A stretch of 31,272 bases of DNA from a virus: the IMG/VR virus record IMGVR_UViG_3300029893_000435, positions 1 through 31,272 of that record; one strand, written 5' to 3'. The notes below the pieces were generated by a model that was given only the letters and a program-made list of their open reading frames with translations, did not search any database and had not been told where the DNA came from. Both the position numbers and the translations under genes were made by a program. The stretch's first letter is position 1, and every line of letters starts with the position of its first letter. Shown here piece after piece: positions 1 to 31,272 of the stretch.

Positions 1-99
1 CCGCCGCCCAGTACGCCGCCCAAGAGCGCGTCATGCGCATCGCGCGCGCCGCCAACGCCGCCGGCGTCTGCCCCATCTGCGGGCAGCCCCAGGCGACCT
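1..99. repeat. Terminal direct repeat, left copy (circular join)
   Basis: Bases 1-99 are identical to 31174-31272. The zinc-ribbon gene reads straight through the join, so this is most simply an assembly overlap of a circular molecule with a unit length of 31173 bp. A true direct terminal repeat of a linear virion genome is less likely, because the repeat lies inside a coding frame. Confidence 0.93.
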
Positions 100-275
100 G
101 GCCAGACGGCGTGCGCCGCATAACCTGCGCCAGCCAGCACTGCCAGGAGCGTTGGCTGGCGATTCGCCCGCGGCAACGTCCACCGGCGCCACAAGCGCCA
201 CAAACAGACAGCCTGGCGTCAGATGACGGATTTTCTGTTTCAATCGTGATAGGAGAACGCCATGCTTCAAGATGA
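1..275 (+). CDS. Small zinc-ribbon protein (3' part; begins at 31167)
   Basis: This is the continuation of the frame that starts at 31167. Joined across the circle the protein is 93 aa. It has a CPIC pair (Cys26, Cys29) and a second pair (Cys45, Cys50), the spacing of a small zinc ribbon or knuckle. Pro and Gln are common near residues 65-75. The start overlaps the upstream DUF3102 gene as TGATG, and the stop overlaps the next gene by 14 nt, so it sits in the early operon. A nucleic-acid-binding accessory role is plausible, but no specific family is recognised. Confidence 0.72.
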   Translation, partial: AAQYAAQERVMRIARAANAAGVCPICGQPQATWPDGVRRITCASQHCQERWLAIRPRQRPPAPQAPQTDSLASDDGFSVSIVIGERHASR

Positions 276-489
276 ACGTCCAGGCTGGAAATTCATCTGC
301 GAACGCTTCGACTTGCACGCCGACCACCAGCATTTCACCGGGGTGCTGCTCGCCAGCCACGCCTTGCTCGGCATAGTCGTCAGGCGCAACTATCCCGCCG
401 ACGATCATTTATGGCCGGGGCGCTGCGGCGAGTTAGGCATCGTCATCGCCGGGCGATTTATCGGGTTTTGGAACGATCCAGGGTATTGA
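262..489 (+). CDS. Hypothetical early protein, 75 aa
   Basis: The ATG at 262 has AGGAG at 251-255 with 6-nt spacing and overlaps the end of the zinc-ribbon gene by 14 nt. The product is a short soluble protein with alternating hydrophobic and aromatic residues and a C-terminus ending in FWNDPGY. No membrane segment, Cys cluster or known motif is visible. The overlap and spacing place it in the early operon between the zinc-ribbon gene and a small membrane protein. Function unknown. Confidence 0.65.
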   Translation: MLQDERPGWKFICERFDLHADHQHFTGVLLASHALLGIVVRRNYPADDHLWPGRCGELGIVIAGRFIGFWNDPGY

Positions 490-493
490 GACT

Positions 494-796
494 ATGACTG
501 CACTTGATCTGGCCGTCCTCATCATCATCTTGCTGACCGCCGCCTGCGTCGCGCTGGCCGTCTACGCCTGGCGGGAGCGCCGCCGCGCAACGAAGTCCAC
601 GCAAAGCGCTGCTGCGCTGGCTATTTGCGCCGATATGCACTTGCAGGACATGGATAACCTGCAACGCCGTTTGGACGCCGCAGAGCGTCGCTACGCCAGT
701 CTGCAAGCTATCTATGTTGTCTTGGTGCGCTGGCGTCTGGCGCAGAATTTCGCCATCGTCGACCGCACAATCCAATGGCGCAGCCGTCGCCCATAA
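494..796 (+). CDS. Small membrane protein with C-terminal coiled coil, 100 aa
   Basis: Residues about 4-25 form one hydrophobic segment, followed by a basic stretch (WRERRRATK). The rest is helix-prone with charged heptads (LQRRLDAAERRYASLQ), so a single-pass protein with a cytoplasmic coiled coil is likely. It starts 4 nt after the preceding stop. It is the last gene before the hairpins and terminator at 804-921 and so probably ends the early operon. No family is recognised. A spanin or holin role cannot be excluded, but the early position argues against it. Confidence 0.62.
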   Translation: MTALDLAVLIIILLTAACVALAVYAWRERRRATKSTQSAAALAICADMHLQDMDNLQRRLDAAERRYASLQAIYVVLVRWRLAQNFAIVDRTIQWRSRRP

Positions 797-803
797 AACA
801 ACT

Positions 804-873
804 GCCCGTCCCGGCGTCTTTGGCGCCGGGACGGGCGAGCCGCAGGCGGACGTTGGAAGCGCACCCCGCCTGC
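804..873 (+). promoter_or_regulatory. Two consecutive RNA hairpins ahead of terminator
   Basis: The first hairpin has a perfect 13-bp stem (804-816 with 824-836) and a 7-nt loop. The second has an 8-bp stem (842-849 with 866-873) and a 16-nt loop. Neither is followed by a T-run. With the terminator at 889-921 they make three hairpins in a row between the early operon and the FtsK-like gene. They may protect the 3' end of the transcript or modulate readthrough. Confidence 0.6.
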
Positions 874-888
874 AGTGCTGAGTATATC

Positions 889-921
889 AGCCCCGTTGCG
901 CTTCCAGCAACGGGGCTTTTT
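889..921 (+). terminator. Rho-independent terminator of the early operon
   Basis: A perfect 11-bp stem (AGCCCCGTTGC at 889-899 with its complement at 907-917) with a 7-nt loop is followed directly by TTTTT. It lies downstream of the gene ending at 796 and just upstream of the SD of the FtsK-like gene. Confidence 0.85.
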
Positions 922-940
922 GTTTGGAAGGAATCATCGC

Positions 941-2668
941 ATGGCGTTTGTCGACAAACTCTTGACCATCCTCGCTCTGCTCGTGCTGGCCATCTTTGGC
1001 GGGCTGTTGCTGCTCAACCGCGACAGCGCCCAGCGCATGGGGCGCCACATCGAGCATTTCACCGCTGACGCACTGCAGTTGGCGATGTACTGTCTCATCG
1101 GAGCGACCGTGTTCGCCGGTCTGGCCGGATTGGTGCTGCTCTGGACGTGGATCAGCAAACGCCGCGTCGAGAATATGCGCCAGCGCGACGGCTCCTATCC
1201 CCTGCAGCGCGTGCACGTGGCCGGCGGCGTTATTCTGGTCGACCCCAACAAGCTCATCGGTCCGGCCATCGGGATCAGCGGCGCCGGCGTCGCCGAACTT
1301 TTCACCGCTGACCCCGACACCCATTTGCGCCATGCGGTCGAGCGTGCCAAAGTCAGCGCCATGCAGGCGCTGGCGCCCGGCGACGCCGCCATCAGCGACA
1401 AATATGGCTCCATGCACCGGCCCGGCGCCGTGTTGAATGCCGCCACCGGCAAGCATCTGGCCGGCGCTTACGAACGGCGCCAGCTTCCACCCTCGCGCAT
1501 CATCGGCGCTGACCCCAATCTCCAATCTCCAATCTCTCAATCTCCCCGCCTCACGCTCCGCCGGGTGCTCGAGCGCGCCACACCCACCGCGTTGCTCGCC
1601 GGCCAATCCGACGACGGCGCCCTGGCCACCTTCAATCCGAGAGACAGCATTCACGCCGGCGTCATCGGCGCCACCGGGACCGGAAAAACCACAAGCGTCG
1701 GTTACGGGTTGGTCGCACAAGCGCTGCGCACCGGCCATCATGTGATTGTTCTGGACCCAAAAGGCGGCGCCGACTGGCAGCCGTGGAGCAATCATCTCGA
1801 ATGGCATGCCAGTGACTATCAATGCTTTCCCGACCAGATCGACGCGCTGTGGGCCGAACACGAGCGCCGCACCGCATTGCTGCGCGAGGCCGGCGCCCGC
1901 TCCCTGGATGACCCGGTCATCGCCGGCGCCATCCCACACAGCCTGATCGTGATCGAAGAATACGGCGATCTCATCGCACAATTGCGCCGGAGCGCACGCA
2001 AGCGCGCCGACGCCGTCGACGATACGCTCGACCGCCTGATGCGCCTCAGCCGCGCCAGCGGGCTACACATGCTTTTGCTCGATCAGTATCCGCACGAATG
2101 GTCGCATCAAGTGCTCGCCGGCGCCAAGTGGCTGTGCATCTTCAAGCTGGGCCCCGGACAGGGCAACAAAGTGGGAGAATATTACGCCGAAAAGCTGCCC
2201 GACCATGGCCGCTTCATCGTGCGCGGCAAAGAGTACAACGCCTGGTTTGCCGCCCCTCACCTCGACAAGCTACTCGCCGTCACCCCACCCAGCCAAGCGC
2301 CGAGAATCATCGACGGGACCTGCACTATTCATCGTTCACGAACGGAGGCAGGGAAGGAGTCCACCTCTGGTGAACGCCCCATGAACGTTCACGCGAACGA
2401 TGCAACGAACGGCGCTGCGAACGCCATTGACGACAACCGCTGGCAGCCTCTCATCGACCGTTGGTTCGCTGAACATCCGCAGGCGTTGACCGGCCCTGCC
2501 GTCGGCATCAGCGACATCGCCCGGCGCATGGCCATCGCCGACACCGGCAGCGCCGACGCTTACGAACGCTATAAAGGTATCGCTCACAAGCTCTTTCACG
2601 AATTCCGCGCCAATGTCCGGCTACCTGGCGGCGCCAGGCTAGGCGCAGACATCACGCATCACGCATAA
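941..2668 (+). CDS. FtsK/SpoIIIE-like DNA translocase ATPase, membrane-anchored
   Basis: The product is 575 aa from the ATG at 941, which has GGAAGGA just upstream. An in-frame GTG at 875 lies upstream of the terminator and is rejected. Two hydrophobic segments (about 5-25 and 48-70) anchor the N-terminus. The motor domain has Walker A GATGTGKT (243-250), the FtsK-typical VLDPKGG motif (about 272-278) and Walker B LIVIEE (335-340). The C-terminal 80 residues look like a small helical or winged-helix domain. Family knowledge suggests ATP-driven movement of double-stranded DNA at a membrane. An in-frame CCAATCT repeat (1515-1544) encodes NLQSPISQSP just before the motor. FtsK-like motors are commoner on plasmids and conjugative elements than on phages. 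Confidence 0.85.
   Translation: MAFVDKLLTILALLVLAIFGGLLLLNRDSAQRMGRHIEHFTADALQLAMYCLIGATVFAGLAGLVLLWTWISKRRVENMRQRDGSYPLQRVHVAGGVILVDPNKLIGPAIGISGAGVAELFTADPDTHLRHAVERAKVSAMQALAPGDAAISDKYGSMHRPGAVLNAATGKHLAGAYERRQLPPSRIIGADPNLQSPISQSPRLTLRRVLERATPTALLAGQSDDGALATFNPRDSIHAGVIGATGTGKTTSVGYGLVAQALRTGHHVIVLDPKGGADWQPWSNHLEWHASDYQCFPDQIDALWAEHERRTALLREAGARSLDDPVIAGAIPHSLIVIEEYGDLIAQLRRSARKRADAVDDTLDRLMRLSRASGLHMLLLDQYPHEWSHQVLAGAKWLCIFKLGPGQGNKVGEYYAEKLPDHGRFIVRGKEYNAWFAAPHLDKLLAVTPPSQAPRIIDGTCTIHRSRTEAGKESTSGERPMNVHANDATNGAANAIDDNRWQPLIDRWFAEHPQALTGPAVGISDIARRMAIADTGSADAYERYKGIAHKLFHEFRANVRLPGGARLGADITHHA
1515..1544. repeat. Tandem heptamer repeat (CCAATCT)n inside the FtsK-like gene
   Basis: There are three exact CCAATCT units (1515-1535) followed by a degenerate fourth. 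Three heptamers equal 21 nt, so the coding frame is kept and the repeat encodes NLQSPI-type residues. The same unit recurs at 15172, 27334 and 30973. Confidence 0.85.
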
Positions 2669-2679
2669 GCGTTCCCGTC

Positions 2680-2711
2680 CGTGCTATAATTGTCCGCACA
2701 AGGAGCATACT
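2680..2711 (+). promoter_or_regulatory. Promoter -10 and SD for the DUF4160/DUF2442 pair
   Basis: A perfect TATAAT lies at 2685-2690, just after the stop of the FtsK-like gene. AAGGAG lies at 2700-2705, 6 nt before the GTG at 2712. No convincing -35 box is seen, so the promoter may be weak or use an extended or activated form. The pair could be expressed independently of the phage operons. Confidence 0.5.
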
Positions 2712-2960
2712 GTGAGTCCTGTCGTTCACCGTGAGCAAGGCTACACCTTCTACTTCGTCCTGGCCGACCTGCGCGAACCGCCGCATGTCCACGTGGGCGA
2801 AGGCAAAAGCCGGCGCAGCGACGACGCCAAAATCTGGTTGGACCCGGTGCGCGTGGCCCGGCCCGGTCGCTTCAACGACCGGGAAATGACCCGCATCTTG
2901 CGCATCGTCGCCGTGAATCAACTCTTATTGCTCGACCAATGGAGACGCCATGATCAATGA
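2712..2960 (+). CDS. DUF4160 family protein
   Basis: The product is 82 aa from the GTG at 2712. It matches the DUF4160 layout: GYTFYFVLAD near the N-terminus, EPPHVHVGEG in the middle, AKIWLDPVRVA, then a C-terminal helix around MTRILRIVAVNQLLLLDQW. The family is small and usually adjacent to a DUF2442 gene, as here; the next gene overlaps by 11 nt. The biochemical role is not established. Such pairs are often discussed as toxin-antitoxin-like modules, but the sequence does not prove it. On a phage it would be a moron kept in the prophage. Confidence 0.85.
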   Translation: MSPVVHREQGYTFYFVLADLREPPHVHVGEGKSRRSDDAKIWLDPVRVARPGRFNDREMTRILRIVAVNQLLLLDQWRRHDQ

Positions 2961-3255
2961 CCCAAAGACCTATCCGGTCCTCCATCGCCGCAGTGAATAC
3001 ACGATCCCAACCGAAGCACGCGCCGATCACCTCACCTTCGACGATGATTACATGTACATCCACCTGCGCGATGGACGCATCATCGCCGTGCCGCTGGCGT
3101 GGATCCCCAGCCTGGCCGTCGCAGATCGTGATGCCCTCGAACGCTATCAGATCGGTTGGGATGGCGCGCTCATCTCTTGGGACCCGGAGGACGTACCTCT
3201 TAACGAGGATCTGCTTGTCGCCACTTATCTCAAAGGCGGCGTCGAACCGCCATAA
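2950..3255 (+). CDS. DUF2442 family protein
   Basis: The product is 101 aa and overlaps the end of the DUF4160 gene. It shows the DUF2442 pattern: LTFDDDYMYIHLRDGRIIAV followed by PLAWIPSLAVADRDALERYQI and the ISWDPEDVPLNEDLLV block. Family members are partners of DUF4160 proteins, some fused to a DNA-binding domain, so this one may act as the regulatory half. GGAG at 2941-2944 precedes the ATG. Its 3' end converges on the last late gene, leaving a 97-nt gap (3256-3352) with only a weak 5-bp hairpin at 3289-3302. Confidence 0.85.
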   Translation: MINDPKTYPVLHRRSEYTIPTEARADHLTFDDDYMYIHLRDGRIIAVPLAWIPSLAVADRDALERYQIGWDGALISWDPEDVPLNEDLLVATYLKGGVEPP

Positions 3256-3352
3256 AAAAGAGAGAGACGAGTCAAAACTGGCGGTTAATTGGCTGAGGCC
3301 AAACTGTAAACCATGCATTTGGATGCGTAAACTTGGCGCTTTGGTATTACAG

Positions 3353-3706
3353 TTACAGTTCGACTTCCATTACCCACTGACAGCCTGTCACCCTATATAA
3401 CATGCCTGGCGCCAACCAAGTCACTGTGTTCAGATCGAGCACGCCGATTTCGTTGGGGTCGTTCGGGTCCGGCAGGCTCACGGCAGCGTTGACGCCTGAC
3501 AGATCTTCCAGTTGCCCCGTGCTGTTGTAGAGCAGCCAGCGAAAGTGGTGGCGGAAAATCCAGCGGCTGCCGGGACTATTCCATTCTGCCGCCATGAACT
3601 GCCTGCCGACATCAGCATGGACTGCCTCTAGCATAGCGATTTGATCCGCCAGCTCGTTCAACTGCGCGGCCGTGGGGTTGGTCAGCGGCTCAAACAGTGT
3701 CGTCAT
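3353..3706 (-). CDS. Tail-tip-associated protein, last late gene
   Basis: The product is 117 aa. The ATG at 3706 is chosen because it makes a 4-nt ATGA overlap with the preceding gene; the longer frame would run far into that gene. The N-terminus (LTNPTAAQLNELADQIAMLEAV) is helical. The remainder is beta-rich with many Trp, Asp and Pro residues (FRHHFRWLLYN, LPDPNDPNEIGVLDLN). Being the most 3' gene of the structural operon, after the tail hub gene, suggests a receptor-binding or tail fibre accessory protein. No family is recognised. Confidence 0.6.
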   Translation of the reverse strand: MTTLFEPLTNPTAAQLNELADQIAMLEAVHADVGRQFMAAEWNSPGSRWIFRHHFRWLLYNSTGQLEDLSGVNAAVSLPDPNDPNEIGVLDLNTVTWLAPGMLYRVTGCQWVMEVEL

Positions 3707-4110
3707 AGCGCTTCGTCCGATTCCACCATGTAGCGCAGCGTCAGCGTTGTCCCCTGGCTGTCCTGCTCGCCCCAACGCACCCATATCCGGTAGAGTGTGC
3801 CTGGCGTCAGCCCAAAGCCCGACAGATTGACATTCACCGCGAATTCGCCGCCGCTGCCCGGCGACGCGTAAACCAGGGTGCTGCCGTAGTAGACGCGCAG
3901 CGTCGTCTTGTCGTTTCCTTCGGCAAAGCGGACGTGCAGCCAGGCAAATTTATGCATGACCATGTAATACGCATCCTGGTTGCTGCTGGTCAGCGTCACC
4001 TCGGCAAAGCCTAGATTCACGCCGACCGCGCCATCCTCCAGTGCGTTGACGCGTGTCACCAGATTGTTCAACTGTGATGCGCTCAGGATGTCGCCATCTG
4101 CAAATGCCAT
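3703..4110 (-). CDS. Tail fibre-like protein, 135 aa
   Basis: The N-terminal FADGDILSASQLNNLVTRVNALED resembles the short segment that opens many phage tail fibre and appendage proteins (a G-x-L-S-A-x-x-L-N motif followed by a coiled coil). A beta-rich domain of about 90 residues follows (VTLTSSNQDAYYMVM, LRVYYGSTLVYASPG) and could be a small host-binding sandwich. It lies 11 nt after the tail hub gene and overlaps the next gene by 4 nt. The role is inferred from position and the N-terminal motif. Confidence 0.65.
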   Translation of the reverse strand: MAFADGDILSASQLNNLVTRVNALEDGAVGVNLGFAEVTLTSSNQDAYYMVMHKFAWLHVRFAEGNDKTTLRVYYGSTLVYASPGSGGEFAVNVNLSGFGLTPGTLYRIWVRWGEQDSQGTTLTLRYMVESDEAL

Positions 4111-4121
4111 AGTTCATCGCC

Positions 4122-6065
4122 TCAATAGAATAGGGGCGCCGTATCGACGCCGCTGGCGCCCAATCGGTTGACGCCCAGCACAAAGAAATCTGATACGCCA
4201 CCAAACAGACGGCTAGTATCCATGATCTCGACATGCTGGCGGAATCCGTTTTTGTCCGCTGTCCAATTGCTGCTTATGATCAGCCCCTCGAACTCTGTCG
4301 CCACACCGACGACGCCCGGATAGCGCACCGTGCAGCGTCGTCCGACGTGCACCTCTGCATTGTCCAAATTGGTGATGCTTGCGATCAACAAGGGCAACTT
4401 GCAGCGTGCCAGCAGGTAGTCGGCAAAGCTGGTGGCGTGGCTGGTCGTGCTGATCATGGGGTTGGAGATGCGCTTGCTGCGCTCCTGACGATTCAGCCAG
4501 AAGGTTTCGGTTGCGACGCTTTTGGTGACTTCCTGCTCGTCGCCGGCGGAGAGAAGCTGCCCCGTCAATTTCGCTGAAATATAGCTCGTGCGAGTTGCGT
4601 TGTTGGTGAAGCTCAGTTCGACCCGCTGCGCATAATCCACCCGTGTACAGGTAACGCTGGCAGTCATGTCATTGCCGCTGGCGCTGGCTGCCGACCAATC
4701 GAGCGTCAAGGCCGCTGCCGCCGGTTGGGTTAATCTGGCATAGATGATCCGGCTTTCGCCTGGCGCCAGCACCAATGGCGCTTTGGTTGTCCACGCCGTT
4801 TTAATCTCGCCCGGCTCCAACGGCGTCGCCGTCACCGTCACCTGCGACAGCAGATCGGCGTCTCGCCATGACAATGAGAGCCGGGTGCTGGTGCTTTCGT
4901 TAATATTGATCATGATCTGGCTGCCGTAGTGCCGCACCATCATTGCCGGCAACACCCCGGCCAGATTGTGATAGTGCAGTTTGCCGCTGGCGTCGCAGTA
5001 GAACCACCCGCAACACGCACTGACAATGCGCCAGATCACTTCCAGCACCGATGCATCGTCCAGCCACACGTAGCGCAATGGGAAGATGCCGTTGTCGATG
5101 GTCGGACGCACTAAGTTGGCGTCGGCGAACGCCTGGCTGACAAAATCCACCCCATCGACAAAGCCGGCTGCTTCCAGTATCTGAATGATGTGCCAATCTT
5201 CCGTGTGCGCTATCCCTGGCGCTGCTATGTTGATTGACGCCGCCCAATCCGACCAGGTCGTGGACATGCGCTGCTGCAGCAGCAGATCGTCTTTGCTGCG
5301 GCAGTCCAATTTCACCAGCCCGACCTGAGTGGGCGTGCGCGCCTCTTCGCTGATCGCCCGGATGACGCCGGTGAAGAGCGCTTCCCGGTCGCCGTCTATC
5401 TCCACTTCCACCCGCACCGGAATCTGATAGGCTTTGCCCTCACCGATGTAGGCGGCCAACGGCGAGGCGTCGTTGAGCGTCGAGTAGCGGTTGGCGTTGT
5501 TGAACAGCGTCACCGTGCAGCGATCCACAACGCCGTTGCCCGAAGTCATCATCTGCTGCGGCGCCACCAGGCTTTGTTGGCCGGTGACGCTGACCAGGTT
5601 GACGCTTTCATCTGTATAGTTCCCGTCGTCATCCCAATCGATTTTGATCGTCACGCTGACCACTCGCACTTCACTCACGCCGCTTCCCTCCCCACTGCTG
5701 GATAATGCTCCTGGCGCTGGCAGCGCCGTAGTTGGCGCAATCGTGGCGCGACTTGCCGCCAGCGTTGCAAAGAGTTGGTTGCCCGCCCTGGCCGCTGCGG
5801 GCGAGACTGTGCGTGCATTGGCCGCCGCCGCTACTATGGTAGCGTGGCTTGCTGGCGCCAGGCGATTGATTGCACCGGATTCGCCGCCGGTTGGCTTGTC
5901 TTCTTGCAGCTCCGGGGCGAACTCAATTTCGACCAGCGCTAGAATCTGCGATGCACGAATCTGCACCTGATCAATCTCGACTATTGCAGCCGCCTGGCTG
6001 ACGCGCACCCCCTGCGGCGTCAGCTCGACTATTGCAGCCGCCTGGCTGATACGCACCTCAGCCAT
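4122..6065 (-). CDS. Tail hub / central tail tip protein, 647 aa
   Basis: The N-terminus has three 16-residue repeats (RISQAAAIVE, RVSQAAAIVE, RASQILALVE), a motif often found in phage tail tip proteins. An Ala-rich linker follows. From about residue 140, IDWDDDGNYTDESVN and CTVTLFNNANRYS match the conserved start of phage tail hub or baseplate-like proteins, which bind ring-like to the distal tail. Central LDCRSKDDLLLQ, ILEAAGF and FYCDASGKLHYHN fit the same family. No lysozyme or peptidase active site was found, so it is probably structural. The start overlaps the previous stop as TAATG. Confidence 0.8.
   Translation of the reverse strand: MAEVRISQAAAIVELTPQGVRVSQAAAIVEIDQVQIRASQILALVEIEFAPELQEDKPTGGESGAINRLAPASHATIVAAAANARTVSPAAARAGNQLFATLAASRATIAPTTALPAPGALSSSGEGSGVSEVRVVSVTIKIDWDDDGNYTDESVNLVSVTGQQSLVAPQQMMTSGNGVVDRCTVTLFNNANRYSTLNDASPLAAYIGEGKAYQIPVRVEVEIDGDREALFTGVIRAISEEARTPTQVGLVKLDCRSKDDLLLQQRMSTTWSDWAASINIAAPGIAHTEDWHIIQILEAAGFVDGVDFVSQAFADANLVRPTIDNGIFPLRYVWLDDASVLEVIWRIVSACCGWFYCDASGKLHYHNLAGVLPAMMVRHYGSQIMININESTSTRLSLSWRDADLLSQVTVTATPLEPGEIKTAWTTKAPLVLAPGESRIIYARLTQPAAAALTLDWSAASASGNDMTASVTCTRVDYAQRVELSFTNNATRTSYISAKLTGQLLSAGDEQEVTKSVATETFWLNRQERSKRISNPMISTTSHATSFADYLLARCKLPLLIASITNLDNAEVHVGRRCTVRYPGVVGVATEFEGLIISSNWTADKNGFRQHVEIMDTSRLFGGVSDFFVLGVNRLGASGVDTAPLFY
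5976..6049. repeat. 48-bp-period tandem repeat in the tail hub gene
   Basis: The 26-base segment at 5976-6001 recurs exactly at 6024-6049. This encodes two nearly identical 16-residue units (ISQAAAIVE and VSQAAAIVE); a third unit is diverged. It reads as a recent in-frame duplication at the N-terminus. Confidence 0.85.
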
Positions 6066-7117
6066 TAGAACGTCCCCGCCGACTCGATTCCAAATTCCGC
6101 CGAATTCACCGCCGCTTCACTCCACGGCGTCATTCCATCCGGCTGCATTTCCCAGCGCTCCCAAACATATCCATAGCTGACGGGCAACACTTTTCCATCA
6201 CTCTTGACTGTGTTGGCGCCTGTTTTTGCCGCCACCCTCGCCTGGCTATCCACTCCGGCGTCACTCTTGCGAGCATAGGCTGTTGCAATCACCGCTCGCA
6301 CCGCATGATCCGTCGGCACTGTCACATCGCCAAACGCATACAGATCGAGCAGATTCGGCGCCTGCGCCCTGTTGTAATCCGTCTCATTGTTTGGCGGCGC
6401 CTCGTCCACATTCTGCCAATTCGACGCGCTGCCCACCGGCGTCCACTGCGCCGAACTGCCCACCCCATTCGGAAACACCGCCAGAAATCTTCGTATCGGC
6501 GGCGGCGCATCGACCAGCGTCCCGATATTGTCCCACACATCCACAAACAAATCGTCCCAGTAGGCTGCCGCCGCCCATCCATTAAATCCGGTCGTTCCTC
6601 CTCCCGCATAGGCCGCAGTTGGATTTTCTGTCGGCATTATGCCGGAGTACGTCAGCGCCTGCGTTCCGTCGATGTACATCGATGCAAATCCCGCTGAATT
6701 GCTGTACACAAATCCAATATGCATCCACATATTGAATCTGTTGAAGTTTGCTGTGCTCACGCTCACCTGGCTTCGCTGCGTGCCGCCAACAAACAGCGTT
6801 AGATTAGAATTATCGACCTGCACTTCGGCCAGCAGCGATGTTGCGCGAATGCGGATCAGCCGCGCGATTGAACCCAATGTTCCGTTGTGTCGAAGCAGAA
6901 AACTCAGGCGCACGCTGTTCGCTGCCGCAAACGCCAGTCCGGCGGGGCTGGGATAGCTCGGGTTCCCCGATCCTCCCGAAATGCGCACGCTCCAATTCCC
7001 CGTGTATGCGGCTGCATTGGATGGATTAGGCGCCCCTCCGCCAATCGACGTGTCGATCGCATATTCTGCCAGGCTCTGTGTTTCGGCGGACACCTGCCCC
7101 GCTCGCACCCATGCCAT
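6065..7117 (-). CDS. Tail protein with LamG/ConA-like sandwich, 350 aa
   Basis: The ATG at 7117 has GAGGTG about 7 nt upstream and is preferred over the longer frame at 7162. Residues about 45-200 look like a concanavalin/LamG-type jelly roll: SVRLSFLLRHNG, AEVQVDNSNLTLFVGG, WMHIGFVYSNSAGFASMYIDG and WDDLFVDVWD. The C-terminal part (VTVPTDHAVRAVIATAYARKSDAG, VSYGYVWERWEMQPDGMTPWSEAAVNSAEFG) resembles C-terminal regions of other tail proteins of this kind. Sugar or surface binding at the tail tip is likely. It lies between the Dit-like gene and the tail hub gene. Confidence 0.75.
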   Translation of the reverse strand: MAWVRAGQVSAETQSLAEYAIDTSIGGGAPNPSNAAAYTGNWSVRISGGSGNPSYPSPAGLAFAAANSVRLSFLLRHNGTLGSIARLIRIRATSLLAEVQVDNSNLTLFVGGTQRSQVSVSTANFNRFNMWMHIGFVYSNSAGFASMYIDGTQALTYSGIMPTENPTAAYAGGGTTGFNGWAAAAYWDDLFVDVWDNIGTLVDAPPPIRRFLAVFPNGVGSSAQWTPVGSASNWQNVDEAPPNNETDYNRAQAPNLLDLYAFGDVTVPTDHAVRAVIATAYARKSDAGVDSQARVAAKTGANTVKSDGKVLPVSYGYVWERWEMQPDGMTPWSEAAVNSAEFGIESAGTF

Positions 7118-7142
7118 CACTTCACCTCGTTCGTTTTCGTCA

Positions 7143-7526
7143 TCATGCTTCCCACAACTCAATACTCGCCCGCCAGCGCAGCGTCCCGCCGGCTACAACG
7201 TATGCCTCAAATGTGCTCTGCGGGTTTGACCCGGCATTCACGTCATAGCCCAGATCAATCAGCGGATCGGAGATCGTGTAGTCCGGCGGGATGAACTTCA
7301 CATCGCCTGCCACCGCATCCGCCCACGCTGCGATGATGGTGTTGAGCTCGCTTTGGGTCAGCGCCGTCCAAGACAGCGACCAGCGGCGTTTATAATTGGC
7401 GTCGACCAGGTCACGGCGCAGCCCGCCATCCGCCAGTGTGACGGCGCTGCCCACATAGGCAAATGTCACGGAAAAGTTATTGCACTGCGCCAGCGTGTCG
7501 CCGCTCAGCTTCAACGTCGTACTCAT
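7143..7526 (-). CDS. Minor tail protein in distal-tail (Dit) position, 127 aa
   Basis: The ATG at 7526 overlaps the tape measure stop by 4 nt (ATGA) and is preferred over the longer 171-aa frame. The product is beta-rich: LKLSGDTLAQCNNFSVTFAYVG, RRWSLSWTALTQSELNTIIAAWADA, then KFIPPDYTISDPLIDLGYDV. Proteins directly after the tape measure in siphoviruses are usually distal tail or minor tail proteins, and the WSLSW...LT..E...I pattern fits. Exact family not assigned. Confidence 0.68.
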   Translation of the reverse strand: MSTTLKLSGDTLAQCNNFSVTFAYVGSAVTLADGGLRRDLVDANYKRRWSLSWTALTQSELNTIIAAWADAVAGDVKFIPPDYTISDPLIDLGYDVNAGSNPQSTFEAYVVAGGTLRWRASIELWEA

Positions 7527-9739
7527 GGCGCTCCTGTCTGGCTGGCTGCCGTCGCCGCTGCCGCCTGGATTCTGGGCAACAGCAGATTGGTGAGCAGGTC
7601 GAGCAGCCCTGGCGGGACGTTCTGCCCGACGACCGCCATAAAGCCTTCGCCCCACCACGCACCCACGACAGCGCCGCTGCTGCGCACCTGGCTTTCATTG
7701 TCGAGGAAGGCTTTGGCGATCTTTGCCAGGCTGCCGGCGGCGACCTGGTCGCCGTCTACACCATCTTGGAAGCTGGCGGCAAAGGCGCCGCCGGCGTCGG
7801 TGCTGCCAGCGCCGGTCGCACCCAACCCCAGATCGGCGAGGGCGCCCTGCACCTGTTGCGCACTCACGCCCATTTCGGCCATGAGTTGGCTGGTCAATTC
7901 GCCCGTCATCTCCTGGATCGCCTGCTGGCTGGTCAATTGGTCTTTGACGCGCTGCTTGATCATGTCGAAATCAAGCAGATCGGGGCGCAGGCCTTGCTGG
8001 AATTGGGCGAGGAGTTGCTGCGCTGCGCCCTGGGCGTCCATGCCGCTGGCGATTTTGAGCATGAGATCGGCGTAGGTTGCCGGCGCTTCGGCGGCAAATT
8101 CGCCGAGCCAGTCCTGGCCAATGAGCCCTTCGTTGGCGATGGCGGCGAGGCGGCGGGCGTTTTCGTTGATGTCATCCTGGCGGGGGCCCTCCATGCCCGG
8201 CCAGGCAATCCCGTCCAACGACAGCGCGCCGGCGATCATCGATTGCACACTGCTTTGAATCGACGATAATCGGCTGTCGAATGCGCTCAAGCCGCCGCTG
8301 GCCGCCCGGCCTGCCGCCGTATCGACTGCGGTCAGCGCCTTGATCTGGTCATTCAGCTTACGGTTTTGGTTGTCAAGCCATTCGGCTTTGGCGAATTCGA
8401 GTTGTTCGCCCGACATACGCCCGTACTGCGACCAGACATTGACCAGGCTCTCTAATTCCTGTTTTTGCGCCTGCCATCCAGTGAACGCCTGCTGTGCGCC
8501 CAGCGCCCCAGCTGCATTGATCCACATCGAACGCAGCGCCCCTTGCGTGGCATTGGCCTGGCTTGCCAGTTCCGCAAAGCGACGCATCAATGCCTGTGAC
8601 GCCGCCGACGCTGTATTGGCGCCGGTCGCCGCATCCATGCCCGCTGCACCCAGATTGCGCAGCGCACCGGTCGCTGTCACCGTGCCCGTTTCTAATTCAT
8701 GCTGTATGGCTCGCAGATCGGCCAACTGCGCTTTGGCCGTCTCGATCATCATGTTGGTCTGTGGTGTGTTTTGGGGAAATTGGCGAGGGTCCTGATAGGC
8801 TGCCAGCGCCTCTTCCAACTGAGCGATCTGAGCGCCTACCTTCTCCGGCGTCCAATTGATTTCTCCCGTCATCGCTGCGCCCAGATCGCCGAGCACACCG
8901 ACCAGGCTGGTCAGAACATCCAGCCCCGTCGCCACAACGGGCAAGAATACTTTACCCCACGTATCGCTGGCGTTGGCGAGCGACGCCTCCCACCGGTCGA
9001 ACGCCGCTGCGCCGCTGTGCCCCACCTGGGCAGCTTTCTCGGCAGCGTCCGGCGTTTCCCTCAACACAGCATTGACCAGCGCCTGCATCTTCTGCTGTTG
9101 GGTCAATCTGTCGGCTGTCACACCCAGCGATTGGGCATATTCATCGTAGGTGGCTTTGGCGTCGATGATGATGCCGATCCTGTTGAGAATCTCCGGCGAC
9201 ATGCGCCCCAGCCCGCCGACCAGATCGTTGAACGCCTTCACGGGCGCCACGCCAAACTCGGCGCCCTTTGCAATTGCGACCTGCATCAGCGCCGTGACTT
9301 CTTCCACCGAATCCGCCACACCAAGCGCCAATGCCGAAGACGCCGCCTGCATCAATTGCGTGTCGTTGATCATCCCATAGGACGCCGCGCGCAACTCGGT
9401 CATCATGACTCTGGCCGATACACCGGCGGCGCTCGCCAGGTTGTAGAAGGCGCGTTCCAGCCTGGCTGATTCCGCCGCCGACCGCGCCATGTCGACCGCA
9501 GTCGAAGCGGCGTTGACAGCAATCATTGCTGCGGCCACCTGCGGCGCCGTCGCCCCCAGCACGGTCAATGCGCCTTCGGTCGATTGGATAGCGGCAGTCA
9601 ACTGCATAAAGTTGCTGTCGTCGCCGCCCGCGCTTTCGACGTTCTTCAGGGTCTGGCGATAGGACCCTTCAAATGATTTTAGTTGTTTGGACGCCTCATC
9701 GCGCAAGGATAGCGAAAAGAGTGTGCGTGCGTCTGTCAT
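7523..9739 (-). CDS. Tail tape measure protein, 738 aa
   Basis: This is the largest protein of the genome. It is Ala/Gln-rich with long predicted helices and an N-terminus typical of tape measures (LFSLSLRDEASKQLKSFEGSYRQTLKNVE). Hydrophobic Ala-rich stretches (about 75-100) and repeated QALMRRFAELASQ-type helices follow. At roughly 1.5 angstrom per residue it predicts a tail near 110 nm. It follows the frameshifted chaperone genes in transcription order, with an antisense gene in between. No peptidase or lysozyme insert is visible. The start at 9739 has no clear SD. Confidence 0.88.
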   Translation of the reverse strand: MTDARTLFSLSLRDEASKQLKSFEGSYRQTLKNVESAGGDDSNFMQLTAAIQSTEGALTVLGATAPQVAAAMIAVNAASTAVDMARSAAESARLERAFYNLASAAGVSARVMMTELRAASYGMINDTQLMQAASSALALGVADSVEEVTALMQVAIAKGAEFGVAPVKAFNDLVGGLGRMSPEILNRIGIIIDAKATYDEYAQSLGVTADRLTQQQKMQALVNAVLRETPDAAEKAAQVGHSGAAAFDRWEASLANASDTWGKVFLPVVATGLDVLTSLVGVLGDLGAAMTGEINWTPEKVGAQIAQLEEALAAYQDPRQFPQNTPQTNMMIETAKAQLADLRAIQHELETGTVTATGALRNLGAAGMDAATGANTASAASQALMRRFAELASQANATQGALRSMWINAAGALGAQQAFTGWQAQKQELESLVNVWSQYGRMSGEQLEFAKAEWLDNQNRKLNDQIKALTAVDTAAGRAASGGLSAFDSRLSSIQSSVQSMIAGALSLDGIAWPGMEGPRQDDINENARRLAAIANEGLIGQDWLGEFAAEAPATYADLMLKIASGMDAQGAAQQLLAQFQQGLRPDLLDFDMIKQRVKDQLTSQQAIQEMTGELTSQLMAEMGVSAQQVQGALADLGLGATGAGSTDAGGAFAASFQDGVDGDQVAAGSLAKIAKAFLDNESQVRSSGAVVGAWWGEGFMAVVGQNVPPGLLDLLTNLLLPRIQAAAATAASQTGAP

Positions 9740-9768
9740 CGTTCAGGTTTCAATCAGCTAAATGTCGG

Positions 9769-9808
9769 ATGACGCCATGGCTCATCGTGCTATACTCAAT
9801 CAAAAGGA
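9769..9808 (+). promoter_or_regulatory. Plus-strand promoter for the antisense small membrane gene
   Basis: A -35 like ATGACG (9769-9774) and a -10 TATACT (9791-9796) are separated by 16 nt. The SD AAGGAGG follows at 9804-9810. It points opposite to the surrounding late operon, so the gene behind it can be expressed on its own, for example from a prophage. Confidence 0.6.
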
Positions 9809-9817
9809 GGAATTACA

Positions 9818-9970
9818 ATGACGCCTGCCGAGAAAACAGTTTTTCAATTTGCCTTAAGCATTTTTCTGCGCGCCATCCAGCTTTCGATCTTTTTGTTGGG
9901 CGCTGTTCTAGCCGTCTGGTTTGCCGCCTTTCTCTTGCGTCTGATCGGATTCGTCCTCGGCTTCTCCTGA
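9818..9970 (+). CDS. Antisense 50-aa membrane protein (moron candidate)
   Basis: The ATG at 9818 is preceded by a perfect AAGGAGG (9804-9810) and a promoter. The product begins MTPAEKTVFQFALSIF and is almost entirely hydrophobic from residue 9 to 50 (LSIFLLGAVLAVWFAAFLL), so one long or two short membrane helices are expected. It fills the 231-nt gap between the tape measure and chaperone genes and is coded on the opposite strand; its TGA abuts the stop of the chaperone frame at 9971. The layout is that of a moron. HK97 carries a small membrane superinfection-exclusion protein (gp15) near its tape measure gene, which is a possible functional parallel and only an inference. Confidence 0.78.
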   Translation: MTPAEKTVFQFALSIFLRAIQLSIFLLGAVLAVWFAAFLLRLIGFVLGFS

Positions 9971-10219
9971 TCATAGCCGGTCATGGCGCAGAATCATGCG
10001 CCACTCGTAGTCCGTCGGCTTGTATTTGCCCTCCAAGAAAAGTTGGCGGGCATTCTCCACATCGCCGATCTCCTTTGCCTGCCACGCTCGCATCAGCCGC
10101 GGCCAGTCAATAGCATCAAGCTCCTCCAGCGTTTTCCCAGGAAATCGTTGAAGGAGCAATGCATCCCAGTAGGCAGCGGGCAGCATCTGGAGGATTGCCA
10201 GGTGCGCCGCGCTGCGCAT
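9971..10219 (-). CDS. Tail assembly chaperone, T part of a G/GT-like pair
   Basis: The frame encodes 82 aa from an ATG at 10219 that has no SD. It is open upstream of that ATG, past the stop of the preceding gene, and lies in the -1 frame relative to it. The sequence (LEELDAIDWPRLMRAWQAKEIGDVENARQLFLEGKY) is helical, as expected for the C-terminal extension of a lambda GT-like chaperone. Expression by -1 frameshifting from the gene at 10228-10602 is likely; the region around the C run (CCCCC) about 10238-10247 is the candidate slip site. These chaperones guide tail tube assembly around the tape measure. Confidence 0.7.
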   Translation of the reverse strand: MRSAAHLAILQMLPAAYWDALLLQRFPGKTLEELDAIDWPRLMRAWQAKEIGDVENARQLFLEGKYKPTDYEWRMILRHDRL

Positions 10220-10227
10220 TTCTGGGG

Positions 10228-10602
10228 TTATTTCGGCGTCGGGGGAATCATCGGCTGCGCTACTTCGACGCCATCGAACAATAGCCGCCTCCTGGTTTCC
10301 CCCAACGCCAACAGCTCCTGCAGCGCTTTACTGACGCCGCTGGCTAACCAGCGCACCAACCGCATATCCAGATCGTCGAACCGCTCCACCAGCGTAGCGC
10401 CATCCTCGATCAGCGTTCCATCCGGCAACAGCACATGCACCTGCGCCAGCTTCTGCGCCAGCAAATCAAACAACTCCGCTTCCGGCGCCGCACCGATCAC
10501 TGCCAGATTCCAGCGCTTCATCTCAGCGCGTGTCCACTGCTCGGCCAGTTCCACCCAGTTGTGGCGCAGCCCCTCGATTGTGCATTCCAGCCGGATTTGC
10601 AT
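10228..10602 (-). CDS. Tail assembly chaperone, G-like, 124 aa
   Basis: The ATG at 10602 overlaps the preceding tail tube stop as TGATG. The product is mostly helical (HNWVELAEQWTRAEMKRW, LFDLLAQKLAQVHVLL, LVRWLASGVSKALQEL) and ends near VAQPMIPPTPK. Its place between tail tube and tape measure and the overlapping -1 frame (9971-10219) match the conserved G/GT arrangement of siphoviruses. It is probably a chaperone that binds the tape measure and is not part of the virion. Confidence 0.72.
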   Translation of the reverse strand: MQIRLECTIEGLRHNWVELAEQWTRAEMKRWNLAVIGAAPEAELFDLLAQKLAQVHVLLPDGTLIEDGATLVERFDDLDMRLVRWLASGVSKALQELLALGETRRRLLFDGVEVAQPMIPPTPK

Positions 10603-11006
10603 CAGCTTGCCACCCTGGTTGGAATGCCGCTCAAGCGAAGCGTCGGCGAGCTGGCCACCTTCCCGGTTGCCGCTGCGCTGATGCCGTAGCCGGTGACAAA
10701 CGCTTCCGACGTCCATGTGTAGGTAACGGTGTCGCCGGATGCGTCCCTGAACGCAATTGCCGCCGTGACTTTGGCCGGGGCGATCATCAGCGGGCCAAGC
10801 ACATCGTCGACAACTTTGTCCCACCTTGTGACGCCGATGCTGACGTCGTAGCTGGGCAAGCCAGGAATGAACTCCTGCGCCGAACTGTCGAGATTGGTCG
10901 TCTCCAGTTCCGCCACCGTCATGTTCAGATCGACCTGCTCCACATACGCCGTCAGGTTTACTGCGTTCAACGTAAACGTACAATTCTTCGGACCCTTCAC
11001 ACCCAT
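10602..11006 (-). CDS. Tail tube protein (paralogue 1), 134 aa
   Basis: The ATG at 11006 has AGGAGAAGAAG upstream. The product is beta-rich, with LNAVNLTAYVEQVDLNMTVAELETTNLDSSAQEFIPGLPSYDVSI near the N-terminus. This is the pattern of a siphovirus major tail tube subunit, in which E-T-x-x-L-x-S-x-A-Q-E-F-x-P-G precedes the second sandwich strand. The C-terminal SEAFVTGYGISAAATGKVASSPTLRLSG also fits. It precedes the tail chaperones, the usual place of the major tail protein. A related copy lies just upstream. Confidence 0.8.
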   Translation of the reverse strand: MGVKGPKNCTFTLNAVNLTAYVEQVDLNMTVAELETTNLDSSAQEFIPGLPSYDVSIGVTRWDKVVDDVLGPLMIAPAKVTAAIAFRDASGDTVTYTWTSEAFVTGYGISAAATGKVASSPTLRLSGIPTRVAS

Positions 11007-11018
11007 AATCTTCTTCTC

Positions 11019-11726
11019 CTATACGTTCAAACTGACTACACCCATACAGCGGATCGCCGTGGCGCCGCCCAGATTGGCGCACGACAACCGCACATAGCGA
11101 TCCACCGTCCCCGACAGCGCCAGGCTGTAACTGCCTATCGCCGAGAAGATGAAACTTCCCTCATTCGCCCAAATTAGCGCATCGGCGCTCGACTCAACCC
11201 GAATCTCCGCATTTGTCGCCGCGCCTGTGATAGATGCCACGTGTAAAAATGCCTGGGCGCCGGTGGCAACCCCGGCGCCGAAGTCTATGGCGGCGCCGCT
11301 TTCCACAGCGTCAAAAATGCCGTCAAACACGCGCCGCCCACGCACGGCGCCCGCCGCGGCGCCCCACTGCCCGTTGAGCGTGACCAGCCCGGCCACCGGC
11401 GCCCCGAAGGCCATGCTGTAGTTGGTGGCGTCTGGCAGCACATAGGCGACACAATCGGCGTCGCTGTTCTGAGTCAATACGGTTATGATGGCCTGCCCCG
11501 CTGCGAAGCGGGCACTCAGTTCGGCCTCAAAGCCATCGGGCAGGACGCCCTCGAAATAGCCGTTCTGCGTGACCGTGCATTTGGGGAGCAGCGGGACAAA
11601 TTCCTGCGCTGCGCTGGCGAGGCTGGTGCGTTCTGCCTCGCCGATCTCGAAGGTCAATTCGACCTGGCTGGTCGAGGACGAAAAATCGAACTCGTCCACC
11701 CAGATGCGTACTTCGGTTCCTCTCAT
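11019..11726 (-). CDS. Tail tube-like protein with extra C-terminal domain (paralogue 2), 235 aa
   Basis: The first 75 residues align by eye with the tail tube protein next door (ELTFEIGEAERTSLASAAQEFVPLLPKCTVTQNGYFEG against ELETTNLDSSAQEFIPGLPSYDVSIGV). A longer C-terminal part has two beta-rich halves (FLHVASITGAATNAEIRVESSAD, YVRLSCANLGG) that look like a carbohydrate-binding or decoration sandwich. The start overlaps the previous stop by 4 nt. It could be a second tube subunit with surface decorations or a tail terminator-associated protein. Confidence 0.68.
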   Translation of the reverse strand: MRGTEVRIWVDEFDFSSSTSQVELTFEIGEAERTSLASAAQEFVPLLPKCTVTQNGYFEGVLPDGFEAELSARFAAGQAIITVLTQNSDADCVAYVLPDATNYSMAFGAPVAGLVTLNGQWGAAAGAVRGRRVFDGIFDAVESGAAIDFGAGVATGAQAFLHVASITGAATNAEIRVESSADALIWANEGSFIFSAIGSYSLALSGTVDRYVRLSCANLGGATAIRCMGVVSLNV

Positions 11727-12124
11727 AATGTCCCCGCCTCGTCGTCATAGTCAATCGTCAATGTAGCCACTGCACCGAAGGCTTCAATCTCCGGTGCATA
11801 CTCGTCGGCGCCGTCGCCGACGCTGATGAATCGGATCGATCCCGTTGCGCTGGGTTCGCTGTAGGCGTCGAGCGCCTGGCGCACCGCCTCGGCCAATATG
11901 CGCGCTTCGGTGTAATCGTCCGCCCAGCACGCAACCTGCACTATCACCGTGCGCCACCCGCCCCGGCCCGCCAGCGTGTAGTTCGGCGTGCTGTCGAGAC
12001 GGCGATAGACCAGAGCGGGCAAGCCTGTTTCCTGGCGCATTACTATCGGCGTTATCCGGCTGCCCACCGCGGCGGCAATGGTCGCATCGGCCAGCAGCAG
12101 CGATTTGATCCGTTGCTCGATCAT
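11723..12124 (-). CDS. Tail completion protein (DUF3168-like), 133 aa
   Basis: The ATG at 12124 overlaps the previous stop (ATGA). The N-terminus IEQRIKSLLLADATIAAAVGSRITPIVMRQETGLPALVYRRLDS and the later VIVQVACWADDYTEARILAEAVRQALDA are typical of DUF3168/gp17-type tail completion proteins that cap the tail tube where it meets the head. The order (gp10-like, this gene, tail tube) agrees with HK97-type genomes. Confidence 0.8.
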   Translation of the reverse strand: MIEQRIKSLLLADATIAAAVGSRITPIVMRQETGLPALVYRRLDSTPNYTLAGRGGWRTVIVQVACWADDYTEARILAEAVRQALDAYSEPSATGSIRFISVGDGADEYAPEIEAFGAVATLTIDYDDEAGTL

Positions 12125-12636
12125 TTCGCCCACGTCCCTTGAATCAACTGCACCAGGCGGCGCTTCACGTGCGCCTCAACTGCTTTCTTCATCTTGCGTT
12201 TTGCGCGCTGAAAGAATGGTCGTTTTTTCATGCGCCCTACGCCGCGCCGCTTGTGCTTGACGCCCCGACTAACGTCATGTGCTCTGGCGGTGCGGCCGCC
12301 TTCGATAAATCGGGTGTAAAAGACCGACGACACCACCAGCGCTTGCTTGGGCCGCGGCGAAAATTTCAGCGGCGAATTGAGGCTCTGCCCGTTGCGGCTG
12401 CGCACCAATGGCCGGTATTCGTTGCGGATGATGCTGGCGACATAGACGCCCGCTTTCAGTTGCCCGGTGTCCGTCGGCGCGTTGGCCCGCGCTTCGGCCT
12501 GAATCATCTGCGCCCCTTCGTGCAGCGCCCGTGCAATGGTCGGGCCTCTGAAGGAGATTTCGAGCGCCTTCAGTTTCTGAGAAACATTTTCGTCCACGCG
12601 CATCTGCAGGCGGTTGCGTCGTCGTCGTTGCGCCAT
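12121..12636 (-). CDS. HK97 gp10-like head-tail/tail completion protein, 171 aa
   Basis: The ATG at 12636 is preceded by GGGGAGGG and overlaps the CHAT gene stop as TAATG. The region GAQMIQAEARANAPTDTGQLKAGVYV is the hallmark of HK97 gp10-like minor proteins (helix, then APxDTGxL). A conserved FYTRFIEGG follows. The C-terminal third is very basic (KKRPFFQRAKRKMKKAVEAHVKRR). It probably acts at the head-tail interface. Translation is coupled to the unusual CHAT gene upstream. Confidence 0.85.
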   Translation of the reverse strand: MAQRRRRNRLQMRVDENVSQKLKALEISFRGPTIARALHEGAQMIQAEARANAPTDTGQLKAGVYVASIIRNEYRPLVRSRNGQSLNSPLKFSPRPKQALVVSSVFYTRFIEGGRTARAHDVSRGVKHKRRGVGRMKKRPFFQRAKRKMKKAVEAHVKRRLVQLIQGTWAK

Positions 12637-13469
12637 TATTGTCGCCCTCCCCACCACATATAGGCCCAGACAACGGCGCTGGCGGCATAGGCCAGGACGG
12701 CGAACGATAGCGCCGACTGCCAGCCGATTTCGAGCAGCTCGCGCAGCTGGGTGTAGAACAATGGCACCGGCAAGAAAAGGAGGATGAACGCTGCGACGAA
12801 CGCTGTGCGATGCCAGGGTGGGAGGCGCACGGCGGTCTGCACGTTGTCGTTGAGGTCGTTGATCTTCTGGCGCAATGCGCCGATCTCTCGATCCAGTCTG
12901 CGCTCCAGGCCGTCGATTTTGCTGCAAAGGCGGCTGCCCCATTCGTTGAGCATGAGGATGGTGTGGGTCTCGGTGGCTTCGCCGTGCCGGGCGTCGTGAA
13001 AGAGCAGGTAGTTGTGCGCCTGGCCGGGTTTGGCGTCGTTGAAGGCTTCGACGACGCTTTTGCCCTCGGCGAGCGCTTTGGCAAGGAGAGCGCCGGTCTG
13101 GAAGGCGCTGACGTCGTTGATGTCGGTCCGGGTGGTGATGACGCTGGCGCCGAGCTCGTAGTGCAGCTCAAGGCCGACGAGACGGCTGGAGCAGCTGTTG
13201 AGAACGATGAGCCAGGCGCCGCTGGCGCGCACAACGGCGGTGAGGTCGCTGATCGAGATGGGGCCGTCGCTGAGTTCAATGCCGATTTCGCTGCCGTGGG
13301 TGGCAAACCAAAGGATGTCCCAGTTGTGGCCCTGGAGGGCGTGCAGCAGATCGCGGCGCTTGACCTGGCCGATGAGCGACGCAGGACGCAGCGCACTGGA
13401 GACGGCGCGGATCTCGTCGGCGACGGCTGATAGGCCAAAATCTGGTGCAATGAGAAGGGTGTTTCGCAT
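12636..13469 (-). CDS. CHAT-family (caspase-like) protease with coiled coil and two TM helices
   Basis: The product is 277 aa. Residues about 1-160 match the CHAT caspase-like peptidase fold: LLIAPD at the start, ILWFATHGS with candidate catalytic His58, then LIVLNSCSS with candidate Cys93. The segment LGASVITTRTDINDVSAF and LAEGKSVVEAFNDA fits the end of the domain. Residues 183-214 form a coiled coil, and about 221-240 and 250-272 are two membrane helices, so the protease would face the cytoplasm on a C-terminal anchor. It lies between head closure and gp10-like genes in the same strand, 2 nt after one and overlapping the other. No such protein is standard for this position. Lysis, killing, exclusion or virion processing are all possible. 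Confidence 0.82.
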   Translation of the reverse strand: MRNTLLIAPDFGLSAVADEIRAVSSALRPASLIGQVKRRDLLHALQGHNWDILWFATHGSEIGIELSDGPISISDLTAVVRASGAWLIVLNSCSSRLVGLELHYELGASVITTRTDINDVSAFQTGALLAKALAEGKSVVEAFNDAKPGQAHNYLLFHDARHGEATETHTILMLNEWGSRLCSKIDGLERRLDREIGALRQKINDLNDNVQTAVRLPPWHRTAFVAAFILLFLPVPLFYTQLRELLEIGWQSALSFAVLAYAASAVVWAYMWWGGRQ

Positions 13470-13471
13470 GG

Positions 13472-13792
13472 CTAGGAATCGACCTCGGTGCACGCCAGGA
13501 TCGTGTATCCGGCGGTTGGAAAGTGGCTGATGGCGTCGATGTTGAGGGGTTTGCTGCGCCAGACCAGCCGATTTTTGTGCGTAACGGTTGCGCCGCTGCG
13601 GATGCGAATTTCGTAGCCGACGAGCATGACGGGGCGGTCGGCCAGAATCGGCTCACGCCCGGTGCGCGGGGTTACTTTTGCCCAGACGGTGGCGCTGTCC
13701 TGCCAGGTGATGGCTTCGGCGCCAAAGGCATCACGCGTCACCGTCGCCGTCTGAATCGTAATCCTCTCTTGCAGATCACCACTTGCGATCAT
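13472..13792 (-). CDS. Head closure / head-tail adaptor protein, 106 aa
   Basis: The ATG at 13792 directly follows the stop of the connector gene (1-nt gap) and is preferred over the longer frame. IASGDLQERITIQTATVTRDAFGAEAITWQDSATVWAKVTPRTGRE is the classic start of SPP1 gp16-like/HK97 head-tail adaptors, with the W-A-x-V-x-P-x-x-G-R-E motif; YEIRIRSGATVTHKNRLVWRSKPLNI continues it. It seals the head and connects the portal adaptor to the tail. Confidence 0.88.
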   Translation of the reverse strand: MIASGDLQERITIQTATVTRDAFGAEAITWQDSATVWAKVTPRTGREPILADRPVMLVGYEIRIRSGATVTHKNRLVWRSKPLNIDAISHFPTAGYTILACTEVDS

Positions 13793-13793
13793 C

Positions 13794-14378
13794 TCACCGC
13801 ACCCACCCACCGTACCAATGCACCGCATAGGGCGCCAGCAACGCCTCCACCGCAAACGGCAGCGGCCCTACATTTCCCGGCCCCGCCGCCTCTCGGTTGG
13901 CATACCAGTGCCCCACCAACAGCAAAATCGCCTGGCAGAGCGGGCGTGGGACATCCACCACATCGCCGTACCCCGCCACATAACGCACGCGTATCCCGGC
14001 CTGCCGCGCCAGCAACACCGCCGGCCGCTGCTCGCTATAGAACACCACATATCCCGGCGTCATCCCCGTGCGCAGCGCATACGCCGTCGCCGGCAACACC
14101 GTGCTGTTCCCATCGACATCCACCGCGGTCACACTCACTACACTCGCCGCCGGCGGATGCGGCAAATAGAGCAGCGCCGGCCACGCATCCAGCATCGCCT
14201 CCCACGTCTGAGTCAAAAGCGCCCGCCCGGTGGTCTCTTCGACATACATCCGCGCCGCCGTCACCAGCGCAGCGATGATGGCGTCCTCTACATCATGATC
14301 CACCCGGCAATGCAGCTTCGCCTCCGCCAAACTCACTGGCTCCGTCGCCGGCGGCGTGATCAATCGCAGGTCTATCAC
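13794..14378 (-). CDS. Head-tail connector (gp6-like), 194 aa
   Basis: The start is GTG at 14378 in a GTGA overlap with the preceding stop. PVSLAEAKLHCRVDHDVEDAIIAALVTAARMYVEETTGRAL is diagnostic of HK97 gp6/phage QLRG-like connectors. The middle (YLPHPPAASVVSVTAVDVDG) and RVRYVAGYGDVVDVPRPLCQAILLLVGHWYANREA complete the family pattern. It forms the ring under the portal. Confidence 0.9.
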   Translation of the reverse strand: MIDLRLITPPATEPVSLAEAKLHCRVDHDVEDAIIAALVTAARMYVEETTGRALLTQTWEAMLDAWPALLYLPHPPAASVVSVTAVDVDGNSTVLPATAYALRTGMTPGYVVFYSEQRPAVLLARQAGIRVRYVAGYGDVVDVPRPLCQAILLLVGHWYANREAAGPGNVGPLPFAVEALLAPYAVHWYGGWVR

Positions 14379-14611
14379 TTCTGTGCGCCTCGCCCCTTCC
14401 GTTTAACCGCGTGCTCCACCCCCGGACGCGGGTCCTCCGCCGTCTCAATCGGCGCCGGCGGCGTTTCCTTCTCCACAGGCGGCGCCGAACTCTCGACCGC
14501 CATCCCGGCCAGGATCAACGCCTGCGCCTCAGCTTCCTGCACCTCGACCACCTCGCCCACCTGCCGCGGCGCACGTCCCGCCACCACGGCACGCACCATG
14601 CGCACCCACAT
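14375..14611 (-). CDS. Small structural-region protein, 78 aa
   Basis: The ATG at 14611 has GGGAGG 5 nt upstream, much better than the TTG that would start the longer frame at 14671. The N-terminal part (VRAVVAGRAPRQVGEVVEVQEAEAQALILAGMAV) matches the short beta protein often found between capsid and connector genes in HK97-like phages. The C-terminal half is Pro/Glu-rich and ends in a basic tail. Function unknown. Confidence 0.72.
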   Translation of the reverse strand: MWVRMVRAVVAGRAPRQVGEVVEVQEAEAQALILAGMAVESSAPPVEKETPPAPIETAEDPRPGVEHAVKRKGRGAQK

Positions 14612-14667
14612 CGGCGCCTCCCTTCCGTCCTGCTCACCCCTTATCCACACCAGATCCGGGAGAACCC

Positions 14668-15138
14668 TCAATTATTCCGCTGCACCAGGATCGCCGTCAC
14701 AGTGACGGTGCCGGTGACATCGAGATCGAGCCGCCCGGTCTGACCGGCGAACGCCGCACGCACATAGTTCGTACCGTCCGCCGTCTGGATCGTCCTGCAC
14801 AGATTGGTCGTAAATGTGCCGTCATCCTTCGCAGCATACCAATAGCAATTGGCGAATCCAACGCCATCCGCACTGAATTGCAGTGTGGTCGTCAGCGCAG
14901 AGTTTACTGCCACATCCACCGTCACGAACAGATCGCCGCCGTTGTACCGGCTAATATCCAGTGCGTCCGTCTGCTGGTCAGTTGTGATCACCGCACTGCT
15001 CAGGATCGTCGCCGCCTGCACATTCATCACCGTGCCCGGCAACGGCGCGCCATTATCGGCTTGCGCCCCCACCACGCCAAACAACGCCAGCGCCAGCAAC
15101 AGCGCAATGACTACACCCCCCAAACCCCTGATCTTCAT
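14668..15138 (-). CDS. Exported protein with Sec signal peptide after the capsid gene, 156 aa
   Basis: The ATG at 15138 has GGAGGAG 4-5 nt upstream. Residues 1-26 form a standard signal peptide: basic MKIR, hydrophobic core LGGVVIALLLALALFGVV, and a plausible cut at VGA/QA. The mature part is beta-rich (DLFVTVDVAVNSALTTTLQFSADGVGF, LDLDVTGTVTVTAILVQ) with two Cys. This slot, directly after the capsid gene, often holds a head decoration protein, but decoration proteins are not exported. Either it is a secreted cargo protein or the hydrophobic start serves another purpose. Confidence 0.72.
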   Translation of the reverse strand: MKIRGLGGVVIALLLALALFGVVGAQADNGAPLPGTVMNVQAATILSSAVITTDQQTDALDISRYNGGDLFVTVDVAVNSALTTTLQFSADGVGFANCYWYAAKDDGTFTTNLCRTIQTADGTNYVRAAFAGQTGRLDLDVTGTVTVTAILVQRNN

Positions 15139-15171
15139 AGCTCCTCCTCAGAACAGGAAGGGAGAAGGACC

Positions 15172-15206
15172 CCAATCTCCAATCTCCCAATCTCCAGTCT
15201 CCAATC
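15172..15206. repeat. Heptamer repeat (CCAATCT)n downstream of capsid gene
   Basis: Five imperfect units follow one another just 3' of the capsid stop, in the gap before the exported-protein gene. It is the same unit as at 1515, 27334 and 30973, here not translated. Confidence 0.8.
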
Positions 15207-15209
15207 ACA

Positions 15210-16493
15210 CTACGCCGTCGCGCCCGTCACGAACCCAAACCCCTGGGCATGACGCACGTCGATGTCTGCTTCCAGGAACCCAATCACCCGCGTCTTGCCC
15301 GTCGTGCTCTGGCTGTACGGATCGACCATGATATCGATCGTGCCCCACGAGCCGATCAGCAGCATCGGCCAGTTGCCAAAAAACAGATAGCTCTCGTCCT
15401 GCCCCACGCCGGCGTTGTCCTCGACGATATTCGACACATAGGCCGGATAGCCGTTGACCGTATTGTCGTCCGTCCACACGAACACGCTGTCGGTGTTGGC
15501 CACCTTCACCGTCTGCTTGAGTTTGCCGCGCACCTTGGCGTTCGTCACGTAGACCATGCTGGCGCCCGCCGCGTTCGCCACTGCCACCGACGTCTCCAGA
15601 TTCACCGCGCCGGCCCACGTCAACCCGCCGCTGGGCGTCGCCACGCCAGCGATCTTCGTCAACCCGTCCGGGCTATTGGCGTTCACCGCCGAATCGCCGT
15701 GCAGCGCCGTATAATCCAGCCCTTCAGCCAGCATCATCGCGATGTCGTTGCGCACCAGCAGCTCGATGTCGAGCGACGTCTGCGCCAGCAGCTGGCGGGT
15801 GAACTCCTGCCACGCCCCGATCGTCTTGGGCGAAAGCTCCACCTGCCCCACCGTCAGATTGCTCTCCGTTGGCGCCAGCCCCTCGCCCACCCAATACCAC
15901 TGGTGTTTGCCTGTCACCCTCGGAATCTGCACGATGCCCACCAGATCGCTCATGAACGAAGCACCCGCCTGGCGCAGCACCAGCGCATTGCGCAGCGCAT
16001 CGATCAGGCTGCCGCCCAGAAAGGTCGTGCTCTTGGCGCCAGCGCCCGTGGTCGTATCCAGATCGCGGCGCTCAAGCCGCTGCTCCTGCACATCGAAGGG
16101 GACAAAGAAGCCGTTCGGCTCCTTGCGCAGCCGCTGGGCGACCGCCTGACTGGCTTCCAGTTCCAATTCCGCGCCGCGCCAATCGCGCTTGATCAACGCC
16201 GACAGCGCCCGCGTGATGCGATACTTGCGCAGATCCTGCTCCGTCATCCCAATGAACGATGCCGGCTTCTCTGCAGCCCGCTCTGCGCCCAGCGTCTCGA
16301 TCTTCTCCTCGCGCTCGATCTCCATCTGAAGATCGTTCTCCTGCCCTTGAAGCTCCTCAGCGCGCTTGATCAGCTCATCCACCTTCGCAGCCTGATCGCC
16401 GCTTGCGTTCAACTTCTGCGCCTCTGCAATCGTCGCCTGGCGCTCCTTGCGCAACTCGGCCAACTTGCGGCGCAACTCGATAATTTTCTTCAC
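15210..16493 (-). CDS. Major capsid protein, HK97 fold, 427 aa
   Basis: The start is GTG at 16493 with GAGGAGG 5 nt upstream. Residues 1-75 are a charged coiled coil (IIELRRKLAELRKERQATIAEAQKL...) typical of the delta scaffolding domain cut off by the prohead protease. The coat part includes GGSLIDALRNALVLRQAGASFMSDLVG, IPRVTGKHQWYWVGEG and the LSPKTIGAWQEFTRQLLAQTSLDIELLVRNDIA block of HK97-type capsids. The C-terminal half has GLTKIAGVAT, FGNWPMLLIGSWGTIDIMVDPYS and GFLEADIDVRHAQGFGFVTG, all strong family matches. Confidence 0.95.
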   Translation of the reverse strand: MKKIIELRRKLAELRKERQATIAEAQKLNASGDQAAKVDELIKRAEELQGQENDLQMEIEREEKIETLGAERAAEKPASFIGMTEQDLRKYRITRALSALIKRDWRGAELELEASQAVAQRLRKEPNGFFVPFDVQEQRLERRDLDTTTGAGAKSTTFLGGSLIDALRNALVLRQAGASFMSDLVGIVQIPRVTGKHQWYWVGEGLAPTESNLTVGQVELSPKTIGAWQEFTRQLLAQTSLDIELLVRNDIAMMLAEGLDYTALHGDSAVNANSPDGLTKIAGVATPSGGLTWAGAVNLETSVAVANAAGASMVYVTNAKVRGKLKQTVKVANTDSVFVWTDDNTVNGYPAYVSNIVEDNAGVGQDESYLFFGNWPMLLIGSWGTIDIMVDPYSQSTTGKTRVIGFLEADIDVRHAQGFGFVTGATA

Positions 16494-16513
16494 CTGATCC
16501 TCCTCACCTTCCA

Positions 16514-16541
16514 TTCCGAACTCCGCACTCCGCACTTCGCA
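16514..16541. repeat. Second heptamer repeat family between protease and capsid
   Basis: Four consecutive 7-base units occur (TTCCGAA, CTCCGCA, CTCCGCA, CTTCGCA), read as TGCGGAG-like units on the coding strand. It fills the 48-nt gap between the protease stop and the capsid start and has the same 7-nt period as the CCAATCT repeats. Confidence 0.75.
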
Positions 16542-17195
16542 CTACTCCAAACTCATCAACCGCAGCCGCCGCGTCCGCCGCTCGCGCTCCAGCGCAAGCG
16601 CAAGCGCATCACCGGCCTGGCCGTCGCGTTGCAACGCCCGCTGCAACTCGGCCGGAGGCTCCGGCACATATCCGAAAACAGGATCCATCGTTCCCGTATT
16701 TCGCACCCCAATCGACGTGTCCAGGTAAGCCGGATACGTCACCGGCGACACGTCATAGAGCCTGGCGCGCAAGATCGTGCGCACCCACTGCTCGTTCGCG
16801 TCCACGTCCCAGCGGTCATCCGTAGCGACGAACGCAAAGCTCATCTGCGACACGTCCCCGCGCTCGATCGCCGCCACAAAGCCCCGATTCACCGGCGTAT
16901 CGAGCGGGTCGATCTCGCTCAGTAGCCCGTAATCGTCTTCAAACAGACGCAGCGATCCATTCATCGAGCGCCCCAGAATCCAATTCGAGTCGTGGTTCCA
17001 CAGAGCGCGCACATCGTCGCCCGCCGCCAGCGAATCGGCGAACGCCCCCGGCGCCACCACCTCATAGAAGCCCCACAGCTCCACACTGCGCCGATTGAAC
17101 ACCGCCGCATAGCCGCGCAGCATCGGCATATCGCCTTCGCCACGGCGCTCCACGCGCAAGTCTGGCGCCACATAGCGCCGTTCAATCTTCAACAT
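16542..17195 (-). CDS. Prohead protease, HK97 S78 type, 217 aa
   Basis: The ATG at 17195 has GGGGGAGG 6 nt upstream and overlaps the portal end by 14 nt. Family motifs include RGYAAVFNRRSVELWGFYEVVAPGAF, VRALWNHDSNWILGRSMNGSLRL with candidate catalytic His68, and GDVSQMSFAF with candidate nucleophile Ser119. LYDVSPVTYPAYLDTSI follows. The C-terminus is a charged helix. It would trim the capsid delta domain during prohead maturation. The order portal, protease, capsid is standard. Confidence 0.93.
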   Translation of the reverse strand: MLKIERRYVAPDLRVERRGEGDMPMLRGYAAVFNRRSVELWGFYEVVAPGAFADSLAAGDDVRALWNHDSNWILGRSMNGSLRLFEDDYGLLSEIDPLDTPVNRGFVAAIERGDVSQMSFAFVATDDRWDVDANEQWVRTILRARLYDVSPVTYPAYLDTSIGVRNTGTMDPVFGYVPEPPAELQRALQRDGQAGDALALALERERRTRRLRLMSLE

Positions 17196-18750
17196 ACTCG
17201 ACCTCCCCCAACTCGGCGCACCGCCGGCGACTCTCATCGAGCACCCATGCGCGCACCAACTCCCCATCCACCGAATACATCTTCGCCAGCGGCGCCAGCA
17301 TCGCCAGCCCGGCCATCACCCAGCCTGATCGCTGTTCGACCAACCAGGAATGCAATCTGGCCTGGCCGCCTTGCCGCAGCGCCTTCGCCCCGGCCTGGCG
17401 CACATCATTCGCCACCCGGGCGCGCACCCGGCTCTCGATGTCGGCAAGCCAGCGGAGTTCTAAATCGTCGCTTCTCTGCGCACCACTCCCCTTTTCGCCT
17501 GTCTTCGCTCCCTGCACCACCTGATCCGCCGGCGCCATATTCAACGGCATCCACAGCGTATCGCCGCCAGGCAGCGGATTGCGATCCTCCATCACGCGCG
17601 CCTCGTTGGGCGTCGTAATCCCCGTCAGCACGCCGATCTGATACGCTTCGAAGCGAGTCTTCAAATCGGTTGCCTGCAACTTCGCCAACGTATGCTGCGT
17701 AAATAGCGTGCGCTGCTCATCCGCCGTCAATAAATCCCGGAAAATCTCCTTCTCCAATCGCTCCGCCCACGGCCCAAGCGTCATCTCCCGAAAGCGCAGC
17801 ACCTCCTGCTCGGCGCTCGCATACGTCGCCGTCTCCGTCTCACCCAGCAGACCAGGCGGCAGCTTGAACAACCGGGCGATCTCCTTCACCTGGAACTGCC
17901 GCGACTCCAAAAACTGCGACTCCTCGATCGGCACCTTCAATAACTCGGGCTTCACCCCCTCGCCGACCACCGCAATCCGGTGCACATTGTCCAGACCCGC
18001 CCACTGCATCTCGAACGACGCCCGCAGATTTTTCATCTGCTCCGGCGACAACGCCTTCGGATAGCTCAGCACCACGCTGGGCGCCGCTCCATTCACAAAG
18101 TAGCGGGCGCCAAACTCCTCCGTCGCCAGACCAAGCCCCACCGCATTCATCGCCGTGCGAATCACCGACAACCCCACCATCCCGCGCATCGTCAGACCGC
18201 GCTGGTGGTGCACCCGCCACGCCGGCAGCGCCACCCCGCCGAACTCATCCGACCAGTACGTATAGACCAGCCGGCGATCCGCCATCAGCACAATCCCGAC
18301 CCGCTGCGGGTCCAACGGCCACAGAGCGGCCGGATACCCGTCGGCGTCCCACTCGATCTCCGCGTAGGCGTTCCCATACAGCAAGCGATGCGCCAACATC
18401 ATCGCTCGCACATCCAGCGCCGTCTGGATCGGATTCGCCAGGTCATGCAGAATCCGGTGCAGCGGATGCTCCTCCTTCACCCGGCGCCCGCCGTTGGGCA
18501 GCTTCTCATACAACGACAGCGGCACGCTGGCGAGACTATCGGCGATCAACAGCACCGCGCCCAGCACCGCCGACAGCCGCAGCGACCCCTCCACCGTCAC
18601 CGGCAGCCCGGTCGCCGACAGCATCGAACCGCCGGTGCGCAACGCCGCCAGCAGATTCGAGTCGAACGTCACCGACCGCTGCTCGCCGCCGCGCAGCGCC
18701 GCCGGCGTCATCGCCTGCACCCCCTGGAGCACAGCCTGCGCCAGACTCAC
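17182..18750 (-). CDS. Portal protein, HK97 family, 522 aa
   Basis: The GTG at 18750 forms a GTGA overlap with the small membrane gene and is preferred over the longer frame at 18894. Family features are the LSAVLGAVLLIADSLASVPLSLYEKL helix, HPLHRILHDLANPIQTALDVRAMMLAHRLLYGNAYAEIEWD, and the clip/wing region with VPIEESQFLESRQFQVKEIARLFKLPPGLLG. The C-terminal part carries GVLTGITTPNEARVMEDRNPLPGGDTLWMPLNMAPAD. It forms the ring through which DNA enters and leaves the head. Confidence 0.94.
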   Translation of the reverse strand: MSLAQAVLQGVQAMTPAALRGGEQRSVTFDSNLLAALRTGGSMLSATGLPVTVEGSLRLSAVLGAVLLIADSLASVPLSLYEKLPNGGRRVKEEHPLHRILHDLANPIQTALDVRAMMLAHRLLYGNAYAEIEWDADGYPAALWPLDPQRVGIVLMADRRLVYTYWSDEFGGVALPAWRVHHQRGLTMRGMVGLSVIRTAMNAVGLGLATEEFGARYFVNGAAPSVVLSYPKALSPEQMKNLRASFEMQWAGLDNVHRIAVVGEGVKPELLKVPIEESQFLESRQFQVKEIARLFKLPPGLLGETETATYASAEQEVLRFREMTLGPWAERLEKEIFRDLLTADEQRTLFTQHTLAKLQATDLKTRFEAYQIGVLTGITTPNEARVMEDRNPLPGGDTLWMPLNMAPADQVVQGAKTGEKGSGAQRSDDLELRWLADIESRVRARVANDVRQAGAKALRQGGQARLHSWLVEQRSGWVMAGLAMLAPLAKMYSVDGELVRAWVLDESRRRCAELGEVEYVED

Positions 18751-18917
18751 GACTTCACCATCCCGGCCAGCGTCAGCCCGATCACAATCAGCGCCGTCCC
18801 CGCATAGCCCAATAGCGCCGGTGCGCCCAACCACAGCCAGATCGCCGCGCCCAGCGCCGCCAACCCGACCAATACCAGCACATCGGCCAGCCACGTCTCA
18901 CGGGAAAATAATCTCAT
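18747..18917 (-). CDS. Small two-TM membrane protein, 56 aa
   Basis: The ATG at 18917 gives MRLFSRETWLADVLVLVGLA, then two hydrophobic helices (about 11-29 and 34-52). The stop overlaps the portal start as GTGA, so the two are translationally coupled. No clear SD is seen; another ATG at 18935 is possible. A small membrane protein just before the portal is unusual for HK97-type operons. Holin-like size and topology are noted but not sufficient for a call. Confidence 0.6.
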   Translation of the reverse strand: MRLFSRETWLADVLVLVGLAALGAAIWLWLGAPALLGYAGTALIVIGLTLAGMVKS

Positions 18918-19232
18918 GCCACGAAGGTAGCACATTGCGCGTACCGGGGAAGTACGCAGCAGGGGCGAGTTGCGAGGGGCGATTCGGATTCTATAGAGGG
19001 GCGAGTCATCCGAATCCTGGTTCATAGGAACCTATGAAATCTTCATAAGATCCTATGAAGCGAGAGATATCATTTCATTTCATTTCACTTCACACAATTC
19101 AACCTCTTTCAAACTTCCATCTCGAACGCTAAACCGTTTTATCATCGGCCAAGAGCTTCACAATTCAAATTCATATCAGGATTCAATCTTGGGGAAAAAT
19201 AAGCCCCAAAAAATCAATATCGCACCCGCCAC
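18918..19232. promoter_or_regulatory. AT-rich 315-nt intergenic region with tandem operator-like palindromes
   Basis: There is no gene here. Two 18-bp near-palindromes occur, TTCATAGGAACCTATGAA (19021-19038) and TTCATAAGATCCTATGAA (19042-19059). They agree at 16 of 18 positions and lie 21 bp apart, two helical turns, so one regulator could bind both on the same face. A 9-bp inverted repeat (18981-18989 with 19008-19016) lies beside them. The rest (19060-19200) is unusually AT-rich and holds a short TTGGGG/CCCCAA hairpin (19189-19209). It may control the portal-onward part of the late operon. Confidence 0.6.
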
Positions 19233-19496
19233 TTATTGGTTTATGTTTAATCCCGACGATCTTGAGTCGACTACGACTTTCTCGTCATCGACAGCCTCAT
19301 TCTTTATCTCACCGGTCACCGGGTCCGCTTCCACCATGACCGTCGCACACGGCGCCGCCAACCCGACCAACACTGCCGCAGGGTCGTCACAGATCGATTT
19401 CCGCACGGCGCCCACTTCCTCGTTATGGTCGCACGATTCCAAATAGAAATAGCGGGATGCCGCCCGCCGTCGCCCCCTACGCTTCCATTTTGCCAT
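19233..19496 (-). CDS. Hypothetical protein, 87 aa
   Basis: The ATG at 19496 has GAGGAG upstream and lies 10 nt after the HTH gene stop. The N-terminus is very basic (AKWKRRGRRRAASRYFYLE). The centre holds Cys residues in ESCDHNEE and KSICDDP, and the C-terminal half is acidic (VEADPVTGEIKNEAVDDEKVVV). A nucleic acid or protein contact by the basic N-terminus is plausible. No family is recognised. Support is operon spacing and SD. Confidence 0.55.
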   Translation of the reverse strand: MAKWKRRGRRRAASRYFYLESCDHNEEVGAVRKSICDDPAAVLVGLAAPCATVMVEADPVTGEIKNEAVDDEKVVVDSRSSGLNINQ

Positions 19497-19506
19497 TCCT
19501 ATCTCC

Positions 19507-19722
19507 TCATTTCCTGTCTTCAAACGACCCATCCGATCCACAAATCCGCCACTGTCCGCCATCATCGATCAGCGGCAGCGTCAGGCTCAACCGGCGCAGC
19601 ATCGACCGGGCGCCATGCGGCGTCATCTCCAGCCGCTCCGCCAGCGAGCGCGGCGTCATCGGTTGTTGCAGCAGAAGCCACACCGCCAACCCGATCCGTG
19701 CCGTCGGCGTCATCTCGAACAT
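19507..19722 (-). CDS. Small winged-helix protein after the terminase, 71 aa
   Basis: The ATG at 19722 lies 8 nt after the terminase stop. TPTARIGLAVWLLLQQPMTPRSLAERLEMTPHGARSMLRRLSLTLPLIDDGGQWRIC reads as a compact winged helix: helix, MTPRSLAERLEMT turn, recognition helix GARSMLRRLS, then a wing ending in GQWRIC. It could be a regulator of late genes and is a candidate ligand for the palindromes at 19021-19059. That link is only positional. Confidence 0.65.
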   Translation of the reverse strand: MFEMTPTARIGLAVWLLLQQPMTPRSLAERLEMTPHGARSMLRRLSLTLPLIDDGGQWRICGSDGSFEDRK

Positions 19723-19730
19723 CGTCGCCC

Positions 19731-21326
19731 CTACCGCCTGAAAACCTCGACAGTTGCCGGATCGTCATACATCGAGCGCTCCGCCGCCGGGTTGCGTAGC
19801 ATCGCCCGCCCGATCGCCATGATGCTGGCGACAATGCCGTCGATCCGGTTGGTGGACTTCGCCTTATCCGGCTTCACATTCCCGGCCGGATCCTGGCGCA
19901 CCGTCACATTATCGGCCATCCAGCGCAGCACCGCATGGCCGCCGTGCGCCAGATCGCCGGCCAGCACCAGTCGCAACAACTCCTTCGAAGGCCCCGATAA
20001 GCTCGCAAATCCCTGCCGCATCTCCATCACCGTCAACCCGTCATCCTGCAACTGCACCGTCAACTGCGTGCTGTTCCACGGATCGACCGCAATCTCACGC
20101 ATCTCGTATATCCCGGCCAGGTCATTCACCTGCTGGCGAATCCACGCATAATCGATCACATTCCCCGGCGTGGCCGTCATCACCCCCTGCCGCACCCACG
20201 TCACATAGGGCGCCCGGTCCCGCCGCTCCTTCTCGATCAATTTGTCTTCCGGCACCCAAAAGAAGGGCAACAGCCACAGCGGTTCACCCTCCTCGACCGG
20301 CGGAAACGCCAACACCAGCGCCGCAATATCCGTCGTCGACGCCAGATCCAGCCCGCCGTAGCACGCCCGGCCTGCCAGGTCGGGCAGCGGCGCCGAGCAC
20401 CGGTCCCACGCCGCCATATCCAACCACCGGCTCGCCTGTTGCGTCCACTGGTTCAAATACAGACGCCGAAACGTATTCTGATACGCCGGCGACTCCAGCG
20501 CCACGGCGCATTCCTGCCGCAAAAACTCCTCCTGCACCGACACCCCGAAATTTGGATTCGCCTTGCGCCAGGTCGCCGGGCTGGTCCAATCGTCGCCCTC
20601 CTCCGCCGCATAGATCACCGGCAAAAAGGTGGGATCCTGAATGATCCCATTCTGCACCTTCAGCGCATATTCGTGCTGCTCCCAACAGATCGAATTGCGG
20701 TCATACCCCGCCGTCGTGATCAGGATCATCAACGGCTGCGCCCGCTTTCCCATCGCCGTATTCAGCACATCATAGAGTTCACGGTTGGGCTGCGTATGCA
20801 GCTCGTCGAACACAATGCCGTGCGGATTCAGACCGTGCTTCGTATACGCGTCGGAGGAGAGCACAATATACTTGCTCCCCATCTTGGCGTATTCCATCGT
20901 CCGGTTGCGATAGCAGCGAATCCCCTCCGCCGCCAGCCACGGCGACGCCGCAATCATCTTCTCCGCCGTCTCATACACAATCGCCGCCTGCGCCCGGTCC
21001 GCCGCGGCGCTGTACACCTTCGCCGAGCGCTCCCCATCCACGATCAACAGCAGCAGCGCCAGACCGGCGGCGAACGTCGATTTCCCATTGCCGCGGGGCA
21101 GCTCAATCAGCACCTTGCGATACTGCCGCAACCCGTTCGCCCGCTTGCGCCCGAACAACTCCCGCACAATCGCCCGCTGCCACGGCTCCAGAATGAATGG
21201 CTTCCCGGCCAGCGGCCCCTCGATATGCATCAGCATCCGGTCGAAGAACCGTTCCGCCACCGTCGCCGTCCGCTCATCAAAAAAGCCGCCGTCGCCGCCA
21301 TTACTATGGTTTCTGCCATTCCACAT
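19731..21326 (-). CDS. terL: Terminase large subunit, 531 aa
   Basis: The ATG at 21326 is chosen; it overlaps the small subunit by 23 nt, and the longer frame lacks homology-like sequence. The ATPase domain has LEPWQRAIVRELFG (adenine motif region), Walker A LPRGNGKST (76-84) and Walker B IVFDE (171-175) followed by LHTQPNRELYDVL. The coupling motif ILITTAG is at about 201-207. The nuclease domain starts at GGLDLASTTD (Asp327), continues with EIAVDPWNST (Asp415), and has a later acidic residue in NRIDGIVA (Asp496). It packages DNA into proheads and cuts it. Confidence 0.95.
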   Translation of the reverse strand: MWNGRNHSNGGDGGFFDERTATVAERFFDRMLMHIEGPLAGKPFILEPWQRAIVRELFGRKRANGLRQYRKVLIELPRGNGKSTFAAGLALLLLIVDGERSAKVYSAAADRAQAAIVYETAEKMIAASPWLAAEGIRCYRNRTMEYAKMGSKYIVLSSDAYTKHGLNPHGIVFDELHTQPNRELYDVLNTAMGKRAQPLMILITTAGYDRNSICWEQHEYALKVQNGIIQDPTFLPVIYAAEEGDDWTSPATWRKANPNFGVSVQEEFLRQECAVALESPAYQNTFRRLYLNQWTQQASRWLDMAAWDRCSAPLPDLAGRACYGGLDLASTTDIAALVLAFPPVEEGEPLWLLPFFWVPEDKLIEKERRDRAPYVTWVRQGVMTATPGNVIDYAWIRQQVNDLAGIYEMREIAVDPWNSTQLTVQLQDDGLTVMEMRQGFASLSGPSKELLRLVLAGDLAHGGHAVLRWMADNVTVRQDPAGNVKPDKAKSTNRIDGIVASIMAIGRAMLRNPAAERSMYDDPATVEVFRR

Positions 21327-21795
21327 CGGCAAACAATATCTCGGCGATGCCTGGCTGCTCCGCCGGCTGCTCCGGCAACCGCGCCCGCGCCAGCGGCGAT
21401 GCGCCCAACACCTGCGCCAGTGCCCGGATCTGCTCCGTCGCCGTGCGCAGCACAATCAGCAACGGGTTCTTGCGGCCCTCCTCTTTGTTGCCGTGCGTCG
21501 TATCCGTCACCGTCAACACCAGCGATTCAATCTCAGCTGCCACCCCATCGGGTCGACCAGCGTCGGCGCCATCCGCCGTCTGCATCTGCCGGCGCGCCTC
21601 CTTCGCGATCTCCATCCAATACGCCAGCAGCTCGACCAGCGCCGCGTCCTCCGCCTCCAGCCGGTCAATATCCTTGGCCAGCCTGCTGAAAATCCGCTCC
21701 GCCGTTTCCGGCAGCGGTCGCAGCCGCACGCCCGTCGCCGTCCGCGCGCTGCGTATTGTCCCCCTCTTCTTCGTGATAGGCCCGCGTGTTCCCAT
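21304..21795 (-). CDS. terS: Terminase small subunit, P27-like, 163 aa
   Basis: The ATG at 21795 gives MGTRGPITKKRGTIRSARTA, which resembles the MGxRGPxPxPxxLKxxRG start of P27-family small terminases. An in-frame GTG at 21864 is the alternative. The middle has the family-typical helices (PETAERIFSRLAKDIDRLEAEDAALVELLAYWMEIAKEARRQM) and the C-terminal NPLLIVLRTATEQIRALAQVLGASPLARARL. It recognises packaging sites and regulates the large subunit. It directly follows the HNH gene, as in many HK97-like phages. Confidence 0.88.
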   Translation of the reverse strand: MGTRGPITKKRGTIRSARTATGVRLRPLPETAERIFSRLAKDIDRLEAEDAALVELLAYWMEIAKEARRQMQTADGADAGRPDGVAAEIESLVLTVTDTTHGNKEEGRKNPLLIVLRTATEQIRALAQVLGASPLARARLPEQPAEQPGIAEILFADVEWQKP

Positions 21796-21885
21796 ATCTT
21801 GCACTTTTGCTCGAAAACTCGAATTTCTCTGCGCGGAGGTGCACAAGTGGTCTAGAAGCTGCACCCCCCAGAGATTCGACGCTCC

Positions 21886-22233
21886 CTACCCGCCTGTTGC
21901 CGTCACATGGCTATGACAGGCATGACACAGCGCCTGCAAATTGCTTTCTTCATCACTGCCACCACTGCGACGCGGCACGATGTGATGTACATCTGTCGCT
22001 GGCTCGACGCGACCAGCCTGCGCGCACGCCGCGCACAACGGATGCGCGGCGAGGAACGCCAACCGCAGCCGTTGCCATCGACCATCGTAGCCGCGTTGAG
22101 CAGCCGTGCCGCGTTGGGCGTCATGCTCGGATTGGGAGGGGCGCGGCAGTGGTCCGCAGACCGAACACACGCCGCCGCGCACCAGGCCGCGGCAACCAAA
22201 CCGCCTACACGCCGTCGGCGCCCGCATGGGCAT
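21886..22233 (-). CDS. HNH endonuclease, 115 aa
   Basis: The ATG at 22233 has GGGAG 8 nt upstream. The core is complete: LCAACAQAGRVEPATDVHHIVPRRSGGSDEESNLQALCHACHSHVT, with zinc ligands Cys67, Cys70, Cys103 and Cys106, the DVHH pair (His83, His84), Asn98 and His107. A second CSVC near the N-terminus may be an extra zinc site. HNH nucleases next to terminase genes support packaging cleavage in HK97-like phages. Confidence 0.9.
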   Translation of the reverse strand: MPMRAPTACRRFGCRGLVRGGVCSVCGPLPRPSQSEHDAQRGTAAQRGYDGRWQRLRLAFLAAHPLCAACAQAGRVEPATDVHHIVPRRSGGSDEESNLQALCHACHSHVTATGG

Positions 22234-22420
22234 TGCGCAACTCCCGCAGTTCGACCTCAAGCATTGCGATGCGATGCTCTATCGCTCGCAGCTGCCGGTC
22301 ATGATTGTCGATATCATCCGGGGTGACGCCAGCCATACGTTCGACCACAGCCAATCGCTTCTCGTGATCCAGGAGTTGCTTATTGACGGTGAATTCCCAA
22401 TCAGGATGATGTTCGCTCAT
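22205..22420 (-). CDS. Small coiled-coil protein, 71 aa
   Basis: The ATG at 22420 has GAAGGA 7 nt upstream. The whole protein is a heptad-rich helix (VNKQLLDHEKRLAVVERMAGV, LRAIEHRIAMLEVELRELRNA). Its end overlaps the HNH start by 29 nt. It is hydrophilic and has no signal or membrane segment. Small coiled-coil proteins of this type often sit beside holin genes, and the next upstream gene encodes a two-TM protein. Confidence 0.65.
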   Translation of the reverse strand: MSEHHPDWEFTVNKQLLDHEKRLAVVERMAGVTPDDIDNHDRQLRAIEHRIAMLEVELRELRNAHAGADGV

Positions 22421-22438
22421 GCGTCTGTTCCTTCAACG

Positions 22439-22477
22439 CGTGAGGCTGGGTAAGTAACCCGGCTCACCCAGCTCACG
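22439..22477. other. Intergenic hairpin upstream of the coiled-coil gene
   Basis: Bases CGTGAG+CTGGGT pair with ACCCAGCTCACG (22466-22477), giving 12 bp interrupted by one bulged G at 22445. It lies in the 104-nt gap between two late genes (22421-22524). No T-run follows on either strand, so it is more likely an RNA processing or stability element than a terminator. Confidence 0.5.
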
Positions 22478-22524
22478 ACTACCCACAACAACCCATCACA
22501 AGGAGAAACCCGCTCAGGCATTGA

Positions 22525-22803
22525 TCAACCCAGGAGCCACCGGCGCCACCGGCCCGGCGGCGCGGCCAGCGTCATCGGCTGGATGTCCGCCTCCGGCGTG
22601 ATTTCTTCGTCGAGCAGATCGGGATATTCCCGCCGCGCCCAGACTTCGACCGCCTTGGCGATGGCCGACAGCAATGCGACGATCACCGCGCTATACCAAT
22701 AGTCTGTCGATGGAAAGAATCGTTCGAGGACAGTTTGAAGGCCGGGGATCAACGTAAGCAACAGGACGACCCACACCACACCAGGCAAGCTACTCGACGA
22801 CAT
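22525..22803 (-). CDS. Two-TM membrane protein, holin candidate, 92 aa
   Basis: The ATG at 22803 has GGAG 5 nt upstream. Two hydrophobic segments (about 6-24 and 36-56) are separated by a short loop (ERFFPSTDYWYS). A charged, acidic tail (EEITPEADIQP) and a basic end (GRWRRW) follow. Size, topology and charged tail fit a class II-like holin, and it is the first clear gene of the late operon. A holin call is an inference because no endolysin is recognised next to it. Confidence 0.6.
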   Translation of the reverse strand: MSSSSLPGVVWVVLLLTLIPGLQTVLERFFPSTDYWYSAVIVALLSAIAKAVEVWARREYPDLLDEEITPEADIQPMTLAAPPGRWRRWLLG

Positions 22804-22867
22804 GACGTCTCCGCAAGCAATTTCAACGTTAAAGGGTTCAAACGCTCAACTATCGCTATCGTAGTAC

Positions 22868-22890
22868 ACATTTTCTGTTTGCGAAAATGT
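22868..22890. other. 8-bp inverted repeat upstream of the late operon
   Basis: ACATTTTC (22868-22875) and GAAAATGT (22883-22890) are separated by 7 bp in the AT-richer gap between the terminator at 22916 and the first late gene. It is a candidate binding site for a late regulator. No convincing promoter was identified beside it. Confidence 0.4.
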
Positions 22891-22915
22891 CAGATGAGCG
22901 TATGTGTGGGCAATC

Positions 22916-22942
22916 AAAAAAGCCGAGGCAATCACCCCGGCT
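22916..22942 (-). terminator. Rho-independent terminator after the HIRAN gene
   Basis: On the minus strand AGCCGGGG pairs with CCTCGGCT (one mismatch, 6-nt loop) and is followed by TTTTT. It lies about 20 nt downstream of the HIRAN gene stop and would insulate that gene from the late operon. Confidence 0.8.
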
Positions 22943-22961
22943 TCTTATCGGACAGAAATTT

Positions 22962-23822
22962 CTATCGCAGGAGACTGGTGCGAATCCATCCTTCGCAGTT
23001 TCCGTTGCGCACACGCGCCATGCCATAGTTGACGCTGGACCGGTCGAGGATTTTCACCGGATCACCCCAGTTCAATGTGCAAACACGTCGTGTCAAATTG
23101 GCGTCTGACCAGATGTTGGCTTCCATGCCGATTTCAGCACAATCAGGGCAATGCAGCCACATCGTGTTGGACAACGCCGGCGTCGACGCTCTGGGCGCTT
23201 GCGCTGACTCCATGCTGCCACAACCACGCAGGAAGAGAAATGCGATCCCGGCGAGCAGCAACAGCCACACCCACCACGGCCAGCCAGACGACTTCCGCTT
23301 TGGCTCTGGTTGCGATTCTTTCGGCCAGACCAGCGGCGTCTCAGCATTCAACAATCTGGAGGGAGATCGCAGCTTCGCTTCATCTTCGCCAATCCAGCCT
23401 GTAGTGACGCCGGCGCCATGTTTGGTCGGCTTGATCGTTGGCGGCGCCGGACTGAGATCAGGCGCCGGCGCGCTGTCCGGTATGTCGAAGTCAAGATAAA
23501 CGCCATAACGCGTCCCTGGTCTGCCGCCACCGATGGCCGCGGACACCGCGACACGCTGGCCAGGATAGACCCCGATCTGCCGCAACTGTTGCCGCAGGAT
23601 CGGCGCCTCCTCACGGGAAATATAGCCCACAGTCATATTGTCGATCTCGACGCGGATGGCATTGGGGTCATGGGGATTGTCGGGCTGAAGATAAAGTTTG
23701 GCGTCACAACGCATTCGCCGGCCACCGTCCGTGTAGGGACCGGCGATCTTGATGAGGGCGTCTTGATAGTGCTGCTCGCCAACAATGTCCTGGTCAAATC
23801 GTCCGCTGCCTGGAAGTCGCAT
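22962..23822 (-). CDS. HIRAN domain + TM + SH3-like protein, 286 aa
   Basis: The ATG at 23822 has GGAGG 5-6 nt upstream; the longer frame to 23903 has none. Residues about 12-90 match a HIRAN domain (DIVGEQHYQDALIKIAG, AKLYLQPDNPHDPNAIRVEIDNMTVGYISREEA), known in DNA repair enzymes for binding DNA ends but also found alone. A Pro-rich linker, one TM helix (SGWPWWVWLLLLAGIAFLFL, about 199-218) and a C-terminal SH3b-like domain with four Cys (ending NCEGWIRTSLLR) follow. It has its own terminator and no visible partner. It may be a moron acting in lysogeny or in exclusion at the envelope. Confidence 0.8.
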   Translation of the reverse strand: MRLPGSGRFDQDIVGEQHYQDALIKIAGPYTDGGRRMRCDAKLYLQPDNPHDPNAIRVEIDNMTVGYISREEAPILRQQLRQIGVYPGQRVAVSAAIGGGRPGTRYGVYLDFDIPDSAPAPDLSPAPPTIKPTKHGAGVTTGWIGEDEAKLRSPSRLLNAETPLVWPKESQPEPKRKSSGWPWWVWLLLLAGIAFLFLRGCGSMESAQAPRASTPALSNTMWLHCPDCAEIGMEANIWSDANLTRRVCTLNWGDPVKILDRSSVNYGMARVRNGNCEGWIRTSLLR

Positions 23823-24184
23823 GAATACCTCCGCTGAAACGAATAGGCGCCAAGTGCGCAAATCTCCTGTAGCCATTGAACACCACGAAAACAGCTCCAA
23901 CATGCGACGATCTTCAGATTTCTTCTACATCATTTGCATCTGACGCCGCGAAGGATTCGTAAGCTATCCAGCGATTATCCAATTAGCGCTGACAGGTTCT
24001 TTCCTCTACGACGTTCCTCAGATTTTCCTCTGCGACATTCCAACCGGGTGACATGGCGGAATGTCGCACCCATCTTGAGACGCGCAGGAGAGAACGCCAT
24101 CGATTCATCATGCCGGTTATGATCTGCCGTAATGCGAAATTTGTGTTGGGGTCAGTTTGCCTGCAATTTTGGGGTGATCTGGGG
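23823..24184. promoter_or_regulatory. Divergent control region with repeated operator-like half-sites
   Basis: There is no supported gene between the divergent HIRAN and HTH genes. TCCTCTACGACGTTCC (24002-24017) and TCCTCTGCGACATTCC (24026-24041) are direct repeats 24 bp apart, 14 of 16 identical. TGCGACATTCC (24031-24041) is also repeated in inverted form as GGAATGTCGCA (24058-24068), a perfect 11-bp dyad with a 16-bp spacer. This is a plausible operator cluster for a lysogeny switch, but its regulator is not identified. Confidence 0.55.
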
Positions 24185-24185
24185 C

Positions 24186-24238
24186 TTGACAAGTTGTGCG
24201 ATCTCGCCTACCATTGATTGCGTAGATCGCACAACTTG
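24186..24238 (+). promoter_or_regulatory. Promoter and operator dyad of the HTH gene
   Basis: TTGACA (24186-24191), a 17-bp spacer and TACCAT (24209-24214) make a good sigma70 promoter. A perfect 15-bp inverted repeat (24190-24204 with 24224-24238, 19-bp spacer) covers the -35 end, spacer and start region, so a bound protein would block transcription. Autorepression by the small HTH protein is possible. Confidence 0.75.
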
Positions 24239-24257
24239 CCGACACAAGGAGAATGGA

Positions 24258-24464
24258 ATGGCTCAGGAGCTAACTGCCCCGCAAGCCGCCGAATTGGTGA
24301 AAGTCGATCATAGCACTGTTTTTCGTTGGGTGACGAAGGGACACCTACCAGCCCGTCGGGTAGGACTCAGGCGCACCATCTATATCGACATTGACGATCT
24401 TCGACGTTTTGCGGAAAGCAACAACTACCCGTTCGATGAACGGGCAATTGCAGCAGGACAGTGA
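24258..24464 (+). CDS. Excisionase-family HTH protein, 68 aa
   Basis: The ATG at 24258 has AAGGAG (24246-24251) with 6-nt spacing. LTAPQAAELVKVDHSTVFRWVTKGHLPARRVGLRRTIYIDIDDLRRFAES is a complete MerR-like/excisionase HTH (HTH_17): helix AAELVKV, turn, recognition helix STVFRWVTKGHLP, wing RVGLRRTIYIDIDDL. Such proteins act as Xis or as small repressors. It sits beside attP and integrase and under an operator-bearing promoter, so both roles (directing excision and controlling lysogeny) are possible. Confidence 0.85.
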   Translation: MAQELTAPQAAELVKVDHSTVFRWVTKGHLPARRVGLRRTIYIDIDDLRRFAESNNYPFDERAIAAGQ

Positions 24465-24615
24465 ATGAGCAGCGTCTGACCCGCCATTCATCAAGAAATC
24501 GGATCAGACGCCCTTCCGTAGCACCTTAACAACCGAATAGCATTCGATCATCACGGTGGAGCTACCACGATAAGATTTTCGATCCACCTGCAACGGAAAT
24601 TGCAGGCGAATGAGG
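24465..24615. other. attP left flank with hairpins
   Basis: No gene. A 24-nt-loop dyad GCGTCTGA/TCAGACGC (24472-24479 with 24504-24511) follows the HTH gene stop; it lacks a T-run. A perfect 7-bp hairpin CCTGCAA/TTGCAGG lies at 24587-24606 close to the tRNA-like core. These may be arm sites for integrase or Xis, or weak terminator structures. Confidence 0.45.
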
Positions 24616-24657
24616 AGCGGGTGAAGAGATTCGAACTCTCAACATTTTGCTTGGGAA
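24616..24657 (-). other. attP core: 3' half of a tRNA-Gly(CCC)-like gene
   Basis: On the minus strand the segment reads as anticodon loop TTCCCAA, stem GCAAA, variable loop ATGTT, T-stem GAGAG, T-loop TTCGAAT, T-stem CTCTT, acceptor CACCCGC and discriminator T. The T-stem pairs with one G-T. The 5' half of the tRNA is absent. This is the usual form of an attP core that restores the tRNA 3' end after integration into a tRNA gene, and it lies 63 nt from the integrase stop. The predicted host target is tRNA-Gly(CCC). Confidence 0.82.
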
Positions 24658-24661
24658 GGCC

Positions 24662-24699
24662 AAAAAAGTGTTTGCTTCTATAAGAGAAGCAAACACTTT
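24662..24699 (-). terminator. Rho-independent terminator of the integrase gene
   Basis: A perfect 15-bp stem (24665-24679 with 24685-24699) with a 5-nt loop is followed on the minus strand by six T residues (24667-24662). It lies 20 nt after the integrase stop and just before the attP core. Confidence 0.88.
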
Positions 24700-24719
24700 A
24701 AGGTTCCTTGCATCTCCCG

Positions 24720-25685
24720 TCACCCCATCAACTCCAACGGGCTAATATACGTTGCTTCGATGTCTTCCACCGACTGCAACGAATATTGCAGCGTCTGGCG
24801 CAGGTCACTGTGGCCGACCTGCAGCGCCAATACCTGCGCATTTGGCAGGTTGCGGCGCCCCCGCATCCAGGTCGTAACAAATGCCCTGCGCAGATCGTGC
24901 GGCCCCTGCACCTCCTTCTCCAGCCCGGCCGCCGCGATCATATCCTTCACACAGCGATAAACGCCCTGCTCGCTTAGCCGGCGCCCCGGATACCCGAAGA
25001 ACAACGGTCCCGCGGTGCGCCCCTCAGCGTCCAGATGCGCCGCCAGGTAGTGACCCGTGCGTTCGCCAAAGACAGCCAGCCGCGGTTTCTTGGTCTTCGT
25101 CTTGTGGATCAGCAACCGGCCGGCGCCGGTGGCGTGCAGTTGCACATCCTCGACATTCAACCGCACCAATTCGCCACGCCGCAGCCCTGTGCCCAACAAG
25201 ATGGCGAGAAGCGCCTTATTGCGCGTCGGCTTCGTGCTCGACGAAGCCGACGCAAATAACCGGGACAACCGCTCGATGTCCGTCGTCTGGCGAATCGGCG
25301 GCTCCCCATCGGCTTTCGGCACGAAAGGCGAGAAATCCCGGTCAATGTAATTGTGGCTGGGATGGCTCGCCCAGCGAAACAGCGTCCTGACCCGCGTGTG
25401 GATCATATCCCGCGAGTTGAACGACAGACAGGTCTCCGTCTGGCCGGGCTGCTCTTTCAGCCAGCGGGCGAACTGGTGCATCACCTGCTCGGTGATCTGA
25501 TAATCGGCCGCCGGCCCCGCCGTCTCCCACCACCGCACCAAATAGGTGAGCGCAAAGCGGTAGCCGTCCACCGTAATCGGCACCAGCCGCGTCTCGCAGT
25601 CCAGCAGATAGATCTCCACCAACCGGGACAGCATCGTTGCATCGAGCGCCGGTTGCACCGGTTCCAAATTGATCGAGTGTTTCAT
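24720..25685 (-). CDS. int: Tyrosine recombinase integrase, 321 aa
   Basis: The ATG at 25685 has GAGGG about 8 nt upstream and is preferred over the 343-aa frame. An N-terminal SAM-like core-binding domain (about 17-115) is followed by the catalytic domain: LLGTGLRRGEL (Arg169), HKTKTKKPR (beta-hairpin Lys region), GPHDLRRAFVTTW (His263, Arg266), LQVGHSDLRQTLQY (His292, Tyr301). All key residues are present, so it should be active. It inserts the phage at a tRNA site, as the adjacent attP core indicates. A dedicated promoter lies at 25757-25785. Confidence 0.94.
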   Translation of the reverse strand: MKHSINLEPVQPALDATMLSRLVEIYLLDCETRLVPITVDGYRFALTYLVRWWETAGPAADYQITEQVMHQFARWLKEQPGQTETCLSFNSRDMIHTRVRTLFRWASHPSHNYIDRDFSPFVPKADGEPPIRQTTDIERLSRLFASASSSTKPTRNKALLAILLGTGLRRGELVRLNVEDVQLHATGAGRLLIHKTKTKKPRLAVFGERTGHYLAAHLDAEGRTAGPLFFGYPGRRLSEQGVYRCVKDMIAAAGLEKEVQGPHDLRRAFVTTWMRGRRNLPNAQVLALQVGHSDLRQTLQYSLQSVEDIEATYISPLELMG

Positions 25686-25756
25686 TTTGTTCCCTCTCAC
25701 GGCAGTTTGACAAGACTTCCGGTAAAGGATGGCAGAAACACACGCTGACATCCTCT

Positions 25757-25785
25757 AGTCTATCACGACGCTGGCTGCCTGTCAC
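25757..25785 (-). promoter_or_regulatory. Integrase promoter
   Basis: On the minus strand GTGACA (complement of 25780-25785) and TAGACT (complement of 25757-25762) are separated by exactly 17 bp, about 70 nt upstream of the integrase ATG. The match to the sigma70 consensus is 5 of 6 and 4 of 6. Confidence 0.5.
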
Positions 25786-25803
25786 CTGTTATCGGTCATT
25801 TGT

Positions 25804-25999
25804 CCGATCTGCAACGAATGATGGTGCTTTATCACTCGCAACACGCATCATTCGTTGCAGATCGGAGCCATGCAGTCAAGTCCAAACACGTCCTGACTGC
25901 ATGGCGCCGCCGCCACGTTGCCGGAGAGGCCCCGGCGCCAATCGAAAAAGCGCCGTCAAGGCTATGGCTTGACGGCGCCAGATTGGGGCGTTTGCCCCA
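25804..25999 (+). ncRNA. Array of four hairpins in the early operon leader
   Basis: Four perfect inverted repeats follow one another: 20 bp (25804-25823 with 25846-25865, 22-nt loop), 12 bp (25867-25878 with 25894-25905, 15-nt loop), 11 bp (25950-25960 with 25968-25978, 7-nt loop) and 6 bp (25984-25989 with 25994-25999, GTTT loop). The first two are separated by one unpaired base. None has a T-run. The array ends next to the SD of the first early gene. A structured leader or antitermination RNA is the leading guess; a separate small RNA or DNA-level sites are alternatives. Confidence 0.6.
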
Positions 26000-26014
26000 G
26001 AAAGGAACAGGATC

Positions 26015-26242
26015 ATGGTATCACAAACCACCGATCCACGCATCACCGAATTGTTGCAATTGGCAATAGAGGAAGGGCTGCCGCTGGCGCTCAAGCCAGA
26101 GACGATCATCGTCCTGGAGGACGACGGCTGGATCGTCGACCCGTTCACCGGCTATTTCCAGCGCGACGTCGACGCACCGCGGTGCTACTACTTCGCAGTG
26201 CCGATCATCACCGGGAGGGAGGCGCCCTATGACTGCCATTGA
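26015..26242 (+). CDS. First early-operon protein, 75 aa
   Basis: The ATG at 26015 has AAAGGA upstream, directly after the hairpin array. The product is acidic and has a helix (ITELLQLAIEEGLPLAL) followed by a beta-rich part (TIIVLEDDGWIVDPFTGYFQRD) and an aromatic end (CYYFAVPIITG). The next gene overlaps by 14 nt. No family is recognised. Placement right after a structured leader suggests it is the first translated early gene. Confidence 0.68.
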   Translation: MVSQTTDPRITELLQLAIEEGLPLALKPETIIVLEDDGWIVDPFTGYFQRDVDAPRCYYFAVPIITGREAPYDCH

Positions 26243-26354
26243 TTGGCTTGTGCTTGGCATCGACATTGCAGCCTTGGGCGCCGTGTTTTACACCAACTGG
26301 CTCAATGCGAAGCGCTTTGGCCGCTACTTCTGGTGGGAGACCGGCCATGAGTGA
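26229..26354 (+). CDS. Small single-TM protein, 41 aa
   Basis: The ATG at 26229 has GGGAGGGAGG just upstream. The product begins MTAIDWLVLGIDIAALGAVF (one hydrophobic helix, residues about 4-22) and ends in a basic, aromatic tail (NAKRFGRYFWWETGHE). It overlaps both neighbours (14 and 8 nt). A short membrane protein in the early operon could act on the host membrane or on superinfection, but nothing specific is recognisable. Confidence 0.62.
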   Translation: MTAIDWLVLGIDIAALGAVFYTNWLNAKRFGRYFWWETGHE

Positions 26355-26640
26355 TCGCGACGCCCGCGGCCGTTTCATGGCCGGCAACCAGTTCGCCCGC
26401 GCCGGTGGCCAGGCCAGAGCCGCAAAACTCAGCCCGCGCCGGCGCAAAACCATTGCCCGCAAAGCCCGACGTGCGATGGTGCGCAAGCACTTCGCCGGCG
26501 ACGACCGGGCGCAGCGCAAATACTTCGCCGGGACCCCCGTCCCCGTCCGCGCTGCCCATCCTGGCCCGATCCAGGAATGGCGCAGCCGCTACTATCAATT
26601 AGACCTGCTGAATGATCTACATCGAGATGTGGAGTTTTGA
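26347..26640 (+). CDS. Basic phage protein, 97 aa
   Basis: The ATG at 26347 overlaps the preceding stop by 8 nt. It opens with SDRDARGRFMAGNQFARAGGQARAAKLSPRRRKTIARKARRAMV, which is very basic and resembles a short phage/plasmid protein type (xGRFxxGNxxAxxGGxARAxxLSPxRRxxIAxxA). An acidic C-terminus follows. The pattern suggests DNA binding or a role in replication, but the family has no established function. Confidence 0.7.
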   Translation: MSDRDARGRFMAGNQFARAGGQARAAKLSPRRRKTIARKARRAMVRKHFAGDDRAQRKYFAGTPVPVRAAHPGPIQEWRSRYYQLDLLNDLHRDVEF

Positions 26641-26641
26641 T

Positions 26642-27016
26642 ATGGACAAACAACCAATTGATTTACTGACCGCCGCCATCGATGCGCTGCATAAGAGCGG
26701 TGAATCGTTCGTCAGGGCCGAGGACGCCGAAAGCGACTATTTTCGGCAGGCGCATTGCGCCGTCAGCAACCACTGGCAGGAATCAGCGCGCACGTTAGCG
26801 CTCCTGAGTCTGGCCGCCGATATGCGGCACATCGTAGATGTACTGTGTGCGGTCGAGCAGCGGCTGGCCGCCATGCACAACCTGCAGAGCGGCATGGAAG
26901 TCAACATCGCTGGGGCCACCGCCTGGTTGTACCAACTCTCGAACGCGTGGACAGAGGACGCCGGCAGCGACCATGAGCGCATTGTGAGATCGATCCGCAC
27001 GGAGGCCATGCGATGA
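26642..27016 (+). CDS. Hypothetical helical protein, 124 aa
   Basis: The ATG at 26642 starts just after the previous stop, with GTGGAG upstream. The protein is almost entirely helical (IDLLTAAIDALHKSGESFVRAEDAESDYFRQAHCAVSNHWQESARTLALLSLAADMRHIVDVLCAVEQRLAAM). No membrane segment or signal is present. It overlaps the next gene by 4 nt. Function unknown. Confidence 0.68.
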   Translation: MDKQPIDLLTAAIDALHKSGESFVRAEDAESDYFRQAHCAVSNHWQESARTLALLSLAADMRHIVDVLCAVEQRLAAMHNLQSGMEVNIAGATAWLYQLSNAWTEDAGSDHERIVRSIRTEAMR

Positions 27017-27324
27017 ACGGCGCCGACCATGTTTCGCTGCATATCAGCCTCGCCATCGGCGAGTCCTCGCCGACCGACATGCAGTGGGTGGAGCAGATAC
27101 AGCAGCTCAGAGGTAAACTCGAACAGACGCTGCGCGAGCGCGACGAGGCGCAGCGCAAAGCGAAACAGGTCGATTCCCTCCTGCCCCAGATCGAGCAACT
27201 CAACGCCTGGCTCGCCGAACACGAACCGGCATATTTCCAGAATCCGTACACCAACACTGCGGAAGACATCCTTCTGGCGGACATCATCGACGACCGGCAA
27301 ATCGAAAGCGAGACGACGCCATGA
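27013..27324 (+). CDS. Coiled-coil early protein, 103 aa
   Basis: The ATGA overlap fixes the start at 27013. Residues 22-70 are a strong coiled coil (MQWVEQIQQLRGKLEQTLRERDEAQRKAKQVDSLLPQIEQLNAWLAEHE). The C-terminus is acidic (NTAEDILLADIIDDRQIESE). No recognised family. The gene couples to its neighbours on both sides by 4-nt overlaps. Confidence 0.66.
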   Translation: MNGADHVSLHISLAIGESSPTDMQWVEQIQQLRGKLEQTLRERDEAQRKAKQVDSLLPQIEQLNAWLAEHEPAYFQNPYTNTAEDILLADIIDDRQIESETTP

Positions 27325-27527
27325 CCCAATCATCCAATCTCCAATCTCCAATCTCCGATCTCTTCGCTGACCGCCAACGCCAATGGCGCCACGCCACGCC
27401 CGACGAACGCATACGGCGCATCCAAATTGCCATGCACGGCGTGCTCGAACTGGCGCGGCTGCACCGCCAACAGCGTCAACGCCTGGCCGCCCACCAGCAG
27501 ACAGCGGAGGAGGCGCCGCAGCCATGA
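27321..27527 (+). CDS. Small early protein carrying the heptamer repeat, 68 aa
   Basis: The start and stop both make ATGA overlaps (27321, 27524). Residues 3-13 (QSSNLQSPISD) come from the CCAATCT repeat at 27334-27361. The rest is a basic helix (RQRQWRHATPDERIRRIQIAMHGVLELARLHRQQRQRLAAHQQ). The protein appears to tolerate an inserted repeat at its N-terminus. Function unknown. Confidence 0.62.
   Translation: MTQSSNLQSPISDLFADRQRQWRHATPDERIRRIQIAMHGVLELARLHRQQRQRLAAHQQTAEEAPQP
27334..27361. repeat. Heptamer repeat (CCAATCT)n in a small early gene
   Basis: Three exact units and one CCGATCT unit, in frame at the start of the 68-aa gene. Same repeat as at 1515, 15172 and 30973. Confidence 0.85.
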
Positions 27528-27727
27528 CCGCACCAACCGTCATGTCGCCCACATCGCAGGGTGATGTGGGCGACATCCTGCATCAATTGCAATGCATCGT
27601 CGAGGCGACGCCACGCTGGAACCTGGTGACGCCGCCCATCCCGCGCACACTGTTGGCGGAAACCATCGCCGAGATCGCACGGCTGCGTGCGGAAAATCAG
27701 GCCCTGATGAAACGAGAGCGTCTATGA
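27524..27727 (+). CDS. Hypothetical early protein, 67 aa
   Basis: The start is fixed by the ATGA overlap at 27524. The N-terminus is Pro/Thr-rich (TAPTVMSPTSQGDVGDILHQLQCIVEA). The C-terminal half is a heptad helix (LLAETIAEIARLRAENQALMKRERL), so oligomerisation is likely. No family is recognised. It lies 21 nt before the replication initiator. Confidence 0.62.
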   Translation: MTAPTVMSPTSQGDVGDILHQLQCIVEATPRWNLVTPPIPRTLLAETIAEIARLRAENQALMKRERL

Positions 27728-27748
27728 ACATTGAAAGGAAAAAAAGGT

Positions 27749-28822
<1,074 letters not shown>

Positions 28823-29566
28823 CTGCCCGCAGTGCAACGGTCTGGGGCACTACGTCCCCGATTTGCCCGTCGGCGCTCCGGGATACGGCAGGGCGATCCG
28901 CTGCAATCGCTGCAATGTCGGCCTGGGCGCCTGCAGCGGCTTGAATGAGCAGGAGATCCTGCTCACCGCCCAGAGCATCCAGGGACGCAACGACATGGCT
29001 TCACTGCTGCGGTGGCTGATCGAGGACATTCTGGCGCATCCAGCCGGCTGGCTGACGCTCTGGGGCGACTATGGCACGGCCAAGTCGCTCACGGCGCAGA
29101 CCATCGTCGCCGGCATGATCCGGCAAAACACGCCGGCGCGCTTCTACCATGCCCGTCAGCTCGAACAGGGCTGGTTCGACGACATGCACGGCGACGCCTG
29201 CAACGCTCAGCTCTACCGGGAAATCCCCGTGCTGGCCATCGACGAAATCGACAAATTCAACGTCGCCAACGCCTGGGTGCGAGCAGGCATTCAAGAGATG
29301 CTCGACACGCGCTATCGCAGCGCCTTGGCCGGCCAGACATTGACCATCCTCGTCTGCCAGGTCGAGCCGGCCACCGTCATGCCCGGCGACATCAACAGCC
29401 GCATGAATGATGGGCGGTTCTATCGCGAGTGGAACGGCGGCGCCAATCGGCATGTCATCGAGAAGTGGGGCGCTCGCTATGTCCCCGGCGTCATTCACGT
29501 CGAAGGCGCCGACGCCCGGCCCATGCTGCGCCCGGCGCCGCGCACAAGCCGAAGGAGGCAATCCGT

Positions 29567-29800
29567 ATGAGTCCACGCTCTATCGCCGCCCGCAGACAGA
29601 TGCGTCCACTGCCGTCCGGCGACTGTGGATGCATCTGTCCCGGCGGTCGCCCGTGCATCTGCGACGCCCGCCCGCACGACCTGCATATCTGCTCTGAAGC
29701 GCTGTGTCCGTGCCACAGCCAGCAGCGCTATGCCAGGTTGCGAGTCGAGAGGGGCGAAGGGCGAATCATCCGAAGCGCCACGCACCAGGAGGAATCATGA
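29567..29800 (+). CDS. Cys-rich small protein, metallothionein-like, 77 aa
   Basis: The ATG at 29567 has GAAGGAGG 8 nt upstream and overlaps the loader stop by 4 nt. Residues 20-50 hold eight Cys (20, 22, 24, 30, 32, 42, 47, 49) and three His, mostly as C-x-C pairs (CGCICP, CIC, CPCH). That density fits a metal-binding cluster, either structural zinc or a metallothionein-like fold. The C-terminus is basic and hydrophilic. It lies between replication genes. Function unknown. Confidence 0.68.
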   Translation: MSPRSIAARRQMRPLPSGDCGCICPGGRPCICDARPHDLHICSEALCPCHSQQRYARLRVERGEGRIIRSATHQEES

Positions 29801-31167
29801 GCAAACGACCCGCGGGCATCCCGCAGAACATTTTGGATGAGCTTATGCCGACGGTGAGCGAGAGCACCCAGATCCGGCAGTCCCTGCGCTGGGACTACAG
29901 CCAGGCCGGCGCCGCCGCCGACGAAGTGCGCAGCCACGCCATCGAAATCAAGCGCAGCGAGCGCCGGGCGAGTGAGGCGATCCTCGACGCCGGCCAGCAT
30001 CTCATCGCCGTGAAGGAGCGCCTCCAACACGGCCAGTGGGAGGATTGGCTGCAAACCGAATTCAACATGAGTATCCGCACCGCTCAGCGCATGATGGATG
30101 TCGCTACGAAATTCGTAGCGAAAAGCGACACTGTGTCGCTTTTGGGTCCATCGGTGCTTTACCTGCTCGCCGGCGACAACACACCAGAAGCGGCGCGGGA
30201 GGAGGTCGTCGAACGCGCAAGGCGCGGCGAGACCATCACCCAAGCCCAGGCGAAAGCGATCATCGAGGAGCACAAACCGAAGCGGTTGTTCATTGACGAT
30301 CTGCGACTGATCGTCGAACGCTGGATTGCGGAAGCGTGGCAACAGGAGTGGCCAGAAAACCCCAGTCACACCAACGGCCAATTTTGGCAGGAGATCACCG
30401 CCTGGCTGCACGCCACCGTCCACACCCAATGGTCGGAGTCGGATCTCAAATTCGCCATCAAACAGGCGCACGCCGCCTCCCTCCCGCCGCCCCTCCCTGA
30501 CGGTCGAGATTCGGAGACCGCCGCCCCTCCCTCCCTGCCGCCGCTGGACATGCCCATGCCCAACGCACCGGCAGTGAAGGGCATCGCGCAGCGAGTGTCG
30601 CCATACATCACTGTGTGGGAAATCCAGCGAATACTGGCGGCGTGGGCGATGAATATCCAGCCTTTCGACCTGCGCATCACGGCGCGCTACCGCGGCGACG
30701 CACACTGGTTCGAGGCGCGCCAACTGCTGCTGGGGCTACTCTACCGGGATCGGGACCTGGCGCAGGCGCTCAACAACCTGGCCGACATCGCCGAGCAAAG
30801 GGCGAAAGAATCCGCAGAGGCGAGGGACGGGGGACGAGGGGCGCTATTAGATATTGATGATTCGGAGTGGAGCGAGGCAGGACAACAGATCGTGCAGATC
30901 ATGCGTTCACAGGCTGGCGCACCAGCCCCCGATGAGCCGACGAAGAAGACATCCGCCGATTCCGTAGAGGAGCCAATCTCCGATCTCCAATCTCCAATTA
31001 TCTTCGACCCACAGCGACTGCAAGGCTTCCTGATCGCATTCAGCGTGGCGCTCGAACAGCTTGGCGAATGGGCAGCGGAGTACGGCCACCAGGTCGAAGC
31101 CGGCGCAGCGGCGCGTGCGCTGCGCGTGGTCATCGAGCGCATCGAAGCCGATCTGGAGAATCGTTGA
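29797..31167 (+). CDS. DUF3102-like phage protein, 456 aa
   Basis: The ATG at 29797 has AGGAGG 4 nt upstream and overlaps the preceding stop (ATGA). Residues about 45-105 (AIEIKRSERRASEAILDAGQHLIAVKERLQHGQWEDWLQTEFNMSIRTAQRMMDVATKF) match DUF3102, a phage/plasmid helical domain with a ParB/KorB-like HTH feel. A following ETITQAQAKAIIEEHK is similar to ParB-type proteins. The C-terminal half has the heptamer-encoded EPISDLQSPI (30973-31000) and a helical tail. A DNA-binding or regulatory role is likely but unproven. Confidence 0.75.
   Translation: MSKRPAGIPQNILDELMPTVSESTQIRQSLRWDYSQAGAAADEVRSHAIEIKRSERRASEAILDAGQHLIAVKERLQHGQWEDWLQTEFNMSIRTAQRMMDVATKFVAKSDTVSLLGPSVLYLLAGDNTPEAAREEVVERARRGETITQAQAKAIIEEHKPKRLFIDDLRLIVERWIAEAWQQEWPENPSHTNGQFWQEITAWLHATVHTQWSESDLKFAIKQAHAASLPPPLPDGRDSETAAPPSLPPLDMPMPNAPAVKGIAQRVSPYITVWEIQRILAAWAMNIQPFDLRITARYRGDAHWFEARQLLLGLLYRDRDLAQALNNLADIAEQRAKESAEARDGGRGALLDIDDSEWSEAGQQIVQIMRSQAGAPAPDEPTKKTSADSVEEPISDLQSPIIFDPQRLQGFLIAFSVALEQLGEWAAEYGHQVEAGAAARALRVVIERIEADLENR
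30973..31000. repeat. Heptamer repeat (CCAATCT)n in the DUF3102-like gene
   Basis: Units CCAATCT, CCGATCT, CCAATCT, CCAATTA in frame, encoding PISDLQSPI-type residues near residue 392-402. Fourth occurrence of the unit in this genome. Confidence 0.82.
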
Positions 31168-31272
31168 TGTACACCGCCGCCCAGTACGCCGCCCAAGAGC
31201 GCGTCATGCGCATCGCGCGCGCCGCCAACGCCGCCGGCGTCTGCCCCATCTGCGGGCAGCCCCAGGCGACCT
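31167..31272 (+). CDS. Small zinc-ribbon protein (5' part; continues at 1)
   Basis: The ATG at 31167-31169 overlaps the DUF3102 stop as TGATG. The frame runs off the window end and continues in register at position 3, giving the complete 93-aa protein described at 1-275. The N-terminal residues MYTAAQYAAQERV are visible only here. Confidence 0.72.
   Translation, partial: MYTAAQYAAQERVMRIARAANAAGVCPICGQPQAT
31174..31272. repeat. Terminal direct repeat, right copy
   Basis: Identical to bases 1-99; see the left copy. It is the overlap that closes the circle. Confidence 0.93.

Follow-up and report, generated by a model that had tools for sequence, protein, structure and literature searches.

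Why would a tailed phage encode a putative membrane-anchored CHAT (caspase-like) protease among the genes that connect its head to its tail, and what might such a protein do there? CHAT and other caspase-like proteases are effectors of bacterial immunity and cell death. The gene considered here lies on the minus strand (12636..13469) of the IMG/VR record IMGVR_UViG_3300029893_000435, a stretch of 31,272 nucleotides (positions 1 to 31,272 of the record) that is referred to below as the window. Direct terminal repeats of 99 bp argue against the window being a stray host segment, and its gene set (TerL, portal, prohead protease, major head protein, connectors and tail genes) identifies it as a phage genome. 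It includes an integrase, indicating a temperate phage. The terminal repeats and the existence of syntenic viral relatives rule out a host fragment or a misassembly.

Other genes of the window are recorded here as side observations. Positions 941-2668 (+) encode a membrane-anchored FtsK/HerA-like ATPase that is also encoded by G002, G003 and G006, three of the sequences in our comparison. Positions 22962-23903 (-) encode a protein with a HIRAN domain, then a hydrophobic stretch and an SH3-like C-terminus (SH3 assigned by eye), which has relatives in Nostoc phage Nsp-JY10. Searches with the FtsK-like and HIRAN proteins against phages and plasmids gave no clue to the host, and TerL gave distant matches only. 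Two adjoining major-tail-like proteins (10602-11726 (-)) are similar to one another (cross hits), and the pair is conserved in relatives; the larger of the two had no match in the phage collection.

A CHAT gene packed between head-tail connector genes

The CHAT gene encodes a protein of 277 aa and has homologues on nine other contigs. Upstream of it lie a head-tail adaptor gene (13794..14378 (-); PHROG 442, E = 1.2e-31) and a head-closure (Hc1) gene (13472..13792 (-); PHROG 25, E = 8.6e-16 for the longer reading 13472-13855), with 2 nt between the head-closure stop (13472) and the CHAT ATG. At the other end, the gp10-like/Neck1 gene (12121..12636 (-); PHROG 5, E = 3.2e-11) starts inside the CHAT stop codon, the two genes sharing one base in a TAATG junction, and a tail terminator gene lies further downstream (11723..12133 (-); PHROG 347, E = 2.4e-12). 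A separate prohead serine protease is encoded at 16542..17195 (-) (Pfam Peptidase_S78, E = 1.2e-42). No promoter-like site was identified within or just before the CHAT gene, in a search restricted to the sigma-70 consensus.

Overlapping antisense or +1-frame genes within CHAT were considered and rejected, as they are not conserved in the homologues. The +1 frame is stop-free in the window across the whole CHAT gene (12275-13450 (-); P = 0.0006 for zero stops by synonymous-codon permutation). The homologues have 9-18 stops in that frame, which gives no indication of a conserved overlapping gene.

The product has a predicted caspase-like fold and an invariant His/Cys dyad

The window protein matches the Pfam CHAT profile (PF12770) with 26.8 bits against a curated cut-off of 24 (E = 4.2e-6), as do all members of the family that were tested (8/8; best E = 1.9e-9), and no second Pfam domain was found in its 277 aa. 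AlphaFold2 modelling on eight sequences yielded an alternating strand-helix core, a long helix and two transmembrane (TM) helices (pLDDT 77), while the catalytic domain alone was predicted with a complete caspase-like core (pLDDT 85, pTM 0.84). Model confidence is lower in the coiled-coil part and in the loop at residues 161-171. The top Foldseek match in the PDB was SAVED-CHAT 8tl0 (E = 2.6e-10, TMq 0.81); weaker matches to caspase-6, CED-3, caspase-8 and separase were interspersed with unrelated Rossmann-like folds.

The caspase-like catalytic domain comprises residues 1-159 (12993..13469 (-)). The predicted catalytic residues within it, His58 (codon 13296..13298 (-), in the motif WFATHG) and Cys93 (codon 13191..13193 (-), in LNSCSS), align to the GHG and NAC motifs of 8tl0 and are invariant in every homologue aligned. 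It is likely that the gene product is a CHAT cysteine protease with an intact dyad and that it is catalytically competent; proteolytic activity is inferred here and has not been shown. The domain lacks a signal peptide and is followed by a long helix with coiled-coil heptads (residues 165-214, 12828..12977 (-); 88% hydrophobic a/d positions over 186-213) and by two TM helices that are conserved among the homologues, at residues 222-240 (12750..12806 (-); hydropathy 2.04) and 253-271 (12657..12713 (-); hydropathy 1.71). The coiled coil probably oligomerises the protein, the two C-terminal helices probably anchor it, and the protease domain most likely faces the cytoplasm. These are inferences, and no membrane topology has been shown.

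A preliminary description of the locus, made from the sequence alone, had proposed the His58/Cys93 pair in a CHAT-like layout, a coiled coil with two C-terminal TM helices, a 2-nt gap after the head-closure gene and a TAATG overlap with the gp10-like gene. All of these claims held, the first on the strength of profile, fold and alignment to 8tl0, the second with the helices placed as above and the heptads at approximately residues 165-214. It had asked for a Pfam CHAT search, which gave the match above the curated cut-off, and had stated that it would be refuted by a fold that is not caspase-like, by homologues without the dyad or by evidence of a misassembled host segment. None of these was found: the fold is caspase-like by AlphaFold2 and Foldseek, every homologue retains His and Cys, and the window has terminal repeats and syntenic viral relatives.

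Homologues occupy the connector block of phages with different heads

An exact-peptide scan of 2.9 million viral contigs identified eight further contigs that encode a CHAT homologue, and a scan of GTDB species genomes yielded a single match, on a contig of a metagenome-assembled genome (MAG) labelled Azonexus. This brings the number of contigs with the gene to ten, the window included, with pairwise identities of 61-85%. The gene is absent from 150 other genomes of the family of the Azonexus-labelled MAG. No match was detected by tblastn (E up to 1) across 50,697 phage records, nor in the plasmids searched, and PHROGs gave no meaningful match (best E = 0.56). Distant relatives may escape exact-peptide and tblastn scans. 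Remote fold matches were found to the viral proteins A0A1P8DJ94 (E = 1.6e-11) and A0A8S5MXG5 (Myoviridae sp. ctWaE18; E = 6.1e-7), whose predicted CHAT-like folds suggest further uncharacterised viral relatives, at merely 18% and 13% identity to the phage CHAT protein. No phage CHAT protease of such a build is reported in the open-licence literature that we searched.

On every contig examined the gene lies in the head-tail connector region, with an adaptor, closure or MuF-like gene as its 5' neighbour and a closure or Neck1 gene as its 3' neighbour. The start of CHAT abuts the upstream gene or overlaps it by 1-4 nt on most contigs (a 2-nt gap or an overlap of 1-4 nt with the upstream virion gene in the window, G003, G004, L013, L024 and L002). 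The co-orientation and translational coupling of CHAT with virion genes suggest that it is probably made late, although the timing of expression is inferred. At least four different head types are represented among these contigs. The head module of the window has an S78 protease and a PF04860 portal, with homologues in G002; that of G003 has a phrog_104 portal, a MuF-like protein and another head protein, with homologues in G005; L013 has a Phage_capsid_4/P22-type coat; and G004 has an S77-protease-containing protein.

CHAT is exchanged as a single gene

In an all-against-all comparison CHAT was common to all contigs (8/8), and it was the sole gene shared by the window with G004 (68% identity) and with the short contig L024 (64%). 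DNA similarity is confined to the CHAT gene in the pairs L002/L024, G004/G005 and G004/G003. This pattern, in which only CHAT is shared and similarity ends at the gene, indicates single-gene exchange. The gene is under strong purifying selection, with dN/dS ranging from 0.10 (G003/L003) to 0.31 in pairs with unsaturated dS.

The window copy is also compositionally foreign. Its coding-strand GC skew is -0.157, against positive values in 20/20 of the other minus-strand window genes tested, and in codon usage it deviates more than any other minus-strand gene tested (z = 13.6, the next being 9.3), with a strong departure from the other late genes. At third positions its GC skew is -0.45, while the homologues have values of +0.13 to +0.59 and resemble most of their neighbours. 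The inverted skew and foreign codon usage suggest that the window phage probably gained CHAT recently, from a different compositional setting.

Further claims of the preliminary description can be assessed here. Its base counts (27 G and 12 C at 13081-13140, 25 C and 14 G at 14101-14160) are exact, and the skew and codon tests over a wider gene set are stronger than that sample. The separate origin that it proposed for CHAT is supported by composition, by the skew of the homologues and by the gene-confined DNA similarity. For its claim that CHAT is made with virion proteins, late coupling is supported by the junctions and the time of expression is not shown. The search of viral databases that it suggested placed the gene in the same connector block on all contigs with CHAT.

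The connector region behaves as a cargo slot

The region behaves as a cargo slot, in which CHAT forms a one-gene cassette that can be exchanged among several tailed phages that otherwise differ. G006, a close relative with an FtsK-like gene 89% identical to that of G002 and a TerL 79% identical to that of the window, has no CHAT match. Past its closure gene it instead encodes a coiled-coil-TM protein and then a multi-TM protein, an order that recurs on a second contig, L050. No CHAT match was found in L017, which has a related tail module; genes nearby are glycosyltransferase-like (family match below threshold). As further observations on G006, its head operon is inverted relative to TerL and Neck1 (L047:6000-13200), the junction at its TerL side is the same in L050, and it has a 300-nt direct repeat.

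A family of small two-TM holin-like proteins (L032:11804-12034, L036:10414-10635, L035:12540-12776 and L031:12498-12719) occurs among the viral contigs only alongside CHAT, and directly after it in G003. An obligatory partnership with CHAT was rejected, as the window lacks this protein.

Comparison with known systems

The closest solved relative by profile (E = 0.0013) and by fold is the SAVED-CHAT protein of type III CRISPR (PDB 8tl0), with which the His and Cys motifs align. The phage protein lacks its SAVED sensor, having instead a coiled coil, two TM helices and a place in a phage late operon. Csx29, the TPR-CHAT protein of the type III-E CRISPR Craspase, matches in its CHAT fold (8eey, E = 3.6e-4) and has the His/Cys dyad in common; its cleavage activity requires the dyad H615/C658 (PMC10028731). 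Phage CHAT differs in being membrane-anchored, by prediction, and in having neither a TPR domain nor a Cas7-11 partner. The features of CRISPR-associated SAVED-CHAT and TPR-CHAT are absent: Pfam finds no SAVED or TPR domain, and the neighbours are phage structural genes.

The two-gene EACC1 conflict system includes caspase-superfamily peptidases with an N-terminal caspase-like domain, as in phage CHAT, of which at least 33% have TM helices (Kaur et al. 2020, PMC7159879). That system is cellular and has a 5' EACC1 gene, whereas the 5' neighbour of phage CHAT is a connector gene: no EACC1 gene with one TM helix was found there, the position being taken by an adaptor, closure or MuF-like phage gene. 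Neither was a gasdermin gene, which would be expected beside a gasdermin-activating protease, found adjacent to CHAT, which is flanked by connector genes on every contig. Prohead maturation proteases are not matched either, since CHAT belongs to a different family and prohead maturation falls to the separate S78 protease. Morons and exclusion proteins of phages, of which HK97 gp15 is an example (PMC10883804), are likewise small membrane-associated accessory genes that are swapped between phages, and CHAT shares with morons a foreign composition and a patchy presence at one site. A moron's own promoter and terminator are missing, as there is no promoter-like site (sigma-70 consensus only) and the junctions are of 2 nt or overlapping. 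To our knowledge, no protease domain has been reported for morons or exclusion proteins such as HK97 gp15.

Possible functions

We propose that CHAT is an exchangeable, late-expressed and catalytically competent membrane protease directed against a host protein or competing phages. We judge this reading as likely to be right as wrong, and its activity, target, timing and topology are inferred. The predicted anchor, the conserved dyad, the absence of a signal peptide, the probable late expression and the occurrence with differing head and tail types all point away from virion processing and towards a target on the cytoplasmic side of the membrane that belongs to the host or a competitor. CHAT remains 61-85% identical while the connectors diverge or are replaced, which implies, by inference, that all these phages share its target; a host protein is the simplest candidate. 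More specifically, the substrate of CHAT would be a conserved host protein, located at the membrane or close to it, whose cleavage would aid host takeover, cell killing or lysis; we infer this step tentatively and rate it slightly below the general proposal. The choice of a host target over phage exclusion rests on inference, and a shared connector substrate is still possible because CHAT is always in the connector block. Pfam recognised no peptidoglycan hydrolase in the window proteins scanned or in 39 proteins of G003 (L032-L034), so a role in lysis is possible but unproven. Among the functions put forward in the preliminary description, virion processing is disfavoured, and lysis, host killing and exclusion remain possibilities without functional data.

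The main rival, which remains possible, is superinfection exclusion or phage competition, in which CHAT would cleave an ejection protein or an essential factor upon entry of a second phage and so protect the resident phage or lysogen. In its favour, CHAT is a predicted membrane protein that is swapped between phages and occupies a variable slot like that of a moron, the integrase points to a temperate phage, and there are precedents for phage proteins that prevent DNA injection, e.g. HK97 gp15 (PMC10883804). Against it, CHAT has no nearby promoter-like site of its own and is tightly coupled to late genes, whereas expression from the prophage is the usual pattern for exclusion genes.

An unlikely alternative is a virion maturation protease that processes connector or tail proteins during assembly. 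The constant location of CHAT in the connector block and its coupling to virion genes speak for this reading. Against it stand the two TM helices, the presence of separate prohead proteases of both the S78 and the S77 type, the co-occurrence of the same CHAT with unrelated heads and with unrelated tails, and the absence of a CHAT match in G006 and L017, whose connector or tail genes are related. A role in head maturation is rejected given the separate prohead proteases. Finally, CHAT could be a host defence gene picked up accidentally, or a neutral passenger, that brings the phage no advantage. This reading would fit the role of CHAT and other caspase-like proteins as host conflict effectors (PMC7159879, PMC10028731) and the foreign composition of the window copy, but is very unlikely and largely refuted by conservation, with ten contigs carrying CHAT in the same block under strong purifying selection and repeated exchange, and 150 other genomes of the MAG's family lacking it.

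The preferred reading of a late protease directed against host or competitor also has a bolder form, which is no more than a possibility: CHAT may represent a novel class of late effectors in phages, in which an executioner-type protease is tethered to the membrane and passes as a one-gene cassette among unrelated phages of a single host group. This protease might cut a host membrane or cell-death protein, causing killing or lysis (perhaps replacing a classical lysin), or might disarm immunity.

The CHAT domain itself is already known; what is unusual is to find such a protease, exchangeable and by prediction anchored in the membrane, within the late operon of a phage, with a function that has not been shown. 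The head-tail connector junction is a cargo slot worth mining, and the small size of the protein (277 aa, one Cys mutant) makes phage proteolysis to kill, lyse or guard the host directly testable. That CHAT is encoded with virion genes, tied by prediction to the membrane and swapped singly implies that phages themselves may deploy an executioner-type protease.
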